Program-made: the position numbers and the translations under genes
Notes under the pieces: model-generated
The model's database searches: none
Seen by the model: the letters and a program-made list of their open reading frames with translations, nothing else
What the model was told of the DNA's origin: nothing
Part shown: positions 1 through 64,000 of the stretch, piece after piece
Numbering within the stretch: the first letter of the stretch is position 1
Layout of the letters: the number at the start of each line of letters is the position of its first letter
DNA from: Geoalkalibacter sp.
Lineage (GTDB): Bacteria > Desulfobacterota > Desulfuromonadia > Desulfuromonadales > Geoalkalibacteraceae
Reading direction: 5' to 3'
Assembly: GCF_030605225.1 (NCBI RefSeq)
Contig: NZ_JAUWAV010000007.1
Coordinates: 1 to 64,000 of the forward strand
DNA: 64,000 bases

Positions 1-102
1 ACAATTCGCGGCGAGAGCTATCGCCTGCGGGAGAAGCGCCGCTCAGGTCTATTGAAAACCGCCCAGCAAACACCAACCCTAACCCAGGGGGGTCAATTCT
101 GA
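1..102 (+). CDS. istB: IS21-family helper ATPase IstB, C-terminal fragment (window edge)
   Basis: Reading from base 1 gives 33 residues containing GESYRLREKRRSG and ending at TGA (100-102). The GESYRL(R/K)EKR(R/K)(A/S)G tail is characteristic of IstB proteins, the AAA+ helper that works with the IstA transposase in IS21 transposition. Only the C-terminus is in the window, so integrity and the presence of istA cannot be judged. The stop falls inside the first of the two terminal direct repeats of the element. Confidence 0.7.
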   Translation, partial: TIRGESYRLREKRRSGLLKTAQQTPTLTQGGQF

Positions 103-139
103 ATGTCGCCAAGGGGTCAGTTTCTGGTGTCGCTTGACA
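1..139 (+). mobile_element. Right end of an IS21-family insertion sequence
   Basis: The first 102 bases encode the tail of an IstB-type helper ATPase. They are followed by two direct repeats with a 24-bp period, starting near 89 and 113 (each GGGGTCA...TCTG..GTCGC), a terminal arrangement typical of IS21 elements. I place the outer end at the CA of TTGACA (139), because IS21 elements end in TG...CA. Beyond it the sequence becomes the coding sequence of an interrupted NTPase gene on the other strand. The rest of the element lies left of the window, so the exact family and target duplication cannot be seen. Confidence 0.75.
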
Positions 140-332
140 CATCAAGTGTAATCGTTATGAAACCTTTGCTTGTTGGTCGTATCTGGTCCAAAACATGCCG
201 CAGAAGAAATGATTTCCCGATCCCGCCATAACCTGAAATACCATAGATATCAACCCTCCCATGCTCTGCATGCGAGTTCAGCCACTTACTAACTCTATGA
301 AACTCTGAGGGACGGGTTTCTTCGATTTTCAT
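117..332 (-). pseudogene. P-loop NTPase truncated by the IS21 insertion
   Basis: The start at 332 is chosen because an excellent ribosome site (AAGGAGGTAA) lies seven bases upstream. The protein begins MKIEETRPSEF and carries a Walker A motif GYGGIGKS around residues 36-43, as in STAND/AAA-type ATPases. After about 63 native residues (…TITLDV) the frame runs into the IS end and stops eight codons later at 117. The remaining ATPase core (Walker B, sensor, C-terminal domains) has been displaced left of the window, so the gene is broken. Its original role is unknown; STAND NTPases are common in defence and signalling, but nothing here shows which. Confidence 0.7.
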
Positions 333-833
333 GTGTACGTTACCTCCTTGGCATAACCATCTGATTATGCGACATGCAGCTTTTTTCCAAAAACTGTCAT
401 CTCGCTCCAAATTTTTTACGCAAATTGCCCAATTTTTAGGCAAAGCCCCGTCAGCCAACCTATATTTTTCAATCGTAATCCCCCTGAGTAGCCTTATGCG
501 TCATGCAACATAAAAACGTTGCCAAATCCTCCGGGATGCCTCTCAATCCACGAAAATATCTGAAAAAACAACAAATGCCGCTCACGGATCCGGAAATCCG
601 CGGCGGCATTTTTTCGTTATCAACAGCCATGACTTGGAATATCATGTCTACCCTCCTGTTGAGCCATAAAAATAAAAATTTTTAATGCTTTGTCAATACT
701 GTAGCGCAAAGTTGAGGTGCAATCAAGATCAAAAATTAACGCCTGTTAAATCGCGACACGACAAATTTCTTTCGGCTCTGATTATGCGCGCGCCAGGACA
801 CAGATTCTTGCGGAAGATTCGGTCTCATCAGGC
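333..833. other. Unassigned AT-rich intergenic region
   Basis: No convincing gene was found. The short open frames on both strands lack ribosome sites and recognisable domains. The stretch is visibly richer in A+T than the rest of the window and contains one hairpin terminator (574-614). Its composition, next to an insertion sequence and a broken NTPase, suggests horizontally acquired or decaying DNA. Confidence 0.5.
574..614 (+). terminator. Rho-independent terminator-like hairpin
   Basis: An 8-bp stem AATGCCGC / GCGGCATT with an inner GGAT/ATCC extension is followed by a T run on the plus strand, and preceded by an A-rich run that could serve the minus strand. No intact gene adjoins it, so it is probably a remnant of a lost transcription unit. 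Confidence 0.5.
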
Positions 834-872
834 AAAAAAGCGGCAGGCACCTCAAGGCGCCTGCCGCTTTTT
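834..872 (-). terminator. Terminator of the DUF6448 gene
   Basis: A 12-bp perfect stem (AAAGCGGCAGGC / GCCTGCCGCTTT) is flanked by A and T runs. It lies about 25 bases after the stop codon at 897 of the minus-strand gene. Confidence 0.85.
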
Positions 873-896
873 CCATCTGAAATTTCCGGCCCGCGC

Positions 897-1475
897 TTAG
901 TGCGCGTGGTCGCCATGCACCACGCCGACGATGCCTTCGACGAAGTGCACATACTGCACATAGGCCTCGACGTATTCGCGCCCGGCGTCGACGCTTTCAT
1001 CGGCTTTTTCGCGCAACTCAAGGGCGTGGGTGAAGCGCTCGCGCATGGCCTTGCCGACATGGGCGGAGATGGCATCGGCCAGGGCGTCGACCGAGCCGTT
1101 TTCCAGGGCTTGATCGGCTTTCATGATCGGCGCGTCGATGGTGCCGGCGGGCTTGATCCCGGTGTAGGGGGCGCCTTCACCGGCGCGATGCACGCGCACC
1201 AGGGTTTCGAAGAAATACAGATCGGCCAGCTCCCTGGCCTCATCGCCGAGGGCGCGCACCTTGAGGGTGTGGGCAAAGGCCGCGCGCACTTCGTCTTCAC
1301 TCTCGGCCGACACCCATTTGAGCACCGGCGTGATCTCGCCCTTGTCGAGGGCCTGGCGCGCCTCGTTGATCACCGGCCCATCCAGGGCGTCGCAATGGGC
1401 AAAAGCCATTTGGGGAACGACCAGCGCCAGAACGCACACCAAAACCACCGTCATTTTTCTTGCTGTTGTTTTCAC
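897..1475 (-). CDS. DUF6448 family exported protein
   Basis: A 192-residue protein with a clear signal peptide (about 1-26, cleavage after AFA) and a mature N-terminus HCDALDGPV. It contains the LKWV, ELADLYFFETLVRVHRAG and GEGAPYTG(I/L)KP signatures of DUF6448. This family of unknown function is found mostly in anaerobic and metal-reducing bacteria, often near respiratory genes. Several conserved His and Glu residues (HCD near the mature start, HRAGEGAPY, and the C-terminal HGDHAH) could bind metal, but that is inference. It stands alone with its own terminator. Confidence 0.85.
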   Translation of the reverse strand: MKTTARKMTVVLVCVLALVVPQMAFAHCDALDGPVINEARQALDKGEITPVLKWVSAESEDEVRAAFAHTLKVRALGDEARELADLYFFETLVRVHRAGEGAPYTGIKPAGTIDAPIMKADQALENGSVDALADAISAHVGKAMRERFTHALELREKADESVDAGREYVEAYVQYVHFVEGIVGVVHGDHAH

Positions 1476-1642
1476 CGTCCATCTCCTTTTGCGTCAGGGG
1501 GACATCAGATCCCCGGGTTCAAGGGCTTCCCGCCGGGTTGAGCCTGCGGGCCGTGATCTCTTTGCAGGAGAAAACGAAAGGACGGTGCCGTTTGTGACAG
1601 CCGAGGAAATTTTTTTTTACGAATTGCCGAGGGAGACGCCGC

Positions 1643-1909
1643 CTAATCCCGCGACAGGGGGGTGAGCTCGCCGTTGCAGAATTCGCATACGGTGGCGTCA
1701 TAATCGACGATCTTGTGGCAGTGGGGGCAGTAGCGTCGGCCGTAATAGAGCAGATTTTTTTCGGCGGGCTTGAGGGCGATGGAATGAAACATGGCAAAAA
1801 CGAAGAGCACCGTGCCGTAGAACCACCAGAGCAGGAAATTGCGTCCCTTGGCCATGGCGACATAGGCGGGCAGCATTCCCAGCAGCATCAAGACGATGAC
1901 CCATTCCAT
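1643..1909 (-). CDS. Small membrane protein with C-terminal zinc ribbon
   Basis: The start at 1909 (MEWVIVLML) has a GGAGG ribosome site 11 bases upstream; the longer frame to 1966 has none. The 88-residue product has two hydrophobic segments (about 1-20 and 26-46). A zinc-ribbon of the CPHC...CEFC type (residues about 61-80) follows at the cytoplasmic C-terminus. Such one-off membrane/zinc-ribbon proteins usually carry no assigned function. It reads on its own, between the DUF6448 gene and the mini-protein cluster. Confidence 0.7.
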   Translation of the reverse strand: MEWVIVLMLLGMLPAYVAMAKGRNFLLWWFYGTVLFVFAMFHSIALKPAEKNLLYYGRRYCPHCHKIVDYDATVCEFCNGELTPLSRD

Positions 1910-2247
1910 GCTCCATGACCTCCCGGATGGTCGACAGGGTGGTGATCCTGGTTTTTCACCTTGCATCTATTATAGGCGGATTGGGTCAGGTTGCCAGCGG
2001 CAAGGATGGACCCGATTTCTATTCAGTGTACATTTTACCAATACACTCAAACGCACACAAAAAGCGTATGAATTATCAGCCACTTGACACACTTTCTCGG
2101 GGCGATGGACGCACTCGGCCGCGGCGCTGGTGTATAAAATTTCTGGTGTCCCATCCCTTTGCCGCCGCCGTGCAAGACCGCTCTCGCAGATTTTATTCTT
2201 CAACCATTGCGGCAACTTGGCAGGAATCGACAGCCTTTGAAAAAAGC
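1910..2247. promoter_or_regulatory. Upstream regulatory region of the first mini-protein unit
   Basis: There is no gene here. The region holds an inverted repeat GTGTA-N11-TACAC (2026-2046) about 200 bp upstream of the sigma-54 promoter at 2248. A block TGTATAAAATTTCT (2131-2144) lies about 104 bp upstream of it. Nearly the same block recurs at the same distance from the second sigma-54 promoter (3360), suggesting activator-binding sites. Confidence 0.5.
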
Positions 2248-2263
2248 TGGCACGCCTGATGCT
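2248..2263 (+). promoter_or_regulatory. Sigma-54 promoter of the first mini-protein unit
   Basis: TGGCACGCCTGATGCT has the invariant GG (2249-2250) and GC (2261-2262) separated by exactly ten bases, and the -24 element is a perfect TGGCACG. It lies about 50 bp upstream of the first gene start at 2314, giving a leader of about 40 nt. Confidence 0.85.
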
Positions 2264-2313
2264 CTATTACCAAGTCAAGAACAAGGGAAAAACCCCCGCG
2301 ACAGGAGGATGCC

Positions 2314-2529
2314 ATGAAAAAGATCAGTATGATGACCGCTGCCCTGTTGACCGTTGCCGGTCAGGCCCTGGCCGCCCCGGCAGGCGAAGCCTCTTCCTCG
2401 GGACTGATGACCTGGATGTTCTTCGCCTTCTTCGCCCTGATTCTGGTCGCGCAATTGGTGCCGGGATTGCTGATGCTGGGTGCGGCCCTCAAGGGTCTGT
2501 TCAGCCCGGCGGCGAAGCAACTGCGTTAA
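2314..2529 (+). CDS. Mini membrane protein, paralogue 1 (unknown function)
   Basis: A 71-residue protein preceded by a strong AGGAGG ribosome site. A signal peptide (about 1-20, ending ALAA) is followed by a short Ser/Gly linker and one transmembrane segment containing LILVAQLVP. A basic C-terminus (KQLR) follows. It shares the pattern SG-x3-W-x-F-x2-F-x2-LIxVAQLVP with the proteins at 2581 and 3450. I do not recognise a named family. Its sigma-54 promoter and paralogues suggest a regulated envelope function, perhaps stress-related like Psp accessory proteins, but that is speculation. Confidence 0.75.
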   Translation: MKKISMMTAALLTVAGQALAAPAGEASSSGLMTWMFFAFFALILVAQLVPGLLMLGAALKGLFSPAAKQLR

Positions 2530-2580
2530 GCCGAGAAAACTCAGAGTTTGCCAAAGCCAGCCCATAAAAGGAGGTCCGCC

Positions 2581-2811
2581 ATGAAATCCAGAATGTTCGC
2601 CACTCTCGCCCTTCTGCTCAGCCTGGCCTCTCCTGCCCTCGCCGCGGGAGAACGCGTCGACCACAGCGGCATCGTGGTCTGGACTTTCCTCGGCTTCTGC
2701 GGCCTGATCGTGGTCGCGCAACTGGTGCCCGCCATCCTCATCATGCTGGGCGTGGTGAAAGGCGTCACCCAGGGAAGCGGCCAGGTCGCGGAGCAGCGCG
2801 CCAGGCACTAA
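2581..2811 (+). CDS. Mini membrane protein, paralogue 2 (unknown function)
   Basis: A 76-residue protein with an AAAGGAGG ribosome site, 51 bp after the previous gene and presumably co-transcribed with it. A signal peptide ends near ALAA. The mature part, DHSGIVVWTFLGFCGLIVVAQL in outline, forms one transmembrane helix, followed by a polar basic tail (QVAEQRARH). It is most similar to the protein at 3450: both have HSGI, GF-x-GLIVVAQLVPA and matching lengths. Function unknown. Confidence 0.78.
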   Translation: MKSRMFATLALLLSLASPALAAGERVDHSGIVVWTFLGFCGLIVVAQLVPAILIMLGVVKGVTQGSGQVAEQRARH

Positions 2812-2836
2812 GCGATAACCTTAGGGGCACCCCCCG

Positions 2837-2880
2837 AAAAATCCCCAGCCTCCCTCCGGAGCCTGGGGATTTTTTTGTTT
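2837..2880 (+). terminator. Terminator of the first mini-protein unit
   Basis: A GC-rich stem ATCCCCAGCC...GGCTCC / GGAGCCTGGGGAT is followed by a T7 run, 25 bp after the stop of the second mini-protein gene. Confidence 0.85.
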
Positions 2881-2883
2881 CGT

Positions 2884-2897
2884 TTGACGCGCATCAA
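2884..2897 (+). promoter_or_regulatory. FNR/CRP-type operator half-sites
   Basis: TTGAC-GCGC-ATCAA differs by one base from the FNR consensus TTGAT-N4-ATCAA. It sits about 60 bp upstream of the mini-gene at 2958, a position suitable for activation by an oxygen-sensing FNR homologue. Which regulator binds is inference. Confidence 0.5.
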
Positions 2898-2957
2898 GGC
2901 GCAAGACGACCCAATGGCCGACAATCCCGCCATATCGACCCGGCCAAGGAGACCGCC

Positions 2958-3086
2958 ATGCTGACCGCCACCGAAGTCATCCTCAACCTGTGCATCTGGG
3001 CGCTGCTGGGCGTCGGGTTGTTCTTCGGCCTGCGCGCCGCTCTGCGGCGACGGCAGAAACGGCGCGGCGAAACCACCCAGCGCTGA
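2958..3086 (+). CDS. Very small single-pass membrane protein (42 aa)
   Basis: An open frame with an AAGGAG ribosome site encodes 42 residues: a short polar N-terminus (MLTATEV), one hydrophobic helix (about residues 7-27) and a strongly basic tail (RRRQKRRGETTQR). It is not a paralogue of its neighbours, as it lacks the signal peptide and the VAQLVP motif. Topology and size resemble small oxidase-associated subunits, but no identity can be claimed. An FNR-like box lies upstream. Confidence 0.55.
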   Translation: MLTATEVILNLCIWALLGVGLFFGLRAALRRRQKRRGETTQR

Positions 3087-3359
3087 CCCCTCTTCAACCG
3101 CGCGGCCGGTTCGCGCCGCTCATATTCTTTCTTCATCCACCGTATACTTCGCATATACACCGCGAAAAACCAGAATTTTCCATTTAATTTCTTATGCTTA
3201 GATCAACATGCGGGATTTTATCGGCCCAACCTCTCGCCTGCGGATGTATGAAATTTCTATTTACCCCCATGGCGCGCCGCTGGTGACGCACACCCAAACA
3301 GAAATATTTTCTCTATAAATATCAACATGTTAAACAATTATTGGAATTTTTCCCAAAAC
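3087..3359. promoter_or_regulatory. Upstream regulatory region of the second mini-protein unit
   Basis: No gene was found in this AT-rich stretch. It contains an inverted repeat GTATA-N7-TATAC (3142-3158) about 202 bp, and a block TGTATGAAATTTCT (3245-3258) about 102 bp, upstream of the sigma-54 promoter. This mirrors the layout upstream of the promoter at 2248. Confidence 0.5.
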
Positions 3360-3375
3360 TGGCACGCCTGATGCT
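3360..3375 (+). promoter_or_regulatory. Sigma-54 promoter of the second mini-protein unit
   Basis: TGGCACGCCTGATGCT is identical to the promoter at 2248-2263, with GG (3361-3362) and GC (3373-3374) ten bases apart. It precedes the gene at 3450 by about 75 bp. Confidence 0.85.
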
Positions 3376-3449
3376 CTATATAAAAATCAAATACAAGACG
3401 CAGGGGATTCCCCCCACGAACTCGATAACCCTTCCAAAGGAGGACCGCC

Positions 3450-3662
3450 ATGAAAGCCACCCTGTTCGCCGCCATCGCCATGCTGCTCAGTATCGCTTCT
3501 CCCGCTTTCGCCGCCGTTGGGCCGCAGGAACACAGCGGCATCCTGGTGTGGGCCTTCATCGGCTTCTTCGGCCTGATCGTCGTGGCCCAGCTCGTCCCGG
3601 CGGCGCTGGTGCTGATCGGCATCGCCCGCAGCTTCGCCGTCGGTCATCAGCAGCTCAACTAA
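3450..3662 (+). CDS. Mini membrane protein, paralogue 3 (unknown function)
   Basis: A 70-residue protein with an AAAGGAGG ribosome site. A signal peptide (about 1-22, ending AFAA) is followed by a short PQEHSGI linker and one transmembrane helix with GFFGLIVVAQLVPA, then a short polar tail. It is the closest relative of the protein at 2581 and is transcribed from its own sigma-54 promoter. No named family recognised. Confidence 0.78.
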   Translation: MKATLFAAIAMLLSIASPAFAAVGPQEHSGILVWAFIGFFGLIVVAQLVPAALVLIGIARSFAVGHQQLN

Positions 3663-3690
3663 CAGCCCTTCAAACCCTGAACCCCCTTTT

Positions 3691-3727
3691 GGCGAAGGAC
3701 CTCTCCGAGTCCTTCGCTTTTTTTTTG
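3691..3727 (+). terminator. Terminator of the second mini-protein unit
   Basis: A 9-bp perfect stem GCGAAGGAC / GTCCTTCGC is followed by a T9 run, 30 bp after the stop codon. Confidence 0.9.
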
Positions 3728-3741
3728 TGGTCATGACCTTG

Positions 3742-3780
3742 GCCCCCTCTCCCTTGAGGGGGGAGGGCTGGGGTGAGGGT
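3742..3780. repeat. REP-like GC-rich palindromic intergenic repeat
   Basis: A sequence of the type CCCTCTCCCTTGAGGGGGG followed by AGGGCTGGGGTGAGGG folds on itself. This boilerplate recurs between genes in many genomes. It lies just past the minus-strand guaC and may help terminate it. Confidence 0.5.
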
Positions 3781-3835
3781 AAAATCCACCTTGGCGTAAG
3801 GGGCGAAAGGCCCGTGACGCCCCCGCCCGCCGAAA

Positions 3836-4873
3836 TCACCCGTAGATCTTGCTTTCCTGCTCGGCCACGCGGATGAAGGTGGTGCGTTTGGTCAGTTCCT
3901 TGAGGGCGCCGGCGCCGACGTAGGTGCAGGCCGAGCGCAGGCCGCCGAGGATATCCTTGACCGTTTCGTTCAGGGAGCCGCGGTAGGGCACCTCGACGGT
4001 CTTGCCTTCCGAGGAGCGGTATTCGGCCACGCCGCCGGCGTATTTCTCCATGGCGGTGGACGAGCTCATGCCGTAGAACAGTTTGTAGGTCTGCCCGCCG
4101 CGCTCCACCAGCTCGCCGCCGCTTTCGTCGTGGCCGGCGAACATCCCGCCGAGCATGACGAAATCCGCCCCGCCGCCAAAAGCCTTGGCCACATCGCCGG
4201 CACAGGCGCAGCCTCCGTCGGAGATGATGCGCCCGCCCAGGCCGTGGGCGGCATCGGCGCACTCGATCACCGCCGAGAGCTGCGGATAGCCCACGCCGGT
4301 CTTGACGCGCGTGGTGCACACCGAGCCGGGGCCGATGCCGACCTTGACGATGTCGGCTCCCGAGAGCAGCAGCTCTTCGACCATCTCGCCGGTGACCACG
4401 TTGCCGGCGACAATCGTCTTGTCGGGCCAGGCATCGCGCACCTTCCGCACGAACTCGACAAAGGATTCGGCATAGCCGTTGGCCACGTCGATGCAGATGA
4501 ACTGCAAACCCGGCGCCAGCCTGAGGATTTCGCCCATGCGCTCGTAGTCTTCGTCGGCGGTGCCGGTGCTGACCATGACGCGCTCGAAAATCTCCTCGCC
4601 CTGCTTTTCGAGAAAGGACTGCCAGGCCCTGAGGCTGTAATGCTTGTGGATGGCGGTGAGCATGCCGTGGCGGGCCAGCACCGCCGCCGCTTCAAAGGTG
4701 CCGACGGTGTCCATGTTGGCGGCGATGACGGGCACGCCCGTCCACTGCCGCCGGCTGTGCATGAAGGTGAAGGTGCGCTCCAGGACGACCTGGGCGCGGC
4801 TTTTGAGGGTCGAGCGCTTGGGGCGGATGAGCACATCCTTGAACCCCAGTTTGAGATCGGCTTCGATACGCAT
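3836..4873 (-). CDS. guaC: GMP reductase
   Basis: A 345-residue protein of the IMPDH/GMPR family, the same length as E. coli GuaC, without CBS domains. It converts GMP to IMP with NADPH in purine salvage. The catalytic loop [11 protein letters not shown] holds the nucleophilic cysteine. [26 protein letters not shown] is the phosphate-binding region (two short glycine-rich stretches), and the flap is around [23 protein letters not shown]. The start at 4873 follows a GGAGCC ribosome site. The gene stands alone and is divergent from the sensor-exonuclease gene. Confidence 0.92.
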
Positions 4874-4915
4874 TGACTGGCTCCTTGGGAAAGTTGGGCG
4901 TTGCGGGGTGGGCCG

Positions 4916-4944
4916 TGGACGCGGTGGATGTCAGCGTCTATGAT
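4916..4944 (+). promoter_or_regulatory. Sigma-70 promoter of the sensor-exonuclease gene
   Basis: TGGACG and TATGAT are separated by 17 bp, about 40 bp upstream of the ATG at 4983. Confidence 0.45.
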
Positions 4945-4982
4945 AGAAAATATCCGATGTGCATTTTTCTCGATCGAGGCCC

Positions 4983-7139
4983 ATGAAACCTGCCCTCAAA
5001 TACTGGATCTTTCTTCTGGCCATCGTCAACCTGATCTTCGGCGTGATCATGGCCAGCGTCGTCGGTTCCTGGTTCAACCTCTCGGACTTCGAGCGCGAGT
5101 TCGTGCACGACATCGCCGGAAAGATCTTGCCCTTTCCGGTGCTGGGGGCCTTTATCCTGGTGGGCGCGATCGGCGCGCTGGTGAGCCTGCTGTTCAAGTA
5201 CTACATCATCCCCATCCTGCAACTGGCCGAGGAGACCCAGCTCATCACCCAGGCCAATCCCGAGCATCGCATCGAGCCGCGCGGGGCTCGTGAGCTGGTT
5301 TATCTGACCGAGGTGATCAACGCTTCGGCCGAGGCCTTCGCCCGGCTCAAGACCGAGGTCGAGGAGAAGATCAGCGCCGCGCGCGCCGATCTGGAGGAGG
5401 AGCGCCGGCGCCTGGCGGCCCTGATGTCGGAACTGCCGGCCGGGGTGCTGGTGTGCAACCGCGATGGACAAATCCTGCTCTACAACGATCAGGCGCACAA
5501 GCTGCTGCAGAGCCCGGGGACGCAGGACCCGGACGGCGAGGCGGTGGGCGGCCTGGTGGGGCTGGGGCGCTCGGTCTTCGGGGTGCTCAACCGCGATCCC
5601 ATCGTCCATGCCCTGGAACTGCTGCAGGGCGCCCTGGATCAGGGACAGGAGCTGTCGAGCTCAGCCTTCATGATGACGCTGGAAACGGGACGCTGCCTGC
5701 GGGTCAACATGGCGCCGGTGCTCGCCGGCCGCCCGGAGGGGCGCGAGATTTCGGGCTTTGTCCTGACCCTGGAGGACATGACCCGCCAGATTGCCTCCGA
5801 CACGCGCCGCGACATGCTGATCCAGGCCCTCACCGACAATGTTCAGCCGGCCCTCGGCGAGATCCGCCGCGCCATCACCACCATCCTCGGCGACCCGCAG
5901 CTCAATCCCGAGCAGCTCAGGGAAAACCGCGTCACCATCGACCGCGCCTCGCGTGAACTGCAACGGCAGCTGGCCGAGGCGCGGGAAAGCTACGCCCGCC
6001 ACCTGCACGACCTGAGCAAGGTGGAATATGTGCTGGCGGAGAATCTGCTCGACATTTTGCGCAAAAACATCGGCGAGCGCTTCGGGATCGCCGTGCGGGG
6101 CGAAGCGCCGCGCGGGCTCTGGCTGCGGCTCGACAGTTATTCCCTGGTCCAGGCGGTGTCCCACCTGGCGGGACTGCTGCGCAGCCACGGCAGCCGGAGC
6201 GCGTTTGGCATCCGCATCGAGGATCGCGGCGCCGGACGGGCGATCATGACCATCGGCTGGCCCGAGGCCTGCCTCGACCACGGCTTCATCCGCGACTGGG
6301 TCCGCTCGCCCCTGGTCACCGACGCCCAGGGCAAGCTGCTGAGTTTCAGCGACGTGGTGCGGCGGCACGGCGGCGAACTGGTGATCGAGGCGACGGCCGC
6401 GCAGTCCTGCCACGAGGTGCGCATCGACCTGCCCGCGGACCAGCGGGCCCACAGCCGGATTTCGGCGTCCACGCCCCGCTCCCGCCCGATCTATTATGAA
6501 TTCGACCTGTTCCAGCAGCGCGGCACCCAGGAACTGGGCCGCCAACCCCTGCGCAAGCTGACCTACGTGGTGTTCGACACGGAAACCACCGGCCTGCGGC
6601 CCGCCGAGGGCGACGAAATCATCCAGATCGGCGCGGTGCGGGTGGTCAACGGGCGCATCCTCACCGGCGAAACCATCGACCAGCTCATCGACCCGCGCCG
6701 CCCGGTGCCGCCCGATTCGGTGAAAATTCACGGCATCGATCCCGAGTTGCTGCACGGCCAGCCGACCATCGAGCAGGTGCTGCCGCTGTTTCACCGCTTC
6801 GCCGAGGGCGCGGTGCTGGTCGCGCACAACGCGGCCTTCGACATGCGCTTCTTGCAACTCAAGGAAAAGCGCTGCGGGGTGCGCTTCGACAATCCGGTGC
6901 TCGACACCCTGCTGCTCAGTTCGGTGATTCACGCCCACCAGGAAGGGCATTCCCTCGACCAGATCGCGCGGCTGCTCAATCTCACCATCGTCGGACGCCA
7001 CACCGCCCTGGGCGATGCCCTGGTCACCGCCGAAGTGTTGCTCAAGCTCATTCCCCTGCTCGAAGCGCGCGGCATCCACACCCTGGAGGACGCCTTTGAG
7101 GCCTGCATCAAATCGCCCTACGCCAAGATGAGTTTTTGA
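4983..7139 (+). CDS. Membrane-anchored PAS/kinase-like sensor fused to a DnaQ-type 3'-5' exonuclease
   Basis: Start ATG 4983 preferred over GTG 4959. The 718-residue protein has two transmembrane helices (about 8-30 and 47-70), a HAMP-like linker, a coiled coil, and a PAS domain (about 146-260). A degenerate histidine-kinase-like region follows (about 280-495) in which I see no conserved H-box or ATP-binding N/G boxes. The C-terminal third (about 525-700) is a complete DEDDh exonuclease: FDTETTG (Asp/Glu), HNAAFDMRFL (Asp) and the final HTALGDA (His/Asp). Such DNA polymerase III epsilon-like proteins remove nucleotides from 3' ends; here the nuclease is tethered at the inner membrane. Sensing input and nucleic-acid target are unknown. 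Confidence 0.8.
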   Translation: MKPALKYWIFLLAIVNLIFGVIMASVVGSWFNLSDFEREFVHDIAGKILPFPVLGAFILVGAIGALVSLLFKYYIIPILQLAEETQLITQANPEHRIEPRGARELVYLTEVINASAEAFARLKTEVEEKISAARADLEEERRRLAALMSELPAGVLVCNRDGQILLYNDQAHKLLQSPGTQDPDGEAVGGLVGLGRSVFGVLNRDPIVHALELLQGALDQGQELSSSAFMMTLETGRCLRVNMAPVLAGRPEGREISGFVLTLEDMTRQIASDTRRDMLIQALTDNVQPALGEIRRAITTILGDPQLNPEQLRENRVTIDRASRELQRQLAEARESYARHLHDLSKVEYVLAENLLDILRKNIGERFGIAVRGEAPRGLWLRLDSYSLVQAVSHLAGLLRSHGSRSAFGIRIEDRGAGRAIMTIGWPEACLDHGFIRDWVRSPLVTDAQGKLLSFSDVVRRHGGELVIEATAAQSCHEVRIDLPADQRAHSRISASTPRSRPIYYEFDLFQQRGTQELGRQPLRKLTYVVFDTETTGLRPAEGDEIIQIGAVRVVNGRILTGETIDQLIDPRRPVPPDSVKIHGIDPELLHGQPTIEQVLPLFHRFAEGAVLVAHNAAFDMRFLQLKEKRCGVRFDNPVLDTLLLSSVIHAHQEGHSLDQIARLLNLTIVGRHTALGDALVTAEVLLKLIPLLEARGIHTLEDAFEACIKSPYAKMSF

Positions 7140-7159
7140 GGTTTGTCCTTTGTCCTTAA

Positions 7160-7195
7160 CCTCCCCCTTTGAAAAAGGGGGATCGAGGGGGATTT
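7160..7195. repeat. Intergenic hairpin repeat
   Basis: CTCCCCCTTTGAAAAAGGGGG forms a hairpin, followed by GATCGAGGGGGATTTGG. It is a common dispersed intergenic sequence lying between two convergent genes, where it could act as a terminator. Confidence 0.45.
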
Positions 7196-7203
7196 GGTTT
7201 CGG

Positions 7204-7653
7204 TTAAAGACGCGCTTCGCTCAGCACCTGGAACGGGCTGGCGGCGTAGGCGCGAAAAATCGTGCGGCCGTCAAAGGAGAGCAGGGTTTGCAGGCGGTCG
7301 CGGTTGACCGGATGCGTCACCCGCGCCAGAACCGCTTCGGCGGCAAACCAGGCCAGTTCGGGGGTTTCCTCGCTGGGCCGCAAGACGCCGCCCTGCGCCT
7401 GGGCGAGAAAGGTGAAGATCACCGCCGAGGGCGCGCTGGTCTTGGAGAAGACCGCGGCCAGGGGACCGGCGGCGATGTCGAGGCCCGTTTCCTCGCGCAC
7501 CTCGCGATGCAGGGCATCGAGCAGACCCTCCCCTTCCTCCACCCGTCCCTGGGGAATTTCCCAGCCGCGCCGATGATGGCGAATCAGCAGAATCTCCCCC
7601 TGTTCGTTGCGCACCAGCCCTCCCACCACCACCGTATGCCGAGGTTCCGTCAT
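7204..7653 (-). CDS. NUDIX hydrolase
   Basis: A 149-residue protein with a textbook Nudix box at about residues 36-58: GRVEEGE, then REVREETGL (G-x5-E-x7-REUxEExGU). The glutamates coordinate Mg2+ for hydrolysis of a nucleoside diphosphate linked to another group. The N-terminal HTVVVGGLVRNEQGEILLIRH and WEIPQGRVE pattern resembles MutT/ADP-ribose pyrophosphatase-type members, but the substrate cannot be inferred. It converges on the sensor-exonuclease gene and lies downstream of the MFS gene's terminator. Confidence 0.85.
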   Translation of the reverse strand: MTEPRHTVVVGGLVRNEQGEILLIRHHRRGWEIPQGRVEEGEGLLDALHREVREETGLDIAAGPLAAVFSKTSAPSAVIFTFLAQAQGGVLRPSEETPELAWFAAEAVLARVTHPVNRDRLQTLLSFDGRTIFRAYAASPFQVLSEARL

Positions 7654-7709
7654 CGTTGATCCCTGCCCCCTGTCTCGATGTTCCGCCCAGCTTAGCGCGA
7701 GCCGCGCAC

Positions 7710-7735
7710 AAAAAAAACCCCGCTTGCGCGGGGCT
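7710..7735 (-). terminator. Terminator of the MFS transporter gene
   Basis: On the minus strand a stem GCCCCGC / GCGGGG is followed by a T7 run, 30 bp past the transporter's stop codon. Confidence 0.85.
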
Positions 7736-7764
7736 CATGGAATCTCACTTCAGTGGGATCGGAT

Positions 7765-9084
7765 TTAGTCGGCTTTCTGCAGCACCAGGTCTTCTTCCTC
7801 GATGGCAGCGGCGGCCGGAACCTTGACGGCTGCTTCGGCTTTCTTCGGCCGCAGGGAGAGAGAGAGCATGGCGCCGACCAGGAGCAGCACGCCGGCCACC
7901 GCGAAGGGCATGGCGAAGCTGCCGGTCTGGGCTTTGAGCATTTCGGCGAGGCGCACCAGGATGAAGCCGCCGACCCCCCAGGAGGTGAAGAGGATGCCGT
8001 AGTTCATGCCGAAGTTCTTCAGGCCCCAGAGGTCCTTGGTGAAGGAGGGGAAGAGGCTCAGGTTGGTGCCGTAGTTGAAGCCGATGAAGGTCGCCAGCAG
8101 CACGATCACCACCGCGCTGGTGCCTTTGTTGCCGACCACGGGGATGGCGGCGAACATCAGGCAGGCCTGCAGGACCATCATGATGATCAGCGTGTTGGCG
8201 CGACCGATCTTGTCGGAGACGATGCCGGCGACGATGCGCCCGGCGGCGTTGCCGATGGCGAGGATCGCGACGGCGAGGAAGGCCAGTTCGCCCAGGCTCG
8301 CCTTGGCCATGCTCGCCATGCTGCCGATGACCATGAGACCGGCGCCGGCGCCGATGAAGTAGGCGATCCACAGGGTGTAGAACTTACCGCTCTTGAACAG
8401 TTGCGAGGGAGCCACGTCCACACTGGGCTTGGCGGGGGCAGCCTTGGCGCCGTTCGGCGCGGGCGCGCCGGCCGGCACATAGCCCTTGGGCGGATTGCTG
8501 ATGAGCAGCGCCAGACCGCTGACCACCACCGCGAAGGCCACGCCGTAGATCAACATGGACTTCTGAATGCCGTAGTGACTCAGCAGATACTGTGAGAGGG
8601 GAGCGATGTAGACGGAGGCCAGACCAAAGCCCGACACCACGATGCCCGCGATCAGGCCGGTCTTGGCCGGAGGAAACCATTTGAGGGCGGGCGGGGTCGC
8701 CGCCGAGTAGCCAAAGCCGATGCCCGTGCCGGCCAGCACGCCGAAACCCAGCACCCACACCCAGTATTCGGTCGACTGGGAGACGGCGACGAAACCGGCG
8801 GCGACCAGCAGGCCGCCGATGATGGCGGTGAGGCGCGGACCGAATTTGTCCTGGCACTTGCCGGCGGCGATCATGGCAAAGGCGAACACCAGGCAGCACA
8901 CGGCATAGGGGTCGTTGATGGCCGCCGGGTTCCAGTTGAAGCCGCCGGCGCCGCCCTGGGCGATGGATTCGGCGATGGCGCCCTTGAAGATACTCCATGC
9001 GTAGAGAATGCCCAGTGCCAGGTTGATCCCCGTACCGGCGAGCGCCACGGTCCAGCCTCGATTTGTCGTTTGGTTCGCGTTCAT
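7765..9084 (-). CDS. OFA-family MFS transporter (oxalate/formate antiporter type)
   Basis: The start at 9084 (MNANQTTNRGWTVAL) has an AAGGAGGAAAAA ribosome site, so the in-frame N-terminal extension up to 9327 is not needed. The 439-residue product has about twelve transmembrane helices. It shows OFA hallmarks: the early GILYAWSIFKGAI, the LGFGVLAGTGIGFGYSAATPPALKWF region split around residue 120, and the long central loop (GAPAPNGAKAAPAKPSVD) before helix 7. Family members exchange small carboxylates such as oxalate/formate; in Desulfuromonadia they are candidate organic-acid carriers. A sigma-54-like promoter lies far upstream (9382-9396). Confidence 0.82.
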   Translation of the reverse strand: MNANQTTNRGWTVALAGTGINLALGILYAWSIFKGAIAESIAQGGAGGFNWNPAAINDPYAVCCLVFAFAMIAAGKCQDKFGPRLTAIIGGLLVAAGFVAVSQSTEYWVWVLGFGVLAGTGIGFGYSAATPPALKWFPPAKTGLIAGIVVSGFGLASVYIAPLSQYLLSHYGIQKSMLIYGVAFAVVVSGLALLISNPPKGYVPAGAPAPNGAKAAPAKPSVDVAPSQLFKSGKFYTLWIAYFIGAGAGLMVIGSMASMAKASLGELAFLAVAILAIGNAAGRIVAGIVSDKIGRANTLIIMMVLQACLMFAAIPVVGNKGTSAVVIVLLATFIGFNYGTNLSLFPSFTKDLWGLKNFGMNYGILFTSWGVGGFILVRLAEMLKAQTGSFAMPFAVAGVLLLVGAMLSLSLRPKKAEAAVKVPAAAAIEEEDLVLQKAD

Positions 9085-9712
9085 GACTTTTTCCTCCTTA
9101 GGGCGATTGGGACTGAGTGAACTGCGACTGGCTACATAACGAACCCGATAGGGAAGCGGCCAACGCACCGCGAAGGACTTGACCACTGGTCTGCCTCCCT
9201 CCACCAAAACCTCATCCATGCGCTCCCGGCTATTGCCTTCCCCGCTCCCCTGGCCGGCGGCGTCTCTCATCGGCTCCGCCGGGCTTCGGGAAGTTTTTGC
9301 ATCATCGATGCGGGGACTGTTCTTCATGGTGAACCTCGCCGGGGAGAAGCCGCGCTGTCTGCTCTTGCGTATACGTTAAGAGCAACGGCCATACCAACCC
9401 GGAAACAGGTCGAGAAAAATTGTTTTTTCCATTTACTTTCGGATATTTATGAAAATTACGCGCGGACAGGGAGAAAAGGCGGGATCAAATCTCATTTGCA
9501 GATGTGCGAATGAGGCGAGGCCTTGCCGGAGTCACCGCAGGCGCCGATGAGAGCGGGGGAAACCGCGCTCAGCCCAGCGCGCAGGCTTCGCGCGGCAGTC
9601 TCGGGCAAGATAGAACATGGTTTTGCAAGGCTGCGAAGTTGGGTCTTGGAGGTTTTCGCAATTGTGCGAAAGGCAAGGCAGGACGGCGGACACGAAAAAA
9701 CAAACGGGCGGA
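9085..9712. other. Long intergenic region with leader of the MFS gene
   Basis: About 630 bp without a convincing gene. The part nearest the transporter (9085-9370) is open in frame with it, and a second ATG at 9327 has a plausible GAGGT ribosome site, but the predicted 81-residue extension looks non-conserved and disordered. A GTATAC palindrome lies at 9368-9373. From about 9420 to 9500 the sequence is AT-rich. From 9500 to 9700 I see only unrecognisable short frames, so an unannotated small RNA is possible but unsupported. Confidence 0.4.
9381..9397 (-). promoter_or_regulatory. Candidate sigma-54 promoter of the MFS transporter gene
   Basis: On the minus strand TTGGTATGGCCGTTGCT has GG and GC exactly ten bases apart and a perfect TTGCT -12 box; the -24 box TGGTATG has two mismatches to TGGCACG. 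It would give a leader of about 285 nt to the ATG at 9084, or about 43 nt to the alternative ATG at 9327. Confidence 0.5.
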
Positions 9713-9747
9713 AAAATTCAGGACGGGCGCCTTCGGCACCCGCCCTG
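9713..9747 (-). terminator. Terminator of the di-heme peroxidase gene
   Basis: A 12-bp stem with two mismatches and a TTCG-type loop (AGGACGGGCGCC / GGCACCCGCCCT) is followed on the minus strand by AATTTTTCC, about 35 bp after the stop codon at 9784. Confidence 0.7.
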
Positions 9748-9783
9748 ATCAAAGCTCCCTGGCTGGTTGAGCGTGGTTGCGAC

Positions 9784-11022
9784 TTACTTTTCTTTCTTGG
9801 GCTTCTTGGATGTGGGCTGGTAACCGTCGGAAAGGGTCCGCATGAAGGCCACCAGGGCCGCTTCCTCCTCGGCGCTCAGGCCCAGGTTGCCCAATTCGTC
9901 CATGTTCATGTTCTGCGCGACTTCCGGCACGACCATGCCCGCGGCGATCATGGCGTCGCGGTTGTTGTAGAAGCTCACCACCTCGGCAAGGCTCTTGAAG
10001 GCGCCGTTGTGCATATAGGCCTTGGTGAAATTATTGCCGGGGCGCTTGCCGACGTTGCGCAGGGTCGGTACCTTGTGCTTGCCGTAACTTTCCGCGACCA
10101 CTGTCTCCTTGTCCAACCCCTGGTCGGTGAACCAGCTGTCCGGCAGGGTTTCGAGGAAACCGGCCAGCCCCGGATCGATCCAGGCCGCGCCCTCGGGGTT
10201 GATGGGCATGCCGTTCACATAAACGGTGTCCATGCGGTAGAAGGGATTTGCCGGATTTTTCGGCACGCCCAGGTTGTCGTAGGTGAAATCGGTGAACAGC
10301 GGCGCCGGATGACACAGGGCGCACATGGCCTTGTCGTTGAAGAGCTCCCAGCCCCAGGCTTCCTGGGCGGTGAATTGGGCCTCGCCGGCCATCACGTAGT
10401 CGAATTTGGAATTGTACGGACTGACTTCGACGGAGCGCTCGAAAGCGGCCACGGCGCGGGCGAAATTCTTGTAGGCCGCCAGATGCCCGTCCGCGTCATA
10501 GACGGTGCAATCGATGGGCATGCCGAAAACCTGCGCATAAAGAGGAGCGTACTTGGAGGCGGCCACGATCATGCAAGCGGCCTCTTCGCTGGGCAGGTTC
10601 TGCTCGACGGGATTGAGATAGGGCCCCATGGCCTGGTCGGCCAGGGGATCGCCGGTGACCCAACCCGTGGCGCGGCCGTCCCAGAACATGCCGCCGACAA
10701 AGAGTTCCTCATCCGCGTCATACTGAAACACCGGACTGTCGCCGGCATAGGCGGCGGTCGGCGGCTTGCGGTTGCCGAAGCGCTGGCGCACCGCGCCGGG
10801 ATACACCGCGCCCCCCTTGTTGATGGCGGGATTGTCGCCGGTGAAGCCGACAGTCTCGCCGTGGCAGAAGGCGCAGGACATATTGGAGGGGCTGGAGAGG
10901 GCTTTGTCGAAATAGAGTTCCTTGCCGAGGGTTTCCAGGGGCGAGAGCTGAGCGGCGGCGGGCAGCGCGACCAAGAGGGTGAACGCGGCCAGGACCGACG
11001 CCGTGCCGATGAGACGTTTCAT
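9784..11022 (-). CDS. Di-heme cytochrome c peroxidase (CcpA/MauG family)
   Basis: The start at 11022 (MKRLIGTASV) follows GGGAGG. The 412-residue protein has a signal peptide (cleavage near AAAQ) and two heme c sites: CAFCH at about residue 50 and CALCH at about 235. Around them are the peroxidase signatures GKELYFD, FWDGRA, FARAVAAFERS and KVPTLRNVGK...YMHNG. It is longer than classic CcpA (about 320 residues) and closer to the MauG-like branch. It would reduce hydrogen peroxide in the periplasm using electrons from c-type cytochromes. A Lys-rich tail (SKKPKKEK) is unusual. A sigma-70 promoter lies about 170 bp upstream. Confidence 0.87.
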   Translation of the reverse strand: MKRLIGTASVLAAFTLLVALPAAAQLSPLETLGKELYFDKALSSPSNMSCAFCHGETVGFTGDNPAINKGGAVYPGAVRQRFGNRKPPTAAYAGDSPVFQYDADEELFVGGMFWDGRATGWVTGDPLADQAMGPYLNPVEQNLPSEEAACMIVAASKYAPLYAQVFGMPIDCTVYDADGHLAAYKNFARAVAAFERSVEVSPYNSKFDYVMAGEAQFTAQEAWGWELFNDKAMCALCHPAPLFTDFTYDNLGVPKNPANPFYRMDTVYVNGMPINPEGAAWIDPGLAGFLETLPDSWFTDQGLDKETVVAESYGKHKVPTLRNVGKRPGNNFTKAYMHNGAFKSLAEVVSFYNNRDAMIAAGMVVPEVAQNMNMDELGNLGLSAEEEAALVAFMRTLSDGYQPTSKKPKKEK

Positions 11023-11189
11023 AACGAGTACCTCCCTGAGAGAAAAATCAACCATCGCCTCGGAATGGCAGACGTCTTGAGTCCGCCGGACGGCCCACCC
11101 CCGAAAACCATCCACCTCCTCTCGCCGGGCATGTATGAAGTGCCGTATACGCAGGCTCAAACCTCCGCGACCATTCCGCTCACCCTTTG

Positions 11190-11217
11190 TTCATAGCAGG
11201 TCGGCAGTGCTTGTCAA
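11190..11217 (-). promoter_or_regulatory. Sigma-70 promoter of the di-heme peroxidase gene
   Basis: On the minus strand TTGACA (11217-11212) and TATGAA (11195-11190) are 16 bp apart. A GTATAC palindrome lies at about 11145 in the leader. Confidence 0.55.
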
Positions 11218-11372
11218 CAGGACGCAACTCTTTGTTTCCAAATGTTTTTTCCATGATTTTCATCCATTTACCCAAGGAATTCAGAATTTACCTTTTCAAA
11301 AATCACAAAAAAAAAAAGGCCGCCTCCCCCAGCGGGAAAAGCGGCCCTGAGTCCTGTCGCATGAATCAGGGT

Positions 11373-11936
11373 TCAGGCGCGCGACACGAAACGCCCTTCA
11401 CGAGTATCGACCTTGACCTTCTCCCCCGCCTCCAGATAGCCCGGCACCTGCAGGCGCAAGCCGGTTTCCAGCAACGCTTCCTTGGTTTGGGCGGTGGCCG
11501 TGGCGTTCTTGATGGCGGGCGCGGTCTCCGTGACCACCAGTTCCACCACCATGGGCGGATCCACACTCACCACCTGCCCCTGGAACACGCCCAGGGTCAC
11601 CTCGGCGCCCTCCAGCAGATAGCCCCGCACCGGCTCGAACAACTCGGCGCCCAGTTCATACTGCTCGTAATTTTCGCTATCCATGAACACCCCGCCCTCA
11701 TCGGCGGGATAAAGGTACTGGCCCTTGCGCCGCTCGAAATCGGCCTCGTCGACCTTGTCGCCCGCCTTGAAGGCTTTTTCCAGCACCTGGCCGGTGAGCA
11801 GGTTGCGGTACTTGGTCTTGACCAGGGTGTTGCCGCCGCGCGCCGAGGGCGATTGAAAGCTGACATCGAGCACCAGGCAGGGCGCCTGATCGAGCTGAAT
11901 CACCAGCCCGCGTCTGAGATCGTTGGTGAGGATCAT
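11373..11936 (-). CDS. efpL: Elongation factor P-like protein EfpL (YeiP)
   Basis: The 187-residue protein starts at 11936 behind AAGGAG. It has the KOW-like N-terminal domain and two OB domains of EF-P. The beta3-Omega-beta4 loop reads SFQSPSARGGNTL, as in the YeiP/EfpL branch (QSPTARGAATL in E. coli), with arginine instead of the modifiable lysine of EF-P. EfpL relieves ribosome stalling at polyproline and some other XP(P)X motifs without post-translational modification. It is divergent from the genuine efp gene, which lies 174 bp away. Confidence 0.88.
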   Translation of the reverse strand: MILTNDLRRGLVIQLDQAPCLVLDVSFQSPSARGGNTLVKTKYRNLLTGQVLEKAFKAGDKVDEADFERRKGQYLYPADEGGVFMDSENYEQYELGAELFEPVRGYLLEGAEVTLGVFQGQVVSVDPPMVVELVVTETAPAIKNATATAQTKEALLETGLRLQVPGYLEAGEKVKVDTREGRFVSRA

Positions 11937-12025
11937 GGTCGCAAACTCCTTGTCGATATGGAAAAACCAGCCGGACCTTAGCATAAGATCCGCAGCCGAG
12001 ACAACGCCCGCCGCGCAAATTTTCG

Positions 12026-12054
12026 GTGACAAAAATCTTTGCCCATGGTTAAAT
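12026..12054 (+). promoter_or_regulatory. Sigma-70 promoter of efp
   Basis: GTGACA (12026-12031) and TTAAAT (12049-12054) are 17 bp apart, about 55 bp upstream of the efp start. Confidence 0.45.
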
Positions 12055-12109
12055 AGCGAGTTTTTCAGACGACCCCGGCCGCGGCCGGACCAGCGCAAGG
12101 AGATGGTTT

Positions 12110-12673
12110 ATGTACACCTGTTCCGACCTCAAGAAGGGTCTCAAGCTCATGATCGACGGCGAGCCCCATGTCATCGTCGGTTTCGACTTCACCAAGCCCG
12201 GCAAGGGCCAGGCCCTCTACAAATGCAAGCTGCGCAACATGATCACCGGTTCCCTTTTCGACCGCACCTACCGCTCGGGGGAGACCTTTGACCCCGCCGC
12301 CCTGGAAGATCGCGACATGCAATACCTCTATCAGGACGAATCGGGCTATGTGTTCATGGACCAGAAAACCTACGAGCAGGTGCATCTCTCCGAGGAAACC
12401 CTGGGCGACGACAAGTACTTTCTCATCGACAACATGGACGTGAAGGTGCTCATGTTCGGCGAGCGCGCCATCGGCATCACCCTGCCCAACTTCGTCAACC
12501 TCAAGGTCGTCCAGGCCGACCCCTGGGTCAAGGGCGACACCGCCGCCGGCAACAACAAACCGGCCACCGTCGAAACCGGCTACACCCTGCAGGTGCCCAG
12601 TTTCGTCGAGGAAGGCGATCTGATCCAGATCGACACCCGCACCGGCGCCTACAACACCCGGGTCAAGGAATAA
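12110..12673 (+). CDS. efp: Elongation factor P
   Basis: The 187-residue, three-domain protein binds between the P and E sites and promotes peptide-bond formation at polyproline stretches. The modification loop TKPGKGQA carries Lys32, equivalent to E. coli Lys34, which EpmA modifies with beta-lysine. Downstream epmA begins six bases after the efp stop, and a KamA-family aminomutase that could supply beta-lysine lies at 18676. The start ATG at 12110 has an AAGGAG ribosome site. Confidence 0.95.
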   Translation: MYTCSDLKKGLKLMIDGEPHVIVGFDFTKPGKGQALYKCKLRNMITGSLFDRTYRSGETFDPAALEDRDMQYLYQDESGYVFMDQKTYEQVHLSEETLGDDKYFLIDNMDVKVLMFGERAIGITLPNFVNLKVVQADPWVKGDTAAGNNKPATVETGYTLQVPSFVEEGDLIQIDTRTGAYNTRVKE

Positions 12674-12679
12674 GCAGGC

Positions 12680-13594
12680 ATGGCGGAGCCCAACTGGCGT
12701 CTCGCCGGCAGGCGCGCCAAACTGGTCGCGAGAGCCCGGATCATGCAGATGATCCGGGTTTTTTTCATCGCGCGCGACTACCTCGAGGTGGAAACCCCGC
12801 ACCGCGTGCCGGGCAACGCCCCGGAGGCCTACATCGAGCCCGTCGCAAGCGGCGACTGGTTTCTGCACACCTCGCCCGAACTGCCCATGAAGCGCCTGCT
12901 CGCCGCGGGCTACCCGCGCCTGTTTCAGATCTGCCGCTGCTGGCGCCACGCCGAGCGCGGCAGTCGCCACCTGCCCGAATTCACGATGCTCGAGTGGTAC
13001 CGCGCGCACGCCGACTACCGCGACCTGATGACCGAATGCGAGGCCCTGCTTGGCGCCCTGGTGCCGGACGGCAAGATCTCGCGCGACGGCCAAACCATCG
13101 ACCTAAGCGCGCCTTGGGAGCGGCTGAGCGTCGCCGAGGCCTTTGCCCGCTACACCGAGACCACGCCCGAACAGGCACTCGCCGCCCAGCGCTTCGACGA
13201 GATCATCGCCCTGGAGATCGAGCCGCGCCTGGGCCGGAACAAGCCGACCTTTCTCCTCGACTACCCCGCCCCCCTGGCCGCCCTGGCACGAAAAAAGCCC
13301 GACAACCCCAAGGTCGCCGAGCGCTTCGAGCTCTATATCGCCGGGCTGGAGCTGGCCAACGCCTTTTCCGAACTCACCGACCCCGTCGAGCAGCGCGCCC
13401 GCTTCTCCCACGAAGAAGCCGCGCGACGCGACGCGGGCCACCCCCCCTACCCCATGCCCGAAAAATTTCTCGCCGAACTCCCCCAGATGCCGCCCGCCGC
13501 GGGCATCGCCCTCGGCATTGACCGCTTGGTGATGCTGCTCACCGGCGCCCAAATAATCGACGAGGTGGTGGCCTTCACGTCGGAGGATTTGTAG
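12680..13594 (+). CDS. epmA: EF-P lysine-tRNA ligase-like protein EpmA (GenX/PoxA)
   Basis: A 304-residue class II lysyl-tRNA synthetase paralogue lacking the anticodon-binding domain. It attaches (R)-beta-lysine to EF-P. Class II motifs are visible: motif 1 near FFIARDYLEVETPHRV, motif 2 FQICRCWRHAERGSRHLPEFTMLEWY, and motif 3 GIALGIDRLVMLLTG near the C-terminus. Substrate residues such as TSPE and ELANAFSELTD are conserved. It is six bases downstream of efp, so the enzyme and its target are co-transcribed. Confidence 0.93.
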   Translation: MAEPNWRLAGRRAKLVARARIMQMIRVFFIARDYLEVETPHRVPGNAPEAYIEPVASGDWFLHTSPELPMKRLLAAGYPRLFQICRCWRHAERGSRHLPEFTMLEWYRAHADYRDLMTECEALLGALVPDGKISRDGQTIDLSAPWERLSVAEAFARYTETTPEQALAAQRFDEIIALEIEPRLGRNKPTFLLDYPAPLAALARKKPDNPKVAERFELYIAGLELANAFSELTDPVEQRARFSHEEAARRDAGHPPYPMPEKFLAELPQMPPAAGIALGIDRLVMLLTGAQIIDEVVAFTSEDL

Positions 13595-13668
13595 GAGGAG
13601 CAATTATTTGTTGCCAACAATGATTATTGCTTTATCCTTACAAGGTCATCAGCGGGGACATCGACCTT

Positions 13669-15021
13669 ATGACATGGCATGACCTCTCGCCCTCTTTGCG
13701 CTCCGCCCTCAGCATCGCCATGATTTATCTGGCGTTGTCGGTTTTGTGGATCTATTTCAGCGATCGCCTCTTGATGGGTTTTCTGGACGATCCGGCGCGC
13801 CTCACGCTCTGGCAGACCACAAAAGGCTGGCTGTTTGTCCTCCTCAGTGCATTGGGGATCTTTGAACTGGTGCGGCGCGCGCTGCACAGTGCCGACCATG
13901 CCCAGGCCCGCCTGCGGGACAGCGAACGCCGCTATCGCGAACTCTTTGAGTGCAATCCTCATCCCTTGTGGGTTTATGATTTGGACTCCCTCGCGTTTCT
14001 GGCCGTGAACGATGCCGCGGTGACGCACTACGGCTACAGTCGCGACGAATTTCTGGCCATGACAATCAAGGACATTCGGCCCGATGTCGACATTCCCGAT
14101 TTATTGCGCAATGTCCATCAGGTGCAAAAGGGCCTGGACCTGGCCGGCATCTGGCGGCACCGCAAAAAAGACGGCCAGGTGATTGACGTTGAAATCAACT
14201 CCCATACACTGGAGTTCAATGGCCGGCGCGCCGAACTGGTTTTGGCCCACGATGTGACACAGCGGCGACGTGCCGAAGAAGAAATTCGCAACCTCAATGA
14301 AAACCTTGAGCGGCGCGTGCGCGAACGCACCGCTCAACTGGAGGCGGCCAACCGCGAACTGGAGGCTTTTTCCTATTTGGTCTCCCACGACCTCAAGGCC
14401 CCCCTGCGCGGCATCGATGGGTACGGCAAATTGCTGGAAAAACACTATCAGCACCTCCTCGACGAGGACGGCCTGCGGATCCTCGCCAATATTCGGCGCG
14501 CGACGGCCATGATGCAGGACCTCATCGAGGATCTGCTGACCTATTCGAATATGGATCGCCATGCCATGCGGCAGGTCCAGCTCGATCTATCGTCCTGGAT
14601 TCAAGAGGTTACACTGGAACATGCCCGCGAGTTGGAGACGCGCGGCGGCCAGTTGCGCCATCAAATTCCAAACCTGGTCGTGCATGCCGACCCCGTGGGC
14701 CTGGGGGTCGCCGTGCGCAATCTACTCGACAACGCGCTCAAATTCAGCCGCGAGGTTCCTCGACCGATGGTGGAAATCGGGGCGCGCGCCGAGAAGGACA
14801 AAGTGATTCTTTGGGTCAGGGATCAGGGGATCGGGTTCGACATGCGTTTTCACGACCGCATCTTTGAGATTTTCCAGCGCTTGCGCCCTGACGCGGACGA
14901 CCAAGGCACGGGCATCGGCCTGGCGCTTGTGAGAAAAGTCATGCACCGCATGGGTGGTCGCGTGTGGGCGGAGAGCTCTCCCGGCCAGGGAGCAACCTTT
15001 TATCTGGAGTTGCCGCAATGA
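13669..15021 (+). CDS. PAS-domain sensor histidine kinase
   Basis: The ATG at 13669 is preferred; the frame extends upstream to TTG 13627. The 450-residue protein has two transmembrane helices (about 14-32 and 48-66), one PAS domain (about 80-205) and a coiled coil. It then has a HisKA domain with the phospho-acceptor in [16 protein letters not shown], and a HATPase with [17 protein letters not shown] and GTGIGLALV. This is the phytochrome-like HisKA subclass. Its stop overlaps the start of the next gene (ATGA), so the two are translationally coupled and probably form one signalling pathway. Confidence 0.87.
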
Positions 15022-18000
15022 CGCCCTTGCGCATCCTGTACGTCGAAGACAATCCCCTGGATGCGGACCTGGTCCTGCGCGCCTTTGAACGACTGGCCCC
15101 CGATTTTCGCTTCGAGGTCGTGAGAACGCTTGCCGAGGCCATCAGGATTCTGGGAGACGATGCCGCGCGCTTTGATCTGGTGCTCTCCGATCTGGGTCTG
15201 CCGGACGGCAGCGGCCTTGAGGTGGTCTCCTACGTGCGGGAACGCAACCTGCCCCAGGCCGTGGTGATTCTGACCGGTTCGGGAGATCAGCGGGCGGCCT
15301 TGGCCGTACTCAAGGCCGGCGCCGATGACTATCTGGTGAAGAAAGGACGTTACGCCGAGCGCCTGCCGGCCACCCTGCTGGCGGCTTTTGAACGCCACCA
15401 GAGCAGCCAGGCGCGCCTCACCCGGCCACTGCGCGTGCTCTACGCCGAGCCCAACGCCTTTGATGTGGACCTGACCCGGCGCCACTTTGCCCAGAACGCG
15501 CCGCATATTCGCCTTGAAGTCGTGACAAGCGGCTTGACCGTTCTGGAGATGCTGCCTTCGGTCGCGGAGGGAAAAACCGCGTGCTGCGATGTGGTGCTGC
15601 TCGACTACCGACTGCCGGATCTCGATGCCCTGGAGCTTCTCAAGGCCCTGCGTCAGGAGCGCGGGCTGGACATTCCCATCGTGCTGGTCACCGGGCATGG
15701 AAGCGAAGAAGTGGCCACCCAAGCCTTGCGCTTGGGGGTCGATGACTACCTCATCAAGCACGAAGGCTATCTCCACCAACTGCCGACAGTTCTGGAAAAA
15801 GCCCTTAACCAGTGGCAATTGCGCCAGAGCGAGGCGCGCTACCACAGCCTGTTTGAGAACAACCACGCCATCATGCTGCTCATCGACCCCAGGGACGGAC
15901 AGATCGTCGATGCCAATCCGGCGGCCTGCGCCTTTTACGGCTACGGGCTTGAGGGATTGCGGAGCATGAAAATGTCCGACATCAACACTCTGCCCGCCGA
16001 GGAAATACACCGAATCATCCAGCGTTGCCTGGCCATGGAGCAAAACCGCTTTCAGTTTCGCCATCGCATCGCCGGCGGCGAAATCCGCGACATTGAATCC
16101 GTCATCGGGCCCATCAGGTTTGCCTCGCAACGACTGCTTTACGCCATCATCCACGACATCACCGATCGCATTCGCGCCGAGGAAGGGCTGCGCCTGGCAC
16201 GCTTTTGCATCGATCATGCCTCGATCGCCATCTTTCGCATCGATGAGGAGGGCCGGATCCTGGAGGCCAATGATCAGGCCTGCACCAGCCTGGGCTACCG
16301 TCGCGAGGAGCTGTGCGGGATGAGAATTTTCGATGTCGACCCGGATTTCGACCAGGAGAGCTGGCGTCAACATCGCAACAAAATCCGCGCCGCCGGATCC
16401 GGCACCGTCGAAACCCGGCATCGCCGCAAGGACGGGACCATTTTCCCCGTGGAAGTGACCGTCAACTACATGGACTATGAGGGCACCTCCCTTTCCTACT
16501 CCTTCGCACGGGACATCACCGAGCGCAAGCAGGCCGAGGAAGAACTCAAGCGTTTCAAGTTCCTGGTGGAAAACGCCGGACAGGAGATTTATCTGATGAA
16601 TCCCGACGGCAGTTTTTTTTATGTCAACGACACCGCCGCCGCAAGCCTTGGCTACAGCGTCGACGAACTGATGGCCATCGGCATCCCGGGCATCGATCCG
16701 GCGTACGGTCCCGACTATTTTTCCCACTTCGAGGCGCTCAAGGAACACGGATTGCCCCCCTTTGAGACTGAGCACCTGGCCAAGGACGGACGAAAGATCC
16801 CCAAGGAGATCAGGGCCGTCTATCTGCCCATGGGCGATCGGGAGTTTGTCTGTGCTTTCGCCCAGGACATCACCGAACGCAAAGAGTATGAAAAACGCCT
16901 GGAATATCTGGCGACGCATGATGAATTGACGGGATTGGCCAACCGCGCCCTCATGCAGGATCGCCTGGCGCAATCCATGCATTTTGCCCAGCGCTCCGGC
17001 CGGACGGTCGCGGTACTCCTGCTGGACGTTGATCGATTCAAGGTCATCAACGACAGCCTCGGCCATGGCGTGGGGGATCAACTGCTCCAGGCGGTGGCCC
17101 GACGCCTGAAGGAATCGGTGCGCGAAGCCGATACCGTCGCGCGCCTGGGCGGCGATGAATTTGTCATCTTGCTCGCCGAGGTTGCCGATGTGGACGACGT
17201 CGGGCTGGTGGCCAATAAAATCCTGCAGCGGCTCGCCGAGCCGCATGTGATCGCGGGGCGCGAGATTACCTTGACCGCCAGTTGCGGCATCAGCCTTTAT
17301 CCCCGGGACAGCGAGGACGCAGCACTTCTGGTGCGCAACGCCGATGTGTCCATGTACCGCGCGAAACGCGAGGGGGGCAACTGCATATCCTTTTTCGCCC
17401 CGGAAATGAACGAGCGCATTCTTGAAACCCTGGAACTGGAGGCGGCGCTCAGGTCGGCCCTCGAACGGCAGGAATTTTTTCTGCTTTATCAACCCAAGGC
17501 CGACCTTGCCAACGGCCGCATCGTCGGCTGCGAAGCCCTGGTCCGTTGGCGTCATCCACAGCGAGGCATCATTTCTCCGGGAGAATTCATTCCTCTGGCG
17601 GAAGAGACGGGCCTGATCGTTCCCCTGGGCACCTGGGTTCTGCAGGAGGCCTGTCGGCAAGCGCGTCTCTGGCAGGCGCAAGGTTTGCCTGCCGTCAGTC
17701 TGTCGGTCAACATCTCGGCCCGTCAGTTTCGCCAGAAGGATCTGCCGCAAAGGGTCGCAAAGATCCTCGAACAGGCGCAAATCGACCCGCGGACGCTGAT
17801 GCTCGAGCTGACTGAGAGCATCCTGATGAGAGAGCCGGAACAAACCGTGCTGTTGATGAACAATCTCAAAAGCCTTGGCATCCGGCTTTCCCTGGATGAT
17901 TTCGGTACCGGCTACTCCAGCCTGGCATATTTGAGCCGCTTTCCTTTTGACCAGGTGAAAATCGACCGCTCCTTCGTAAATGGCATCGCCTTTGATCCGG

Positions 18001-18632
18001 ATTCCGCGACCATCGCCGTCTCCATTATCGCCCTGGCGCATCGCATGGGACTCAAAGTCGTGGCGGAGGGGGTGGAAGACGAGGACCAACTGGGCTATCT
18101 GCAAAGGCATGGATGCGACGAGATTCAGGGTTTTCTGTTCAGCCGGCCGGTTCCGGCGGAAGTCTTCGCCGAGATGCTGCGCGACCACAAGCGCTTGCCT
18201 GTCGCGCGGCTCACTGGTGAAGGCGAGCCGCGAACCTTGCTGCTGGTGGATGATGAGCCGCACACTCTCTCGGCGCTGCAACGGTTGCTGCTCGATGAGG
18301 ACTATCGGATTTTGACGGCCGGCAATGCCCGGGAAGGTCTGGAACTCTTAGCCAAACATAAGGTCCAGGTGATTCTGACGGATCAGCGGATGCCGGGCAT
18401 GACCGGCACCGAGTTCCTGGGGCGCGTCAAGTCGATGCACCCCGATACCGTACGCATGATTTTGTCCGGATACGCCGATCTCGACACCGTGGTTCGCTCC
18501 GTGAACGAAGGCGCGCTCTACAAATTTCTCGGAAAGCCCTGGGACGATGATCAGCTGAGAGAACATATCCGAGAGGCCTTCCGCTATTACGAGGCCATGG
18601 TTCTTCCCGCCCGCAAACAAGCGCCGGACTAG
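15018..18632 (+). CDS. Multi-domain response regulator REC-REC-PAS3-GGDEF-EAL-REC
   Basis: The 1204-residue protein starts at ATG 15018, overlapping the kinase stop. Order: REC1 (1-125), REC2 (about 135-260), three PAS domains (about 270-620) and GGDEF (about 625-790). EAL (about 815-1065) and a third REC (about 1070-1195) complete it. The cyclase site is intact (RLGGDEF, about residue 710), with an I-site READ five residues upstream for product inhibition. The EAL domain keeps [24 protein letters not shown] and KIDRSF, so phosphodiesterase activity is likely too. It would set cyclic di-GMP in response to the adjacent kinase. The C-terminal REC resembles those of RpfG-like regulators. Confidence 0.88.
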
Positions 18633-18675
18633 GTTATTTCTCGGCGGCGAGCTCGCGCGCGAAGACAGGTCCCCT

Positions 18676-19725
18676 CTAGTGTCCCGCCGCCGGCTGGGCA
18701 AACTCCACCCGCGCGCCGTCGGGCGCACGCAGCACCGCCGTATCGCCAAGCCTTTCCACATACTCGGGAACGATGGGTACCTTGCCGCGCCCACCGGGCA
18801 GATCGACGACGTACTGGGGGATGGCCAGGCCGGAGAGGGTGCCGCGCAGGGCCGCCATGATCTCGATGCCCGTTTCGAGACGGGTGCGAAAATGGCCGGT
18901 GCCGTGCACCAGATCCATGTGGTGCAGGTAGTAGGGGCGCACGCGCATCTTGAGCAGAGCACGAAACAGCGCGGCAAGGATTGCGGCGTCGTCGTTGACG
19001 CCATGCAGCAGCACCGTCTGATTGCCCACCGGCACCCCGGCATCGGCCAGGCGCAGGCAGGCCTCGACGGCCTCGGGGGTAAGCTCGCGGGGATGGTTGA
19101 AATGGGTGTTGACGTACAGGGGATGAACGTTGCGCAGCAGCGCGCAGAGGCTCGGCGTGATGCGCGCGGGCAGCACCACCGGCGCGCGCGTGCCGATGCG
19201 GATCACCTCGACGTGGGGGATGCGGCGCAGGCGCTCGAGAATTTCCTTGAGCAGCAGATCGGACATGAGCAGCGGCTCGCCGCCGGAGAGGATCACATCG
19301 CGCGCGGATGGGGTGCGCGCCACGTAATCGATGCCGGCCATCACCTCGCCCAGGGACACTTCGCGGCCGCGACAGCCGACCTTGCGCTTGCGCGTGCAGA
19401 AGCGGCAATAGGTGGCGCAGGTGCCCGCCACCAGCAGCAGCACGCGATCGGGATAGCGATGCACCACGTTGGGCAAAGGCGCCAAGGCTTCTTCGTTGAG
19501 CGGATCCTCCAGCGGCTGCGCGTCGCTCAGTTCGCGCACATCAGGCACGCACTGGCGCCAGATGGCGTCGCCGGGCTCTTCGATGAGATCGAGGTAATGG
19601 GGAGTGATGCGCAGGGGATAGCGGGCGACGACCTCCTCAAGAGAGGCGGTCGCCACGCCGAAACGCGCGGCGAGTTGCGCCGGGGTGGTGAGGCTGTCGC
19701 GCAGCTGTTGCTGCCATGTTTCCAT
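18676..19725 (-). CDS. KamA-family radical SAM aminomutase (lysine 2,3-aminomutase / EpmB type)
   Basis: A 349-residue protein with the radical SAM cluster motif CATYCRFC followed by TRKRKVG, the SGGEPL SAM-binding motif, and a C-terminal PLP-lysine region AIPQYVVDLPGGRGKVPI. The latter is closer to lysine 2,3-aminomutase than to E. coli EpmB. Either way it would convert lysine to beta-lysine, the donor for EpmA. At 349 residues it is EpmB-sized, shorter than clostridial KamA (about 416). Because efp and epmA lie 5 kb away, a role in EF-P modification is the simplest inference; osmolyte (acetyl-beta-lysine) synthesis is an alternative, although no acetyltransferase is adjacent. Confidence 0.85.
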   Translation of the reverse strand: METWQQQLRDSLTTPAQLAARFGVATASLEEVVARYPLRITPHYLDLIEEPGDAIWRQCVPDVRELSDAQPLEDPLNEEALAPLPNVVHRYPDRVLLLVAGTCATYCRFCTRKRKVGCRGREVSLGEVMAGIDYVARTPSARDVILSGGEPLLMSDLLLKEILERLRRIPHVEVIRIGTRAPVVLPARITPSLCALLRNVHPLYVNTHFNHPRELTPEAVEACLRLADAGVPVGNQTVLLHGVNDDAAILAALFRALLKMRVRPYYLHHMDLVHGTGHFRTRLETGIEIMAALRGTLSGLAIPQYVVDLPGGRGKVPIVPEYVERLGDTAVLRAPDGARVEFAQPAAGH

Positions 19726-19744
19726 AAAGCGAAGACCTTAAAAA

Positions 19745-19830
19745 GCAACCACGAATGATACGAATCCGCACGAATCCCTCCAAAAAAAAGGGTTTTACCA
19801 TTCGTGTCCATTCGTGTCATTCGTGGTTGC
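19745..19830. repeat. Interspersed inverted repeat with CACGAAT units
   Basis: GCAACCACGAATGA...ACGAAT units on the left pair with ATTCGTG...CATTCGTGGTTGC on the right around an A-rich/T-rich centre. The element lies between two minus-strand genes and looks like a mobile intergenic (REP/MITE-like) sequence. It may terminate the upstream mauE-like transcript. Confidence 0.65.
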
Positions 19831-19834
19831 AAAG

Positions 19835-20272
19835 TTATTCTTTTGCGCGCCCTGTGCTTCGCAGCCACCAGGTCAGGACCACCAGCACCATGATGCCCAG
19901 ATCGCGCACCAGCGCTTCGGCGGCGCTGGTCTTGTTGTCCGCGTCGGGGCGAAAACAGCCGCAGTCGATGTCGAGACCGCGCGCCATGACGCTGATCAGG
20001 GCGACGATGAACACCAGATTGAGGCCGCCGATGACCAGGGCGGCGGGCCGCACCCGCTGGTTGACGATGAGCAGCACCCCGGCCAGCACCTCGATGTAGG
20101 GCAGGGTCGCCGCCACCAGGAAGTTCCAGCTGTAGGGCAGGAGCTGATAGTTGGCGATGTTGCCGGCAAAGGCCGTGACATCGGCGGCCTTGATCCAGCC
20201 GGCGTAGAGAAAAACGGCGCCGAGCGTCAGACGCGCGCCATGATAGAGCAGCTGCTTCCAGGAAAGGTTCAT
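19835..20272 (-). CDS. MauE/DoxX-family redox-associated membrane protein
   Basis: A 145-residue protein with four predicted transmembrane helices. It shows the MauE/DoxX pattern: FLYAGWIKAAD in helix 1, NYQLLP, LPYIEVLAGVLL and, after helix 3, DIDCGCF. The last contains a CxC pair that is typical of MauE-type proteins involved in disulfide or electron-transfer chemistry. Its start overlaps the stop of the rhodanese gene (ATGA), so the two form an operon. Function is inferred only at family level. Confidence 0.78.
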   Translation of the reverse strand: MNLSWKQLLYHGARLTLGAVFLYAGWIKAADVTAFAGNIANYQLLPYSWNFLVAATLPYIEVLAGVLLIVNQRVRPAALVIGGLNLVFIVALISVMARGLDIDCGCFRPDADNKTSAAEALVRDLGIMVLVVLTWWLRSTGRAKE

Positions 20273-20775
20273 GGCGCGGGCTCCCCCTTCTCCACGGGCA
20301 GGCCGGCGGCGCGCCACTCGGGCATGCCGCCCTCGTAAGTCCACACGTCGAGATAGCCCTCGTCGATGAGGCGGATGCCGAGATCAAAGGAGTCGGGGCA
20401 ACCATAGCCGCTGCAATACAGAATGAGCCGGCGCTCGGGCGCGACCCGCGCGCGAAAATCATCGAGAAATTCGTCCACATCGGCCCAGGGCAGGGACAGG
20501 GCGCCGGGGATATGACCCTCGCGATACATTTCGCCGACCCGCGCATCGATGAGCAGCGCGCCCTCGGCCTGCGCCTGGCGCACCTCGTCGAGGCTCAGGG
20601 GCAGGGGATAGGCGCTGCCCGCCTGCTCGGACGTCGCGCGCACCACGGGCGCCGTCGACTTGCCGGAGAAGGCGTTGAACACCAGGCGATAGTTGACGGA
20701 CAGCCCGACGACCACCCCCAGGGCGACAATCACCAGGGCTTCCAGGAATATCCGTTTGGTGTCTTCATGGATCAT
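20269..20775 (-). CDS. Membrane-anchored rhodanese-like protein
   Basis: Start chosen at 20775 (MIHEDTKRIF); the longer frame upstream lacks support. The 168-residue protein has one N-terminal transmembrane helix (about 10-28) and a periplasmic rhodanese domain (about 55-165). The domain has LLIDARVGEMYREGHIPGAL and an active-site loop CSGYGCPDS containing the catalytic cysteine. Such domains carry persulfide sulfur or act in thiol redox control. Coupled translation with the MauE-like protein suggests joint action in periplasmic sulfur/redox chemistry. It is divergent from the oxidase operon. Confidence 0.8.
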   Translation of the reverse strand: MIHEDTKRIFLEALVIVALGVVVGLSVNYRLVFNAFSGKSTAPVVRATSEQAGSAYPLPLSLDEVRQAQAEGALLIDARVGEMYREGHIPGALSLPWADVDEFLDDFRARVAPERRLILYCSGYGCPDSFDLGIRLIDEGYLDVWTYEGGMPEWRAAGLPVEKGEPAP

Positions 20776-20908
20776 GGGCGTGAAAGCATCCTTGTCTTTA
20801 TCAACCCAGCATGCTACCAGATCTTCCGGCGCCGGGGCAAGCCGAGTCGGCGCGGCGCGACCATGTCTGATTTCGGGCGGTTTCAAGCCGATCAGGATTA
20901 AAGAACGT

Positions 20909-20936
20909 TTGCAATTCGGCGCCATGCGGTTATCAT
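20909..20936 (+). promoter_or_regulatory. Sigma-70 promoter of the SCO/oxidase operon
   Basis: TTGCAA (20909-20914) and TATCAT (20931-20936) are 16 bp apart, about 70 bp upstream of the SCO start. Confidence 0.5.
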
Positions 20937-21007
20937 TGCATGCGTGCCCGCGCGGACAAAGCCTTGAGGTTTGCGCCCGTCCGAATCCGCATGCATCGAG
21001 GATGGCC

Positions 21008-21853
21008 ATGCTGAACCCGATGTTCCGCCACAGCCGGCTGCCCCTGGGGTGGCTGATCGCCCTGCTCTTCACGGCCTCCGTCGCCCTCGGGAGCGACCCC
21101 CATGAGCACCGCCATCCGCCCCTGGCGCCGCCCGAGGAGCGCGCGCCGGCGGGTGCCGTGGGGCTGGATGAGCGCCTGGGGGATTACCTGCCCCTGGATC
21201 TGGCGTTTTTCGATGAACAGGGCGAGACGGTGACCCTGGGCGAGTTGATCCGAACGCCGACGATCATCGCGCCGGTCTATTACCAATGCCCCAACGTGTG
21301 CAATTTTCTCCAGGAAGGCCTGGCCGCAAGCCTGCCGAAAGTGCGCCTGCAACCCGGGGAACAGTTCCAGGTGCTTTCCATCAGTTTCGACGAGACGGAA
21401 ACTCCGGCCTGGGCGCGCAACGTCAAGGGCATTCACATGACGGCCATGAAGAACCAGTTCCCCGAGGAGGCCTGGCGTTTTCTCACGGGCGATGCCGAGA
21501 ACATCGCGCGCTTCACCGAGGCCATCGGCTATCGTTTTCAGCGCCAGGGCCGCGATTTTCTCCACCCGGTGGCGGTGGTGGTGGTCGCCCCCGACGGCAA
21601 GATCGTGCGCTATCTCTACGGCACCAGCTTTCTGCCCATGAACCTGACCCTGGCCCTGCTCGAAGGCGCGGAGGGGCGGGTGGGCGTGACAGTGAAGCGC
21701 ATGCTGGAATTCTGCTTCAGCTATGACGCCCACCAGCAGACCTACGTGTTCAACCTGCTGCGCGTCTCGGCCACGGTGGTCATCGCCACGGCGCTGGCGC
21801 TGCTGGCGTTTCTGCTGCTGAGCGGGCGAAAAAAACCGACATCCCGAGGATGA
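21008..21853 (+). CDS. SCO1/SenC copper chaperone for cytochrome c oxidase
   Basis: The start at 21008 follows GAGG by six bases. The 281-residue protein has an N-terminal membrane anchor/signal (about 12-31) and a thioredoxin-like SCO domain. The copper site is a CPNVC (CxxxC) motif in APVYYQCPNVCNF, with the partner histidine in DFLHP. Unusually for SCO proteins, a second hydrophobic helix (VSATVVIATALALLAFLLL) lies at the extreme C-terminus. SCO proteins deliver copper to the CuA centre of subunit II. The gene is the first of the cox operon, four bases before subunit I. Confidence 0.87.
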   Translation: MLNPMFRHSRLPLGWLIALLFTASVALGSDPHEHRHPPLAPPEERAPAGAVGLDERLGDYLPLDLAFFDEQGETVTLGELIRTPTIIAPVYYQCPNVCNFLQEGLAASLPKVRLQPGEQFQVLSISFDETETPAWARNVKGIHMTAMKNQFPEEAWRFLTGDAENIARFTEAIGYRFQRQGRDFLHPVAVVVVAPDGKIVRYLYGTSFLPMNLTLALLEGAEGRVGVTVKRMLEFCFSYDAHQQTYVFNLLRVSATVVIATALALLAFLLLSGRKKPTSRG

Positions 21854-21856
21854 TGC

Positions 21857-23479
21857 ATGGCTTCCTATTCTGATGCCGCCGGCCGGCGCGGCTTTCTCGC
21901 CGACGAGGCGGGCGGCGGGCTCTTTTCCTGGATCTTTTCCACCGACCACAAGCGCATCGGGTTGCTCTACCTGGGCGTCATCGTCTGCCTGTTTCTGGTC
22001 GGGGTGCTGCTCGGGCTGCTGGTGCGTCTGGAGCTCATGGCTCCGGGCGGACAACTCCTGGGCGCCCAGACCTACAACGCCGTGTTCACCCTGCACGGGG
22101 TGATCATGATCTTTCTCTTCATCATTCCCGGCATCCCCGCCATCTTCGGCAACCTCATGCTGCCCATCCAGATCGGCGCGCGCGACGTTGCTTTTCCGCG
22201 CCTCAATCTGCTCTCCTGGTGGCTCTACATGCTCGGCGGCGCCATGGCGGTCACGGCCCTGTTCAGCGGCGGCGGCCCCCCCGACACGGGCTGGACCTTC
22301 TACGTGCCCTTCAGCCTGGAAACCACCACCAACGTGTCCATGGCGGCGCTTGGGGTGTTCGTGCTGGGCTTTTCCTCCATCCTCACCGGCCTCAATTTCA
22401 TCACCACGGTGCATCGCCTGCGCGCCGAGGGCATGACCTGGAAGCGCCTGCCGCTGTTTGTCTGGTCGCTCTACGCCACCGCCTGGGTGCAGGTGCTGGC
22501 GACGCCGATTCTCGGCATCACCGTGGTGCTGATCATCCTGGAGCGCATTTTTTCCACCGGTCTCTTCGATCCGACGCGCGGCGGCGATCCCATCATGTAC
22601 CAGCACCTGTTCTGGATCTATTCGCACCCGGCGGTCTACATCATGGTGCTGCCCGGCATGGGCGTGGTCTCGGACATCATTCCGGTGTTCTCGCGCAAGC
22701 CGATCTTCGGTTACCTGGCCATCGCGCTGTCGAGTCTCGCCATCGCCGCCTTCGGCTCGCTGGTGTGGGGCCACCACATGTTCACCAGCGGCATGAGCGA
22801 CATGGCGATCCTGGTGTTCTCCCTGCTCACCTTCATCGTCGCCATCCCCTCGGCGATCAAGGTCTTCAACTGGGTGGCCACCCTCTACAAGGGCTCGATC
22901 CACCTCGATCCGCCCATGCTCTTTGCCCTCTCCTTCATTCTGCTGTTTTCCATCGGCGGCCTCACCGGCCTGGTGCTGGGCGCGGCGGCCACCGACATCC
23001 ACGTGCACGACACCCATTTCGTGGTGGCCCACTTTCATTACGTGATGTTCGGCGGCACCGGCTTTGCTTTTTTCGCGGCGCTGCACTTCTGGCTGCCCAA
23101 GGTGTTCGGCCGCATGTACGACAAGAAAGTCGCCAATCTCAGCTGGGGCATCATGTTCGTCGGCTTCAACATCCTGTATTTTTCCATGATGGTGGTGGGT
23201 CTGCGCGGCATGCCGCGCCGCTACTACGATTACGTGCCCGAATACACGGTGCTCAACGTCATGGCCACGGTGGGCTCCTGGATTCTGGCGGCGGGGCTGA
23301 TCCTGATGTTCGTCAACCTGCTGCGCGGCGTGCTGCGCGGCGAACCGGCCGGGGACAATCCCTGGAAGGCGGCGACCCTGGAATGGAGCATTCCCTCGCC
23401 GCCGCCGGCGGAGAACTTCGCCCAGGACCCGGTGGTCACCCACGGCCCTTATGACTTCAAGGAAGCGGGCCTGTTATGA
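21857..23479 (+). CDS. coxA: Cytochrome c oxidase subunit I (A2-type heme-copper oxidase)
   Basis: A 540-residue, twelve-helix subunit I carrying heme a, heme a3 and CuB. Heme and CuB ligands are visible: FTLHGVIM (low-spin heme His), WIYSHPAVYIMVLPG (CuB His with crosslinked Tyr), GHHMF (two CuB His) and HDTHFVVAHFHYV (heme a3 and a His). The YSHPxVY motif in place of GHPEVY places it in the A2 subtype, which lacks the D-channel glutamate. It reduces oxygen to water and pumps protons at the inner membrane. It is translationally coupled to subunit III. Confidence 0.95.
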   Translation: MASYSDAAGRRGFLADEAGGGLFSWIFSTDHKRIGLLYLGVIVCLFLVGVLLGLLVRLELMAPGGQLLGAQTYNAVFTLHGVIMIFLFIIPGIPAIFGNLMLPIQIGARDVAFPRLNLLSWWLYMLGGAMAVTALFSGGGPPDTGWTFYVPFSLETTTNVSMAALGVFVLGFSSILTGLNFITTVHRLRAEGMTWKRLPLFVWSLYATAWVQVLATPILGITVVLIILERIFSTGLFDPTRGGDPIMYQHLFWIYSHPAVYIMVLPGMGVVSDIIPVFSRKPIFGYLAIALSSLAIAAFGSLVWGHHMFTSGMSDMAILVFSLLTFIVAIPSAIKVFNWVATLYKGSIHLDPPMLFALSFILLFSIGGLTGLVLGAAATDIHVHDTHFVVAHFHYVMFGGTGFAFFAALHFWLPKVFGRMYDKKVANLSWGIMFVGFNILYFSMMVVGLRGMPRRYYDYVPEYTVLNVMATVGSWILAAGLILMFVNLLRGVLRGEPAGDNPWKAATLEWSIPSPPPAENFAQDPVVTHGPYDFKEAGLL

Positions 23480-24078
23480 GCGAGGCGACGCACAAGGACT
23501 ACACGGGCGCCAAGCTCGGCATGTGGCTGTTTCTGTTCACCGAGTTGATTCTGTTCGGCGGCCTCTTCATCCTCTACGCCGTCTATCTGCACCGCTACCC
23601 GTCGGAGTTCGCCACGGCGGGCGCCGAGCTCAACGAGGTGTTCGGCGCGGCCAACACCCTGCTGCTGCTCACCAGCAGTCTCGCCATCGCCCTGGCGACC
23701 AGCGCCATCCAGCGCGGGAAAAAACGCCGCACCCTGTGGCTGGTCGGCGCCACCATCGGCGCGGCGGCGCTCTTCATGGTCAACAAGTATTTCGAGTGGA
23801 GCGCCAAGATCGGCCACGGCCTTTATCCCGATGCCCCGGCGATGCTCGAGCGACCTGCCGGGGAAATCGCCTTTTTCAGCCTTTACTACATCACCACCGG
23901 CCTGCACGGGCTGCATGTGCTGATCGGCGGCGCGCTGCTGCTTTGGGTGTGGCTGCGCGTGGCTAGCGAGGCCATTCACGCCGAGGACTACGTGGCGCTG
24001 GAGAATTCCGGGCTCTACTGGCATCTGGTCGATCTGGTCTGGATTTTCATCTTCCCCCTCTACTACCTGATCATCTGA
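23476..24078 (+). CDS. coxC: Cytochrome c oxidase subunit III
   Basis: The 200-residue protein starts inside the last codons of coxA (ATGA). It has about five transmembrane helices, as in the short bacterial form, with LGMWLFLFTELILFGGLF and ITTGLHGLHVLIGG motifs and the final YWHLVDLVWIFIFPLYYL. Subunit III binds lipid and stabilises the oxygen-reducing core. Gene order coxA-coxC-coxD-coxB puts subunit II last, unlike the usual order. Confidence 0.93.
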   Translation: MSEATHKDYTGAKLGMWLFLFTELILFGGLFILYAVYLHRYPSEFATAGAELNEVFGAANTLLLLTSSLAIALATSAIQRGKKRRTLWLVGATIGAAALFMVNKYFEWSAKIGHGLYPDAPAMLERPAGEIAFFSLYYITTGLHGLHVLIGGALLLWVWLRVASEAIHAEDYVALENSGLYWHLVDLVWIFIFPLYYLII

Positions 24079-24088
24079 GGAGGCGCGC

Positions 24089-24373
24089 GTGACCGGGAAA
24101 CACAAACACATCGTCAGCGAGCGCACCTTCATCGGGGTGTGGCTCGCGCTACTGGCGCTCACCGGCGTCACCGTCGCCGTCTCCCATATCGACCTGGGGC
24201 CCTGGAACGTGTGGCTGGCCTTGAGCATCGCCTCGCTCAAATCAGCCCTGGTGATCGCCTTTTTCATGCACATGAAATACGAAAACCGCCTGTTCAAAGG
24301 CTTTTTCTTCTGCGCCCTGCTGACCCTGGCGATCTTCATCGGCTTTACCTTTTTCGATGTTCACTTTCGGTGA
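24089..24373 (+). CDS. coxD: Cytochrome c oxidase subunit IV (prokaryotic small subunit)
   Basis: The gene starts with GTG behind GGAGG. The 94-residue product has three predicted helices (about 14-32, 41-60, 66-90) with ALSIASLKSALVIAFFMHMKYE, the signature of the small prokaryotic subunit IV (COX4_pro). It supports assembly or stability of the complex. It lies between subunits III and II in a tight operon. Confidence 0.88.
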   Translation: MTGKHKHIVSERTFIGVWLALLALTGVTVAVSHIDLGPWNVWLALSIASLKSALVIAFFMHMKYENRLFKGFFFCALLTLAIFIGFTFFDVHFR

Positions 24374-24382
24374 GGCCATAGC

Positions 24383-25288
24383 GTGACTCCGCAGATTCAA
24401 ACCACCACGCAAGCGGTCGACCAGGTTTTTTTCCTGATTTTCGGCATCTCCGTCGTCATGCTGATCGGCATCGCCGCGGTCATGGTGTATTTCACGGTAC
24501 GCTATCACCACCGCCGCCATCCCCAACCGACCTCGCAAGTCCGCTCCCATCTGCTGCTGGAGATCACCTGGACGGTGCTGCCCACCATTCTCGTCATGGC
24601 CATGTTCTACTACGGCTGGGCGGGCTATCTGGCCCTGCGCAACGTGCCCGAGGGCGCCATGGAGGTCAAGGCCGTGGCGCGCATGTGGTCCTGGACCTTC
24701 GAGTACGAGAACGGGCGCGCCAGTGAACGCCTCTATGTGCCGGCGGGCCGGCCGGTGAAGGTGCATCTGGTCTCTGAGGATGTGCTGCACAGCTTTTACG
24801 TGCCGGCCTTTCGCATCAAGCGCGACATGGTGCCGGGCATGGACAACTACGTCTGGTTCATCGCCCCGGCGCCGGGCAGCTACCACATTTTCTGCGCCGA
24901 ATACTGCGGCACCGGCCATGCCGACATGATCACCAGCGTCGAGGCCCTGCCTCCCGAGGACTTCACGGCCTGGCTGGCAGAAGCCAAGGACCAGGCGCCG
25001 GATGCGGTGGAACTGCTGCGCCGCCACGGCTGCCTGGGCTGTCATTCCCTGGACGGCTCGCGCATGGCCGGGCCGTCCTTCAAGGGGCTTTACGGCCGTG
25101 AGAAGCGCGTGCTCAGCGAGGGCCGCGAACGCACCCTGGTCGTCGACGCGGAGTACCTGCGCCGCTCCATTCTTCAGCCCAAGACCGACGTGGTGGTGGG
25201 CTATCCGCCCATCATGCCCGACTACGAAGGGCGCATTCCCGAGGACGAGCTCGACGCCATGGTGGAATTTCTGCGGACGCTTGAATGA
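24383..25288 (+). CDS. coxB: Cytochrome c oxidase subunit II with fused cytochrome c domain
   Basis: The gene starts with GTG. The 301-residue protein has two N-terminal transmembrane helices (about 12-38 and 55-76). A cupredoxin domain follows with the CuA ligands CAEYCGTGHADM and the upstream His in DVLHSFYVP. A C-terminal class I cytochrome c domain has CLGCH (about residue 216) and Met in PIMPDYEG. It is thus a caa3-like subunit that accepts electrons directly through its own heme. Its stop overlaps the heme O synthase start. Confidence 0.93.
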   Translation: MTPQIQTTTQAVDQVFFLIFGISVVMLIGIAAVMVYFTVRYHHRRHPQPTSQVRSHLLLEITWTVLPTILVMAMFYYGWAGYLALRNVPEGAMEVKAVARMWSWTFEYENGRASERLYVPAGRPVKVHLVSEDVLHSFYVPAFRIKRDMVPGMDNYVWFIAPAPGSYHIFCAEYCGTGHADMITSVEALPPEDFTAWLAEAKDQAPDAVELLRRHGCLGCHSLDGSRMAGPSFKGLYGREKRVLSEGRERTLVVDAEYLRRSILQPKTDVVVGYPPIMPDYEGRIPEDELDAMVEFLRTLE

Positions 25289-26148
25289 TCAGAGGAATTT
25301 TTCTCCCCCTGGCGCGCCTGGTGCGCCTGCGCCTTTCCCTGTTTGTCGGCCTCTCGGCGACGGCGGGCCATCTGCTGCACGGGGGATCGAACCAGGGGGC
25401 ATCGAGCTTGCTGGTGGGCTTGGCGGTGGCAGTACTGGCGGGGGGCTGCTCGGCCCTCAACCAGGTGCAGGAGCGCCGCATCGATGCACGGATGCAGCGC
25501 ACCTGCCTGCGCCCCCTGGCGACGGGGCAATGGTCGTTGGGGTGGGGCTTGAGCATCGCCGCGCTGCTGATGGGCGGCGGCCTGCTGCTGCTGAGCGCCT
25601 ACGGGCTTGTCCCTGCGCTTCTCGGCGGCGGCGCAATTCTCTGGTACAACGGTTTCTACACCTGGTTCAAACGGCGCAGCGCCTTCGCCGTGCTGCCCGG
25701 AGCTTTGTGCGGCGCCCTGCCGCCCTTGATCGGCTGGTGCGCCGCCGGAGGGGCCTGGCAGGATCCGCGCGCCATCGGCCTCGCCCTGGTGTTCTTCCTT
25801 TGGCAGATGCCCCATTTCTGGCTGTTGCTCGCCAGCCATCGCGAGGATTACCGGCGCGCCGGTCTGCCCCATCTCTTCGAGCGATTTTCCCCGCAACAGT
25901 CCATAAGGCTCATCGCCCTGTGGATTCTCTCCCTGGCCTCGTCCCTGCTGCTGCTGCCGAGCCTTGGATTGCTGCGCTCCGGTACCGCCATCGCTCCCTA
26001 TCTGGCCGCCGTGGCGGGACTGTTTCTGCTCGCCCTGCTGATCCGAACCAGGTTTCGCAAAATCGCCGACACCGCCCTGTTCGCCGGACTCAATCTCGCC
26101 ATGCTCACCGCCACCCTGGCGCTGATGCTGGATCAGTTCTTTTTCTGA
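25285..26148 (+). CDS. ctaB: Protoheme IX farnesyltransferase (heme O synthase)
   Basis: A 287-residue UbiA-type prenyltransferase with about nine helices. The first prenyl-diphosphate motif reads NQVQERRIDARMQRT, with Glu where the family often has Asp. The CtaB signature QMPHFWLLLASHREDYRRAGLP is intact. It farnesylates heme b to heme O for the oxidase. No heme A synthase (ctaA) or CtaG is in this operon, so heme A formation must rely on genes elsewhere or the enzyme uses heme O. Confidence 0.92.
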   Translation: MIRGIFLPLARLVRLRLSLFVGLSATAGHLLHGGSNQGASSLLVGLAVAVLAGGCSALNQVQERRIDARMQRTCLRPLATGQWSLGWGLSIAALLMGGGLLLLSAYGLVPALLGGGAILWYNGFYTWFKRRSAFAVLPGALCGALPPLIGWCAAGGAWQDPRAIGLALVFFLWQMPHFWLLLASHREDYRRAGLPHLFERFSPQQSIRLIALWILSLASSLLLLPSLGLLRSGTAIAPYLAAVAGLFLLALLIRTRFRKIADTALFAGLNLAMLTATLALMLDQFFF

Positions 26149-26163
26149 AACACTCTTTCCCCC

Positions 26164-26622
26164 TTAGTCGGCTTGCCGAAAAATAGCCGCGCGCTTCTCC
26201 AGCAACCCCTCATATTCATCGAGCAACTGAAGAAGCAAGTGTCCATCCAGCGCACCCTCGTTGTCGAGAGCACTATCGAGCGCGGCAACCTTGTCGAGCA
26301 GGTTCAGATCAAAGTCGAGCAAGGCTTCATCCTCGTCCAGCCGAACAGCGGGCGCGGCCGCTTTTTCTTCGCTGTCCAGCAGCAGGCGCTCACGCTGCCG
26401 CGCCAGACGCCGCAACGCTTCCGCCAACTCCACCCGCCGGACACCCTCTTCACCCAGGCCCGCGATAAAATCGGCCAGCCGGTCGCGAACCCCCGCCAGC
26501 CGCCCCGCCAGATAATGGCGCAGCAGACGATCCGTTTGGCCATGATCGATGGCCCGATAACCGAGAAATTCTGGAATATGCCCACCGATGAACTCGACCT
26601 TGCCCTGGCGATCTCTTTTCAT
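26164..26622 (-). CDS. Hypothetical protein, leucine/charge-rich helical
   Basis: Start at 26622 (MKRDRQGKVEFIGGH), preceded by a GAGG element. The 152-residue product has a short N-terminal segment FIGGHIPEFLGYR. Two long charged helices follow (RLADFIAGLGEEGVRRVEL...RQRERLL and LLDFDLNLLDKVAALDSAL) with a heptad-like spread of leucines, suggesting a coiled coil. No signal peptide, membrane helix or known domain is seen. It converges on ctaB, and a TTGACA-N16-TAAGGT element about 90 bp upstream could be its promoter. Confidence 0.6.
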   Translation of the reverse strand: MKRDRQGKVEFIGGHIPEFLGYRAIDHGQTDRLLRHYLAGRLAGVRDRLADFIAGLGEEGVRRVELAEALRRLARQRERLLLDSEEKAAAPAVRLDEDEALLDFDLNLLDKVAALDSALDNEGALDGHLLLQLLDEYEGLLEKRAAIFRQAD

Positions 26623-26850
26623 GGCAGGAGCCTCGCGTGAATGAAAGAGATAAGCCCTGAAGGGTTGCATCAAGGCTTTTCATAACCTTAACAGTGCTGA
26701 AGAAGCTGTCAATCCAGCGGGTTAGCTCCGAGAAAAAGAAACCGGACAAGAATAATCACGAAAAATGAAAAGTTTCTATTGATAAGCAGCGCGGACCATG
26801 TTAAGAAAAATCTAATCATACTTTCAATCCATATTCAGGGGGTTCAAATT

Positions 26851-28497
26851 ATGCAAAAAGTTCTTTCCCGTGGCTACCAAGCCTTATTGACCGCAGTCGC
26901 GACATTGACTTTCGCGATCGGTGCGCAGGGGGCCGTACCAGCGCCACCGGTCAACCAATTCATCGGCATTCCCGATACGGTTTTCGGCCAGATGCACGAA
27001 AACGACTGTCGCGCCTGCCACGGCCCCAACCCTCCGCAGGGTGTTCCGGTGGATCTGACTTTATTAAAAGAACGCCACCATAATTTGGCCGGCCTGGATC
27101 CTATCACCCAACTCGCGGAAATCATCCCCCAGGGGACGGTTGCGCCCTATGGCATTGCCGGTGAGCATTACGGATGTCTCAGTTGTCACAGCGTGGAACC
27201 GGCTGACGGCAATTACGCCGTCTCGGTGATCCGCGACTGCACTGTTTGCCACGATACCGCCTCGCCCCACCACCTGTCGCCGCAGGCACAAGCCGGGAAC
27301 TGCCAGGCCTGCCACGGCTCCCTGGTCGACAACGGGCTGTTGCCGGAAAACCGGGAAGTTCGAAACGGCGTTTCGGTGCCCAAGTGGTTGCCCACCTATT
27401 CCCCCAGCCTGATTACCCCTTGGCCAAGCAAAAAATCCAACGCCGGGGCCAACGGCGAGGGCAGTTGCTTCTATTGTCATGGCGTCGTTCCCACGGATCC
27501 CAACAATCCGGAAACCTATTTCATCGTGGATCCCGTTAGTCTGGTCAAGGTCTATTCGCCCGCCGACACCCACCATCTTCCAGGTTTTTTCAACCCACAG
27601 AACTGTGCCTGGTGCCATCCCAATGGCGGCACCACCGCGACAACCCCCGATTCCTCGAGCATCCGCACCTGTCAGAACTGCCACGGCATCCCTTCGCTGC
27701 ACAACATCCAATACGATATCGGCAATCCGGAAGACCCCCAGATTGTTCCCGGCCGGATGACCCCTGGCTATGGCCATATCGGCGCCGACAGCGATTGCTT
27801 GGGCTGCCACGGCTTTAGCATCCAGCAGCAGTCCGCAGCTCCCGCGTCCGGTCCGATCATCCCGCAGCTTACCGGGTTGTCGCGCAATGTCGTTGCCGCC
27901 GGACGCGGCGAACGCCTTGAACTTCAGGGCTTCAATCTCACCAACCGCTTTGCTCCCCTGCCAGGCTTTTCTCCCCTGGAGTATGACGCGGTGGTGGTGC
28001 TGACCAATGCGGCCGGAGAACGCCTCGAATTACACCCGAGCGCTCTCAACCCAACCCGAATCGAAGTTGACCTGCCCGCGGACCTCGCTCCCGGCAATTA
28101 CCGGATTGCGGCGCGCAAGCTGGACAAAATTTCCAACCCGGAAATCCTGGTAATAAAGCGGGATACCTGGGTTGATTCGGCGGATCTCCAAGCCGACGGC
28201 ACCGTCCTGATCACCGGCCGGGGGTTTGGCATGGAGCCGCCACGGGCGCGGGGAATGGGCGTCGAAATCGAAGGAATCTCCGCAACGGTTCTCCATTGGC
28301 AGGATGACCTGATCCTCGTTGCCGCGCAGAAGGCACAGCCCGGGCACCGCATCGATGTGCTGTCCAATTACTGGGTGTCCTCCAGTTTAAAGCGTGCCGC
28401 CGGGATCGCCGACGAGGATGGCCGCGGTTCCAAGCACGCGGTTCCGAAGGGAGCCAAAAACGACCCCAAAAAGGCTCAAACAAAAAAGGGTCGCTAA
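26851..28497 (+). CDS. Octaheme c-type cytochrome with C-terminal IPT-like domains
   Basis: A 548-residue protein, signal peptide cleaved near residue 27. The N-terminal half has eight CxxCH sites (CRACH, CLSCH, CTVCH, CQACH, CFYCH, CAWCH, CQNCH, CLGCH), several followed by extra His residues that can act as distal ligands (HHNL, HHLSP, HHLPG). From about residue 350 the protein is heme-free and beta-rich, with two immunoglobulin/IPT-like repeats (VVAAGRGERLELQGFNL, ADLQADGTVLITGRGFG), and ends in a basic Lys-rich tail. It is probably secreted or outer-surface and involved in electron transfer. It does not match a named Geobacter cytochrome I can identify. Confidence 0.82.
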   Translation: MQKVLSRGYQALLTAVATLTFAIGAQGAVPAPPVNQFIGIPDTVFGQMHENDCRACHGPNPPQGVPVDLTLLKERHHNLAGLDPITQLAEIIPQGTVAPYGIAGEHYGCLSCHSVEPADGNYAVSVIRDCTVCHDTASPHHLSPQAQAGNCQACHGSLVDNGLLPENREVRNGVSVPKWLPTYSPSLITPWPSKKSNAGANGEGSCFYCHGVVPTDPNNPETYFIVDPVSLVKVYSPADTHHLPGFFNPQNCAWCHPNGGTTATTPDSSSIRTCQNCHGIPSLHNIQYDIGNPEDPQIVPGRMTPGYGHIGADSDCLGCHGFSIQQQSAAPASGPIIPQLTGLSRNVVAAGRGERLELQGFNLTNRFAPLPGFSPLEYDAVVVLTNAAGERLELHPSALNPTRIEVDLPADLAPGNYRIAARKLDKISNPEILVIKRDTWVDSADLQADGTVLITGRGFGMEPPRARGMGVEIEGISATVLHWQDDLILVAAQKAQPGHRIDVLSNYWVSSSLKRAAGIADEDGRGSKHAVPKGAKNDPKKAQTKKGR

Positions 28498-28550
28498 TCC
28501 CTTGATGCAGGAATTCCAAGGGAGTGGCATTTTTTCGTGGACGATGATAG

Positions 28551-28589
28551 AAAAGGGGCACGGTCATTCGCCGTGCCCTCTTTACTTTT
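28551..28589 (+). terminator. Terminator of the octaheme cytochrome gene
   Basis: The stem GGGCACGG / CCGTGCCC is followed by TCTTTACTTTT. It lies between the cytochrome stop and the ACT-domain gene. Confidence 0.7.
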
Positions 28590-28607
28590 CCCGGGAGGAA
28601 AACCGCC

Positions 28608-29147
28608 ATGCCGCATTTCGCCCTGACCATCATCGGCCGCGACCGGCCGGGCATCGTTTCGCAGGTGACGGAAATCCTCTATCGCCTCGGCTGCAACATC
28701 GCCGATTCGAGTTGCTCCATCTTGGGCGGCCAGTTCGCCATGATTCTCATCATCTCCCATCCCGAGTACACCGACCATGTGAGCTTCGGCGATGTCTTCG
28801 CGCCCCTGGAGTCGACCAACCTCTCCGTGTTCCTGCGCACCCTGCGCCCCGGCGGTGAAAAACGCCCGGATCTCGAAGGGGAAATCTGCATGATCTCGGT
28901 ATACGGCTCGGACAAGCCGGGCATCGTCTATCGCGTCGCCAAGGAACTGGGCGATCGCCGGGTCAACATCACCGACCTCAACACCAAGCTGATCGGCAGC
29001 GAGAACCGTCCGGTCTATGTGATGATGATCGAGGCGGTGCTGCCGGAGAACCTCTCCGTCGACGAGTTGCGCGGCGTCCTCGACCATCTCAAGGACGAGA
29101 TGCAGGTGGACATTACCGTGCGCTCCATCACTCCCGTGGAACTCTAA
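28608..29147 (+). CDS. Double-ACT-domain protein (GcvR-type regulator)
   Basis: The 179-residue protein has a GGGAGGAAAA ribosome site. It comprises two ACT domains: residues 1-85 start FALTIIGRDRPGIVSQVTEIL, and 92-175 start MISVYGSDKPGIVYRVAKEL. Each has the DRPGIV/DKPGIV ligand loop. This is the architecture of GcvR, a regulator of the glycine cleavage system, and of related amino-acid sensors. It is followed six bases later by peptide deformylase, suggesting co-transcription. Confidence 0.85.
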   Translation: MPHFALTIIGRDRPGIVSQVTEILYRLGCNIADSSCSILGGQFAMILIISHPEYTDHVSFGDVFAPLESTNLSVFLRTLRPGGEKRPDLEGEICMISVYGSDKPGIVYRVAKELGDRRVNITDLNTKLIGSENRPVYVMMIEAVLPENLSVDELRGVLDHLKDEMQVDITVRSITPVEL

Positions 29148-29153
29148 AGCCCC

Positions 29154-29651
29154 ATGGCCGTTCGCGACATCCTTCTCTACCCCAACCCCATCCTCAAGCA
29201 TCCCTGCGCCTGCGTGCTGCGCGTGGATGCCGAAGTCGACGCCCTGGTGCAGGATCTTCTCGACACCATGCACGCCGCCGGGCATTCCGTGGGCGTGGCC
29301 GCGCCGCAGATCGGCACGAGCCTGCGCGTGCTGGTGGTCGATGTGTCCAAGAGCAAACTCGGCCGTGACGACAACCACGGTCAGTTGGTGATGATCAATC
29401 CGGAGATTCTGGAACGCGAGGGGGAAAGGGTCATGCGCGAGGGTTGCATGAGCGTACCCGAGTACACCGGCAATGTGGCGCGCGCGGAAAGCATTCTGGT
29501 GCAATTTCTCGATCGCTCGGGCATGGAGCGGGTGATCCGCGCGAGCGGCTTTGAAGCGGTGGCCATCCAGCACGAAATGGATCACCTCGACGGCCTGCTG
29601 TTCCTCGACCGGGTGTCCAATCTCAAAACCGACGTGTTTCGCCGCAAATAA
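29154..29651 (+). CDS. def: Peptide deformylase
   Basis: The 165-residue metalloenzyme removes the N-formyl group from nascent proteins. All three motifs are present: GVAAPQIG (motif 1), EGCMSVPEY (motif 2, metal Cys) and QHEMDHLDG (motif 3, HExxH metal site). The gene is just downstream of the ACT-domain gene and converges on the hemY-type gene. Confidence 0.95.
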   Translation: MAVRDILLYPNPILKHPCACVLRVDAEVDALVQDLLDTMHAAGHSVGVAAPQIGTSLRVLVVDVSKSKLGRDDNHGQLVMINPEILEREGERVMREGCMSVPEYTGNVARAESILVQFLDRSGMERVIRASGFEAVAIQHEMDHLDGLLFLDRVSNLKTDVFRRK

Positions 29652-29661
29652 AGAGTCCGGC

Positions 29662-31083
29662 TCAGCCCCCGCCGCCGCGTTGCGCCAATCCTTGAAAAAC
29701 CCGCTCCACCACCTGTCGCGAGGCATGCACGCAGTCATTGAGGCCGATGCCGAAAAAGGCGTTTCCGGTGAGAAACAACCCGGGATGGCTGCGCAGCTTC
29801 TCGTCCAGGGCCGCAAGACGCTTGGCATGGCCGACGGTGTACTGGGGAATGGCCTGGGGATGACGGAAAATGCGCACGAAATCAGGCTCGGCGTCGATGC
29901 CCATGCTGGCGTTGAGATCTGCCAGGGTGCGTGCCCGCACTTCGGCATCCGACAGCTCGATGGCCCGCGGATTGGTGGCGCCGCCCATCATGGAGCGCAG
30001 CAGCACCCGACCTTCGGGAGCACGGTTGGGGAAGATGCTCGAATCCCACAGGGTGCCTAGGGTGCTGCAACCCTCCTTGCGCGGAATGAGATAGCCGAAG
30101 CCGTCGAGGGAGTGGAGAATTTTGTCGCGCTCGTAGCCAAAGCAGATGACATTCATGGGGGCGTAGGGAATGTCTCTGAGCAGCGCGCTCAGGCCCTCGT
30201 CGAGAGCCGCCGTCATATCCGCCAGGGCATGGGCGGGCGCGGCGCTGACGACCATCTCGGCATCCAGGGTGCCGCCCCCCTCGAAGCGCAGCTCGAACCC
30301 ACCATTCTTTTGGACGATACGCTCGATGCCGACCCCTCGGCGGATTTCGCCACGCACTTGGGCGGCCGTGCTGTCCGTGAGCTCCTGAATGCCCGCGGCA
30401 AACGAGGTGAGCACCCCGCCCGGGCCGGCGGCACTGGCCACCTGCTTGCCTTCACGGATGTCCTGCTTTTTCTTTCTGGCCAGCTTGATCATGGCCTTGA
30501 TCAGCCCGCCGTATTCCTCTTCGAGTTGCTGAATGCGCGGAAAGCAGCTTTTGAGGCTCATGGTTTCCGGGTCGCCGGCAAAAATTCCCGACACCATGGG
30601 CGCGATGAGCTTGTCGAGAGCCTCGCCGCCCAGACGCCGCCGCCCGAAGTCCGCCAGGGTCTCGTCCTCGCCGTCGCGCTTGGCCGGGATCAGCATTTCC
30701 TTGGCCAGACGAATCTTGCCCGGCCAGGAGATCAGCTTGGATTTGAGGAACATGGGGCCGTTTTCCGGCAGGCGATGCAACACCCCTTCGGAAAAAATGT
30801 AGCGCTTGCGCGCGTTGTCGTCCGAGCGCAGCAACCGCTCGCGGATGCCGAGCTGATCGCAGAGCTCCAGCGTCCAGGGCTTGCTGTCGAGAAAGCCGTT
30901 GGGCCCCCACTCGCAGAGGTAGCCTTCCTCCTTGATGCTCCAGATCTTGCCTCCGACCCGGTCTTTTTTTTCCAGAACGACGATCTCAAGATCAAGATTT
31001 TGCGCACGCGCCTGCTGTTCGAGAAGAAACGCGGTGGTCAATCCGGAAATGCCGGCGCCGATCATGGCAATGCGGGTCATCAA
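29662..31083 (-). CDS. hemY: Protoporphyrinogen oxidase, oxygen-dependent HemY type
   Basis: A 473-residue FAD enzyme with the dinucleotide-binding motif IGAGISGLTTAFLL at the N-terminus, VVLEKKDRVGGKI, and GPNGFLDSKPW. A C-terminal FAD segment reads LFLTGNAFFGIGLNDCVHASR. It oxidises protoporphyrinogen IX (or coproporphyrinogen III) with FAD as cofactor. HemY enzymes usually use oxygen, which fits the aa3 oxidase in the window, though anaerobes with this form may use other acceptors. The heme genes hemH and hemE lie 3-5 kb further on the same strand. Confidence 0.9.
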   Translation of the reverse strand: MMTRIAMIGAGISGLTTAFLLEQQARAQNLDLEIVVLEKKDRVGGKIWSIKEEGYLCEWGPNGFLDSKPWTLELCDQLGIRERLLRSDDNARKRYIFSEGVLHRLPENGPMFLKSKLISWPGKIRLAKEMLIPAKRDGEDETLADFGRRRLGGEALDKLIAPMVSGIFAGDPETMSLKSCFPRIQQLEEEYGGLIKAMIKLARKKKQDIREGKQVASAAGPGGVLTSFAAGIQELTDSTAAQVRGEIRRGVGIERIVQKNGGFELRFEGGGTLDAEMVVSAAPAHALADMTAALDEGLSALLRDIPYAPMNVICFGYERDKILHSLDGFGYLIPRKEGCSTLGTLWDSSIFPNRAPEGRVLLRSMMGGATNPRAIELSDAEVRARTLADLNASMGIDAEPDFVRIFRHPQAIPQYTVGHAKRLAALDEKLRSHPGLFLTGNAFFGIGLNDCVHASRQVVERVFQGLAQRGGGG

Positions 31084-31140
31084 GAGACTCCTTGGTTAAA
31101 TGCGCGCGCCCGCGGCCCCGAGGGCGGCGCACTGTTCCTG

Positions 31141-31677
31141 TCATTCCCGCAGCAAGCGCCGCAGGTCTTCATCAAGAGGCAGCTCCGGGTCGATTTCCAG
31201 GGCGGCGGCCAGGGCGGAGCGCGCCTGCGCCTTTTCGCCGCGGGCCAGATGCACCTCGGCGAGAGTTTCGAGGAGCAAAGGGTTATCGGGCGCCAGGGCG
31301 AGCGCCTCGCGAATGCGCGTCAGGGAGCGCTCCAGATCGCCCTTCTGCAGCAGCACCCAGGCCAGATTGTTGAGGGCGACGGGATCGACGGGATCGCGGC
31401 CAAGCGCCTCTTCATAGGCGCGGGCGGCGCCACGCCAGTCCTGTTGAGCCGCCAGGACATTGCCCAGGTTGACCAGCGGCAGGGCCCAGCGTCGATCCAG
31501 TTGCGCGGCGCGCTCATAGGCCCGCGTCGCCAGATCCAAATCGCCTCGTGCCTCATGGGCCACCCCCAGATCATTGTGCTGGGCGGCGTCGAGGGGATCG
31601 TTGAGGACGATGACGCGCGGCATCGAGCAGCCGGTCGCCAAGGTCAGCAGCAGAGCCATCAGACAAAAACGCAGCAT
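31141..31677 (-). CDS. TPR-repeat lipoprotein
   Basis: A 178-residue protein with a lipoprotein signal (LLLTLATGC, lipobox at about residue 17). About four tetratricopeptide repeats follow from residue 32 (AQHNDLGVAHEARGDLDLA, ALPLVNLGNVLAAQQDW, PVALNNLAWVLLQKGDL, PLLLETLAEVHLARGE). TPRs mediate protein contacts. In the PA2778 family this module is normally fused to the C-terminus of the C39-like peptidase; here it is a separate gene just downstream of that peptidase. Confidence 0.8.
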   Translation of the reverse strand: MLRFCLMALLLTLATGCSMPRVIVLNDPLDAAQHNDLGVAHEARGDLDLATRAYERAAQLDRRWALPLVNLGNVLAAQQDWRGAARAYEEALGRDPVDPVALNNLAWVLLQKGDLERSLTRIREALALAPDNPLLLETLAEVHLARGEKAQARSALAAALEIDPELPLDEDLRRLLRE

Positions 31678-31752
31678 TGGGGTTTCAACTCCTCCGGCGC
31701 CGAGGACGGGAATGCGCGGGCACGGGATGAGGGCGACCTCGACGCAATGGAC

Positions 31753-32298
31753 TCACTGCAGATAGAGGTAAAGCCGGTTCATGGCGCTCCAGCGCCGGTC
31801 CAACTCGTCCGCGTCCATGAAGACCCCGGCCGTGCGCCCGTCATGGACCAAAAAGCGGCGCTCGTCAAAACCGATCACCACCAGATAATGGGGTCGCCGC
31901 CAAGGACCCACGCCCTTGTCGATGAGTACCGCCAGGGGCCGGCCGGAAGTGATTTGCCCTCGCAAAAACGCAAGGTCGCCGCGACCGGAGCGGGTCTGCA
32001 AGCCTTGCCGGCGGGCATAATTTTCCATATCGGCGAGAAGGGAACCGCCCAGGCGCGCATCATAAACCTCCGCCGAAACCTGCGCCAGATCCGGCGTCTG
32101 TCCGGCATGGGCAAGAAGCGAGGCCAGGGCCGCCGGGCCGCAATCGTCGGGCGCCTGTTGCGCAAAAAACGGCACCCCTTCAACAAGCTGAAGCCCCGGT
32201 TGCCCGGGGCTCCAGGTTTCCTGCCGCGCGGCTGCGCAACCAAGCAGCAGCGAAAGCGTCAGGAGCATCCAAATGCGCACGGGCACGACAGCGGCCAT
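31753..32298 (-). CDS. PA2778-type C39-like cysteine peptidase (lipoprotein)
   Basis: A 181-residue protein with a signal ending at a lipobox (LSLLLGC). A papain-like C39 peptidase domain follows: catalytic Cys in APDDCGPAALASLL, His in PHYLVVIGFD, and an Asp in LVHDGRTAG. PA2778-family proteins are paired with PA2779-family proteins, and the PA2779-type gene lies eight bases upstream here. The substrate is unknown; a role in periplasmic maturation of a small partner is inferred from the family's conserved pairing. The usual C-terminal TPR region is missing from this chain. Confidence 0.83.
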   Translation of the reverse strand: MAAVVPVRIWMLLTLSLLLGCAAARQETWSPGQPGLQLVEGVPFFAQQAPDDCGPAALASLLAHAGQTPDLAQVSAEVYDARLGGSLLADMENYARRQGLQTRSGRGDLAFLRGQITSGRPLAVLIDKGVGPWRRPHYLVVIGFDERRFLVHDGRTAGVFMDADELDRRWSAMNRLYLYLQ

Positions 32299-32306
32299 CG
32301 GCCCGG

Positions 32307-32714
32307 CTATTTGATGATGATCTGTTTGTCGGAGAGCTTGAGAATCAGCACCACCAGCAGCACGATGACCAGAACCGCGATCACCAGTCCCAGGCCGTCG
32401 GCCCCTTCGCCGAGGCTGTCCGTCAGCCCGGCGATCTGATGGATCTGTTCGTCGGAGAGGGTCGGCAGCTTGGCGGCGATCTCCGCGCTGCTGAAGCCAT
32501 AATCGGCCAGGCGCTGGGCCACGACTTCCTGCTGCAGAGCCTGACGAATTTTATCCAAGTCATCGGCCCGCTGGGTGTAACCCTCGCCCGTTGACAAACG
32601 ACTCTCCATCAATCCGGCGAAGGAATGGTTGGGCACCAGGGACAACAGGGTGAAGGCCATCAGCACGACCCAGCAAATCCGACTGTCGAGAATCCAGATG
32701 CGTTTACGGTCCAT
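32307..32714 (-). CDS. PA2779 family membrane protein
   Basis: The 135-residue protein has an N-terminal signal/TM segment (about 12-33) and a helical middle domain (DDLDKIRQALQQEVVAQRLADYGFSS in part, then LPTLSDEQIHQIA). A C-terminal helix, LGLVIAVLVIVLLVVLILKLSDKQIIIK in outline, completes it. This matches the PA2779 family, always found next to a PA2778-type peptidase as here. It may be the peptidase's substrate or partner. Confidence 0.83.
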   Translation of the reverse strand: MDRKRIWILDSRICWVVLMAFTLLSLVPNHSFAGLMESRLSTGEGYTQRADDLDKIRQALQQEVVAQRLADYGFSSAEIAAKLPTLSDEQIHQIAGLTDSLGEGADGLGLVIAVLVIVLLVVLILKLSDKQIIIK

Positions 32715-32806
32715 TGTATTTCCCCCTTTGTGATTCGATACTTAGAAGCTGATTTCATTTTACCCGCGAAGATTGATTTGGCAAGGAGTAAATTCTGGGG
32801 GGCGCC

Positions 32807-32835
32807 TTGACGCTTGTCGGGACCGTCATTATATT
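32807..32835 (+). promoter_or_regulatory. Strong sigma-70 promoter of the J-protein gene
   Basis: TTGACG (32807-32812) and TATATT (32830-32835) are 17 bp apart, 33 bp upstream of the ATG. No CIRCE or sigma-32 element was seen. Confidence 0.65.
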
Positions 32836-32867
32836 GTCAGCAAACTGTCGGCGAGCGGAGATTCGAC

Positions 32868-33761
32868 ATGGCCAAGGACTATTACAGCATTCTCGGTGTG
32901 AGCAAGGGCGCCTCGCCCGAGGACATCAAAAAAGCCTACCGCAAGCTGGCCCTCAAATATCATCCCGACAAGAATCCGGGCGACAAGAAGGCCGAGGAAA
33001 AGTTCAAGGACATCACCGAGGCCTACGCGGTGCTCTCCGACGCCGAAAAACGCAAGCAGTACGATCAATTCGGCGAAAGCGGCTTCCATCAGCGCTACAG
33101 CCAGGAAGACATCTTCCGCGGCTTTGATGTGGGCGACATTTTCCGCGAATTCGGCTTCGGCACCGAGGACATTTTCTCCCACCTGTTCGGCGGCCGCGGT
33201 GCCGCCTTCGGCGGCGGTACCCGGGTGCGGCCGCGCAGCCTCAAGGGCCAGGATTATTCCCTGGCCATCAACCTGCCCCTGCGCGAAGCGGTGCTGGGCG
33301 GCGAGCGGCGTCTTGAATTTCGCCACGACGGTCAGCCGCACAGCGTGCAGGTGCGCATTCCTCCCGGCGTCGAGAGCGGCAGCCGGCTGCGCCTGCCCGG
33401 CAAGGGCGGCCCCAGCCCTTCCGGCGGCCCGCCGGGCGATCTGTTTCTTGACGTCGAAGTGAGCCCCGACCCGGTCTTTTCCCGCGAGGGCAACGATCTG
33501 CTGGTCCGGGTAAGGGTGCCCTTCAGCGGCGTCTGCCTGGGCACCACCGCTGAGGTACCCACCCTGGCGGGGACCAAGCGCATCAAAATCCCCGCCGGGA
33601 TTCAATCGGGCGCCAAGATCCGCCTCAAGGGCTACGGCGTGCCCGCGCACCGCAACCGGCCACAGGGCGATCTCTACGCCGTCGTGGAGGTCGAAGTGCC
33701 GCAGGATCTCACCGCCCGGCAACGGGAACTCCTGGAAAAACTCAGAAAGGAGGGGCTTTAG
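32868..33761 (+). CDS. J-domain co-chaperone of the CbpA/DnaJ class B type
   Basis: The start at 32868 ([11 protein letters not shown]) is chosen from the J-domain start. The 297-residue protein has a J-domain (1-70) with the HPD motif in [10 protein letters not shown], a G/F-rich linker (about 75-130) and two C-terminal substrate-binding domains. It lacks the zinc-finger of true DnaJ, as in CbpA. It would stimulate DnaK's ATPase and deliver unfolded proteins. The gene is divergent from the PA2779 gene and has a clear promoter. Confidence 0.88.
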
Positions 33762-33777
33762 ACGGCAGGAAGAACGC

Positions 33778-33963
33778 CTAGGCGTCGAACTCGCGACAGT
33801 ACATCATGCCCAGCAAGCCGCGACTGCCCAGGCAGCGCGGACAAAGCTCTCCCAGATCGTTCCACTCCCCCTGGCCCGCCATGAACAGGCCGGCCTGCAT
33901 GGCCGGATCGTCCAGCGGCGCCTGGGGGTCGAACTCCTCCCCGCAGACCTTGCAGCTTTTCAT
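33778..33963 (-). CDS. Small zinc-ribbon protein, coupled to hemH
   Basis: A 61-residue protein with two cysteine pairs (CKVCGEEF near the N-terminus and CPRCLG in the middle) forming a zinc ribbon, plus another Cys near the end (MMYCREFDA). Its ATG overlaps the hemH stop by four bases, so it is translated together with ferrochelatase. No function is known; a link to heme or iron handling is inference from position. Confidence 0.65.
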   Translation of the reverse strand: MKSCKVCGEEFDPQAPLDDPAMQAGLFMAGQGEWNDLGELCPRCLGSRGLLGMMYCREFDA

Positions 33964-34946
33964 CGCCAGTTCTCCACCTCTTGTCTCACCAGATCCGCCA
34001 TGGCGGTCAGAAATTCAGGTCGATCGTTGAGGGATGGGCTGCGCGCGAAATGCGCGATGCCCTTGGCCCGGGCGTGGGCGCGGTATTCGATATCGATCTC
34101 ATGCAGCGTTTCGATGTGATCCGAGACAAAGGAGATGGGCACCAACAGCACGGCCTGGCGACCTTCGGCGGCCAGTTGGTCGATGACCTCGACGGTGTCG
34201 GGCTCCATCCATTTGACCGGCCCGCTGCGACTCTGAAAGCCCAGGCGCCAGGAGCGATTGCCGACACGCTTCATGACGCCGCGCGTGGTATCGAGCACAT
34301 GCTCCAGATAGGGGTCGCCGCGGTCGATGAACTTCTGCGGCAGCGCATGGGCGCTGAACAGGATCTGCACCAGGGGCCGCAGTTCCTCGGGAAAGCTCTC
34401 CAGCCCCTCGCGCACGCACAGCGCCAGGGCGTCGAGATAACCCGGCCAGTCGTACCACTGCTCGATGACGCGATATTTGAGGTTGGGATGCAGCGTGACC
34501 GCGGCGCGGCGAAAATCCTTGACACTGCTGCCGGTGGTGGCGCCCGTGTAATGAGGATACATGGAGAGCACCACCGCGCGCTCGACGCCATCGGCTTTCA
34601 TCCGCGCCACGGCCTCGTCGGCGCGAGGCGCCCAGTAGCGCATGGCCACATAAGGCCGGAACGCGGAACCCAGCCGCGCGGCGATGCCCTGGGCCTGAAC
34701 GCTGGTCCAGCGCAACAGCGGGCTCTTACCGCCGATGGCGCGGTAGTTTTCCACCACCATCTTGGCGCGCCGCCGGGAGATCAGCCGCGCAAAGGGCTTT
34801 TGCAGAAGCGCGCCGAGGGGCAGTTGGATCAGGTCGCGGTCGGAAAACAGGTTGTAGAGAAATGGCTCGACCGCCTCCAGCGCATCGGGACCGCCCATGT
34901 TGAGCAGGACGATCCCGATGGGACTGCCAGGGTTGTCATCCTTCAT
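33960..34946 (-). CDS. hemH: Ferrochelatase
   Basis: The start at 34946 (MKDDNPGSPIG) is the second in-frame ATG. The 328-residue enzyme inserts Fe2+ into protoporphyrin IX or coproporphyrin III. Signatures: GIVLLNMGGP at the N-terminus, YRAIGGKSPLL, SMYPHYTGATTGS, and the active-site segment FSAHALPQKFIDRGDPY with the catalytic His. Near the C-terminus is PISFVSDHIETLHEIDIEY. It lies 11 bases downstream of hemE and overlaps the zinc-ribbon gene: a heme operon. Confidence 0.93.
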   Translation of the reverse strand: MKDDNPGSPIGIVLLNMGGPDALEAVEPFLYNLFSDRDLIQLPLGALLQKPFARLISRRRAKMVVENYRAIGGKSPLLRWTSVQAQGIAARLGSAFRPYVAMRYWAPRADEAVARMKADGVERAVVLSMYPHYTGATTGSSVKDFRRAAVTLHPNLKYRVIEQWYDWPGYLDALALCVREGLESFPEELRPLVQILFSAHALPQKFIDRGDPYLEHVLDTTRGVMKRVGNRSWRLGFQSRSGPVKWMEPDTVEVIDQLAAEGRQAVLLVPISFVSDHIETLHEIDIEYRAHARAKGIAHFARSPSLNDRPEFLTAMADLVRQEVENWR

Positions 34947-34957
34947 GGCCCGCGCCT

Positions 34958-35986
34958 TCAGCCCTTGCTGCTCAGACGATGCACGCATTCGACCATGAAC
35001 TTGGCGTGCTCGGGCGGCACCGTGGGCAAAATGCCGTGGCCGAGGTTGAAGATGTGGCCCGGACGTCCACCGTTTTCGTCGAGAATGCGCTGGACCTCGC
35101 GTTCGATATGGGCCGGCGGCGCGTAGAGCACCGTGGGGTCGAGATTGCCCTGCACCGCCACCTCGCTGCCCAGCAGGTTGCGTGCCTTGCCCAAATTGAT
35201 GTGCCAGTCGAGGCCGACCACGTCGGAACCGGCGCGTTTGACCAGATCGAGCATGGTGCCCGCGCCCTTGACGAAATGGATGATGGGCACGCCGGTGCGG
35301 TTGAGGCCGTTGATCAGCTTGGTGGTGTAGGGCAGGATGTATTTTTCGTAATCGGAGGGCGAAACGATGCCCCCCCAGGTATCAAAAATCTGGATGGCCT
35401 GGGCGCCCGCCGCGATCTGCGCGTTGAGGTACTGGCGATCCATCTCGGTGATCTTGTCCATGAGCGCCGCGTAAACCTCGGGGGCGGCATACATCATGCG
35501 CTTGATGTGGGCGAAATCCTTGCTGCCCTTGCCTTCCACCATGTAGCAGGCCAGGGTGAAGGGCGCCCCGCCGAAACCGATCAGCGGCACGCGCCCCTCG
35601 AACTCGCGGCGCAGGATGCGGATGGTTTCCAGCACGTAGGGCACATCCTCTTCCATCACCGGAATGCGCAGGGCATCGACATCGGCCTGGGTGCGCACCG
35701 GCTTTTCGAACACCGGCCCCGGCACGAAATCAAGCTTGAGGCCCATGGGCTCGACGGGGGTGAGAATGTCGGAAAACAGGATGGCGGCATCGGCGCCCAG
35801 GTAATCGATGGGCTGGATGGTGACCTCGGCGGCCAGTTCCGGCGTCTTGCACAGCTCAAGGAAGGTCACCTTGGAGCGCACCGCCATGTACTGGGGCAGA
35901 TAGCGGCCGGCCTGACGCATGAGCCACACGGGCGTGCGATCGACGGGCTCGCCCCAGCAGGCCTTGAGAAAACGATAATCGGACAT
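34958..35986 (-). CDS. hemE: Uroporphyrinogen decarboxylase
   Basis: The start at 35986 follows CAGGAGGCAAG. The 342-residue TIM-barrel enzyme removes four carboxyl groups from uroporphyrinogen III to give coproporphyrinogen III. Family marks: the N-terminal PVWLMRQAGRYLPQY (substrate Arg), FSDILTPVEPMG (Asp), GFGGAPFTLACYM and the C-terminal FNLGHGILPTVPPEH. It heads the operon hemE-hemH-zinc ribbon. Confidence 0.95.
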   Translation of the reverse strand: MSDYRFLKACWGEPVDRTPVWLMRQAGRYLPQYMAVRSKVTFLELCKTPELAAEVTIQPIDYLGADAAILFSDILTPVEPMGLKLDFVPGPVFEKPVRTQADVDALRIPVMEEDVPYVLETIRILRREFEGRVPLIGFGGAPFTLACYMVEGKGSKDFAHIKRMMYAAPEVYAALMDKITEMDRQYLNAQIAAGAQAIQIFDTWGGIVSPSDYEKYILPYTTKLINGLNRTGVPIIHFVKGAGTMLDLVKRAGSDVVGLDWHINLGKARNLLGSEVAVQGNLDPTVLYAPPAHIEREVQRILDENGGRPGHIFNLGHGILPTVPPEHAKFMVECVHRLSSKG

Positions 35987-36013
35987 GAACTTGCCTCCTG
36001 TTAAAATTAAATT

Positions 36014-36060
36014 GTAGGGGCGCACCGCGTGCGCCCTGGGCGGATGCAATCCGCCCCGAC
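36014..36060. repeat. Double hairpin between the radical SAM gene and hemE
   Basis: Two adjacent palindromes, GGGGCGCACCGCGTGCGCCC and GGGCGGATGCAATCCGCCC, lie between two co-directional genes. This pair is a common dispersed intergenic repeat and may attenuate or stabilise the transcript. Confidence 0.5.
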
Positions 36061-36065
36061 GGGAA

Positions 36066-37184
36066 TCAGGGTTTCGGCGCCAGTTCGGCCGCCTCTTTTG
36101 CCAGGCGCTTGCGGGTGCGCGGCGGAATATAGCTGCAGAAGGGCTCCTCCTGCATGTAGTCGCCGTAAACCGCGTCGGCGCGCGCGCGGCAGCCGCCGCA
36201 CACGTTGATGAATTCGCACTCGCCGCATTTGCCTTTGTACTTCTTGGTGTCGCGCAGATCGTTGAACACCCGCGAGTTGAACCAGAGTTCCTTGAAGGGC
36301 ACCTGCTTGACGTTGCCCACCGAGGAATGAAAATAGCTGCACGGCTTGAGGTTGCCGAAGCAGTCGATGAGGCAGATGGTCTGCGCGGCGATGCAGCCCT
36401 TGCCGCCGCCGGTGGAAAAGGTCAGGGAGCGGCGCTGGAAATCGACCCCTTCGGCCTTGGCCATCTGCGGCACGATGCGGTAGTAGTGCGGCGCGCAGGT
36501 CGGCCGCATGAGGATGTCGTCCTCCAGGCGCTCCTGCTGGTAGTGCCACTTGAGGATCTCCTCGTAATCCTCGCCGGAAATCAGCTCGCTCATGATCTCC
36601 TCGCCGCGCCCGGTGGGCACGATCATGAACATGTACCAGGCCGTGGCGCCCAGGCTCTTGGCCAGCCGGAAGGTGGCGCCGATGTCCTGCTGGTTGCGCT
36701 TGGTGAAGGAGGAGTTGATGAGAAATTTGATGCCGTTGCGCTTCAGGGTTTCGGCGGCGCGCACCACGCCCGCGAAGGCGCCGGGGCAATTGCGGAAGTT
36801 GTCGTGAATCTCGGCCGTCGAACCATCAAGGGAGAGAGACACCATCTTGAGGTCGACCTCTTTCATCTTGGCGCAGACCGCATCGTCGATCAGCGTGCCG
36901 TTGGTCGCCATGCACATGCGCAGACCCTTGCTCGTGCCGTAGCGGGCGATGTCCCAGATATCGGCGCGCAGCAGCGGCTCGCCGCCGGACAAAACCATGA
37001 CCGGAGTGCTGACCGCGCAGATGTCGTCGATGAGCTTATAGGCTTCCTCGGTGGTGAAATCGCCCTCGGAGGACAGCATGTCCGACGAGCAGCGGCAGTG
37101 CACACATTTCAGGTTGCAGCGCTGGGTGGTCTCCCAGGCGATCCATTTGGGGATGAATTCCTCGGTGGCGGTTGCAGCGGCCAT
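36066..37184 (-). CDS. Radical SAM/SPASM protein of the AhbD/NirJ heme-synthesis family (AhbD-like)
   Basis: The start at 37184 follows AAAAGGAGAAGG. The 372-residue protein has a radical SAM cluster CNLKCVHC in [17 protein letters not shown], the SAM site LSGGEPL, and a C-terminal SPASM-like Cys cluster. The latter includes [18 protein letters not shown] and a last Cys in [10 protein letters not shown]. This tail matches AhbD, which makes heme b by decarboxylating iron-coproporphyrin III, and its relatives. Its position next to hemE and hemH supports a heme role. Because a full protoporphyrin branch is also encoded, it could be redundant or act in another tetrapyrrole modification. Confidence 0.72.
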
Positions 37185-37360
37185 GCCTTCTCCTTTTGGA
37201 TACGACGGTCGAACCCGGGTTCGACGTAAGGGCAAATACTACCCCAGCCCGGCGGAAAATGGCAAGAATTAAGACCTTTTCAGCTCATCAAACTCCCCTC
37301 ACCCAGACGAGCAACTGTGCTAGACTGCTTGGACGATTGATCCATCAAGGAGGATTGAGC

Positions 37361-38266
37361 ATGGCGACATGGATTCTGGTTCTGCTCGGCACCCTGCCCT
37401 GGCTGCTCGGCCCCACGGCGGCGCATGCCGTCGAACCTGCTTGGCCCGAGGTGCAAGAACTGTTCACCCGACACTGCGTCATCTGCCACGGCGCGGGCCT
37501 AGCCAGCCAGGGATTGCGCCTGGACAGTCGCGAATCGGTATTGGCCGGCGGCAGCAACGGCCCGGTGGTCGTTGCCGGAAATCCCGACGACAGCGAACTC
37601 ATGCGGCGCATCCGCGGCCAGTCGCTGCCGCGCATGCCCCTGACCGGACCTCCCTACCTGAACGACGCGGAAACGGCGCTGATCGCAGACTGGATTCGCG
37701 CCCTGGGCGCGCAAACCGCCGCCGACGTTGCACCCGCCGATGCCGCATCGCCGCCGTCCGCGGAGCCCGGGCCTTTTTCCCCGGTCGCCGCCATCCTGGT
37801 GCCGCGCTGCGCCACCTGCCACAGCCCCAACGGACGCATGGGACCTGCCCCAGAAGGCTTTGTCGCCACCAGCTACGAAAACCTGCTCGACGCCCGCGAA
37901 CGGGCCTGGATCGTCCCCGGCCACCCCTTGGCGAGCGAACTGGCGCGGCGCATCCGCGGCCAATCGCTGCCGCGCATGCCCTTTGACGGACCGCCCTATC
38001 TCGGTGAGGAGGACATCGAGATCGTCGAGAATTGGATCGCCGCCGGAGCCCCGAACGACCAGGGCCAGACGGCACCCCTGCCGGTTGGGGCGCGCGTGCG
38101 CCTGGGCGGAACGCTCAGCGGCCGCTGGCAACTCGACGGCCTTCCTCTGCGGGTCGCTCCAGGCACCCGCATTCGCGAAAATTTGAGCCTGGGACAGCGC
38201 GTGGAAGTCCGGGGATGGGTGGAAAGTGACGGAGCGATCGCGGCGGAGCGCATACGCTCGCGCTAA
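37361..38266 (+). CDS. Di-heme c-type cytochrome with repeated motif
   Basis: The ATG at 37361 follows AAGGAGG. The 301-residue protein has a signal peptide (cleavage near AHA) and two tandem cytochrome c modules: CVICHG (about residue 40) and CATCHS (about residue 150). Each is followed by the almost identical RRIRGQSLPRMP phrase with Met as likely axial ligand. This pattern is that of planctomycete-type cytochrome c domains. The C-terminal 60 residues form a small beta domain resembling DUF5666. It is periplasmic, partner unknown, and convergent with the flavin oxidoreductase gene. Confidence 0.78.
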   Translation: MATWILVLLGTLPWLLGPTAAHAVEPAWPEVQELFTRHCVICHGAGLASQGLRLDSRESVLAGGSNGPVVVAGNPDDSELMRRIRGQSLPRMPLTGPPYLNDAETALIADWIRALGAQTAADVAPADAASPPSAEPGPFSPVAAILVPRCATCHSPNGRMGPAPEGFVATSYENLLDARERAWIVPGHPLASELARRIRGQSLPRMPFDGPPYLGEEDIEIVENWIAAGAPNDQGQTAPLPVGARVRLGGTLSGRWQLDGLPLRVAPGTRIRENLSLGQRVEVRGWVESDGAIAAERIRSR

Positions 38267-38274
38267 ACCGCGCA

Positions 38275-38306
38275 TGAAAAAGGGCGCCCCCGCTGGGGGG
38301 CGCCCT
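38275..38306 (-). terminator. Terminator of the flavin oxidoreductase gene
   Basis: A 10-bp GC stem GGGCGCCCCC / GGGGGCGCCC is followed on the minus strand by a T run. It lies between two convergent genes. Confidence 0.8.
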
Positions 38307-38333
38307 GACAAATCAAACGCAAGCGATGCCGTT

Positions 38334-39431
38334 TCAGCCGTTGGCCGCCCGCTCCAGGGGAACGCCGTCGGCCAGATCGAAGAGTTCATCGAAGATCGCC
38401 TGCACGGTGGTGATGCGATCGGCCTTCCAGGCGTTGGTGCCGCAGAACACCAAGCCGGTTTCCACGTCGCCGCGCTGGGCGCGATCCAGGGCGTGAACGA
38501 TGCAGAAACGATCCTGGCCTTCCTTGTAGGTGCATTTCTTGAGGCAGCCCGAGGGACAGATCACCCCGTGATCGAGATCGCGCTGACGCACGGCGTCGAT
38601 GTTGGCGCGAATGGCGCGCCCGGGCAACCCGGCCGGACTCATGATCAGGCCGATGTCCTCGGGGCGACATTGGAGATAGGCCTGTTTGTAGGAATCCTCG
38701 GCGTCGCACTCCTCGGTGCACACGAAGCGGCTGGCCATCTGCACGCCGTCGGCGCCCTGCTCCAGGGCGTGGCGCACATCGGCGCGATCCCAGATGCCGC
38801 CGGCGGCGATCACCGGCATGTCGATGCCGAAGGCCTCGCGGAAGTAGGCCTTGACGCCGCGCACCGTGGCGTACTGATCATACTGGCCGGTGCCGATGTT
38901 CTCCGGCTTCTCGCCGAGATGTCCGCCGGCGGTGTCGGGGTCCTCGACGATCACCGCGTCGGGCAGACGGTCGTAGCCCTTTTTCCATTTGCGCGCGATC
39001 AGTTCGGCCGCCTTGACGGAGGAGACGATGGGCACCAGCGCCACATCGGGATAATCGGCCGTCAGGGCCGGCAGATTGAGGGGAAGGCCGGCGCCGCTGA
39101 TGATGATCTTGGCCCCGGCCGCGCAGGATACCCGCACCAGCTCGTCGTAGTCGGAGACCGCGACCATGCAGTTGGTGCCGATCACGCCCTCGGGGGCGAT
39201 TTCATAGGCCTTGCGGATCTCGTCGTGCAGGGCCTGGGCGTTGGCGGCGAAGTAATTGCTCTCGGAGTAGTAGGAACTGTTGATCCCGATACCGGCGGTG
39301 GCGACGATGCCCACCCCGCCGCAGCGGGCCACGTGGCCCGCAAGACGTCCGCCGGAAACGCGCACGCCCATCCCTCCCTGGATGAGGGGATAGGAGATAC
39401 GGTGCTTGCCGATGGTCAGGGTTTTGATCAT
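38334..39431 (-). CDS. NAD(P)H-dependent flavin oxidoreductase / nitronate monooxygenase family
   Basis: A 365-residue TIM-barrel flavoprotein of the YrpB/2-nitropropane dioxygenase family. It shows the N-terminal PLIQGGMGVRVSGGRLA, MVAVSDYDELV, SGAGLPLNLPAL, the phosphate-binding IAAGGIWDRADVRHALEQGADGVQ region, and MASRFVCTEECDA. The four-cysteine patch near the C-terminus (CPSGCLKKC, then FCIVHALD) is a feature of the longer anaerobe members and could bind a metal. In anaerobes the physiological substrate is usually unknown; enoyl-ACP reductase FabK is related but shorter. Confidence 0.83.
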   Translation of the reverse strand: MIKTLTIGKHRISYPLIQGGMGVRVSGGRLAGHVARCGGVGIVATAGIGINSSYYSESNYFAANAQALHDEIRKAYEIAPEGVIGTNCMVAVSDYDELVRVSCAAGAKIIISGAGLPLNLPALTADYPDVALVPIVSSVKAAELIARKWKKGYDRLPDAVIVEDPDTAGGHLGEKPENIGTGQYDQYATVRGVKAYFREAFGIDMPVIAAGGIWDRADVRHALEQGADGVQMASRFVCTEECDAEDSYKQAYLQCRPEDIGLIMSPAGLPGRAIRANIDAVRQRDLDHGVICPSGCLKKCTYKEGQDRFCIVHALDRAQRGDVETGLVFCGTNAWKADRITTVQAIFDELFDLADGVPLERAANG

Positions 39432-39547
39432 TGCGGTTCCTCGGTCGTTGGTTTTAAGATAAGGACTTCGACATGTTAGCAGATGTTTACGATGGATGTA
39501 TGTAATACTTTCGTAAAAGTCACCAAAGCCGCCCCGAACCCCGAGCC

Positions 39548-40501
39548 ATGGCGATGAAATTCTGGAAAAAGATCTTCAATCCCCTGATGGCGCTCATCGC
39601 CATCCAACTCGCCTGGCTGCTGGTGGTGCTGGTGTGGATCCGCTGGTTCGTCAGCTCCCACCAGAAACTGCGCGAACTGGCGGAAAAATACAGCCCCGAA
39701 CTGCTGCACGGCAGCGTCGACTGGCTGCTGCTCGCCGAAGGCCTGATCCTGCTGGTCCTGATTCTCGGCGGCGTGTACGTCATCTTTATCTACTGGCGCC
39801 GCCAGGCGGCTTTGTACCGCGAGCAGAAAAAATTCATCTCCCAGGTCACCCATGAGCTCAAGTCGCCCCTGGCCTCCATCCAACTTCATCTCGAAACCAT
39901 CCGCCTGCGCCAGCCGCCGCCCGAAAAGCTCGATGCCTTCGTCGCCACCATGCTCGCCGACACCCAGCGCCTGCACGGACTCATCAACAATCTGCTCACC
40001 GCCAACCGCCTGGAACTCAAGGCGCCGCGCCTGAGCTTGCGCCGCGCCGATCTCTCGGCCTTCGTCGGAAACTATTTCGCCCAGCAGCGCGCCTCGCTGC
40101 CGGCCGGCGCGAAATTATCCCTGGAGATCGAAAGCGGCCTGATCAGCCCCTTTGAGAGTGAATCCCTGGAAACGGTGCTGCGCAACCTGCTGGAGAACGC
40201 CCTGGTTTACAGCGATCCGCCGGCGGACATCGAGGTGAGCCTGCGAGGCGAAAAAAATTACTGTCACCTGCAGGTTCGCGACCGGGGCCGGGGTCTGGAC
40301 ACCTCGGAACTGAAAAAAGTGTTCCGCATCTTCTATCGCGCCAACCGCGGCAACGAAAGGGTGCCCGGCACGGGGCTCGGCCTGTTCATCGCCCGCGCCA
40401 TCATTCGCCGCCACCGCGGCAAAATCTGGATGGAAAGCGCAGGGCCGGGACAGGGCGCCTGCGTTCACATCCTCCTGCCGCGTGTCGCGGAGCCCTCATG
40501 A
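39548..40501 (+). CDS. Sensor histidine kinase
   Basis: A 317-residue kinase with two transmembrane helices (about 14-36 and 62-85) enclosing a short periplasmic loop of about 25 residues. It has a HisKA box FISQVTHELKSPL and a HATPase with NLLENALVYS, DRGRGLD and GTGLGLFIA. There is no HAMP or PAS. Its stop overlaps the start of the response regulator (ATGA), so they form one two-component system. The kinase-before-regulator order is less usual for the OmpR class. Confidence 0.88.
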   Translation: MAMKFWKKIFNPLMALIAIQLAWLLVVLVWIRWFVSSHQKLRELAEKYSPELLHGSVDWLLLAEGLILLVLILGGVYVIFIYWRRQAALYREQKKFISQVTHELKSPLASIQLHLETIRLRQPPPEKLDAFVATMLADTQRLHGLINNLLTANRLELKAPRLSLRRADLSAFVGNYFAQQRASLPAGAKLSLEIESGLISPFESESLETVLRNLLENALVYSDPPADIEVSLRGEKNYCHLQVRDRGRGLDTSELKKVFRIFYRANRGNERVPGTGLGLFIARAIIRRHRGKIWMESAGPGQGACVHILLPRVAEPS

Positions 40502-41211
40502 ACCCTTCCGCCCCGCCCGCCTATCGCATCCTCGTCGTCGAGGACGAACCCCACATCGCCCAAGGCCTGGTGTTCAACCTGGAACACGAGGGGTTTGCCG
40601 TAACCCACGCCGAAAGCGGCGAAGAAGCCTTGCGCCTTCTGGAAAGCGCACCCGTGGATCTGCTCGTCCTCGACCTGATGTTGCCGGGCATCTCGGGGCT
40701 GGAGGTCTGCCGCCGCAGCCGCCGGCGCTACCCCCATCTGCCGATTCTCATGCTCACCGCCCTCTCCCGGGATCAGGATCGCATCGCCGGTCTGGCCGAG
40801 GGGGCCGACGACTACCTCGCCAAGCCTTTCAACCTCGAGGAATTTTTGCTGCGGGTCAAAGCCATCCTGCGGCGCGCGCAGCGCCAGAACGGCGCCGCGA
40901 TGCTCGCCGCGGTGTATCGCTTCGGCGACAACCAGGTCGATCTGCAGGGCGCGCGGGCGCAAACGCCGCGGGGCGGCTTCGATCTGACGGAACTGGAAGT
41001 CAGGATGCTGGAATTGTTCTTCGCGCGGGAAAAAGAGTTGGTCACGCGGCAGGAATTGCTGCAGAAGGTCTGGGGCATGGCGCCCGACACGGAAACGCGC
41101 ACCCTGGACAACTTCATCGTGCGACTGCGCAAGTATTTCGAAAAAAACCCCGCCCGCCCGATGCATTTTCGCACCGTGCGCGGGCGGGGCTACCGGTTTT
41201 ACCGCGAGTAG
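40498..41211 (+). CDS. OmpR-family response regulator
   Basis: A 237-residue regulator with an N-terminal receiver (RILVVEDEPHIAQGL; phospho-acceptor Asp59 in LLVLDLMLPG; Lys in YLAKPFN). A C-terminal winged-helix DNA-binding domain (about 135-237) ends in TVRGRGYRF. It is coupled to the kinase gene upstream. Its targets are unknown; the adjacent sulfite reductase gene is convergent and has its own leader. Confidence 0.9.
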   Translation: MNPSAPPAYRILVVEDEPHIAQGLVFNLEHEGFAVTHAESGEEALRLLESAPVDLLVLDLMLPGISGLEVCRRSRRRYPHLPILMLTALSRDQDRIAGLAEGADDYLAKPFNLEEFLLRVKAILRRAQRQNGAAMLAAVYRFGDNQVDLQGARAQTPRGGFDLTELEVRMLELFFAREKELVTRQELLQKVWGMAPDTETRTLDNFIVRLRKYFEKNPARPMHFRTVRGRGYRFYRE

Positions 41212-41239
41212 GGACGAGGCATTGCCTCTCCCTTGCCGA

Positions 41240-41914
41240 TCATCCCCCGAAATCGCGCAAGGCTTCCTCGCGAAAGGCGTCGATGCCCATTTCCTCGATG
41301 AACTTGCCGAGGCGGCAGCGTCGGTCCTGCTTTTTAAACCAATTGACCAGATGATCGACCAGGGCCAGGGCCTGCTCATCCGTCGGCACATGCTCCACCA
41401 GCTTATGAGAGAGGCGCGGCTGGGCGCCGCCGTTGCCCCCGACCATGAGATTCCAGCCCTTGGGCGTGCCGATCAGGGCGACGTCCTTGATGCAGCCCTC
41501 GGCGCAGTCGTTGATGCACCCCGACACACCCATCTTGAATTTCCACGGCAGTTCCAAGCCGTGATACCTGTCGTCCATCTCCAGTCCGACCTTGACCGAA
41601 TCCTGCTGGCCGCGCTTGCAATAGGTGGTGCCGGGACAGATCTTGACGGAGCGCACGCACAGGCCGATGGCGGCACCGGGCTTCTCGCCGAGATCTTCCC
41701 AGATGGCGTCGAGATGTCCCTCGTCGAAGCCGATGATGGCGATGCGCTGGGCACTGGTGATTTTCAGGGATTGCGCCTGGTACTTGTCGGCGACGTCAGC
41801 GATTTTGCGCAACTGGGCGGGGTTGGTGATGCCGCCCGGAATATGCGGGGCGATGGCGTAGGTTTCCTTATCGCGCTGAATGATCGCGCCTTTTTCGAGA
41901 ATATCCTTTTTCAT
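41240..41914 (-). CDS. Low-spin siroheme sulfite/nitrite reductase, P590 assimilatory type
   Basis: The start at 41914 follows CAGGAG. The 224-residue protein has the siroheme/[4Fe-4S] signature in full: CPGTTYC (C-x5-C) and GVSGCINDC (C-x3-C), plus the N-terminal half-domain (KITSAQRIAIIGF). It is about half the size of NirA/CysI and matches the small P590 sulfite reductases of Desulfovibrio vulgaris and Desulfuromonas acetoxidans, which reduce sulfite to sulfide. It is monocistronic; no electron-donor gene lies beside it. Confidence 0.85.
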   Translation of the reverse strand: MKKDILEKGAIIQRDKETYAIAPHIPGGITNPAQLRKIADVADKYQAQSLKITSAQRIAIIGFDEGHLDAIWEDLGEKPGAAIGLCVRSVKICPGTTYCKRGQQDSVKVGLEMDDRYHGLELPWKFKMGVSGCINDCAEGCIKDVALIGTPKGWNLMVGGNGGAQPRLSHKLVEHVPTDEQALALVDHLVNWFKKQDRRCRLGKFIEEMGIDAFREEALRDFGG

Positions 41915-42029
41915 GCACGGAACTCCTGAACATGGCGGGGCGGCGCCCTTCGCGCCGCCGGGAAACAAGGACAAAGCGCCTCGGGACGCTGGATGATCGT
42001 CGAGATTATTCAGAAAGGCGCCGCGCCTG

Positions 42030-42413
42030 TCAACCTTTGGCGGCAACCGGCTGGAGCAGATTGTCGACTTTTTGCAGAAGATCGCTGAGCTTGAAGGGCT
42101 TGGCCAGATAATCGCTGACCCCTGCCTCGAAGGCCCGGAGCCGCTCGGTTTTCTGATCCTTGGCAGTCAGCATGATGATGGGGCAGGCGCTGGTTTCAGG
42201 CTGGGAACGCAGAATCCGCACGGCTTCAAATCCATCCATGCCGCCCGGCATCATGATATCCATGAGGATCAGATCGGGTCGCCCGGCGCGCGCCAAGGCG
42301 ATGCCCGCTTCGCCGCTTTCGGCCTGCAGCACGCGCATGCCGCGGGTTTCCAGGGTCATCTCCACCAGTCGGCGCACGGTCAGCTGGTCGTCCACCACCA
42401 AAATCTTCTTCAT
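42030..42413 (-). CDS. Single-domain response regulator
   Basis: The start at 42413 follows AAGGAGG. The 127-residue stand-alone receiver has ILVVDDQLTVRR, phospho-acceptor Asp52 in LILMDIMMPGG, the Thr in MLTAKD and the Lys in YLAKPFK. There is no output domain, so it probably relays signals in a phosphorelay or acts on a partner, as in CheY/Spo0F-like proteins. No kinase is adjacent on this strand. Confidence 0.88.
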   Translation of the reverse strand: MKKILVVDDQLTVRRLVEMTLETRGMRVLQAESGEAGIALARAGRPDLILMDIMMPGGMDGFEAVRILRSQPETSACPIIMLTAKDQKTERLRAFEAGVSDYLAKPFKLSDLLQKVDNLLQPVAAKG

Positions 42414-42494
42414 CGGCCCCTCCTTCTTATTCCCCCGGTAAATAAATACCACAAGGGGGAGCAATCCGCACCCGGGCGCAGAACTTTTTTCCGG

Positions 42495-42522
42495 TTGCAC
42501 GCAGGGCAGGATTTCCTATAAT
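42495..42522 (+). promoter_or_regulatory. Sigma-70 promoter of the quinone oxidoreductase gene
   Basis: TTGCAC (42495-42500) and a perfect TATAAT (42517-42522) are 16 bp apart, about 78 bp upstream of the start. Confidence 0.7.
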
Positions 42523-42599
42523 CGACAACACCGTTCTAATCCAAAAACACACCATAAGAGCGCGGGGAAAATTTACTTTCGCGCAGGAAGGACAAGATC

Positions 42600-43586
42600 A
42601 TGAAAGCTGTTTTACTTGAGGGTTTCGGCGGACTGGAGGTGCTCAAGGTCGGCGAAGTGGAGCGCCCCACACCCAAGCAGGGCGAAGTGCTGATCAAGGT
42701 CATGGCCACCTCCATCAATCGCCCCGATCTGGTGCAGCGCGAGGGCAAATATCCGCCGCCCCCCGGCGACTCGGAGATTCTCGGCCTGGAAGTGGCGGGG
42801 GTCATCGAGGAAATCGGCCCCGAGGTCATCGGCTGGAGCAAGGGCGAGCGGGTCATGACCCTGGTCGGCGGCGGCGGCTATGCTGAATACGCCGTGGCCT
42901 ACGCCAGCCATCTCATGCGCATCCCCGAGGCGATGAGCTTCGAGGAAGCGGCCTGCGTGTGCGAATCCTACATCACGGCCTTTCTCAACGTGTTCATGAT
43001 CGGCGAGTTGCGCGACGGCCAGAGCGCCATCCTCCACGGTGGCGGCGGCGGCGTCAACACGGCGGGCATTCAACTGGCCAAGGCTCTGACCCCCGGCGCC
43101 AAGCTCATCGTCACCGCCCATCCGAGCAAGATCGCGCGGGTTAAGGAGTTGGGCGCCGATCTGGTCATCGACTTCACCCAGACCCCCGATTTCACCGAGG
43201 CGGTCAAGGAGTTCACCGGCAAGAAGGGCGTTCATCTGATTCTCGACCACGTGGGCGCCAAGTATCTGGCGCCCAACATGAACTCTCTGGGCTACACGGG
43301 CAAGCTGGTCATCATCGGCGTGATCAGCGGCATCAAGGCCGAGCTCAACCTCGCCCTGATGATGGTCAAGCGCCAGCAGATCATCGGCTCGGTGCTACGG
43401 TCGCGCCCGGTGGCGGAAAAAGCCGAAATCGTCGCCGAGTTCACCCGGCGCGCCCTGCCCAAATTCGCCGACCGCACCATCGTGCCCATCATCGAGAAGG
43501 TCTTTCCCCTCGAAGAGGTGGTGGAGGCTCACCGCATGATGGAAGAGGATCGCCACTTCGGCAAGATCGTGCTGAAAATTCAGTAA
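42600..43586 (+). CDS. NAD(P)H quinone oxidoreductase (zinc-independent MDR family, PIG3-like)
   Basis: A 328-residue medium-chain dehydrogenase/reductase lacking the zinc ligands of alcohol dehydrogenases. The N-terminal GroES-like domain has NRPDLVQREGKYPPPPG and GLEVAGVIEEIG, and a nucleotide-binding domain has the glycine-rich HGGGGGVNTAGIQLA. NRPDxxQRxGxYPPPPG is the PIG3 subfamily hallmark. The likely reaction is one- or two-electron reduction of quinones with NADPH. It has its own promoter and a strong terminator. Confidence 0.87.
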   Translation: MKAVLLEGFGGLEVLKVGEVERPTPKQGEVLIKVMATSINRPDLVQREGKYPPPPGDSEILGLEVAGVIEEIGPEVIGWSKGERVMTLVGGGGYAEYAVAYASHLMRIPEAMSFEEAACVCESYITAFLNVFMIGELRDGQSAILHGGGGGVNTAGIQLAKALTPGAKLIVTAHPSKIARVKELGADLVIDFTQTPDFTEAVKEFTGKKGVHLILDHVGAKYLAPNMNSLGYTGKLVIIGVISGIKAELNLALMMVKRQQIIGSVLRSRPVAEKAEIVAEFTRRALPKFADRTIVPIIEKVFPLEEVVEAHRMMEEDRHFGKIVLKIQ

Positions 43587-43612
43587 CGCGACTTTTGTCC
43601 CGCACTGGCACA

Positions 43613-43651
43613 CCGCCCGACGCGCCCCCGGCCGCGTCGGGCGGTTTTTTT
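43613..43651 (+). terminator. Terminator of the quinone oxidoreductase gene
   Basis: A 12-bp stem CCGCCCGACGCG / CGCGTCGGGCGG is followed by T7. The T run overlaps the stop codon of the convergent mltA gene. Confidence 0.9.
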
Positions 43652-44792
43652 ATTTATCCTCGAATCCGCGCGGCAGCAGCACCCACATCTGGCCCTGCTG
43701 GCGCATGCGCCCGGCATAGTGCCCGCCCTCATCACCCAGGCCCCAATAGAAATCGCCGCGCACCTCGCCCTTGATGGCGCCGCCCGTGTCCTGGGCGCCC
43801 ATCAACCGGCGCAGGGGACGCTCCTCCAGGGGCCAGGAGGTGGAAAGAAACACCGGCGCGCCCAGGGGCACGAACTTGGGATCGACGGCCAGACTGTAAC
43901 CGGGAGTGAGATTTATGCCCAGGGCTCCGGGGGGATTGTCCACCTCGCCGGGCAGTTCGCGAAAAAAAACGTAGCTGGGATTTTCGTTGAGCAACGCGGC
44001 GGTGCGCTCGGGATTGTTGCGCGCCCAGGCACGGATATTCTGCATGGACATCTGATCGCGGGTCATTTCGCCGCGCTCCAACAGCAGTCGCCCGATGGAG
44101 CGATAGGGATGGCCGTTCTGATCGGCGTAATTGACCATCACGCCCTCGCCGTTTTCCAGCTGGATGCGCCCCGAGCCCTGAATGTGCAGGAAAAACAGCT
44201 CCACCGGATCTTCCACCCAGAACAGCTCCTTGCCCTGAAGCGCCCCCTTGCCCGCCTCGATCTCGGCGCGGCTGTAATAGGGCACCACCTTGCGCCCCTC
44301 GACGCGCCCGCGCAGGCGGTATTCGCCGAGTTGCGGGTAGACCGAGCGCAGATCGATGGTCAGCATGTCCTCGGGCGGCGCATACAACGGATAGGCGTAG
44401 CGCTGGGTGGGCGTGCGGCTGCCGCGCAGGTTGGGCACATAGTAGCCGGTGATGAGCCCCGAGGTTTCGCCGTCGGGTTTCTGCAAACGATGGGGCGTGA
44501 AATGTTCATGAAAAAAGCGCAGCACCGCCACACGGTCGTTGCCGTCGACCCCAGCTGCGATTTCGCAGACCTCGCGCCATTGGTCGCGCCGGCCGATGGC
44601 CCGGCAGCTCTTGCGAAATACCTCGAACCCGGGACGCGGATCGCCCTCGGCCCAGCCGTCGAGACGGTCGTAGGTGGTGGCCTCGCGCGGCGCACGCGGC
44701 TCCGGGGGGACAACTGTCTCGGGCGGTGCGGGCAGACAGCCGCCCAACCAGCCGACCAGCAGGACTCCAAGGCTCAAACGTCGTAGTCTCAT
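43650..44792 (-). CDS. mltA: Membrane-bound lytic murein transglycosylase A
   Basis: A 380-residue lipoprotein (lipobox LVGWLGGC). It has the MltA domain ITGYYVPNLRGSRTPTQRYAYPLY in outline and the C-terminal 3D domain LMGAQDTGGAIKGEVRGDFYWG, which includes the catalytic Asp in QDTGGAI. It cleaves peptidoglycan glycan strands, forming 1,6-anhydromuramic ends, at the outer membrane inner face. It converges on the quinone oxidoreductase gene. Confidence 0.92.
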   Translation of the reverse strand: MRLRRLSLGVLLVGWLGGCLPAPPETVVPPEPRAPREATTYDRLDGWAEGDPRPGFEVFRKSCRAIGRRDQWREVCEIAAGVDGNDRVAVLRFFHEHFTPHRLQKPDGETSGLITGYYVPNLRGSRTPTQRYAYPLYAPPEDMLTIDLRSVYPQLGEYRLRGRVEGRKVVPYYSRAEIEAGKGALQGKELFWVEDPVELFFLHIQGSGRIQLENGEGVMVNYADQNGHPYRSIGRLLLERGEMTRDQMSMQNIRAWARNNPERTAALLNENPSYVFFRELPGEVDNPPGALGINLTPGYSLAVDPKFVPLGAPVFLSTSWPLEERPLRRLMGAQDTGGAIKGEVRGDFYWGLGDEGGHYAGRMRQQGQMWVLLPRGFEDK

Positions 44793-44885
44793 CCAGATAT
44801 CCTCCCTGACGAAATGCCGCGCGGCTGAACAGGATCAGACCGGCAAGCCCATGGAATACCACAGGCACGGCCTTCAGGAAAACCC

Positions 44886-44914
44886 TTGTCCGCCTCCGGT
44901 GCCCATGTTATAAG
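44886..44914 (+). promoter_or_regulatory. Sigma-70 promoter of the PEP/pyruvate-binding protein gene
   Basis: TTGTCC (44886-44891) and TATAAG (44909-44914) are 17 bp apart, about 95 bp upstream of the start at 45010. Confidence 0.5.
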
Positions 44915-45009
44915 CACTGAGATCCCCAGCAGGCGCCAACCCCTTGAAAATGATCAATTTTTCACCATATCCAACAACCCGAGTGCGCATCTTGAGAGAA
45001 GGAGGCTTC

Positions 45010-47592
45010 ATGACTGCCGAAAAAGTGACCACCGGCCTGCCCGGCCTGGATGAGGTGCTCGACGGCCTGCGCCTGGGCGACAACGTGGTCTTGAGCGTCG
45101 ATCATATCGACGAATACCGCCGTTTCGTCGAACCCTTCGCCGCGAGCGCCCTCGCCGCGGGCCGCCCCCTGATCTACATGCGCTTCGGCAGCCATGCGCC
45201 GCTCCTCGATGCGCGTCCCGGCCTGGTCATCCATGAACTTGATCCGCGCGGCGGTTTTGAGTCCTTCGCGGTGCGCATCCATACCCTGATCACCGAGGCC
45301 GGGCGCGGCGCCTTCTACGTCTTCGACTCGCTCTCCGACCTGCTCTCGGCCTGGGCGACGGATCAGATGGTGGGCAACTTCTTCTGGGTCACCTGCCCCT
45401 ATCTGTTTGAGCTCGACACCATCGCCTATTTCGCCCTGATCCGCGACTACCATTCCCTCAAGACCGTCGCCCGCATCCGCGACACCACCCAGATTCTGCT
45501 CGACGTCCTGACCGACGAGGGGCACGTTCACGTGCATCCCCTCAAGGTCTGGCAGCGGCACAGCCCGACCATGTTCCTGCCCCATCGCCAGGAGGGCGAG
45601 CGCTTCGTGCCCCTGGCCGACAGCTACCACGCCACCCACCTGCTGAGCCGCTTCGCCCCTTCGACCCCCGACACCGCCCGGCGCCATCTCGACCACTGGT
45701 ACCGGCTGTTTCTGCAGGCCGAGGAACTGGCCGAGAACGCCGGCGAAAGCGCGCGGTACCGCGACATGGTGCGCCATCTGTGCCGCCACATGATGGGGCA
45801 GGACGAACGCATGCTCGCCCTGGCGCGGGCGACTTTTTCCCTGCAGGACCTGCTCGCCGTCAAGTCGCGCATGATCGGCACCGGCTTCATCGGCGGCAAG
45901 GCGGTGGGCATGCTGCTGGCGCGCGACATCCTGCTCAACGACCCGGAGTTCGACTGGTCGGCGCACCTTGAGCCCCATGATTCGTTTTTCGTCGGCTCCA
46001 ACGTCTATTACACCTACATCGTTCACAACGGCTTCTGGAAACTCTACGTGCGCCAAAAAACCCCCGAGGGCTACTTCGAAGCAGCCGCCGAGCTGCGCGC
46101 GAAAATGCTCGAGGGCAGCTTTCCCGAGGATATTCGCGCCGGCTTCCAGCAGATGCTCGAATATTACGGCCAGTATCCCATCATCGTGCGCTCCAGCTCG
46201 CTGCTCGAGGACGGTTTCGGCAACGCCTTCGCCGGCAAGTACGACAGCTTCTTCCGCGTCAATCAGGGCAGCCCCGAGGAGCGCCTGGCCCAGTTCGAGG
46301 ACGCCGTGCGCCGCATCTACGCCAGCGCCATGAGCGAGGACGCGCTGGCCTACCGCCGTCAGCGCGGCCTGGAACATCTCGACGAGCAGATGGCGCTGCT
46401 CGTCCAGCGCGTCTCGGGCGCCTACCGCGGCCACTGGTACTTCCCCGAGTTGGCCGGGGTCGGCGTGTCCTACAACACTTTCGTCTGGGACAAGGGCATG
46501 GATCCGCGCGCCGGCATGCTACGCCTGGTGCTGGGCCTCGGGACACGCGCCGTCGATCGGGTGGAGGGCGACTATCCGCGCCTGGTGGCCCTCGACGCCC
46601 CCCTCAAGCGGCCGCACAAGGGCCTCGAGGACGCGCGGCGCTTTCTGCAGCGCGACGTGGATCTGCTCGATGTCCACAGCAACAACCTCGAAACCATCCC
46701 CCTGCTGCGCCTGGCCAACGTCGACACCGGCCTACCCCTCGATCTCTTCGCCGTGCGCGACGAGGAGATCACTCAGCGCCTCGAAGAGCGCGGCCGCAAG
46801 GGGCAAAAAGCCTGGCTGCTGACCTTCGACCGGCTGCTTGCCGAGACGCCCTTCTGTGGCCTCATGCAGCGCCTGCTCAAGACCCTGGAGCGGGCTTACG
46901 ACTATCCCGTGGATGTGGAGTTCACCGTCAACTTCTGCGACCAGGAGCGCCCGCGGATCAACGTCGTGCAGTGCCGCCCCCTGCAGACCCGCGGGGAGCG
47001 CCAGCGCGTGGAGATTCCCGAACACAGGGATGATCGGGATTTGTTGCTGCGCAGCGAGGGCAATTTCATGGGCGGCAATGTCAGCCTGCCCCTCAAGCAG
47101 ATCATCTGGGTGGATGCCGAGGGCTACAGCCGCCTGCCGCTCAGCGACAAGTACGAGGTGGCGCGCCTGGTGGGACGCCTCAACCGCCGCATCCGCCGCG
47201 AGGAGGAACCGACCCTGCTCATGGGGCCGGGCCGCTGGGGCAGCAGCACGCCCTCCCTGGGCGTGCCCATCACCTTCGCCGAGATCAACAACATGGCGGC
47301 CCTGGCCGAGGTGGCCTTCAGCAGCGAGGGCCTGATGCCGGAGCTCTCCTTCGGTTCGCACTTCTTTCAGGACCTGGTCGAGGCCGACATCTTCTACCTG
47401 GCCCTGTTCCCCGAGGCGCGCAACGTATTTCTCAACCGCGCCTGGATGGCCCGACAGCCCAACGCCCTGGAAGGCTTGATGCCCGCCAGCAGCCGCTTCA
47501 AGGGCGTGGTCAAGATCATCCGCGCGGGCGAGCGTCCCCTGCAACTGCTCGCCGACGTGGTCAGCCAGCGACTGGTCTGCATGCTGGCCTGA
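45010..47592 (+). CDS. KaiC-like N-terminus fused to PEP/pyruvate-binding (PPDK-type) domain
   Basis: The start at 45010 follows GAAGGAGG. The 860-residue protein begins like a KaiC/RadA ATPase (TTGLPGLDEVLDGLRLGDNVVL), but no GxxxxGK[ST] follows, so nucleotide binding there is doubtful. From about residue 285 it has a pyruvate-phosphate dikinase ATP-grasp-like region (GTGFIGGKAVGMLLARD, PIIVRSSSLLEDGFG, FAGKYDSFF). No phosphohistidine swivelling domain or PEP-binding barrel follows; the C-terminus is unique (LLMGPGRWGSSTPSLGVPI). It may be a phosphotransfer or regulatory protein. It is annotated in relatives only as PEP/pyruvate-binding. Confidence 0.78.
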   Translation: MTAEKVTTGLPGLDEVLDGLRLGDNVVLSVDHIDEYRRFVEPFAASALAAGRPLIYMRFGSHAPLLDARPGLVIHELDPRGGFESFAVRIHTLITEAGRGAFYVFDSLSDLLSAWATDQMVGNFFWVTCPYLFELDTIAYFALIRDYHSLKTVARIRDTTQILLDVLTDEGHVHVHPLKVWQRHSPTMFLPHRQEGERFVPLADSYHATHLLSRFAPSTPDTARRHLDHWYRLFLQAEELAENAGESARYRDMVRHLCRHMMGQDERMLALARATFSLQDLLAVKSRMIGTGFIGGKAVGMLLARDILLNDPEFDWSAHLEPHDSFFVGSNVYYTYIVHNGFWKLYVRQKTPEGYFEAAAELRAKMLEGSFPEDIRAGFQQMLEYYGQYPIIVRSSSLLEDGFGNAFAGKYDSFFRVNQGSPEERLAQFEDAVRRIYASAMSEDALAYRRQRGLEHLDEQMALLVQRVSGAYRGHWYFPELAGVGVSYNTFVWDKGMDPRAGMLRLVLGLGTRAVDRVEGDYPRLVALDAPLKRPHKGLEDARRFLQRDVDLLDVHSNNLETIPLLRLANVDTGLPLDLFAVRDEEITQRLEERGRKGQKAWLLTFDRLLAETPFCGLMQRLLKTLERAYDYPVDVEFTVNFCDQERPRINVVQCRPLQTRGERQRVEIPEHRDDRDLLLRSEGNFMGGNVSLPLKQIIWVDAEGYSRLPLSDKYEVARLVGRLNRRIRREEEPTLLMGPGRWGSSTPSLGVPITFAEINNMAALAEVAFSSEGLMPELSFGSHFFQDLVEADIFYLALFPEARNVFLNRAWMARQPNALEGLMPASSRFKGVVKIIRAGERPLQLLADVVSQRLVCMLA

Positions 47593-47607
47593 GAACCCTT
47601 GGTCCCC

Positions 47608-47649
47608 CAACGCAAAAAGCCCGGCCGCATGGCCGGGCTTTTTGCGTTG
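47608..47649. terminator. Bidirectional terminator
   Basis: A 19-bp perfect stem (CAACGCAAAAAGCCCGGCC with its complement) around a GCAT loop has A/T runs on both sides. It serves two convergent genes. Confidence 0.92.
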
Positions 47650-47672
47650 AGCCGTAACGTGAAATGGTGAGA

Positions 47673-49025
<1,353 letters not shown>

Positions 49026-49126
49026 CTAAATCCCCCTTTGGATTTTGTTTGCGGAAGCCCGCCGCGGCGCCATTGCCGTTTTTTTCGTGTGGGTGCCCGG
49101 CTTACGCCGGAGGCACGCGGCCTATT

Positions 49127-49146
49127 CAAGCAAAAAAAGGACCAAT
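49127..49146 (-). promoter_or_regulatory. Candidate sigma-54 promoter of gdhA
   Basis: On the minus strand ATTGG is followed after exactly ten bases (mostly T) by GC, within TTTGCTT. The invariant GG (49143-49142) and GC (49131-49130) are present, but the -24 box (TTGGTCC) matches TGGCACG poorly. It predicts a leader of about 95 nt. Confidence 0.45.
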
Positions 49147-49287
49147 TCAAAGAAAACACAAAAACAAACGTTAAGCCATCAATTGTGCTTCACTTTTTAT
49201 GCCCCTTTTCGCCATCGGACCTTTTCGCGGCGCAATGAAACAAAAAATTGTGTAACTCAAAAACTCAAAAACAACTCAAGCGACCCT

Positions 49288-51546
49288 TCAAAGCATGTCC
49301 AGGGGATCCACGTCAACGACCAGGCTCAGAGTGCGGGGCAGCTTGCGGCGCAGTGCCTGGAGCAGGCCGAGCAGACGGTGCAGGGGAGCGCGCGCGGCGG
49401 CCTTGAGCAGGATCTGGACGCGGGTTTTGCCGCGCAGGCGAAAGAGGGGACAGGGGGCGGGACCGAGAACCTCGACCTCGCCTTGGGCGCCGGCGCGACG
49501 CAGTTCCTCGGCGAGTTCGGCGGCGCCGTGCTCCACTCGCAGCGGCTCCCGGCCGGCCAGCACCAGGTTGACGAGATGGCCGAAGGGAGGATAGCCCAAC
49601 TCGCGACGAAAGGCGATTTCCTGCTCATAGAAGCCCAGATAATCGTGGCGCGCGGCGCAGGCCACGGCGTGATGGCTCGGGGCATAGGTCTGGATGAGCA
49701 CGCGACCGGGCTGCGCGCCGCGCCCGGCGCGGCCGGCGACCTGGGTGAGCAGGGCGAAGGTGCGCTCGGCGCTGCGAAAATCGGGGAAATTCAAACCGGC
49801 GTCGGCGCCGATCACCCCGACCAGGGTGACGCCCGGAAAATCATGGCCCTTGGCCACCATCTGCGTACCGACCAGAATATCGATGGCCCCCTGCTCCATG
49901 GCGCCGACCAGCTGCTGGTGAGAACCCTTGCGGCTGGTCGTGTCCCGGTCCATGCGGGCCAGACGCGCCCCGGGGAAGGCGGTGGCAAGCTCCTCCTCGA
50001 GCCGCTCGGTGCCGACACCTTCGGGCTCGATCCGCCCGCCGCCGCATCCCGGGCAGCGCTCGGGCGGCCGCTGGACGAAATCGCAATAATGACAGCGCAA
50101 ACGGCGGCTCGACTGGTAGTAAGTCAGGGTGATTTCACAATTGGGACAACGGAAGGTGGCGCCGCATTCTCGGCACAGCAGATAGGGGGCAAAGCCGCGA
50201 CGGTTGAGCAGCAACACGGATTGCTCGCGGCGGGCCAGGTTGTCGCGCAGCGCCTCGCGTAGCCGCGGCGCCAGGGCGCCCTCGAGGCGCTGCCCGCCGA
50301 GGTCGATCAGCTGCACCTGCGGCAGGGGGCGATCAAGAACCCGCGAGGCCAGCGGCAGATAGTGCATGGCGGCCGCGCGGGTGCGATGGAAGCTGGTCAG
50401 CGACGGCGTGGCGCTGCCCAGCACCACCAGGGCATCCGCCATCTGCCCGCGCAGCAGGGCGAGGTCGCGGGCATGGTAGCGCAGTCCCTCGCCCTGCTTG
50501 TAGCTGCCTTCATGCTCTTCGTCGACCACGATGATGCCCGGGTCGGGCAACGGCGCGAAAACCGCCGAGCGGGCGCCGATGACGATTTGCGCCTCGCCGC
50601 GGGCAATGGTGCGCCAGGCATCGTAGCGCTCCCCATCGGAGAGCCCCGAATGGAGCACCGCCACCTGCCAGGGGCCACCCTGAAACCGCGCGCGAAAGCG
50701 CCCGACCAGTTGCGGCGTCAGGGCGATTTCCGGCACCAGCACCAGCGCCTGGCGGCCGGTCTCGAGGGCCGCGGCGATGGCCCGCAGATAGACTTCGGTC
50801 TTGCCGCTGCCGGTTACGCCATGCAGCAAAAAAGGCGCAAAGCGCCGCGCCGCGAGTTGGGCGAGCAGTGCATTCAGGGCCTGAGCCTGGTCGAAGCTTG
50901 GCTCGGGGCGCGGATCCGGCGGCACCGGCTGATCGAAAAAGGGATCGCGGCGCTTTTCGCCCTCGCGCACACCGAGCAAGCCCTGCTCGACGAGACGTTT
51001 GAGCAGGGCGTAGGGGGAAGGAAACTCTTCGGCGATGCGCGCCAGCGGCGTTTCTCCCCGCGCGCGCAGCCAGGCCAGCAACTCACGCTGCCGCGCCCCG
51101 CGCGGCTGAAGCTCGCCCGGCAGGGCTCGGTAGTACCGCTGGGAAAGAATGCCCACTCCCGCTTCGAGGCCGGCAAGACCGGCGGGCAGGGCGGTGCGTA
51201 ACACCTCGCCCAGGGGATGATGATAGTAGGCGGCGGTGCGCCGCAGAAAGGTCAACAGCTCAGCTTGCAGCAGGGGTTCGGAATCGAGGGCGGCAAGCAG
51301 CGGGCGCAACTCCTCGCCGCCGCCGGGGCCGACCTGGAGCACCACGCCTAGCGCCTGACGCCGCCCCAGGGGAACGCGCACCCGCTGACCGGGCCACACC
51401 CGGTCGCGCAAATCCGGCGGCACCAGGTAGGTCAAAGGTTTCTCCAGGGGCGCCAGCACCGCCACCGAGGCGACCTGAACCTGCGCCGCTCCGCCCGCCC
51501 CGTTGTTCCCAGGCGGCATCACCACGGCAAGCTCCCGCCGGATCAC
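49288..51546 (-). CDS. priA: Primosomal replication-restart helicase PriA
   Basis: A 752-residue 3'-5' helicase that reloads the replisome at stalled forks. The GTG start at 51546 overlaps the flavodiiron stop; ATG 51519 is the alternative. Order: N-terminal 3'-OH-binding domain, a winged helix, and the helicase core. The core has Walker A GVTGSGKTEVYLRAI, DEEH box IVVDEEHEGSYKQ and GSATPSL. Eight zinc-binding cysteines (CRECGATFRCPNC, CHYC, CPGCGG) and motifs V/VI (GTQMVAKGHDFPGV, QVAGRAGR) follow. Confidence 0.95.
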   Translation of the reverse strand: MIRRELAVVMPPGNNGAGGAAQVQVASVAVLAPLEKPLTYLVPPDLRDRVWPGQRVRVPLGRRQALGVVLQVGPGGGEELRPLLAALDSEPLLQAELLTFLRRTAAYYHHPLGEVLRTALPAGLAGLEAGVGILSQRYYRALPGELQPRGARQRELLAWLRARGETPLARIAEEFPSPYALLKRLVEQGLLGVREGEKRRDPFFDQPVPPDPRPEPSFDQAQALNALLAQLAARRFAPFLLHGVTGSGKTEVYLRAIAAALETGRQALVLVPEIALTPQLVGRFRARFQGGPWQVAVLHSGLSDGERYDAWRTIARGEAQIVIGARSAVFAPLPDPGIIVVDEEHEGSYKQGEGLRYHARDLALLRGQMADALVVLGSATPSLTSFHRTRAAAMHYLPLASRVLDRPLPQVQLIDLGGQRLEGALAPRLREALRDNLARREQSVLLLNRRGFAPYLLCRECGATFRCPNCEITLTYYQSSRRLRCHYCDFVQRPPERCPGCGGGRIEPEGVGTERLEEELATAFPGARLARMDRDTTSRKGSHQQLVGAMEQGAIDILVGTQMVAKGHDFPGVTLVGVIGADAGLNFPDFRSAERTFALLTQVAGRAGRGAQPGRVLIQTYAPSHHAVACAARHDYLGFYEQEIAFRRELGYPPFGHLVNLVLAGREPLRVEHGAAELAEELRRAGAQGEVEVLGPAPCPLFRLRGKTRVQILLKAAARAPLHRLLGLLQALRRKLPRTLSLVVDVDPLDML

Positions 51547-52739
51547 CCGGCCTGCGCGAGGCTCTGCGCCACCTTGCGGCCAAAGTCGCGGCAGGCATCC
51601 ATATCCTTGGCCGTCGGCGAAAAGCGAAACGACAGCCCCGCCACGGGCAACTGGAATTTGAGACCGCGCAGGCGCTCCTCGATGAGCTTGATCGCCTCAC
51701 CGCTCCAGCCGAAGGAGCCGAACACCGCGCCCACCTTGCCCTTGGGCGTCACTGAGGAGAGCAGCGACAACACCCGCCACACCGGCGGCGGGGCATCGCG
51801 GTTGATGGTCGGTGAGCCGATGACCAGGGCATCGGCCTTTTCCAGTTCATCGCGCACCAGTTCATCGTTGAGATCGACCAGGCCGAATTCGACGACCTGC
51901 GCGCCGCCCTCTTCCAGCCCCTCGCGCACCGCGCCCGCCATGGTGCGGGTGTTGCCGTGAGGTGAGAGGGTCAGCAGCAGCACCTGCTTGCGCGCACTCG
52001 GCGGCGGCGGCGCCGACCACTCGCGATAGGCGGCGATGGCCTTGAGGGGATCACGCCGCAGCAGGGGTCCATGGGAGGGGCACAGCAGGGTGATGGACAA
52101 TCCGTCGAGCTTGGCCGTCGCCTCGCGGATGGAGGATTTGAAGGGGCGCATGATCGTGTCGAAATAAAAATGGAATTCGGCGGAAAAATCCTCGACCTGA
52201 TCGTTGTAGAGCCCGTCGCCGCAATAATGGGCGCCGAAGGCGTCGCAGGAAAACAGCAGATCCTCCTCGGGCAGATAGGTGAACATGGTATCCGGCCAGT
52301 GCAGGTTGGGCGCGAGCAGAAAACGCAGGGTCTTGTCGCCGAGGCTCAGCTCCTCGCCGTCGCCGACGGCATGGGCGCGAAAGGGAATCTCATGGATCTG
52401 GCGCAGGAAATTTTCTCCCGCGCGCGTGCAGTAGACCTCGATGTCGGGATTGATTTCCAGCAGTCGCCCGAGGGCGCCGGAGTGGTCGGGTTCGGCATGG
52501 TTGACCACCACCACATCGATGTCGGAGAGGGGCACGAGTTTCTGCAGCTTATCGAGGTATTCGTCGGTGAACATGGCCTTGACCGTATCGATCAGCGCGA
52601 TCTTCTCCGAGCCGCGCACCAGGTAGGCGTTGTACGTGGTACCATGGCGGGTCGGGAAAAGCTCGTCGAACACCTCAAGCTCGGGATGGCGCGCCCCGAC
52701 CCAGAACACATCGGGACGAATTTCGGCGGAACTCGACAT
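51543..52739 (-). CDS. Flavodiiron protein (A-type; oxygen/NO reductase)
   Basis: A 398-residue protein with an N-terminal metallo-beta-lactamase-like diiron domain and a C-terminal flavodoxin domain. Diiron ligands are complete: HAEPDH (H-x-E-x-D-H), His in PNLHWPDT, Asp in FSCDAFGAH and His in CPSHGP. The flavodoxin part has the FMN loop SPHGNTRTMA and SPTINRDAP. Such enzymes scavenge O2 or NO in anaerobes, usually fed by rubredoxin; none is adjacent. It overlaps priA by four bases and has its own promoter. Confidence 0.92.
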   Translation of the reverse strand: MSSSAEIRPDVFWVGARHPELEVFDELFPTRHGTTYNAYLVRGSEKIALIDTVKAMFTDEYLDKLQKLVPLSDIDVVVVNHAEPDHSGALGRLLEINPDIEVYCTRAGENFLRQIHEIPFRAHAVGDGEELSLGDKTLRFLLAPNLHWPDTMFTYLPEEDLLFSCDAFGAHYCGDGLYNDQVEDFSAEFHFYFDTIMRPFKSSIREATAKLDGLSITLLCPSHGPLLRRDPLKAIAAYREWSAPPPPSARKQVLLLTLSPHGNTRTMAGAVREGLEEGGAQVVEFGLVDLNDELVRDELEKADALVIGSPTINRDAPPPVWRVLSLLSSVTPKGKVGAVFGSFGWSGEAIKLIEERLRGLKFQLPVAGLSFRFSPTAKDMDACRDFGRKVAQSLAQAG

Positions 52740-52797
52740 GGTCAGTCTCCTTTATGCACAGGGGGAATCGAAGGCCAATGGTTGACAATTTCGGTAA

Positions 52798-52826
52798 ACT
52801 ATAATGCCCTGAAGGGTTGTTGGCAA
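52798..52826 (-). promoter_or_regulatory. Sigma-70 promoter of the flavodiiron gene
   Basis: On the minus strand TTGCCA (52826-52821) and TATAGT (52803-52798) are 17 bp apart, about 60 bp upstream of the start at 52739. Confidence 0.6.
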
Positions 52827-52895
52827 GACAGGACTGGCCGATGCCGGCGCAAAACTGGTATAGTGCGGCTTTGATTCCGCAAGCGAGCCTTCCTC

Positions 52896-53759
52896 ATGGA
52901 AACCAGCGAAAATTTTAATCCTACGTCGGCGAAAACCCTGTCGCGACGCACTTTTCTGGCTGTGACGGGCCTGGGCGCGGGGGGCCTGGGCGCGGGCCTG
53001 GGCCGCGGCTTCTGGCACGAGCCCCAGGCCGTCCGGGTCGAGCACCTGCGGTTGCCCCTGGCCAAAATGACCGGCGGCGCCAGGGTGCGCTTCGTCCAGC
53101 TCTCGGATCTGCACATCCAGAGCTTTGAGTCCTATCACCGCAAAGTGGCGGATCTGGTCAACAACCTGGCCGCCGATCTCATTCTCATCACCGGAGACTT
53201 TCTCGACCGCGAACGCAACCTCGCGGCGGTACGGCAATTTGTCGAGCTGTTGCGGGCGCCGCGGGGCATCTTCGCGGTTCAGGGCAACTGGGAATACTGG
53301 GCGCGCATCGAAGGGGAAAATCTGCGCCAGGCTTTTGCCCGCTGGGGCGTGACGTTGCTCATCAACGAGCGCGTCGATCTGTCCCTCGGCGCAACGCCCC
53401 TCTCCCTTCTCGGGCTTGACTATCCGTCGGCGGCCGACGCCCTGAAAAAGCTCCAGGCGCAGGCCGACCCGGCGCGCGTCAACCTGCTGCTTTCCCATGT
53501 TCCGGCGTTTGCCCACGACCTGCTCGACGGCCGCATCGACCTGCTGCTCTGCGGCCATACCCACGGCGGCCAGGTGCGCCTGCCGCTGATCACGCCCTTT
53601 TACCTGCCGCGTTTTTCCGAGCCCTTTGTCGCCGGGCTCTACCGCGTCGGCCCCGACACGCCCCTCTATGTCAACCGCGGCATCGGCACCAGCCTGCTGC
53701 CGGTGCGCTTTCTCTGTCCGCCGGAAATCACCCTCTTCGAACTTCAGGCCATGAGCTGA
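52896..53759 (+). CDS. Tat-exported metallophosphoesterase (YkuE-like)
   Basis: A 287-residue calcineurin-like phosphoesterase with a twin-arginine-type leader (LSRRTFLAVTGLGAGGLGAG). Metal motifs: SDLHIQ, ITGDFLD, LLSHVP and CGHTHGGQ. The fourth motif, normally GNHE/D, reads GNWEYW: the metal-binding Asn is kept but the catalytic His is Trp. Relatives hydrolyse phosphodiesters or UDP-diacylglucosamine. Substrate and activity here are uncertain because of the substitution. Confidence 0.83.
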   Translation: METSENFNPTSAKTLSRRTFLAVTGLGAGGLGAGLGRGFWHEPQAVRVEHLRLPLAKMTGGARVRFVQLSDLHIQSFESYHRKVADLVNNLAADLILITGDFLDRERNLAAVRQFVELLRAPRGIFAVQGNWEYWARIEGENLRQAFARWGVTLLINERVDLSLGATPLSLLGLDYPSAADALKKLQAQADPARVNLLLSHVPAFAHDLLDGRIDLLLCGHTHGGQVRLPLITPFYLPRFSEPFVAGLYRVGPDTPLYVNRGIGTSLLPVRFLCPPEITLFELQAMS

Positions 53760-53828
53760 AAAGCGGGCGGCGGCCGGGGGCATCCGGCCAAAGCCCTCGC
53801 CAGGCATCCGCGACCGTCGATAAGGCCG

Positions 53829-54842
53829 CTACCCGTGGCCCAGATAGCCGAGCAGTCGGCGGATTTCCTCCATGAGCCGATGAAAGCCCGCGCCGTCAAG
53901 GCTCTGGGCGCCGTCGCACAGCGCCTTGGCCGGATCAGGATGCACCTCGACCATGATGCCGTGGGCGCCGGCCACCAGCGCCGCCTTGCTCATCACTCCA
54001 ACCAGGGAGCGCTTGCCCGTGGCATGGCTGGGATCAACGATGATGGGCAGATGACTCAATTCGCGCACCAGGGGCACCACCGACAGATCGAGGGTGTTGC
54101 GCGTGGAGGGCTCGAAAGTGCGGATGCCGCGTTCGCAAAGAATCACCTGGGAATTGCCTTCGGCAAGAAGGTATTCCGCCGCGGCGAGAAATTCCTCGAT
54201 GGTGGCGCTCATGCCGCGCTTGAGCAGCACCGGATGCCGGCTGCGCCCGACTTCCTTGAGCAGGTCGAAGTTCTGCATGTTGCGCGCGCCGATCTGCAGG
54301 ATGTCGGCGTAGCGGCTCACCAGATCAAGCTGCTCGATACGCATGATTTCCGTCACCACCGGCAAGCCGACCTCATCTCCAGCCTGCCGCAGAAATTTCA
54401 GCCCCCTCTCGCCCAGACCCTGAAAAGAATGCGGACCGGTGCGCGGCTTGAAGGCGCCGCCCCGCAGGACCTGGGCGCCGGCGGCACGGGCGATGCGCGC
54501 GGCGGCCGACATCTGCTCCGGACTCTCGATGCTGCACGGCCCGGCAATAATGATTGGGGGGTGCCCGTCGCCGACTTTCAGGGCGCCGATCTCAACGACC
54601 GTGGATTCGGGGTGAAAATCCCGGGAAACCAGCTTGTAGGGTTTGCTGACGTGGATGCATTCGCGCACGCCCGGCAGGTTGCGGATGGACGTATCGTCCA
54701 CATAGCCCTGGTTGCCCAAAACCCCGATGGCGGTTCTTTCGCGACCGGGAATGGGCGCGGCCTGCAACCCCATGGCCTCGATGGCGTCCTGCACGGCGCG
54801 TACCTGCGCGGCCGTGGCGTTGTGCTCCATGACGATCAACAT
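53829..54842 (-). CDS. aroF: 3-deoxy-7-phosphoheptulonate (DAHP) synthase
   Basis: A 337-residue enzyme of the Bacillus/Thermotoga type that joins PEP and erythrose 4-phosphate to open the shikimate pathway. It has an N-terminal ferredoxin-like regulatory domain (about 1-75) and a TIM barrel with IIAGPCSIES, LRGGAFKPRT, FEPSTRNTLDLS, IVDPSHATG and GIMVEVHPDP. The N-terminal domain mediates feedback inhibition in this class. It is convergent with the metallophosphoesterase gene and followed upstream by the monoheme cytochrome, divergently. Confidence 0.93.
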   Translation of the reverse strand: MLIVMEHNATAAQVRAVQDAIEAMGLQAAPIPGRERTAIGVLGNQGYVDDTSIRNLPGVRECIHVSKPYKLVSRDFHPESTVVEIGALKVGDGHPPIIIAGPCSIESPEQMSAAARIARAAGAQVLRGGAFKPRTGPHSFQGLGERGLKFLRQAGDEVGLPVVTEIMRIEQLDLVSRYADILQIGARNMQNFDLLKEVGRSRHPVLLKRGMSATIEEFLAAAEYLLAEGNSQVILCERGIRTFEPSTRNTLDLSVVPLVRELSHLPIIVDPSHATGKRSLVGVMSKAALVAGAHGIMVEVHPDPAKALCDGAQSLDGAGFHRLMEEIRRLLGYLGHG

Positions 54843-55029
54843 AGATGCAATCTTCCTCCCTCATCAAAAATCGACAGTTTTCCAGCCTATCGGACCCGCC
54901 GGGATTTGCAACCCGCGGGCCGCGACTATTTCTTGCCGGTCCTTGCCTGTCGGCGGCGATCCGCTATGCTATAGCCCATGTCGAGGACGAATCGTCCGTG
55001 AACTCAACCAAAAAGGAGAATCGTCGACC

Positions 55030-55353
55030 ATGACCAAGGGACAACTTGCCAAGACTCTGACCCTCGCGTCCATCTGCGCCCTTGCCGCCGCCGCTCAGGT
55101 ATCCGCCGAGGAGGCGCGGGGACGCGAGCTGCTCAACGCCCTGGGCTGCAAAGCCTGTCATCAGCTCGAGGGCAGCGGCGGCAGCCTCGGCCCCGCCTTC
55201 GACGGTATCGGGCAGCGCTTGAGCGCCGAACAGATCAACAAGCAGATCATCGAACCCTCCAGCGCCAATCCCAACACCATGATGCCCAGCTACGCCCACA
55301 TCCCCGAGGAAGACCTCAAGGCCCTGGTCGAATTCCTGGCCGGCCTGAAATAG
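55030..55353 (+). CDS. Monoheme class I cytochrome c
   Basis: A 107-residue periplasmic protein with a signal peptide (cleavage near VSAE) and one heme site CKACH (about residue 40). The axial Met is in NTMMPSYAHIPEEDLKALVEFL. An AAAAAGGAG ribosome site supports the start. It is a small soluble electron carrier of the c551/c555 kind. A perfect terminator hairpin follows. Confidence 0.88.
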   Translation: MTKGQLAKTLTLASICALAAAAQVSAEEARGRELLNALGCKACHQLEGSGGSLGPAFDGIGQRLSAEQINKQIIEPSSANPNTMMPSYAHIPEEDLKALVEFLAGLK

Positions 55354-55374
55354 GCGCGGAAGCAGCCCCGCCAA

Positions 55375-55412
55375 CGAACAAAGGCGCGGCCTGATGGCCG
55401 CGCCTTTGTTCG
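55375..55412. terminator. Bidirectional terminator
   Basis: A 17-bp perfect stem (CGAACAAAGGCGCGGCC with its complement) around a TGAT loop lies between convergent cytochrome genes. Confidence 0.92.
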
Positions 55413-55442
55413 TCTAACCAGAGCTCGACCTTGCCGAACTCC

Positions 55443-56384
55443 TCAATTTTTCCGCTTGACCGGCAGGTCGTGCGGATTGAGGTGGCAGGTCAGGCAGTTG
55501 GGGAAACGCGTGTGCAGGTTCTCGCTGTGCGGCAAACCATGACAGGAGGAGCACTCGGGAATCTTGCCGTGCGCCGTATGGCAGACGCTGCAATTGACCT
55601 GACCGTGCTTGCTCGGCGTTTTCTTCCAGTCACCGTAGGCCTGGGCATGGCAGGCTTCGCAGGTGCGCGCGCCCGTGGTGGCGGTGAAGGCGATTTCCAG
55701 GGGTTTGTGCACCGGGTGACACTCGGCGCAGCTCGCCAGCTCCTGCCCGTCGTAGTGGGGTTTATGGCACTCGAAGCAGGAGGGCACGTAGCCGTGCTTG
55801 TCGTAATGGCAGGCCGTGCACCCGACCTGGGTGTGCTTGCTCTTGAACTGGGTGAGCTGTCCCGACGGTCCGGTATGGCAGTCACCGCACGCCTGAACGA
55901 TGGGCGTGCCGGCATAGGGGATATGAAGCGGCTTGTGGGGATTTTGGTGACAACCCAGGCAGTCCGGAAACTTTTCCCCGTGGGGCAGGGTGTGGCAGCT
56001 GGCGCACTTGGGCATGATGTCGTCCCAGTTCTGCCGCGTCGGATTGTAGGCGTGAAACACCTGATGGCAATCCTGGCAATCAAAGCGGTGCCTGCCGCCC
56101 TGGTCACGAATGGCGTTGAAATAGGTCGGATGGCACTGCCCGCACTGGGCCACCGTCAGGGGTTCGGGAACCACGTCATAGGGGTCGCCCGCGACGACGG
56201 GCGCCGCCTTGGGCGCGGGAGCCGGCGAGGGTGCGGGTGCAGGTGCGGGTGCCGCCGCCTTGGCGGTCGGCTCGGGGCCTTTGGTCTCGGTCCCGGGCAG
56301 GGCGCAGGCCGCCACGGCGACCAGGGACAGCAGCCCCAGCGCCGTCAGCAGTGGATGAAACATGCGTCTCTTGGTCCGCTTCAT
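55443..56384 (-). CDS. Dodecaheme c-type cytochrome lipoprotein
   Basis: A 313-residue protein with a lipobox-like AVAAC near residue 27 and an Ala/Pro linker (residues 40-70). Twelve CxxCH sites follow in about 240 residues: CGQCH, CQDCH, CASCH, CLGCH, CGDCH, CTACH, CFECH, CAECH, CEACH, CSVCH, CSSCH, CLTCH. One heme per about 20 residues is very dense packing. The end reads GLPHSENLHTRFPNCLTCHL. It is a paralogue of the next gene, three bases upstream. A membrane-anchored periplasmic electron carrier is likely; not matched to a named cytochrome. Confidence 0.85.
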   Translation of the reverse strand: MKRTKRRMFHPLLTALGLLSLVAVAACALPGTETKGPEPTAKAAAPAPAPAPSPAPAPKAAPVVAGDPYDVVPEPLTVAQCGQCHPTYFNAIRDQGGRHRFDCQDCHQVFHAYNPTRQNWDDIMPKCASCHTLPHGEKFPDCLGCHQNPHKPLHIPYAGTPIVQACGDCHTGPSGQLTQFKSKHTQVGCTACHYDKHGYVPSCFECHKPHYDGQELASCAECHPVHKPLEIAFTATTGARTCEACHAQAYGDWKKTPSKHGQVNCSVCHTAHGKIPECSSCHGLPHSENLHTRFPNCLTCHLNPHDLPVKRKN

Positions 56385-56387
56385 GGC

Positions 56388-57215
56388 TTAGTTCCCCTTC
56401 TTCGGAGCCTGCGCCGGCCAGTTGTTGAGGTCATGGGCGATGTTGTGGCACTCGCCGCAACTGGGGAAGCGCTGGTGGATACCCGCGGCGTGGGGCGTGC
56501 CGTGGCAGTCGCTGCACAGGGGCACCATCTTATGCTTGTCCTGGTGGCAGTAGACGCAGGCCAGAGCCTGGTGCTTGCTCTGGTTGGCGGTGAGCTGGGC
56601 GTAGGCCTGGCCGTGGCAGGCGGCGCAGTGAATGTTGGGCATCTTGTCGTCATAGGTCACGAGCAGCGGCTTGTGGGCCTGATGGCAGCTCGCGCAATCC
56701 TTCTGCGTCATTTCCTGGCTGTGCGGCTTGTGGCAGAGCACGCACTCGGGGATCATGCCGTGGGTGTCGGCGTGGCAGAAGTTGCACGCCACATCGTTGT
56801 GCGCGCTGGGATTGGCGCTGAGCTGCTGACCGATGGGGGCATGACAGGTAATGCATTCGGCCTTGAGCTCGCCCGAGAGGTTGAGCTCCAGGGGAGTGTG
56901 GGCATTGCTGTGGCACTGGCCGCAGTTGGGCAGCTCGAAGTGCGGATTGCCCGTATGGCACATGGAACATTTGGGAACGATGTCGGTGACCTTGGGGGGA
57001 TGACCGACATGGCAGTCCATGCAGCCCACCGCCGTCTTGTGCTTCATGCCCTTGGCTTCGATCTGCTGCGGTTGCGCCTCATGGCACTTGACGCAGTCAG
57101 AATTCGACAGCGCCGTCGCCTGAGCCTGCGCGGACGCCGCCGCGCCGATCACCAGGCAGGCCACCATCACCAGGGCGCGCCGAACCAAACCTTGCCAACC
57201 TTGCGTCCTTCTCAT
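56388..57215 (-). CDS. Dodecaheme c-type cytochrome, soluble paralogue
   Basis: The start at 57215 follows CAGGAGG. The 275-residue protein has a signal peptide (cleavage near AQA) but no lipobox. It also has twelve CxxCH sites: CVKCH, CMDCH, CSMCH, CGQCH, CITCH, CNFCH, CVLCH, CASCH, CAACH, CVYCH, CSDCH, CGECH. The spacing and the ends (GTPHAAGIHQRFPSCGECH) parallel the downstream lipoprotein, indicating tandem duplication. It is probably a periplasmic shuttle working with its lipid-anchored twin. Confidence 0.85.
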   Translation of the reverse strand: MRRTQGWQGLVRRALVMVACLVIGAAASAQAQATALSNSDCVKCHEAQPQQIEAKGMKHKTAVGCMDCHVGHPPKVTDIVPKCSMCHTGNPHFELPNCGQCHSNAHTPLELNLSGELKAECITCHAPIGQQLSANPSAHNDVACNFCHADTHGMIPECVLCHKPHSQEMTQKDCASCHQAHKPLLVTYDDKMPNIHCAACHGQAYAQLTANQSKHQALACVYCHQDKHKMVPLCSDCHGTPHAAGIHQRFPSCGECHNIAHDLNNWPAQAPKKGN

Positions 57216-57347
57216 TGCATTTTCCTCCTGTCTCCCGACTTCGTTAACAAAATTTCCCCGAAGGGAATCAGATCCCGGCATAAAAACACCAACAAGACGC
57301 GCGGCCCCTCGTCCCACGAAACGGACAAGACCTGAACGCACCTCACT

Positions 57348-57376
57348 TAATTAGCTTACCCTGCCGGCAAAGTCAA
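57348..57376 (-). promoter_or_regulatory. Possible promoter of the dodecaheme cytochrome operon
   Basis: On the minus strand TTGACT (57376-57371) and TAATTA (57353-57348) are 17 bp apart. The -10 match is weak. A GC-rich hairpin, CCCTGCCGG / CCGGCAGGG (57360-57386), overlaps the -35 region and may end the upstream FKBP transcript. Confidence 0.35.
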
Positions 57377-57455
57377 CCGGCAGGGCGGCATACTGCATAC
57401 AATTTCCAAGACCGATCCAAGGCCCAGGGAGCGGCCATCGATCGGGAAGTCGGCA

Positions 57456-58139
57456 TCAGTTGACGCTCAGCAACTCGACATCGAAGACCAGAGTGGCATT
57501 GGGGCCGATCACCTGCCCGGCGCCGCGTTCGCCGTAGGCCAGATCGGCGGGCAGGACAATCTTGTATTTGGCGCCTTCCTGCATGAGCTGCAAGGCTTCG
57601 GTCCAGCCGGGGATCACCCCGGAGAGGTTGAAGGTGGCGGGTTCGCCGCGCCCGTAGGAGCTGTCGAATTCGGTGCCGTCGACCAGAGTGCCGCGGTAAT
57701 GCACGGTCACGGTGCTGTCGGGACCGGGCTTCTTGCCCTTGCCGGCCTCGATCACCTGATACTGCAGCCCGCTCGCAGTGGTTTTGACGCCCTTTTTCTT
57801 GGCGTTTTCCGCGAGAAAGGCTTTGCCCTGCTCCAGGTTTTTCTTGGCCAGGGCTTCCTGCTGGGCGAGGTGCTGCGCCATCATCTCACGCTGCATGCTT
57901 TCCATGGCCGCCTCCATCTCCTCCTCGCTCATGCGCGAGGAGCCGGCCTGGGCGTCGCGCACGCCGGCGGCGATGAGATCGGCATTCACCTGCACGCCGC
58001 CCATTTTCAGATCCCTGCCCAACTGCTGGCCGAGGGCATAGGAAAACTTGTCCGCGCCCGATTCCAGCGGCTGGGGCTCGGCGGCGAGGACGGGTACGGC
58101 AAGCAGCACGCCAAGGAGCAGGACGACGATGCTTTTCAT
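57456..58139 (-). CDS. FKBP-type peptidyl-prolyl isomerase (Mip/FkpA-like)
   Basis: A 227-residue periplasmic protein with a signal peptide (cleavage VLA-AE), a helical dimerisation domain (about 30-125, KFSYALGQQLGRDLK...), and an FKBP domain (about 125-227). The FKBP domain has VTVHYRGTLVDGTEFDSSYGRGEP in outline, PGWTEALQLM, and LAYGERGAGQVIGPNATLVFDVELL. It catalyses proline isomerisation and acts as a periplasmic chaperone, possibly for envelope cytochromes. Confidence 0.9.
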   Translation of the reverse strand: MKSIVVLLLGVLLAVPVLAAEPQPLESGADKFSYALGQQLGRDLKMGGVQVNADLIAAGVRDAQAGSSRMSEEEMEAAMESMQREMMAQHLAQQEALAKKNLEQGKAFLAENAKKKGVKTTASGLQYQVIEAGKGKKPGPDSTVTVHYRGTLVDGTEFDSSYGRGEPATFNLSGVIPGWTEALQLMQEGAKYKIVLPADLAYGERGAGQVIGPNATLVFDVELLSVN

Positions 58140-58352
58140 GGAGGGAAAATCCTTTCGTAGGGAAAATAGGGGATTGTCGCTGGGGCAACCGCCGCGAAAA
58201 ATCGCGCTTGCGGCCCCGGGGTGCCCTTGTAATACCGCGCCGGGGCGGCCGCTGTCAACCGGAGAAAATCAGGGCAAAACAAACCTTTTCCGCCCAAGGT
58301 TCAGCGGTTGCACCCTGCCGGAAATCCTCAAGCAAGACTAACGAAACATGCA

Positions 58353-58380
58353 TTGACTTATGGGTGTGGTCCTCGATAAT
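58353..58380 (+). promoter_or_regulatory. Sigma-70 promoter of the heme-sensor kinase gene
   Basis: TTGACT (58353-58358) and GATAAT (58375-58380) are 16 bp apart, about 52 bp upstream of the GTG start. Confidence 0.6.
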
Positions 58381-58432
58381 AGGGGGCTAAGGATTTCGCC
58401 CTTCCTGAGTCCCCGGCCAAAAGGAGGCCAGC

Positions 58433-60034
58433 GTGCGCCATAGCCTGACCACCAAGCTGACACTGGTCGTCGGCCTCGTGCTGATGCTGGTCATGCTGCT
58501 TTTTGCCGCCCTCAACATCAAGACCCTCAAGAAGATCTTTCTCGAGGAAGCCATCCACGATGTCGACAACCTGAGTGAAACCCTGATCCGCTCGACCCAT
58601 TACCAGATGCTCGAGGACGACCGCAAGCGCGTCTATCAGATGATCCAGGAGGTGGGCACCCAACGCGGCATCGAACATATCCGCCTGATCAACAAGGACG
58701 GCGAGATCACCTTTTCGACAGAGCGCGCCGAAATCGGCGCCATTCTCGACAAGAACACCGAGGGCTGCAACGTCTGCCATGCCAAGGACACGCCCCTCAC
58801 CCACGCCTCCACCATGAACCGCAGCCGTATTTTCGAAGATCGCAACGGCAAGGAAGTGCTGGGCATGGCCAAGGCCATCTACAACCAGCAGAGCTGCGCG
58901 ACCGCCGAATGCCATTTTCATCCACCCGACGTCAAGATGCTCGGGGTTCTCGACGTCATCGTCTCCCTGGACGGCCTGCAGCTGCAAACCGCCACCTACC
59001 GCAACAACATCATCGTGCTGACCCTGATGCTGCTGCTGATTCTCGGGGCCTGCCTGACCCTGGTCACGCAGAAACTCATCACGCAGCCGCTCAACAAGCT
59101 GCTGGCGCACACTCACCGCATCGCCCAGGGCGATTGGGCGCTGATCGAACTGCCGAGCCAGGACGAATTCGGCCATCTGGCCGCCTCCTTCAACGACATG
59201 ACCCACAACCTCAAGCAGGCCCAGGACGAGCTGGCCCTCTGGGGCAGTCAACTTGAGGCCAAGGTGGAACAGCGCACCCATGAAATCAAGGAAATGCAGT
59301 CGCGCCTGATCCGTTCGGAAAAAATCGCCTCCCTGGGAGAGTTGGTGGCGGGCATCGCCCACGAGCTCAACAATCCCCTGACCGGGGTGCTCATGTTCTC
59401 CTCCATGATCGCCGGCGACCCGCGCCTCGATCCGGCCCTCAAGCCCGATTTCGACACGATTGTCCGTGAAACCCAGCGCTGCGCGGGCATCGTGCGCGGA
59501 CTGCTCGATTTCGCGCGGGAAAGCGTGCCGAAGAAATCCCTGGGCTCGGTGGAACAGATTTTGGAGCAGACCCTGGCTCTCGTGGCTCACCACAGCTCCT
59601 TTCACGACATCGAGGTCGTGCGCGACTATGGACGCACGCCCGACATCCTTGCCGATCCCAACCAGTTGGAGCAGGTTTTCATGAATCTGTTCATCAACGC
59701 CAGCCAGGCCATGGAGAGCGGCGGCACCCTGCGCGTCCAGACCCGGACCGCCAATGACCACGACTGCGTCAAGATCCGCATCAGCGACACGGGCTGCGGC
59801 ATCCCCGAAGAGAATCTCTCCAAGATCTTCGATCCCTTCTTCTCGACCAAGGGGCACAAGGGCACGGGCCTGGGCCTGTCGGTCTCCTACGGCATCATCG
59901 AGAACCACGGCGGCCATATCGAGGTGGAAAGCCGCCTGGGCGAAGGCACCACCTTCACCATCACCCTGCCCATCGGCAGCGATTACAAGCAGCCGGCAAG
60001 CGGCACGGAAAGCCTCCTCGCCACCGGCCTCTGA
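58433..60034 (+). CDS. Sensor histidine kinase with c-type heme motifs in its periplasmic domain
   Basis: The gene starts with GTG behind AAAAGGAGG. The 533-residue kinase has TM1 (about 10-28), a periplasmic domain (29-190), and TM2 (about 193-213). HAMP (to about 265), a coiled coil and a HisKA (LVAGIAHELNNPLTG) follow, then a HATPase (NLFINASQAME, DTGCGIPEENL, GTGLGLSVSYG). The periplasmic domain carries CNVCH (about residue 112) and CATAECH (a Cx4CH site, about 154), both able to attach heme c. That suggests a redox or gas sensor. It converges on an NtrC-type regulator, its probable partner. Confidence 0.85.
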   Translation: MRHSLTTKLTLVVGLVLMLVMLLFAALNIKTLKKIFLEEAIHDVDNLSETLIRSTHYQMLEDDRKRVYQMIQEVGTQRGIEHIRLINKDGEITFSTERAEIGAILDKNTEGCNVCHAKDTPLTHASTMNRSRIFEDRNGKEVLGMAKAIYNQQSCATAECHFHPPDVKMLGVLDVIVSLDGLQLQTATYRNNIIVLTLMLLLILGACLTLVTQKLITQPLNKLLAHTHRIAQGDWALIELPSQDEFGHLAASFNDMTHNLKQAQDELALWGSQLEAKVEQRTHEIKEMQSRLIRSEKIASLGELVAGIAHELNNPLTGVLMFSSMIAGDPRLDPALKPDFDTIVRETQRCAGIVRGLLDFARESVPKKSLGSVEQILEQTLALVAHHSSFHDIEVVRDYGRTPDILADPNQLEQVFMNLFINASQAMESGGTLRVQTRTANDHDCVKIRISDTGCGIPEENLSKIFDPFFSTKGHKGTGLGLSVSYGIIENHGGHIEVESRLGEGTTFTITLPIGSDYKQPASGTESLLATGL

Positions 60035-60039
60035 AATGC

Positions 60040-60074
60040 AAAAAAGCCGTCCTCCATGGGGACGGCTTTTTTTG
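60040..60074. terminator. Bidirectional terminator
   Basis: A 12-bp stem AAAAAGCCGTCC / GGACGGCTTTTT lies between the convergent kinase and NtrC-type regulator genes. Confidence 0.88.
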
Positions 60075-60094
60075 TCGCGAGCTCCGCAAGACGC

Positions 60095-61510
60095 TCAGAC
60101 GTTGGTGTGCTCCCGAATGGAAATCCCCTGCTTCTTGAGCAGCGCCTGGAAGTTGGGACGCAGCATGCCGACTTCCTCGGCCGCCCGGGTCACGTTCCAG
60201 TCGTTGCGCTTGAGCGCATCGAGCACAAAGGCGCGTTCCACCGGCATGACGGCCTGCTCGCGCACCTGGCGCTTGGTTTCCTTGAGTTCGTCGGCGGTGC
60301 GCGGCACGTAATGGCAGCTCATCCGCTCCTCGTCGCCGCCCCCCAGATGCAGTTCCAGGTCGTCCTCCTCGATCAGATCGCCGGCGGCCAGCACCACCGC
60401 GCGCTCGATGACGTTCTCCAGTTCCCGCACGTTGCCCATGAAGGGGTAGCGCTCGATCTGCGCCATGGCGCCCGGCGTCAGGCCGCGGATGTCCTTGCCG
60501 ATCTCCTGGGAAAACTTCTGCAGGAAATGCCCGACCAGAATCGGCAGATCGCCCTGGCGATCGCGCAGGGGCGGCAGATCGATGGGGATGATGTTGAGGC
60601 GGAAGAACAAATCCTCGCGAAAGCGCCCTTCGGCGACCAGTTCCTTGAGGCTGCGGTTGGTCGCGGCGATCAGGCGAATGTCGATGGGCACCGGCTTGGT
60701 GCCGCCGATGGGCACCACCTCGCGCTCCTGCAGCACCCGCAGCAGCTTGGCCTGGGTGGTCAGGCTGATGTTGGACACTTCGTCGAGAAACAGCGTGCCG
60801 CCGTCGGCGACCTTGAACAGACCGGTCTTGGTCTGCACCGCCCCGGTGAAGGAACCCTTGATGTGCCCGAACAATTCGCTCTCCAGCAGGCTTTCGGCCA
60901 GCGAGGTGCAGTCCACGGCGACAAAGGGCTGATCCTTGCGCGCGCTGTTGCGGTGAATGGCGCGGGCGACCAGTTCCTTGCCGGTGCCGCTCTCGCCGGT
61001 GATCAGCACGGTACTGTCGGTAGGCGCCACCTGAATGATGCGGCGATAGACCTTTTCCATGGCCTTGCTCTTGCCGATGAAGGAATCAAACCCCTGACGG
61101 TCCCTGAGCTCCTTTTTGAGATAGAAATTCTCCAGCAGCACCGCGCGCTGCTCGATGGCTTTTTCGACCCGGTCACGGATCTGCTCGGGCGTGAAGGGCT
61201 TGGCCAGGTAATCGAAGGCGCCGTTCTTCATCGCCTCGACCGCCGAATCGATGGTCGAATAGCCGGTGATCATGATCACCGGAACCTCCGGTTGAAGAAT
61301 CTTGATGGCCTTGAGGACATCCATGCCGTTCATCCCCGGCATCTTCAAATCGGAAATGACCAGGTGATAGTCGGTTTCCTGAAGCTTTTCCAGGGCCAGA
61401 TGCCCGCTGGGCGCCATGTCGATCTGATAGGATTCACCCTCCAGGGTGCGCCGGATGGCTTCCCGGATCACGGACTCATCATCGACTACGAGAATTCGCT
61501 TCTTTTCCAT
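60095..61510 (-). CDS. NtrC-family sigma-54-dependent response regulator
   Basis: The start at 61510 (MEKKRILVVDDES) follows GAAGAGG. The 471-residue regulator has a receiver (phospho-acceptor Asp54 in HLVISDLKMPG) and an AAA+ domain (about 145-380). The AAA+ domain has Walker A GESGTGKELVARAI, the sigma-54-contacting loop GSFTGA (usual GAFTGA), and Walker B GGTLFLDEV. A Fis-type HTH ends the protein (WNVTRAAEEVGMLRPNFQALL). It activates sigma-54 promoters from a distance. The convergent heme-sensor kinase is the likely cognate kinase. Confidence 0.92.
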   Translation of the reverse strand: MEKKRILVVDDESVIREAIRRTLEGESYQIDMAPSGHLALEKLQETDYHLVISDLKMPGMNGMDVLKAIKILQPEVPVIMITGYSTIDSAVEAMKNGAFDYLAKPFTPEQIRDRVEKAIEQRAVLLENFYLKKELRDRQGFDSFIGKSKAMEKVYRRIIQVAPTDSTVLITGESGTGKELVARAIHRNSARKDQPFVAVDCTSLAESLLESELFGHIKGSFTGAVQTKTGLFKVADGGTLFLDEVSNISLTTQAKLLRVLQEREVVPIGGTKPVPIDIRLIAATNRSLKELVAEGRFREDLFFRLNIIPIDLPPLRDRQGDLPILVGHFLQKFSQEIGKDIRGLTPGAMAQIERYPFMGNVRELENVIERAVVLAAGDLIEEDDLELHLGGGDEERMSCHYVPRTADELKETKRQVREQAVMPVERAFVLDALKRNDWNVTRAAEEVGMLRPNFQALLKKQGISIREHTNV

Positions 61511-61577
61511 GACCTCTTCTTGCTCCTTTGATTGCAAAACACCCAAAAAACCAACCCGATACCAATCATTTCATGCT

Positions 61578-62066
61578 TCACAAGGGTTTGCTTGCCCGGG
61601 CGCGGTCGTAGGCGCGGCCCCGGAGATGATCGAGAACCGAAAGGATCACGCCGGCGACGAACACGGCGAGCAGATTTTCCGGCAAGGCTTCGGCGCTGAA
61701 ATAAAGCAGGTAAAAAACCGATCTCAGCGCCAGATGGATCCAGGCGCGATCGGGTTTGGTGCCGTAAATGATGCCGTGGCAGGACACGGCGACGGAGGAG
61801 ACGAAATAGGCCGAGAGTAGAACACTGATCAGTTGCGGCGGCGGCGGATCGCCGAGGTGCGACCTGAGCGTCTCGGGAAGCGCGGCCGTGAAGCTGAAGT
61901 TCTGCAGGGAGACCGCCACCAGGGTCACCACCATGAAGAAAAGAAACATCCACAGGGTACGTTCGGCGCAACGCTCGTGCCCGGCTTTTGCCGGCAGGGG
62001 CTCACGCATCCTCGGCGACCGACGGAGACGGATTTTGCTTCGGGACGGATCAGAGATTCTCAGCAT
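61578..62066 (-). CDS. Small integral membrane protein of unknown function
   Basis: Start at 62066 (MLRISDPSRSKIRLR). The 162-residue product has a basic cytoplasmic N-terminus (about 35 residues) and three to four hydrophobic segments (about 38-58, 80-100, 110-130, 133-150). Between helices lies GIIYGTKPDRAWIHLALR. There is no recognised domain. It follows the pseudo-receiver gene by 35 bases on the same strand, so the two probably form an operon driven by the sigma-54-like promoter at 62586-62603. Confidence 0.6.
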   Translation of the reverse strand: MLRISDPSRSKIRLRRSPRMREPLPAKAGHERCAERTLWMFLFFMVVTLVAVSLQNFSFTAALPETLRSHLGDPPPPQLISVLLSAYFVSSVAVSCHGIIYGTKPDRAWIHLALRSVFYLLYFSAEALPENLLAVFVAGVILSVLDHLRGRAYDRARASKPL

Positions 62067-62101
62067 GGCTGGGTTCCTTTCCGAAAACTCTTCCCGGCGG
62101 C

Positions 62102-62506
62102 CTAGGCTTTCTTGGCGGACTTGCCGGCGTTGTTGAAGGCGCATTCGACCGCTTGACGGATTTCTTCATTGTCTTCGCTCTTCTGCGGCCGCAGGGCATG
62201 ATAGAAAATGCCCTCCTCCCGGATCTTTCGCTCCTGGGCGACGGATTCCGAATCAGAGACGAGAATGATCGCCAATTGCCGGTTGCACTTCTTGAGCAGA
62301 TGAATGAGGTTGGCGGGCGCGACCTTTTTGTCGAAATCGCTTCCCAGAACCAGCACCGGCGCCTTGCGATCGAGAATGCTGCACAGCACGTTCACCGCCG
62401 AATCGGTCGTCTCGACCTCGTAGCCGGCGTCGGTAAAAAACTCGGCCATTTGCTCCCGATAGTCACTGTCTCTGTCCGCGATCAGAATTCCCCGGTCTCT
62501 GGTCAT
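62102..62506 (-). CDS. Degenerate (pseudo) receiver-domain protein
   Basis: Start at 62506 (MTRDRGILIADRDSDYRE). The 134-residue protein folds like a receiver by pattern (ILIADRD for the acidic pocket, AIILVSDSE for strand 4). The phospho-acceptor position in PVLVLGSDFD appears to be Gly, and the conserved Lys of KPF reads ALRP with Arg. It is therefore probably not phosphorylated and may signal by protein contact or bind another ligand. It lies between an NtrC-type regulator and a membrane protein, with a sigma-54-like promoter. Confidence 0.7.
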   Translation of the reverse strand: MTRDRGILIADRDSDYREQMAEFFTDAGYEVETTDSAVNVLCSILDRKAPVLVLGSDFDKKVAPANLIHLLKKCNRQLAIILVSDSESVAQERKIREEGIFYHALRPQKSEDNEEIRQAVECAFNNAGKSAKKA

Positions 62507-62585
62507 GATCTTTCCCGTTCCTTGAAGGCCTTCGGCGGATGCCTTGGTCGATTCAGCAATGAACACCAGTCTCTGCACATTGCCT

Positions 62586-62603
62586 ATACAAGGGTCGTGC
62601 CAG
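62586..62603 (-). promoter_or_regulatory. Sigma-54-like promoter of the pseudo-receiver gene
   Basis: On the minus strand CTGGCACGACCCTTGTA matches YTGGCACG-N4-TTGCW with correct spacing. The only flaw is GT in place of the -12 GC. It lies about 80 bp upstream of the gene start. Confidence 0.55.
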
Positions 62604-62690
62604 TTCTCCGCGAAATAAATTTCAATGAAATTTCAGAACCTTATCGAAACGGGCCGATCCATGGGCAAAGCGGTGGCCCTCTCGGGCGGC

Positions 62691-62733
62691 AGGAATTTTC
62701 TTGCGAGACAGGAATTTTCTTGCCGGACAGGAA
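62691..62733 (-). repeat. Tandem 19-bp repeat upstream of the pseudo-receiver promoter
   Basis: Two copies of AGGAATTTTCTTGCGAGAC (62691-62709; 62710-62728, 17 of 19 identical) are followed by a partial third (AGGAA). They lie 90-130 bp upstream of the sigma-54-like -24 box, the usual position of enhancer sites for NtrC-type activators. Confidence 0.7.
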
Positions 62734-62750
62734 AAGCGGGCGGGGAGGAT

Positions 62751-64000
62751 TCAGTCGCCGGCGCGCGAAATCCGGTGGGTCTTGAGCAGGGCGTAGAGTC
62801 TTGACTGGGACAATCCGGCAACCCGGCAGGCCTTCTGGATATTGCTCCCGGTCAGGGCGAGAAGTTCCCGCAGGTACTGCTTCTCGGCCTGAAGGTAAAT
62901 GCTGTCGCGAAACTCCTGAAGCGTGGGCAGGGTCGCCGGGGGCGGCGGCGTCTCGGCCGCGCACCGGCCCGAGACGCTGCCGCGGGCGATCTCGGCGCGC
63001 AAGGCCGTGGGCAGATGCTTGGGGAACAGGGTCGATTCGAGAAACGCCGCGTCGAGGGCGCGCTCGAGGGTTTGCAGAAGCTCACGGATGTTGCCCGGCC
63101 AGTGGTAGCTTTGCAGGGTGGGGATAAAATCGGGCGAAAACCCCTTGGATGGAATGTTTTTACGCTCGCACAGCTGATCGACATGGGCGCGGGCGAGGTC
63201 GCGGATGTCTTCAAGGCGCTCGCGCAGCGGCGGCAATTCAAGATGAAAGGCGCGCAGGCGAAAAAGCAGGTCTTCACGAAAGGCCTGGGTCTGCACCAGG
63301 GCATCGAGGTCGCGGTTGGTGGCGGCGACCAGGCGAAAATCGCTCTGCTCCTCCCGGCTGCCGCCCAGGGGGCGAAAGCGCCGCTCTTGAAGCACGCGCA
63401 AAAAAGTTTTCTGCAGCGCCAGGGGAAGCTCGCCGACCTCGTCGAGAAACAGGGTGCCGCCGTCGGCCTCGGCGATCAGCCCGCGGCGGCTTTTCTCCGC
63501 CCCGGTGAAGGTGCCCTTCTCGTGCCCGAAAAGCAGCGCCTCGACCAGGTTCTCGGGCAGGGCCGCGCAGTCGACCACGATGAACGGCCCCGCGGCACGG
63601 CGCGAATTTCGGTGAATGGCGCGGGCGAAAAGCTCCTTGCCCGTGCCGGTTTCGCCGGTGATGAGCACGTCGGCTTCACCCAGGGCCGCCTGAGCGACCA
63701 GTTCCAGGCAGGCGCGCAACTTCTGGCTGTCGCCGATGATGCCCTCGCGCTTGAGCGCGGAAATCTTCGCGCCGCGCTGCGCGAGCTGCTTTTCCTGGCG
63801 ATACTGCAGCGCCCGGTCGAGGGCGAGGTTGATTTCCTTGGCGGAGGCGGTTTTCTCCAGATAGTCCCAGGCGCCGGATTTGATGGCGAGCTCCGCCCCC
63901 TGCGGGTCGCCGAAGCCGGTCAGGATGATGACCTCGGGCGAGGAAGGAACCCGCTCGATGTCCTGCAGCGCGTCCAGACCGCTGCCGTCGGGCAGGCGCA
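62751..64000 (-). CDS. NtrC-family sigma-54-dependent response regulator (5' end outside window)
   Basis: The frame is open from the window edge to the stop at 62751; the visible 415 residues begin within the receiver (RLPDGSGLDALQDIERV). The receiver Lys is changed: DYLEKTASAK. The AAA+ domain has Walker A GETGTGKELFARAI, the sigma-54 loop GTFTGA and Walker B GGTLFLDEVGEL. A Fis-type HTH ends SNIQKACRVAGLSQSRLYALLKTH. Its phospho-acceptor is outside the window. The adjacent pseudo-receiver operon with enhancer-like repeats is a plausible target. Confidence 0.9.
   Translation of the reverse strand, partial: RLPDGSGLDALQDIERVPSSPEVIILTGFGDPQGAELAIKSGAWDYLEKTASAKEINLALDRALQYRQEKQLAQRGAKISALKREGIIGDSQKLRACLELVAQAALGEADVLITGETGTGKELFARAIHRNSRRAAGPFIVVDCAALPENLVEALLFGHEKGTFTGAEKSRRGLIAEADGGTLFLDEVGELPLALQKTFLRVLQERRFRPLGGSREEQSDFRLVAATNRDLDALVQTQAFREDLLFRLRAFHLELPPLRERLEDIRDLARAHVDQLCERKNIPSKGFSPDFIPTLQSYHWPGNIRELLQTLERALDAAFLESTLFPKHLPTALRAEIARGSVSGRCAAETPPPPATLPTLQEFRDSIYLQAEKQYLRELLALTGSNIQKACRVAGLSQSRLYALLKTHRISRAGD

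Follow-up and report, generated by a model that had tools for sequence, protein, structure and literature searches.

Sigma-54-driven small exported proteins of Geoalkalibacter as putative accessory subunits of Cbc-type respiratory complexes

Three small exported proteins of Geoalkalibacter sp., encoded by two sigma-54-driven transcription units, are putative accessory subunits of Cbc complexes or factors in their assembly, with the free-standing gene copies being co-regulated with these complexes; we put the probability of this reading at roughly 60%. The genes lie within a stretch of 64,000 nucleotides that was analysed as a whole (contig NZ_JAUWAV010000007.1, positions 1 to 64,000; hereafter, the window). 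Members of the same family head Cbc operons elsewhere and the window copies have the same kind of on-switch, so the three proteins are probably accessory parts of Cbc complexes. This molecular role is deduced from computed evidence, namely co-encoding, co-occurrence, a common layout of sigma-54 promoter and enhancer, clustering of subtypes, selection, an invariant glutamine, and a topology model. In bacteria that respire metals or electrodes, the energy yield is set by inner-membrane quinol oxidoreductases. What emerges from our analysis is a protein family that has no name and occurs in three quarters of the genomes sampled from the class, together with a phosphorylation-dead receiver as its partner and a sigma-54 enhancer site at a set position, by which free-standing cassettes are linked to Cbc operons. 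The initial annotation of this DNA had proposed an undescribed system. What stands of this is an undescribed, multi-copy, sigma-54-driven family; the cassettes are not a system of their own in the window, however, but free-standing relatives of the heads of Cbc operons.

Unit 1 encodes P1 (2314-2529, + strand; A-type, 71 aa) and P2 (2581-2811, +; B-type, 76 aa), and unit 2 encodes P3 (3450-3662, +; B-like, 70 aa), each a small exported protein with a single transmembrane helix. That these are paralogues of 70-76 residues, as first annotated, is borne out: all three match SG(I/L)xxWxFxxFxxLIxVAQLVP, and P1 shares 41% identity with P2 and 42% with P3. The units also have a terminator each, as had been claimed (2838-2873, +, z -5.4; 3691-3727, +, z -4.1). 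P1, P2, and P3 are all under purifying selection, with dN/dS of 0.066/0.279, 0.103/0.592, and 0.006/0.142 relative to L041, a contig from a genome of the same genus that served as the reference for substitutions. An AlphaFold model of P2 (mean pLDDT 82.5; pTM 0.43) has helices at residues 2-15, 17-20, and 30-75, predicting a signal-peptide helix followed by one long helix. A contig of Geoalkalibacter sp. CSMAG_1185 (L118), which has its gene order in common with L041, encodes a protein with 83% identity to P2. Between the two units, a 42-aa single-helix ORF (2958-3086, +) that is absent from the initial list is conserved in L041, L042, and L043; it matched no curated family above cut-off, and no link to the P1/P2/P3 family was found. 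The cassettes are flanked by genes for a DUF6448 protein (897-1475, -), a zinc-ribbon-like membrane protein (1643-1912, -; under the cut-off of Pfam), and a GuaB/GuaC-like product (3836-4873, -; our own reading), the latter two of which flank the cassettes in L041-L043 as well.

As supposed at the outset, no named family covers these proteins. There was no Pfam or NCBIfam match above the curated cut-offs, no PHROGs match at E 0.1, and no good match in a PDB profile search: the three that came up were weak, with E-values of 0.045 at best, and fell within the first 32 residues, i.e. the signal-peptide region, in two cases and at residues 8-44 in the third, ATP synthase subunit b. The lowest E-value belonged to BRANT_His_rich, which one relative matched with 25.4 bits against a cut-off of 44 and which we treat as chance. 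Within the literature searched, with most subscription papers outside it, we found no description of the family, of its pseudo-receiver link, or of the promoter dyad discussed below, and a prior mention is possible. Homologues do come in multiples across Desulfuromonadia: the family is present in 148 of 194 genomes sampled from the class and in 50 of 78 from the order, where it has 319 members and as many as 17 in a single genome, while 26 of 247 sampled genomes of the phylum have it at E 0.0001. Three subtypes can be told apart, A (QxxPG), B (AQLxPA), and C. Of 126 distinct members, all have Gln47 in the membrane helix and 118 have Pro50. The window proteins share the defining features, that is, a profile match, a signal peptide, and one membrane helix with the invariant Gln. 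Their genome holds nine matches at E <0.01 with a single query and ten at E 0.001 or better with the profile; a further divergent member (L241 5100-5342, G000 C10; E 9.7e-10) follows the sigma-54-like box TGGCATGGGCGATGC.

Which genes accompany the family? In the window's genome, one locus (L009) has the order A, receiver, B, C, cytochrome c with seven CxxCH motifs (our own count), b561 cytochrome b, and kinase, and another (L010) has A, receiver, B, a 57-aa protein, five-heme cytochrome c, FeS protein, and NrfD, next to a divergent sigma-54 activator. Each of these layouts is found again in other genomes, genes throughout being greedy ORF calls and labels coming from single-seed phmmer. L140, L158, L181, and L211 add a 12-heme cytochrome plus homologues of a HAMP-like protein and of the membrane protein M176; these extra parts agree with those of Cbc5 in the available portions of two reports (PMC7894505, PMC11434368). 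Cbc5 (cbcEDCBA) and Cbc4 (cbcSTU) comprise the same kinds of subunits as the family-carrying operons, but the available portion of their description lists neither a small single-helix subunit nor a pseudo-receiver (PMC11434368). In contrast to both, the window cassettes carry no redox subunit. A very divergent member (L010 10561-10806) stands first in a unit that also encodes a b561 cytochrome and a cytochrome with 3 CxxCH motifs; this unit has its dyads at -222 and -117.

Co-occurrence follows the same lines. Among the 78 genomes of the order, a CbcA- or CbcS-like gene is present in 49 of 50 that have the family versus 2 of 28 that do not; the copies are related, and while random windows and shuffles ignore kinship throughout this study, counting by genus corrects for it in part, giving 30/30 family-positive versus 0/15 negative genera. 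The exceptions are G060 and G077, which have CbcA without the family, and G043 (78% complete), which has the family without either cytochrome. When 134 members in 63 stretches were placed by their partners within 2.6 kb downstream, a rule that misses some operon copies, 22 fell with cbcAB and 18 with cbcSTU, 89 were free-standing, and 5 lay at contig ends; loci L041-L100 had been chosen from high-scoring places and close relatives. The 319 members in 50 genomes likewise exceed the capacity of the 70 CbcA/CbcS-like loci at three members each. As for the window, a seed homologue search returned no cytochrome b, NrfD, FeS, or CbcA homologue, and the cassettes are not themselves part of a Cbc operon: the nearest lies ~63 kb away, and no receiver gene stands beside them. 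Quinol-oxidising and multiheme cytochrome c genes are present elsewhere in the genome.

The B subtype tends to follow the type of complex. The tree was built from the 134 members without the five located at contig ends and without three rows that were duplicates or too long; 47 of its 123 inner branches lack resolution. On it, operon type can be accounted for by 13 changes compared to a shuffled mean of 37.1, a value as low being reached in 0 of 200 shuffles. Most B proteins from cbcSTU operons fall into one supported set (nine, together with five free-standing copies; support 95). P2 groups with cbcAB copies, at a fork with a support of 90 only, P1 is placed without firm support, and P3 lies in a clade (support 98) whose eight members, drawn from several genomes, are all free-standing. 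Since free-standing copies resemble the operon copies and retain promoters, they might be read as vestigial duplicates, functionless heads left over from lost Cbc operons. We consider this improbable, given that dN/dS is well below 1 for the window genes, that the P3 clade is supported and spans several genomes, and that dyad, box, and terminator have all been kept in both units.

The two units share their promoter. The sigma-54 boxes at 2247-2267 (+; unit 1) and 3359-3379 (+; unit 2) both read CTGGCACGCCTGATGCTCTAT, extending to 21 bp the identity that had initially been put at 16 bases or more. The spacing given at that time, TGGCACG-N4-TGC, has to be amended: both boxes read TGGCACG-N4-ATGC, with five bases ahead of TGC, and neither is found with the N4 pattern taken literally. 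Allowing up to three mismatches, TGGCACGNNNNATGCTCTAT finds the two boxes exactly plus one 3-mismatch site in the window, where shuffled sequence gave a mean of 0.46 and three matches were reached in 2 of 100 shuffles. Across 75 family units, each scored at its first gene, a sigma-54-like box with a score of at least 9 lies within 300 bp upstream in 68 cases (random windows, 14%), and one with a score of at least 13 in 48 (random windows, 1.5%), the matrix being approximate and, like the thresholds, our own. The notion that homologues always follow a sigma-54 promoter thus holds for 68 of 75 units, but not for the remaining seven without a good box (three B genes and two others behind a receiver gene, plus L073 and L083).

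A second element lies further upstream. TGTAT dyads with any gap of 2-14 were present upstream of the box in 22 of the 68 regions against 0.2 expected from shuffles, and TGTAT-N9-ATACA with at most one mismatch in 48 of them, leaving 20 dyad-free; of 2000 random windows, 83 contain it. Positions peak near -220 and -117, 103 bp or close to ten helical turns apart. Both window units have the layout seen in the family, in which a sigma-54 box precedes the first gene by 58-125 bp and a dyad lies near -220: TGTACATTTTACCAATACA at 2027-2045 (+), a TGTAT-N9-ATACA with one mismatch, lies 221 bp before the box of unit 1, and CGTATACTTCGCATATACA at 3141-3159 (+), likewise with one mismatch, 219 bp before that of unit 2. 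By eye, possible degenerate second sites that retain the left half TGTAT only can be made out 117 bp (2131-2149, +; unit 1) and 115 bp (3245-3263, +; unit 2) before the boxes; both were left out of the dyad count over the 68 regions. In the Cbc operons of the same genome, the dyad near -220 is exact (cbcBA-type) or has N8 (cbcSTU-type).

Is the dyad specific to the family? Searched exactly over the 3.7 Mb genome, dyad plus box gave four matches and the reversed control none. Three are at family units, namely window unit 2 and the two Cbc operons, unit 1 having a mismatch; the fourth (C64), before a gene read as encoding ribosomal protein L1, we take to be chance. The dyad alone (at most one mismatch) is not enriched genome-wide, with 17 sites as compared to 17 in the reversed control, and it is therefore its position, not its occurrence, that carries the signal. 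Five of these 17 sites lie at family units, one inside unit 2 just past its box, and eleven elsewhere; nine of the eleven (eight loci; C55 and C57 excluded) have no sigma-54 box at the right distance. An exact TGTAT-N9-ATACA lies between an activator gene and a formate-dehydrogenase-like operon (L243 3318; G000 C21:49317), with no sigma-54 box by our matrix.

A candidate activator of both units is encoded in the window itself. This sigma-54 response regulator (60095-61516, -; receiver, AAA+, and Fis helix-turn-helix) shares 304 identical residues with the cbcSTU-type operon's activator, its helix-turn-helix matches those beside Cbc operons, and it may bind the two dyads. A helix-turn-helix of the EVGMLRPNFQALLKK type was found in 31 of 35 activator-labelled ORFs in loci with Cbc genes and in 0 of 12 in loci without, although some ORFs so labelled may not be activators. 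Its neighbour, a candidate redox sensor, is a histidine kinase with HAMP and a single CxxCH motif (58433-60034, +). The activator may be BccR-like; a literature search on that name found no Geobacter paper.

Small exported single-helix proteins under sigma-54 control call to mind the Psp system, an envelope-stress system that likewise involves small membrane proteins under sigma-54, and a psp-like effector role had been considered in the initial annotation. In line with the accompanying remark that psp genes are missing here, no psp model was listed among Pfam matches at E up to 10 for six window proteins. The role itself appears very unlikely, as the gene partners are respiratory complexes and a pseudo-receiver, and the candidate activator is of the receiver type, beside a kinase with a CxxCH motif, so that partners and activator type both differ from those of Psp.

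The receiver-like partner raises another alternative. It matches Response_reg, but the phospho-acceptor position (CheY D57) is occupied by Ser in 15 and Gly in 9 of 24 proteins, never by Asp; still, the gene is present in 47 of 50 family-positive and in 0 of 28 negative genomes of the order. MgrB is known to act on a kinase. By analogy, the small proteins and the pseudo-receiver could form a membrane-bound feedback switch on a kinase or sigma-54 activator, with the cassettes tuning the Cbc regulon and not the enzyme. The retention of a receiver without phospho-acceptor would suit such a signalling relay, as would the kinases and activators often found in or beside the family's Cbc operons and the pairing of the proteins with two different enzyme folds. 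On the other hand, many cassettes, including those of the window, have no adjacent receiver gene, and the B subtype tracks enzyme type, which suits contact with the enzyme. Overall, we regard a relay as a doubtful, though not negligible, explanation.

How might accessory subunits of this kind work? As exported single-helix proteins of the inner membrane, the family would serve Cbc-type menaquinol:cytochrome c oxidoreductases. Removal of the signal peptide would leave a periplasmic N-terminus and one helix across the inner membrane. A and B might pair and pack, via the helix with the polar Gln, on the quinol-oxidising subunit (b561-type CbcB or NrfD-type CbcU), thereby assembling, stabilising, or tuning it as CydX or small bc-complex subunits do, and the pseudo-receiver would be their cytoplasmic partner. 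A heme-type sensor kinase acting through the sigma-54 activator may switch on the window cassettes together with the Cbc operons, so that the cassettes would provide additional accessory subunits, or alternative ones, under the same redox condition. Given that the family accompanies two unrelated quinol-oxidising folds, a regulator or an assembly factor would be suited as well.

Small accessory proteins of respiratory complexes are known as such. CydX, CcoQ, and PetG/L/N are small single-helix subunits of respiratory enzymes, which the present family resembles in size, in having one membrane helix, and in co-expression with large subunits. Unlike these, its members carry a signal peptide, come as A/B pairs and in many copies, and have a pseudo-receiver as partner, and they gave no match above curated cut-offs. 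The multi-copy, free-standing, pseudo-receiver-linked form appears to be new. More speculatively, the A/B cassettes could be exchangeable plug-in subunits that re-specify a common quinol-oxidising complex with regard to partner cytochrome, working potential, or quinone affinity, with the phosphorylation-dead receiver as cytoplasmic adaptor. If true, although we think this rather unlikely, this would amount to a modular control layer over extracellular respiration, for which we know of no counterpart.

Published expression data from Geobacter sulfurreducens may fit the link of the family to Cbc complexes. GSU0597 and the response receiver GSU0596 adjoin cbcBA (GSU0594/0593) by locus number (PMC7726332). 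According to the available part of another study, these two genes and GSU3409 and GSU3410 move together in a gsu1771 mutant, in opposite directions on glass and electrode, with log2 values (glass/electrode) for GSU0597, GSU0596, GSU3409, and GSU3410 of -1.87/2.26, -1.81/2.06, -3.26/2.92, and -3.37/2.06, respectively (PMC10599522). GSU3409/3410, described as putative membrane proteins, are elevated in strain ACLHF relative to ACL on Fe(0) (PMC6520446), and GSU3410 is the namesake of a family with 10 members across six Geobacter genomes (PMC2825233). GSU0597, GSU3409, and GSU3410 are down in a csrA mutant (PMC11934962), GSU3409 is down in gacA and esnD mutants (PMC6456294), and cbcBA is up over 30-fold on electrodes (PMC6148476). 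Counting against the proposed reading, a term search in the main text of the paper on the G. sulfurreducens RpoN regulon returned no gene named from GSU0590-0599 (PMC2725144). GSU0597/0596 and GSU3409/3410 are likened here to the family by locus position and expression, not sequence, and the available portions of these sources give them neither name nor function; they may be candidate members.

Further genes at the far end of the window resemble parts of Cbc-type operons. The genome's third copy of the receiver-like partner (62102-62506, -; start by eye) is 53% identical to the copy in the cbcBA-type operon and scores 26.8 bits with Response_reg, below the Pfam cut-off of 30.2, its phospho-acceptor position having been judged by eye. 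It precedes a gene for an M176-like membrane protein (61578-62066, -; start codon by eye), which is CbcE-like by position and resembles a gene of Cbc-type operons, and it follows a weaker sigma-54-like site, TGGCACGACCCTTGTATA at ~62602 (-), in which GT replaces GC at -12. Two tandem cytochromes c with 12 CxxCH motifs each (55443-57341, -; L240 444-1385 and 1389-2342) lie ~9 kb from the cbcSTU-type operon and, by heme count only, are possibly CbcC-like.
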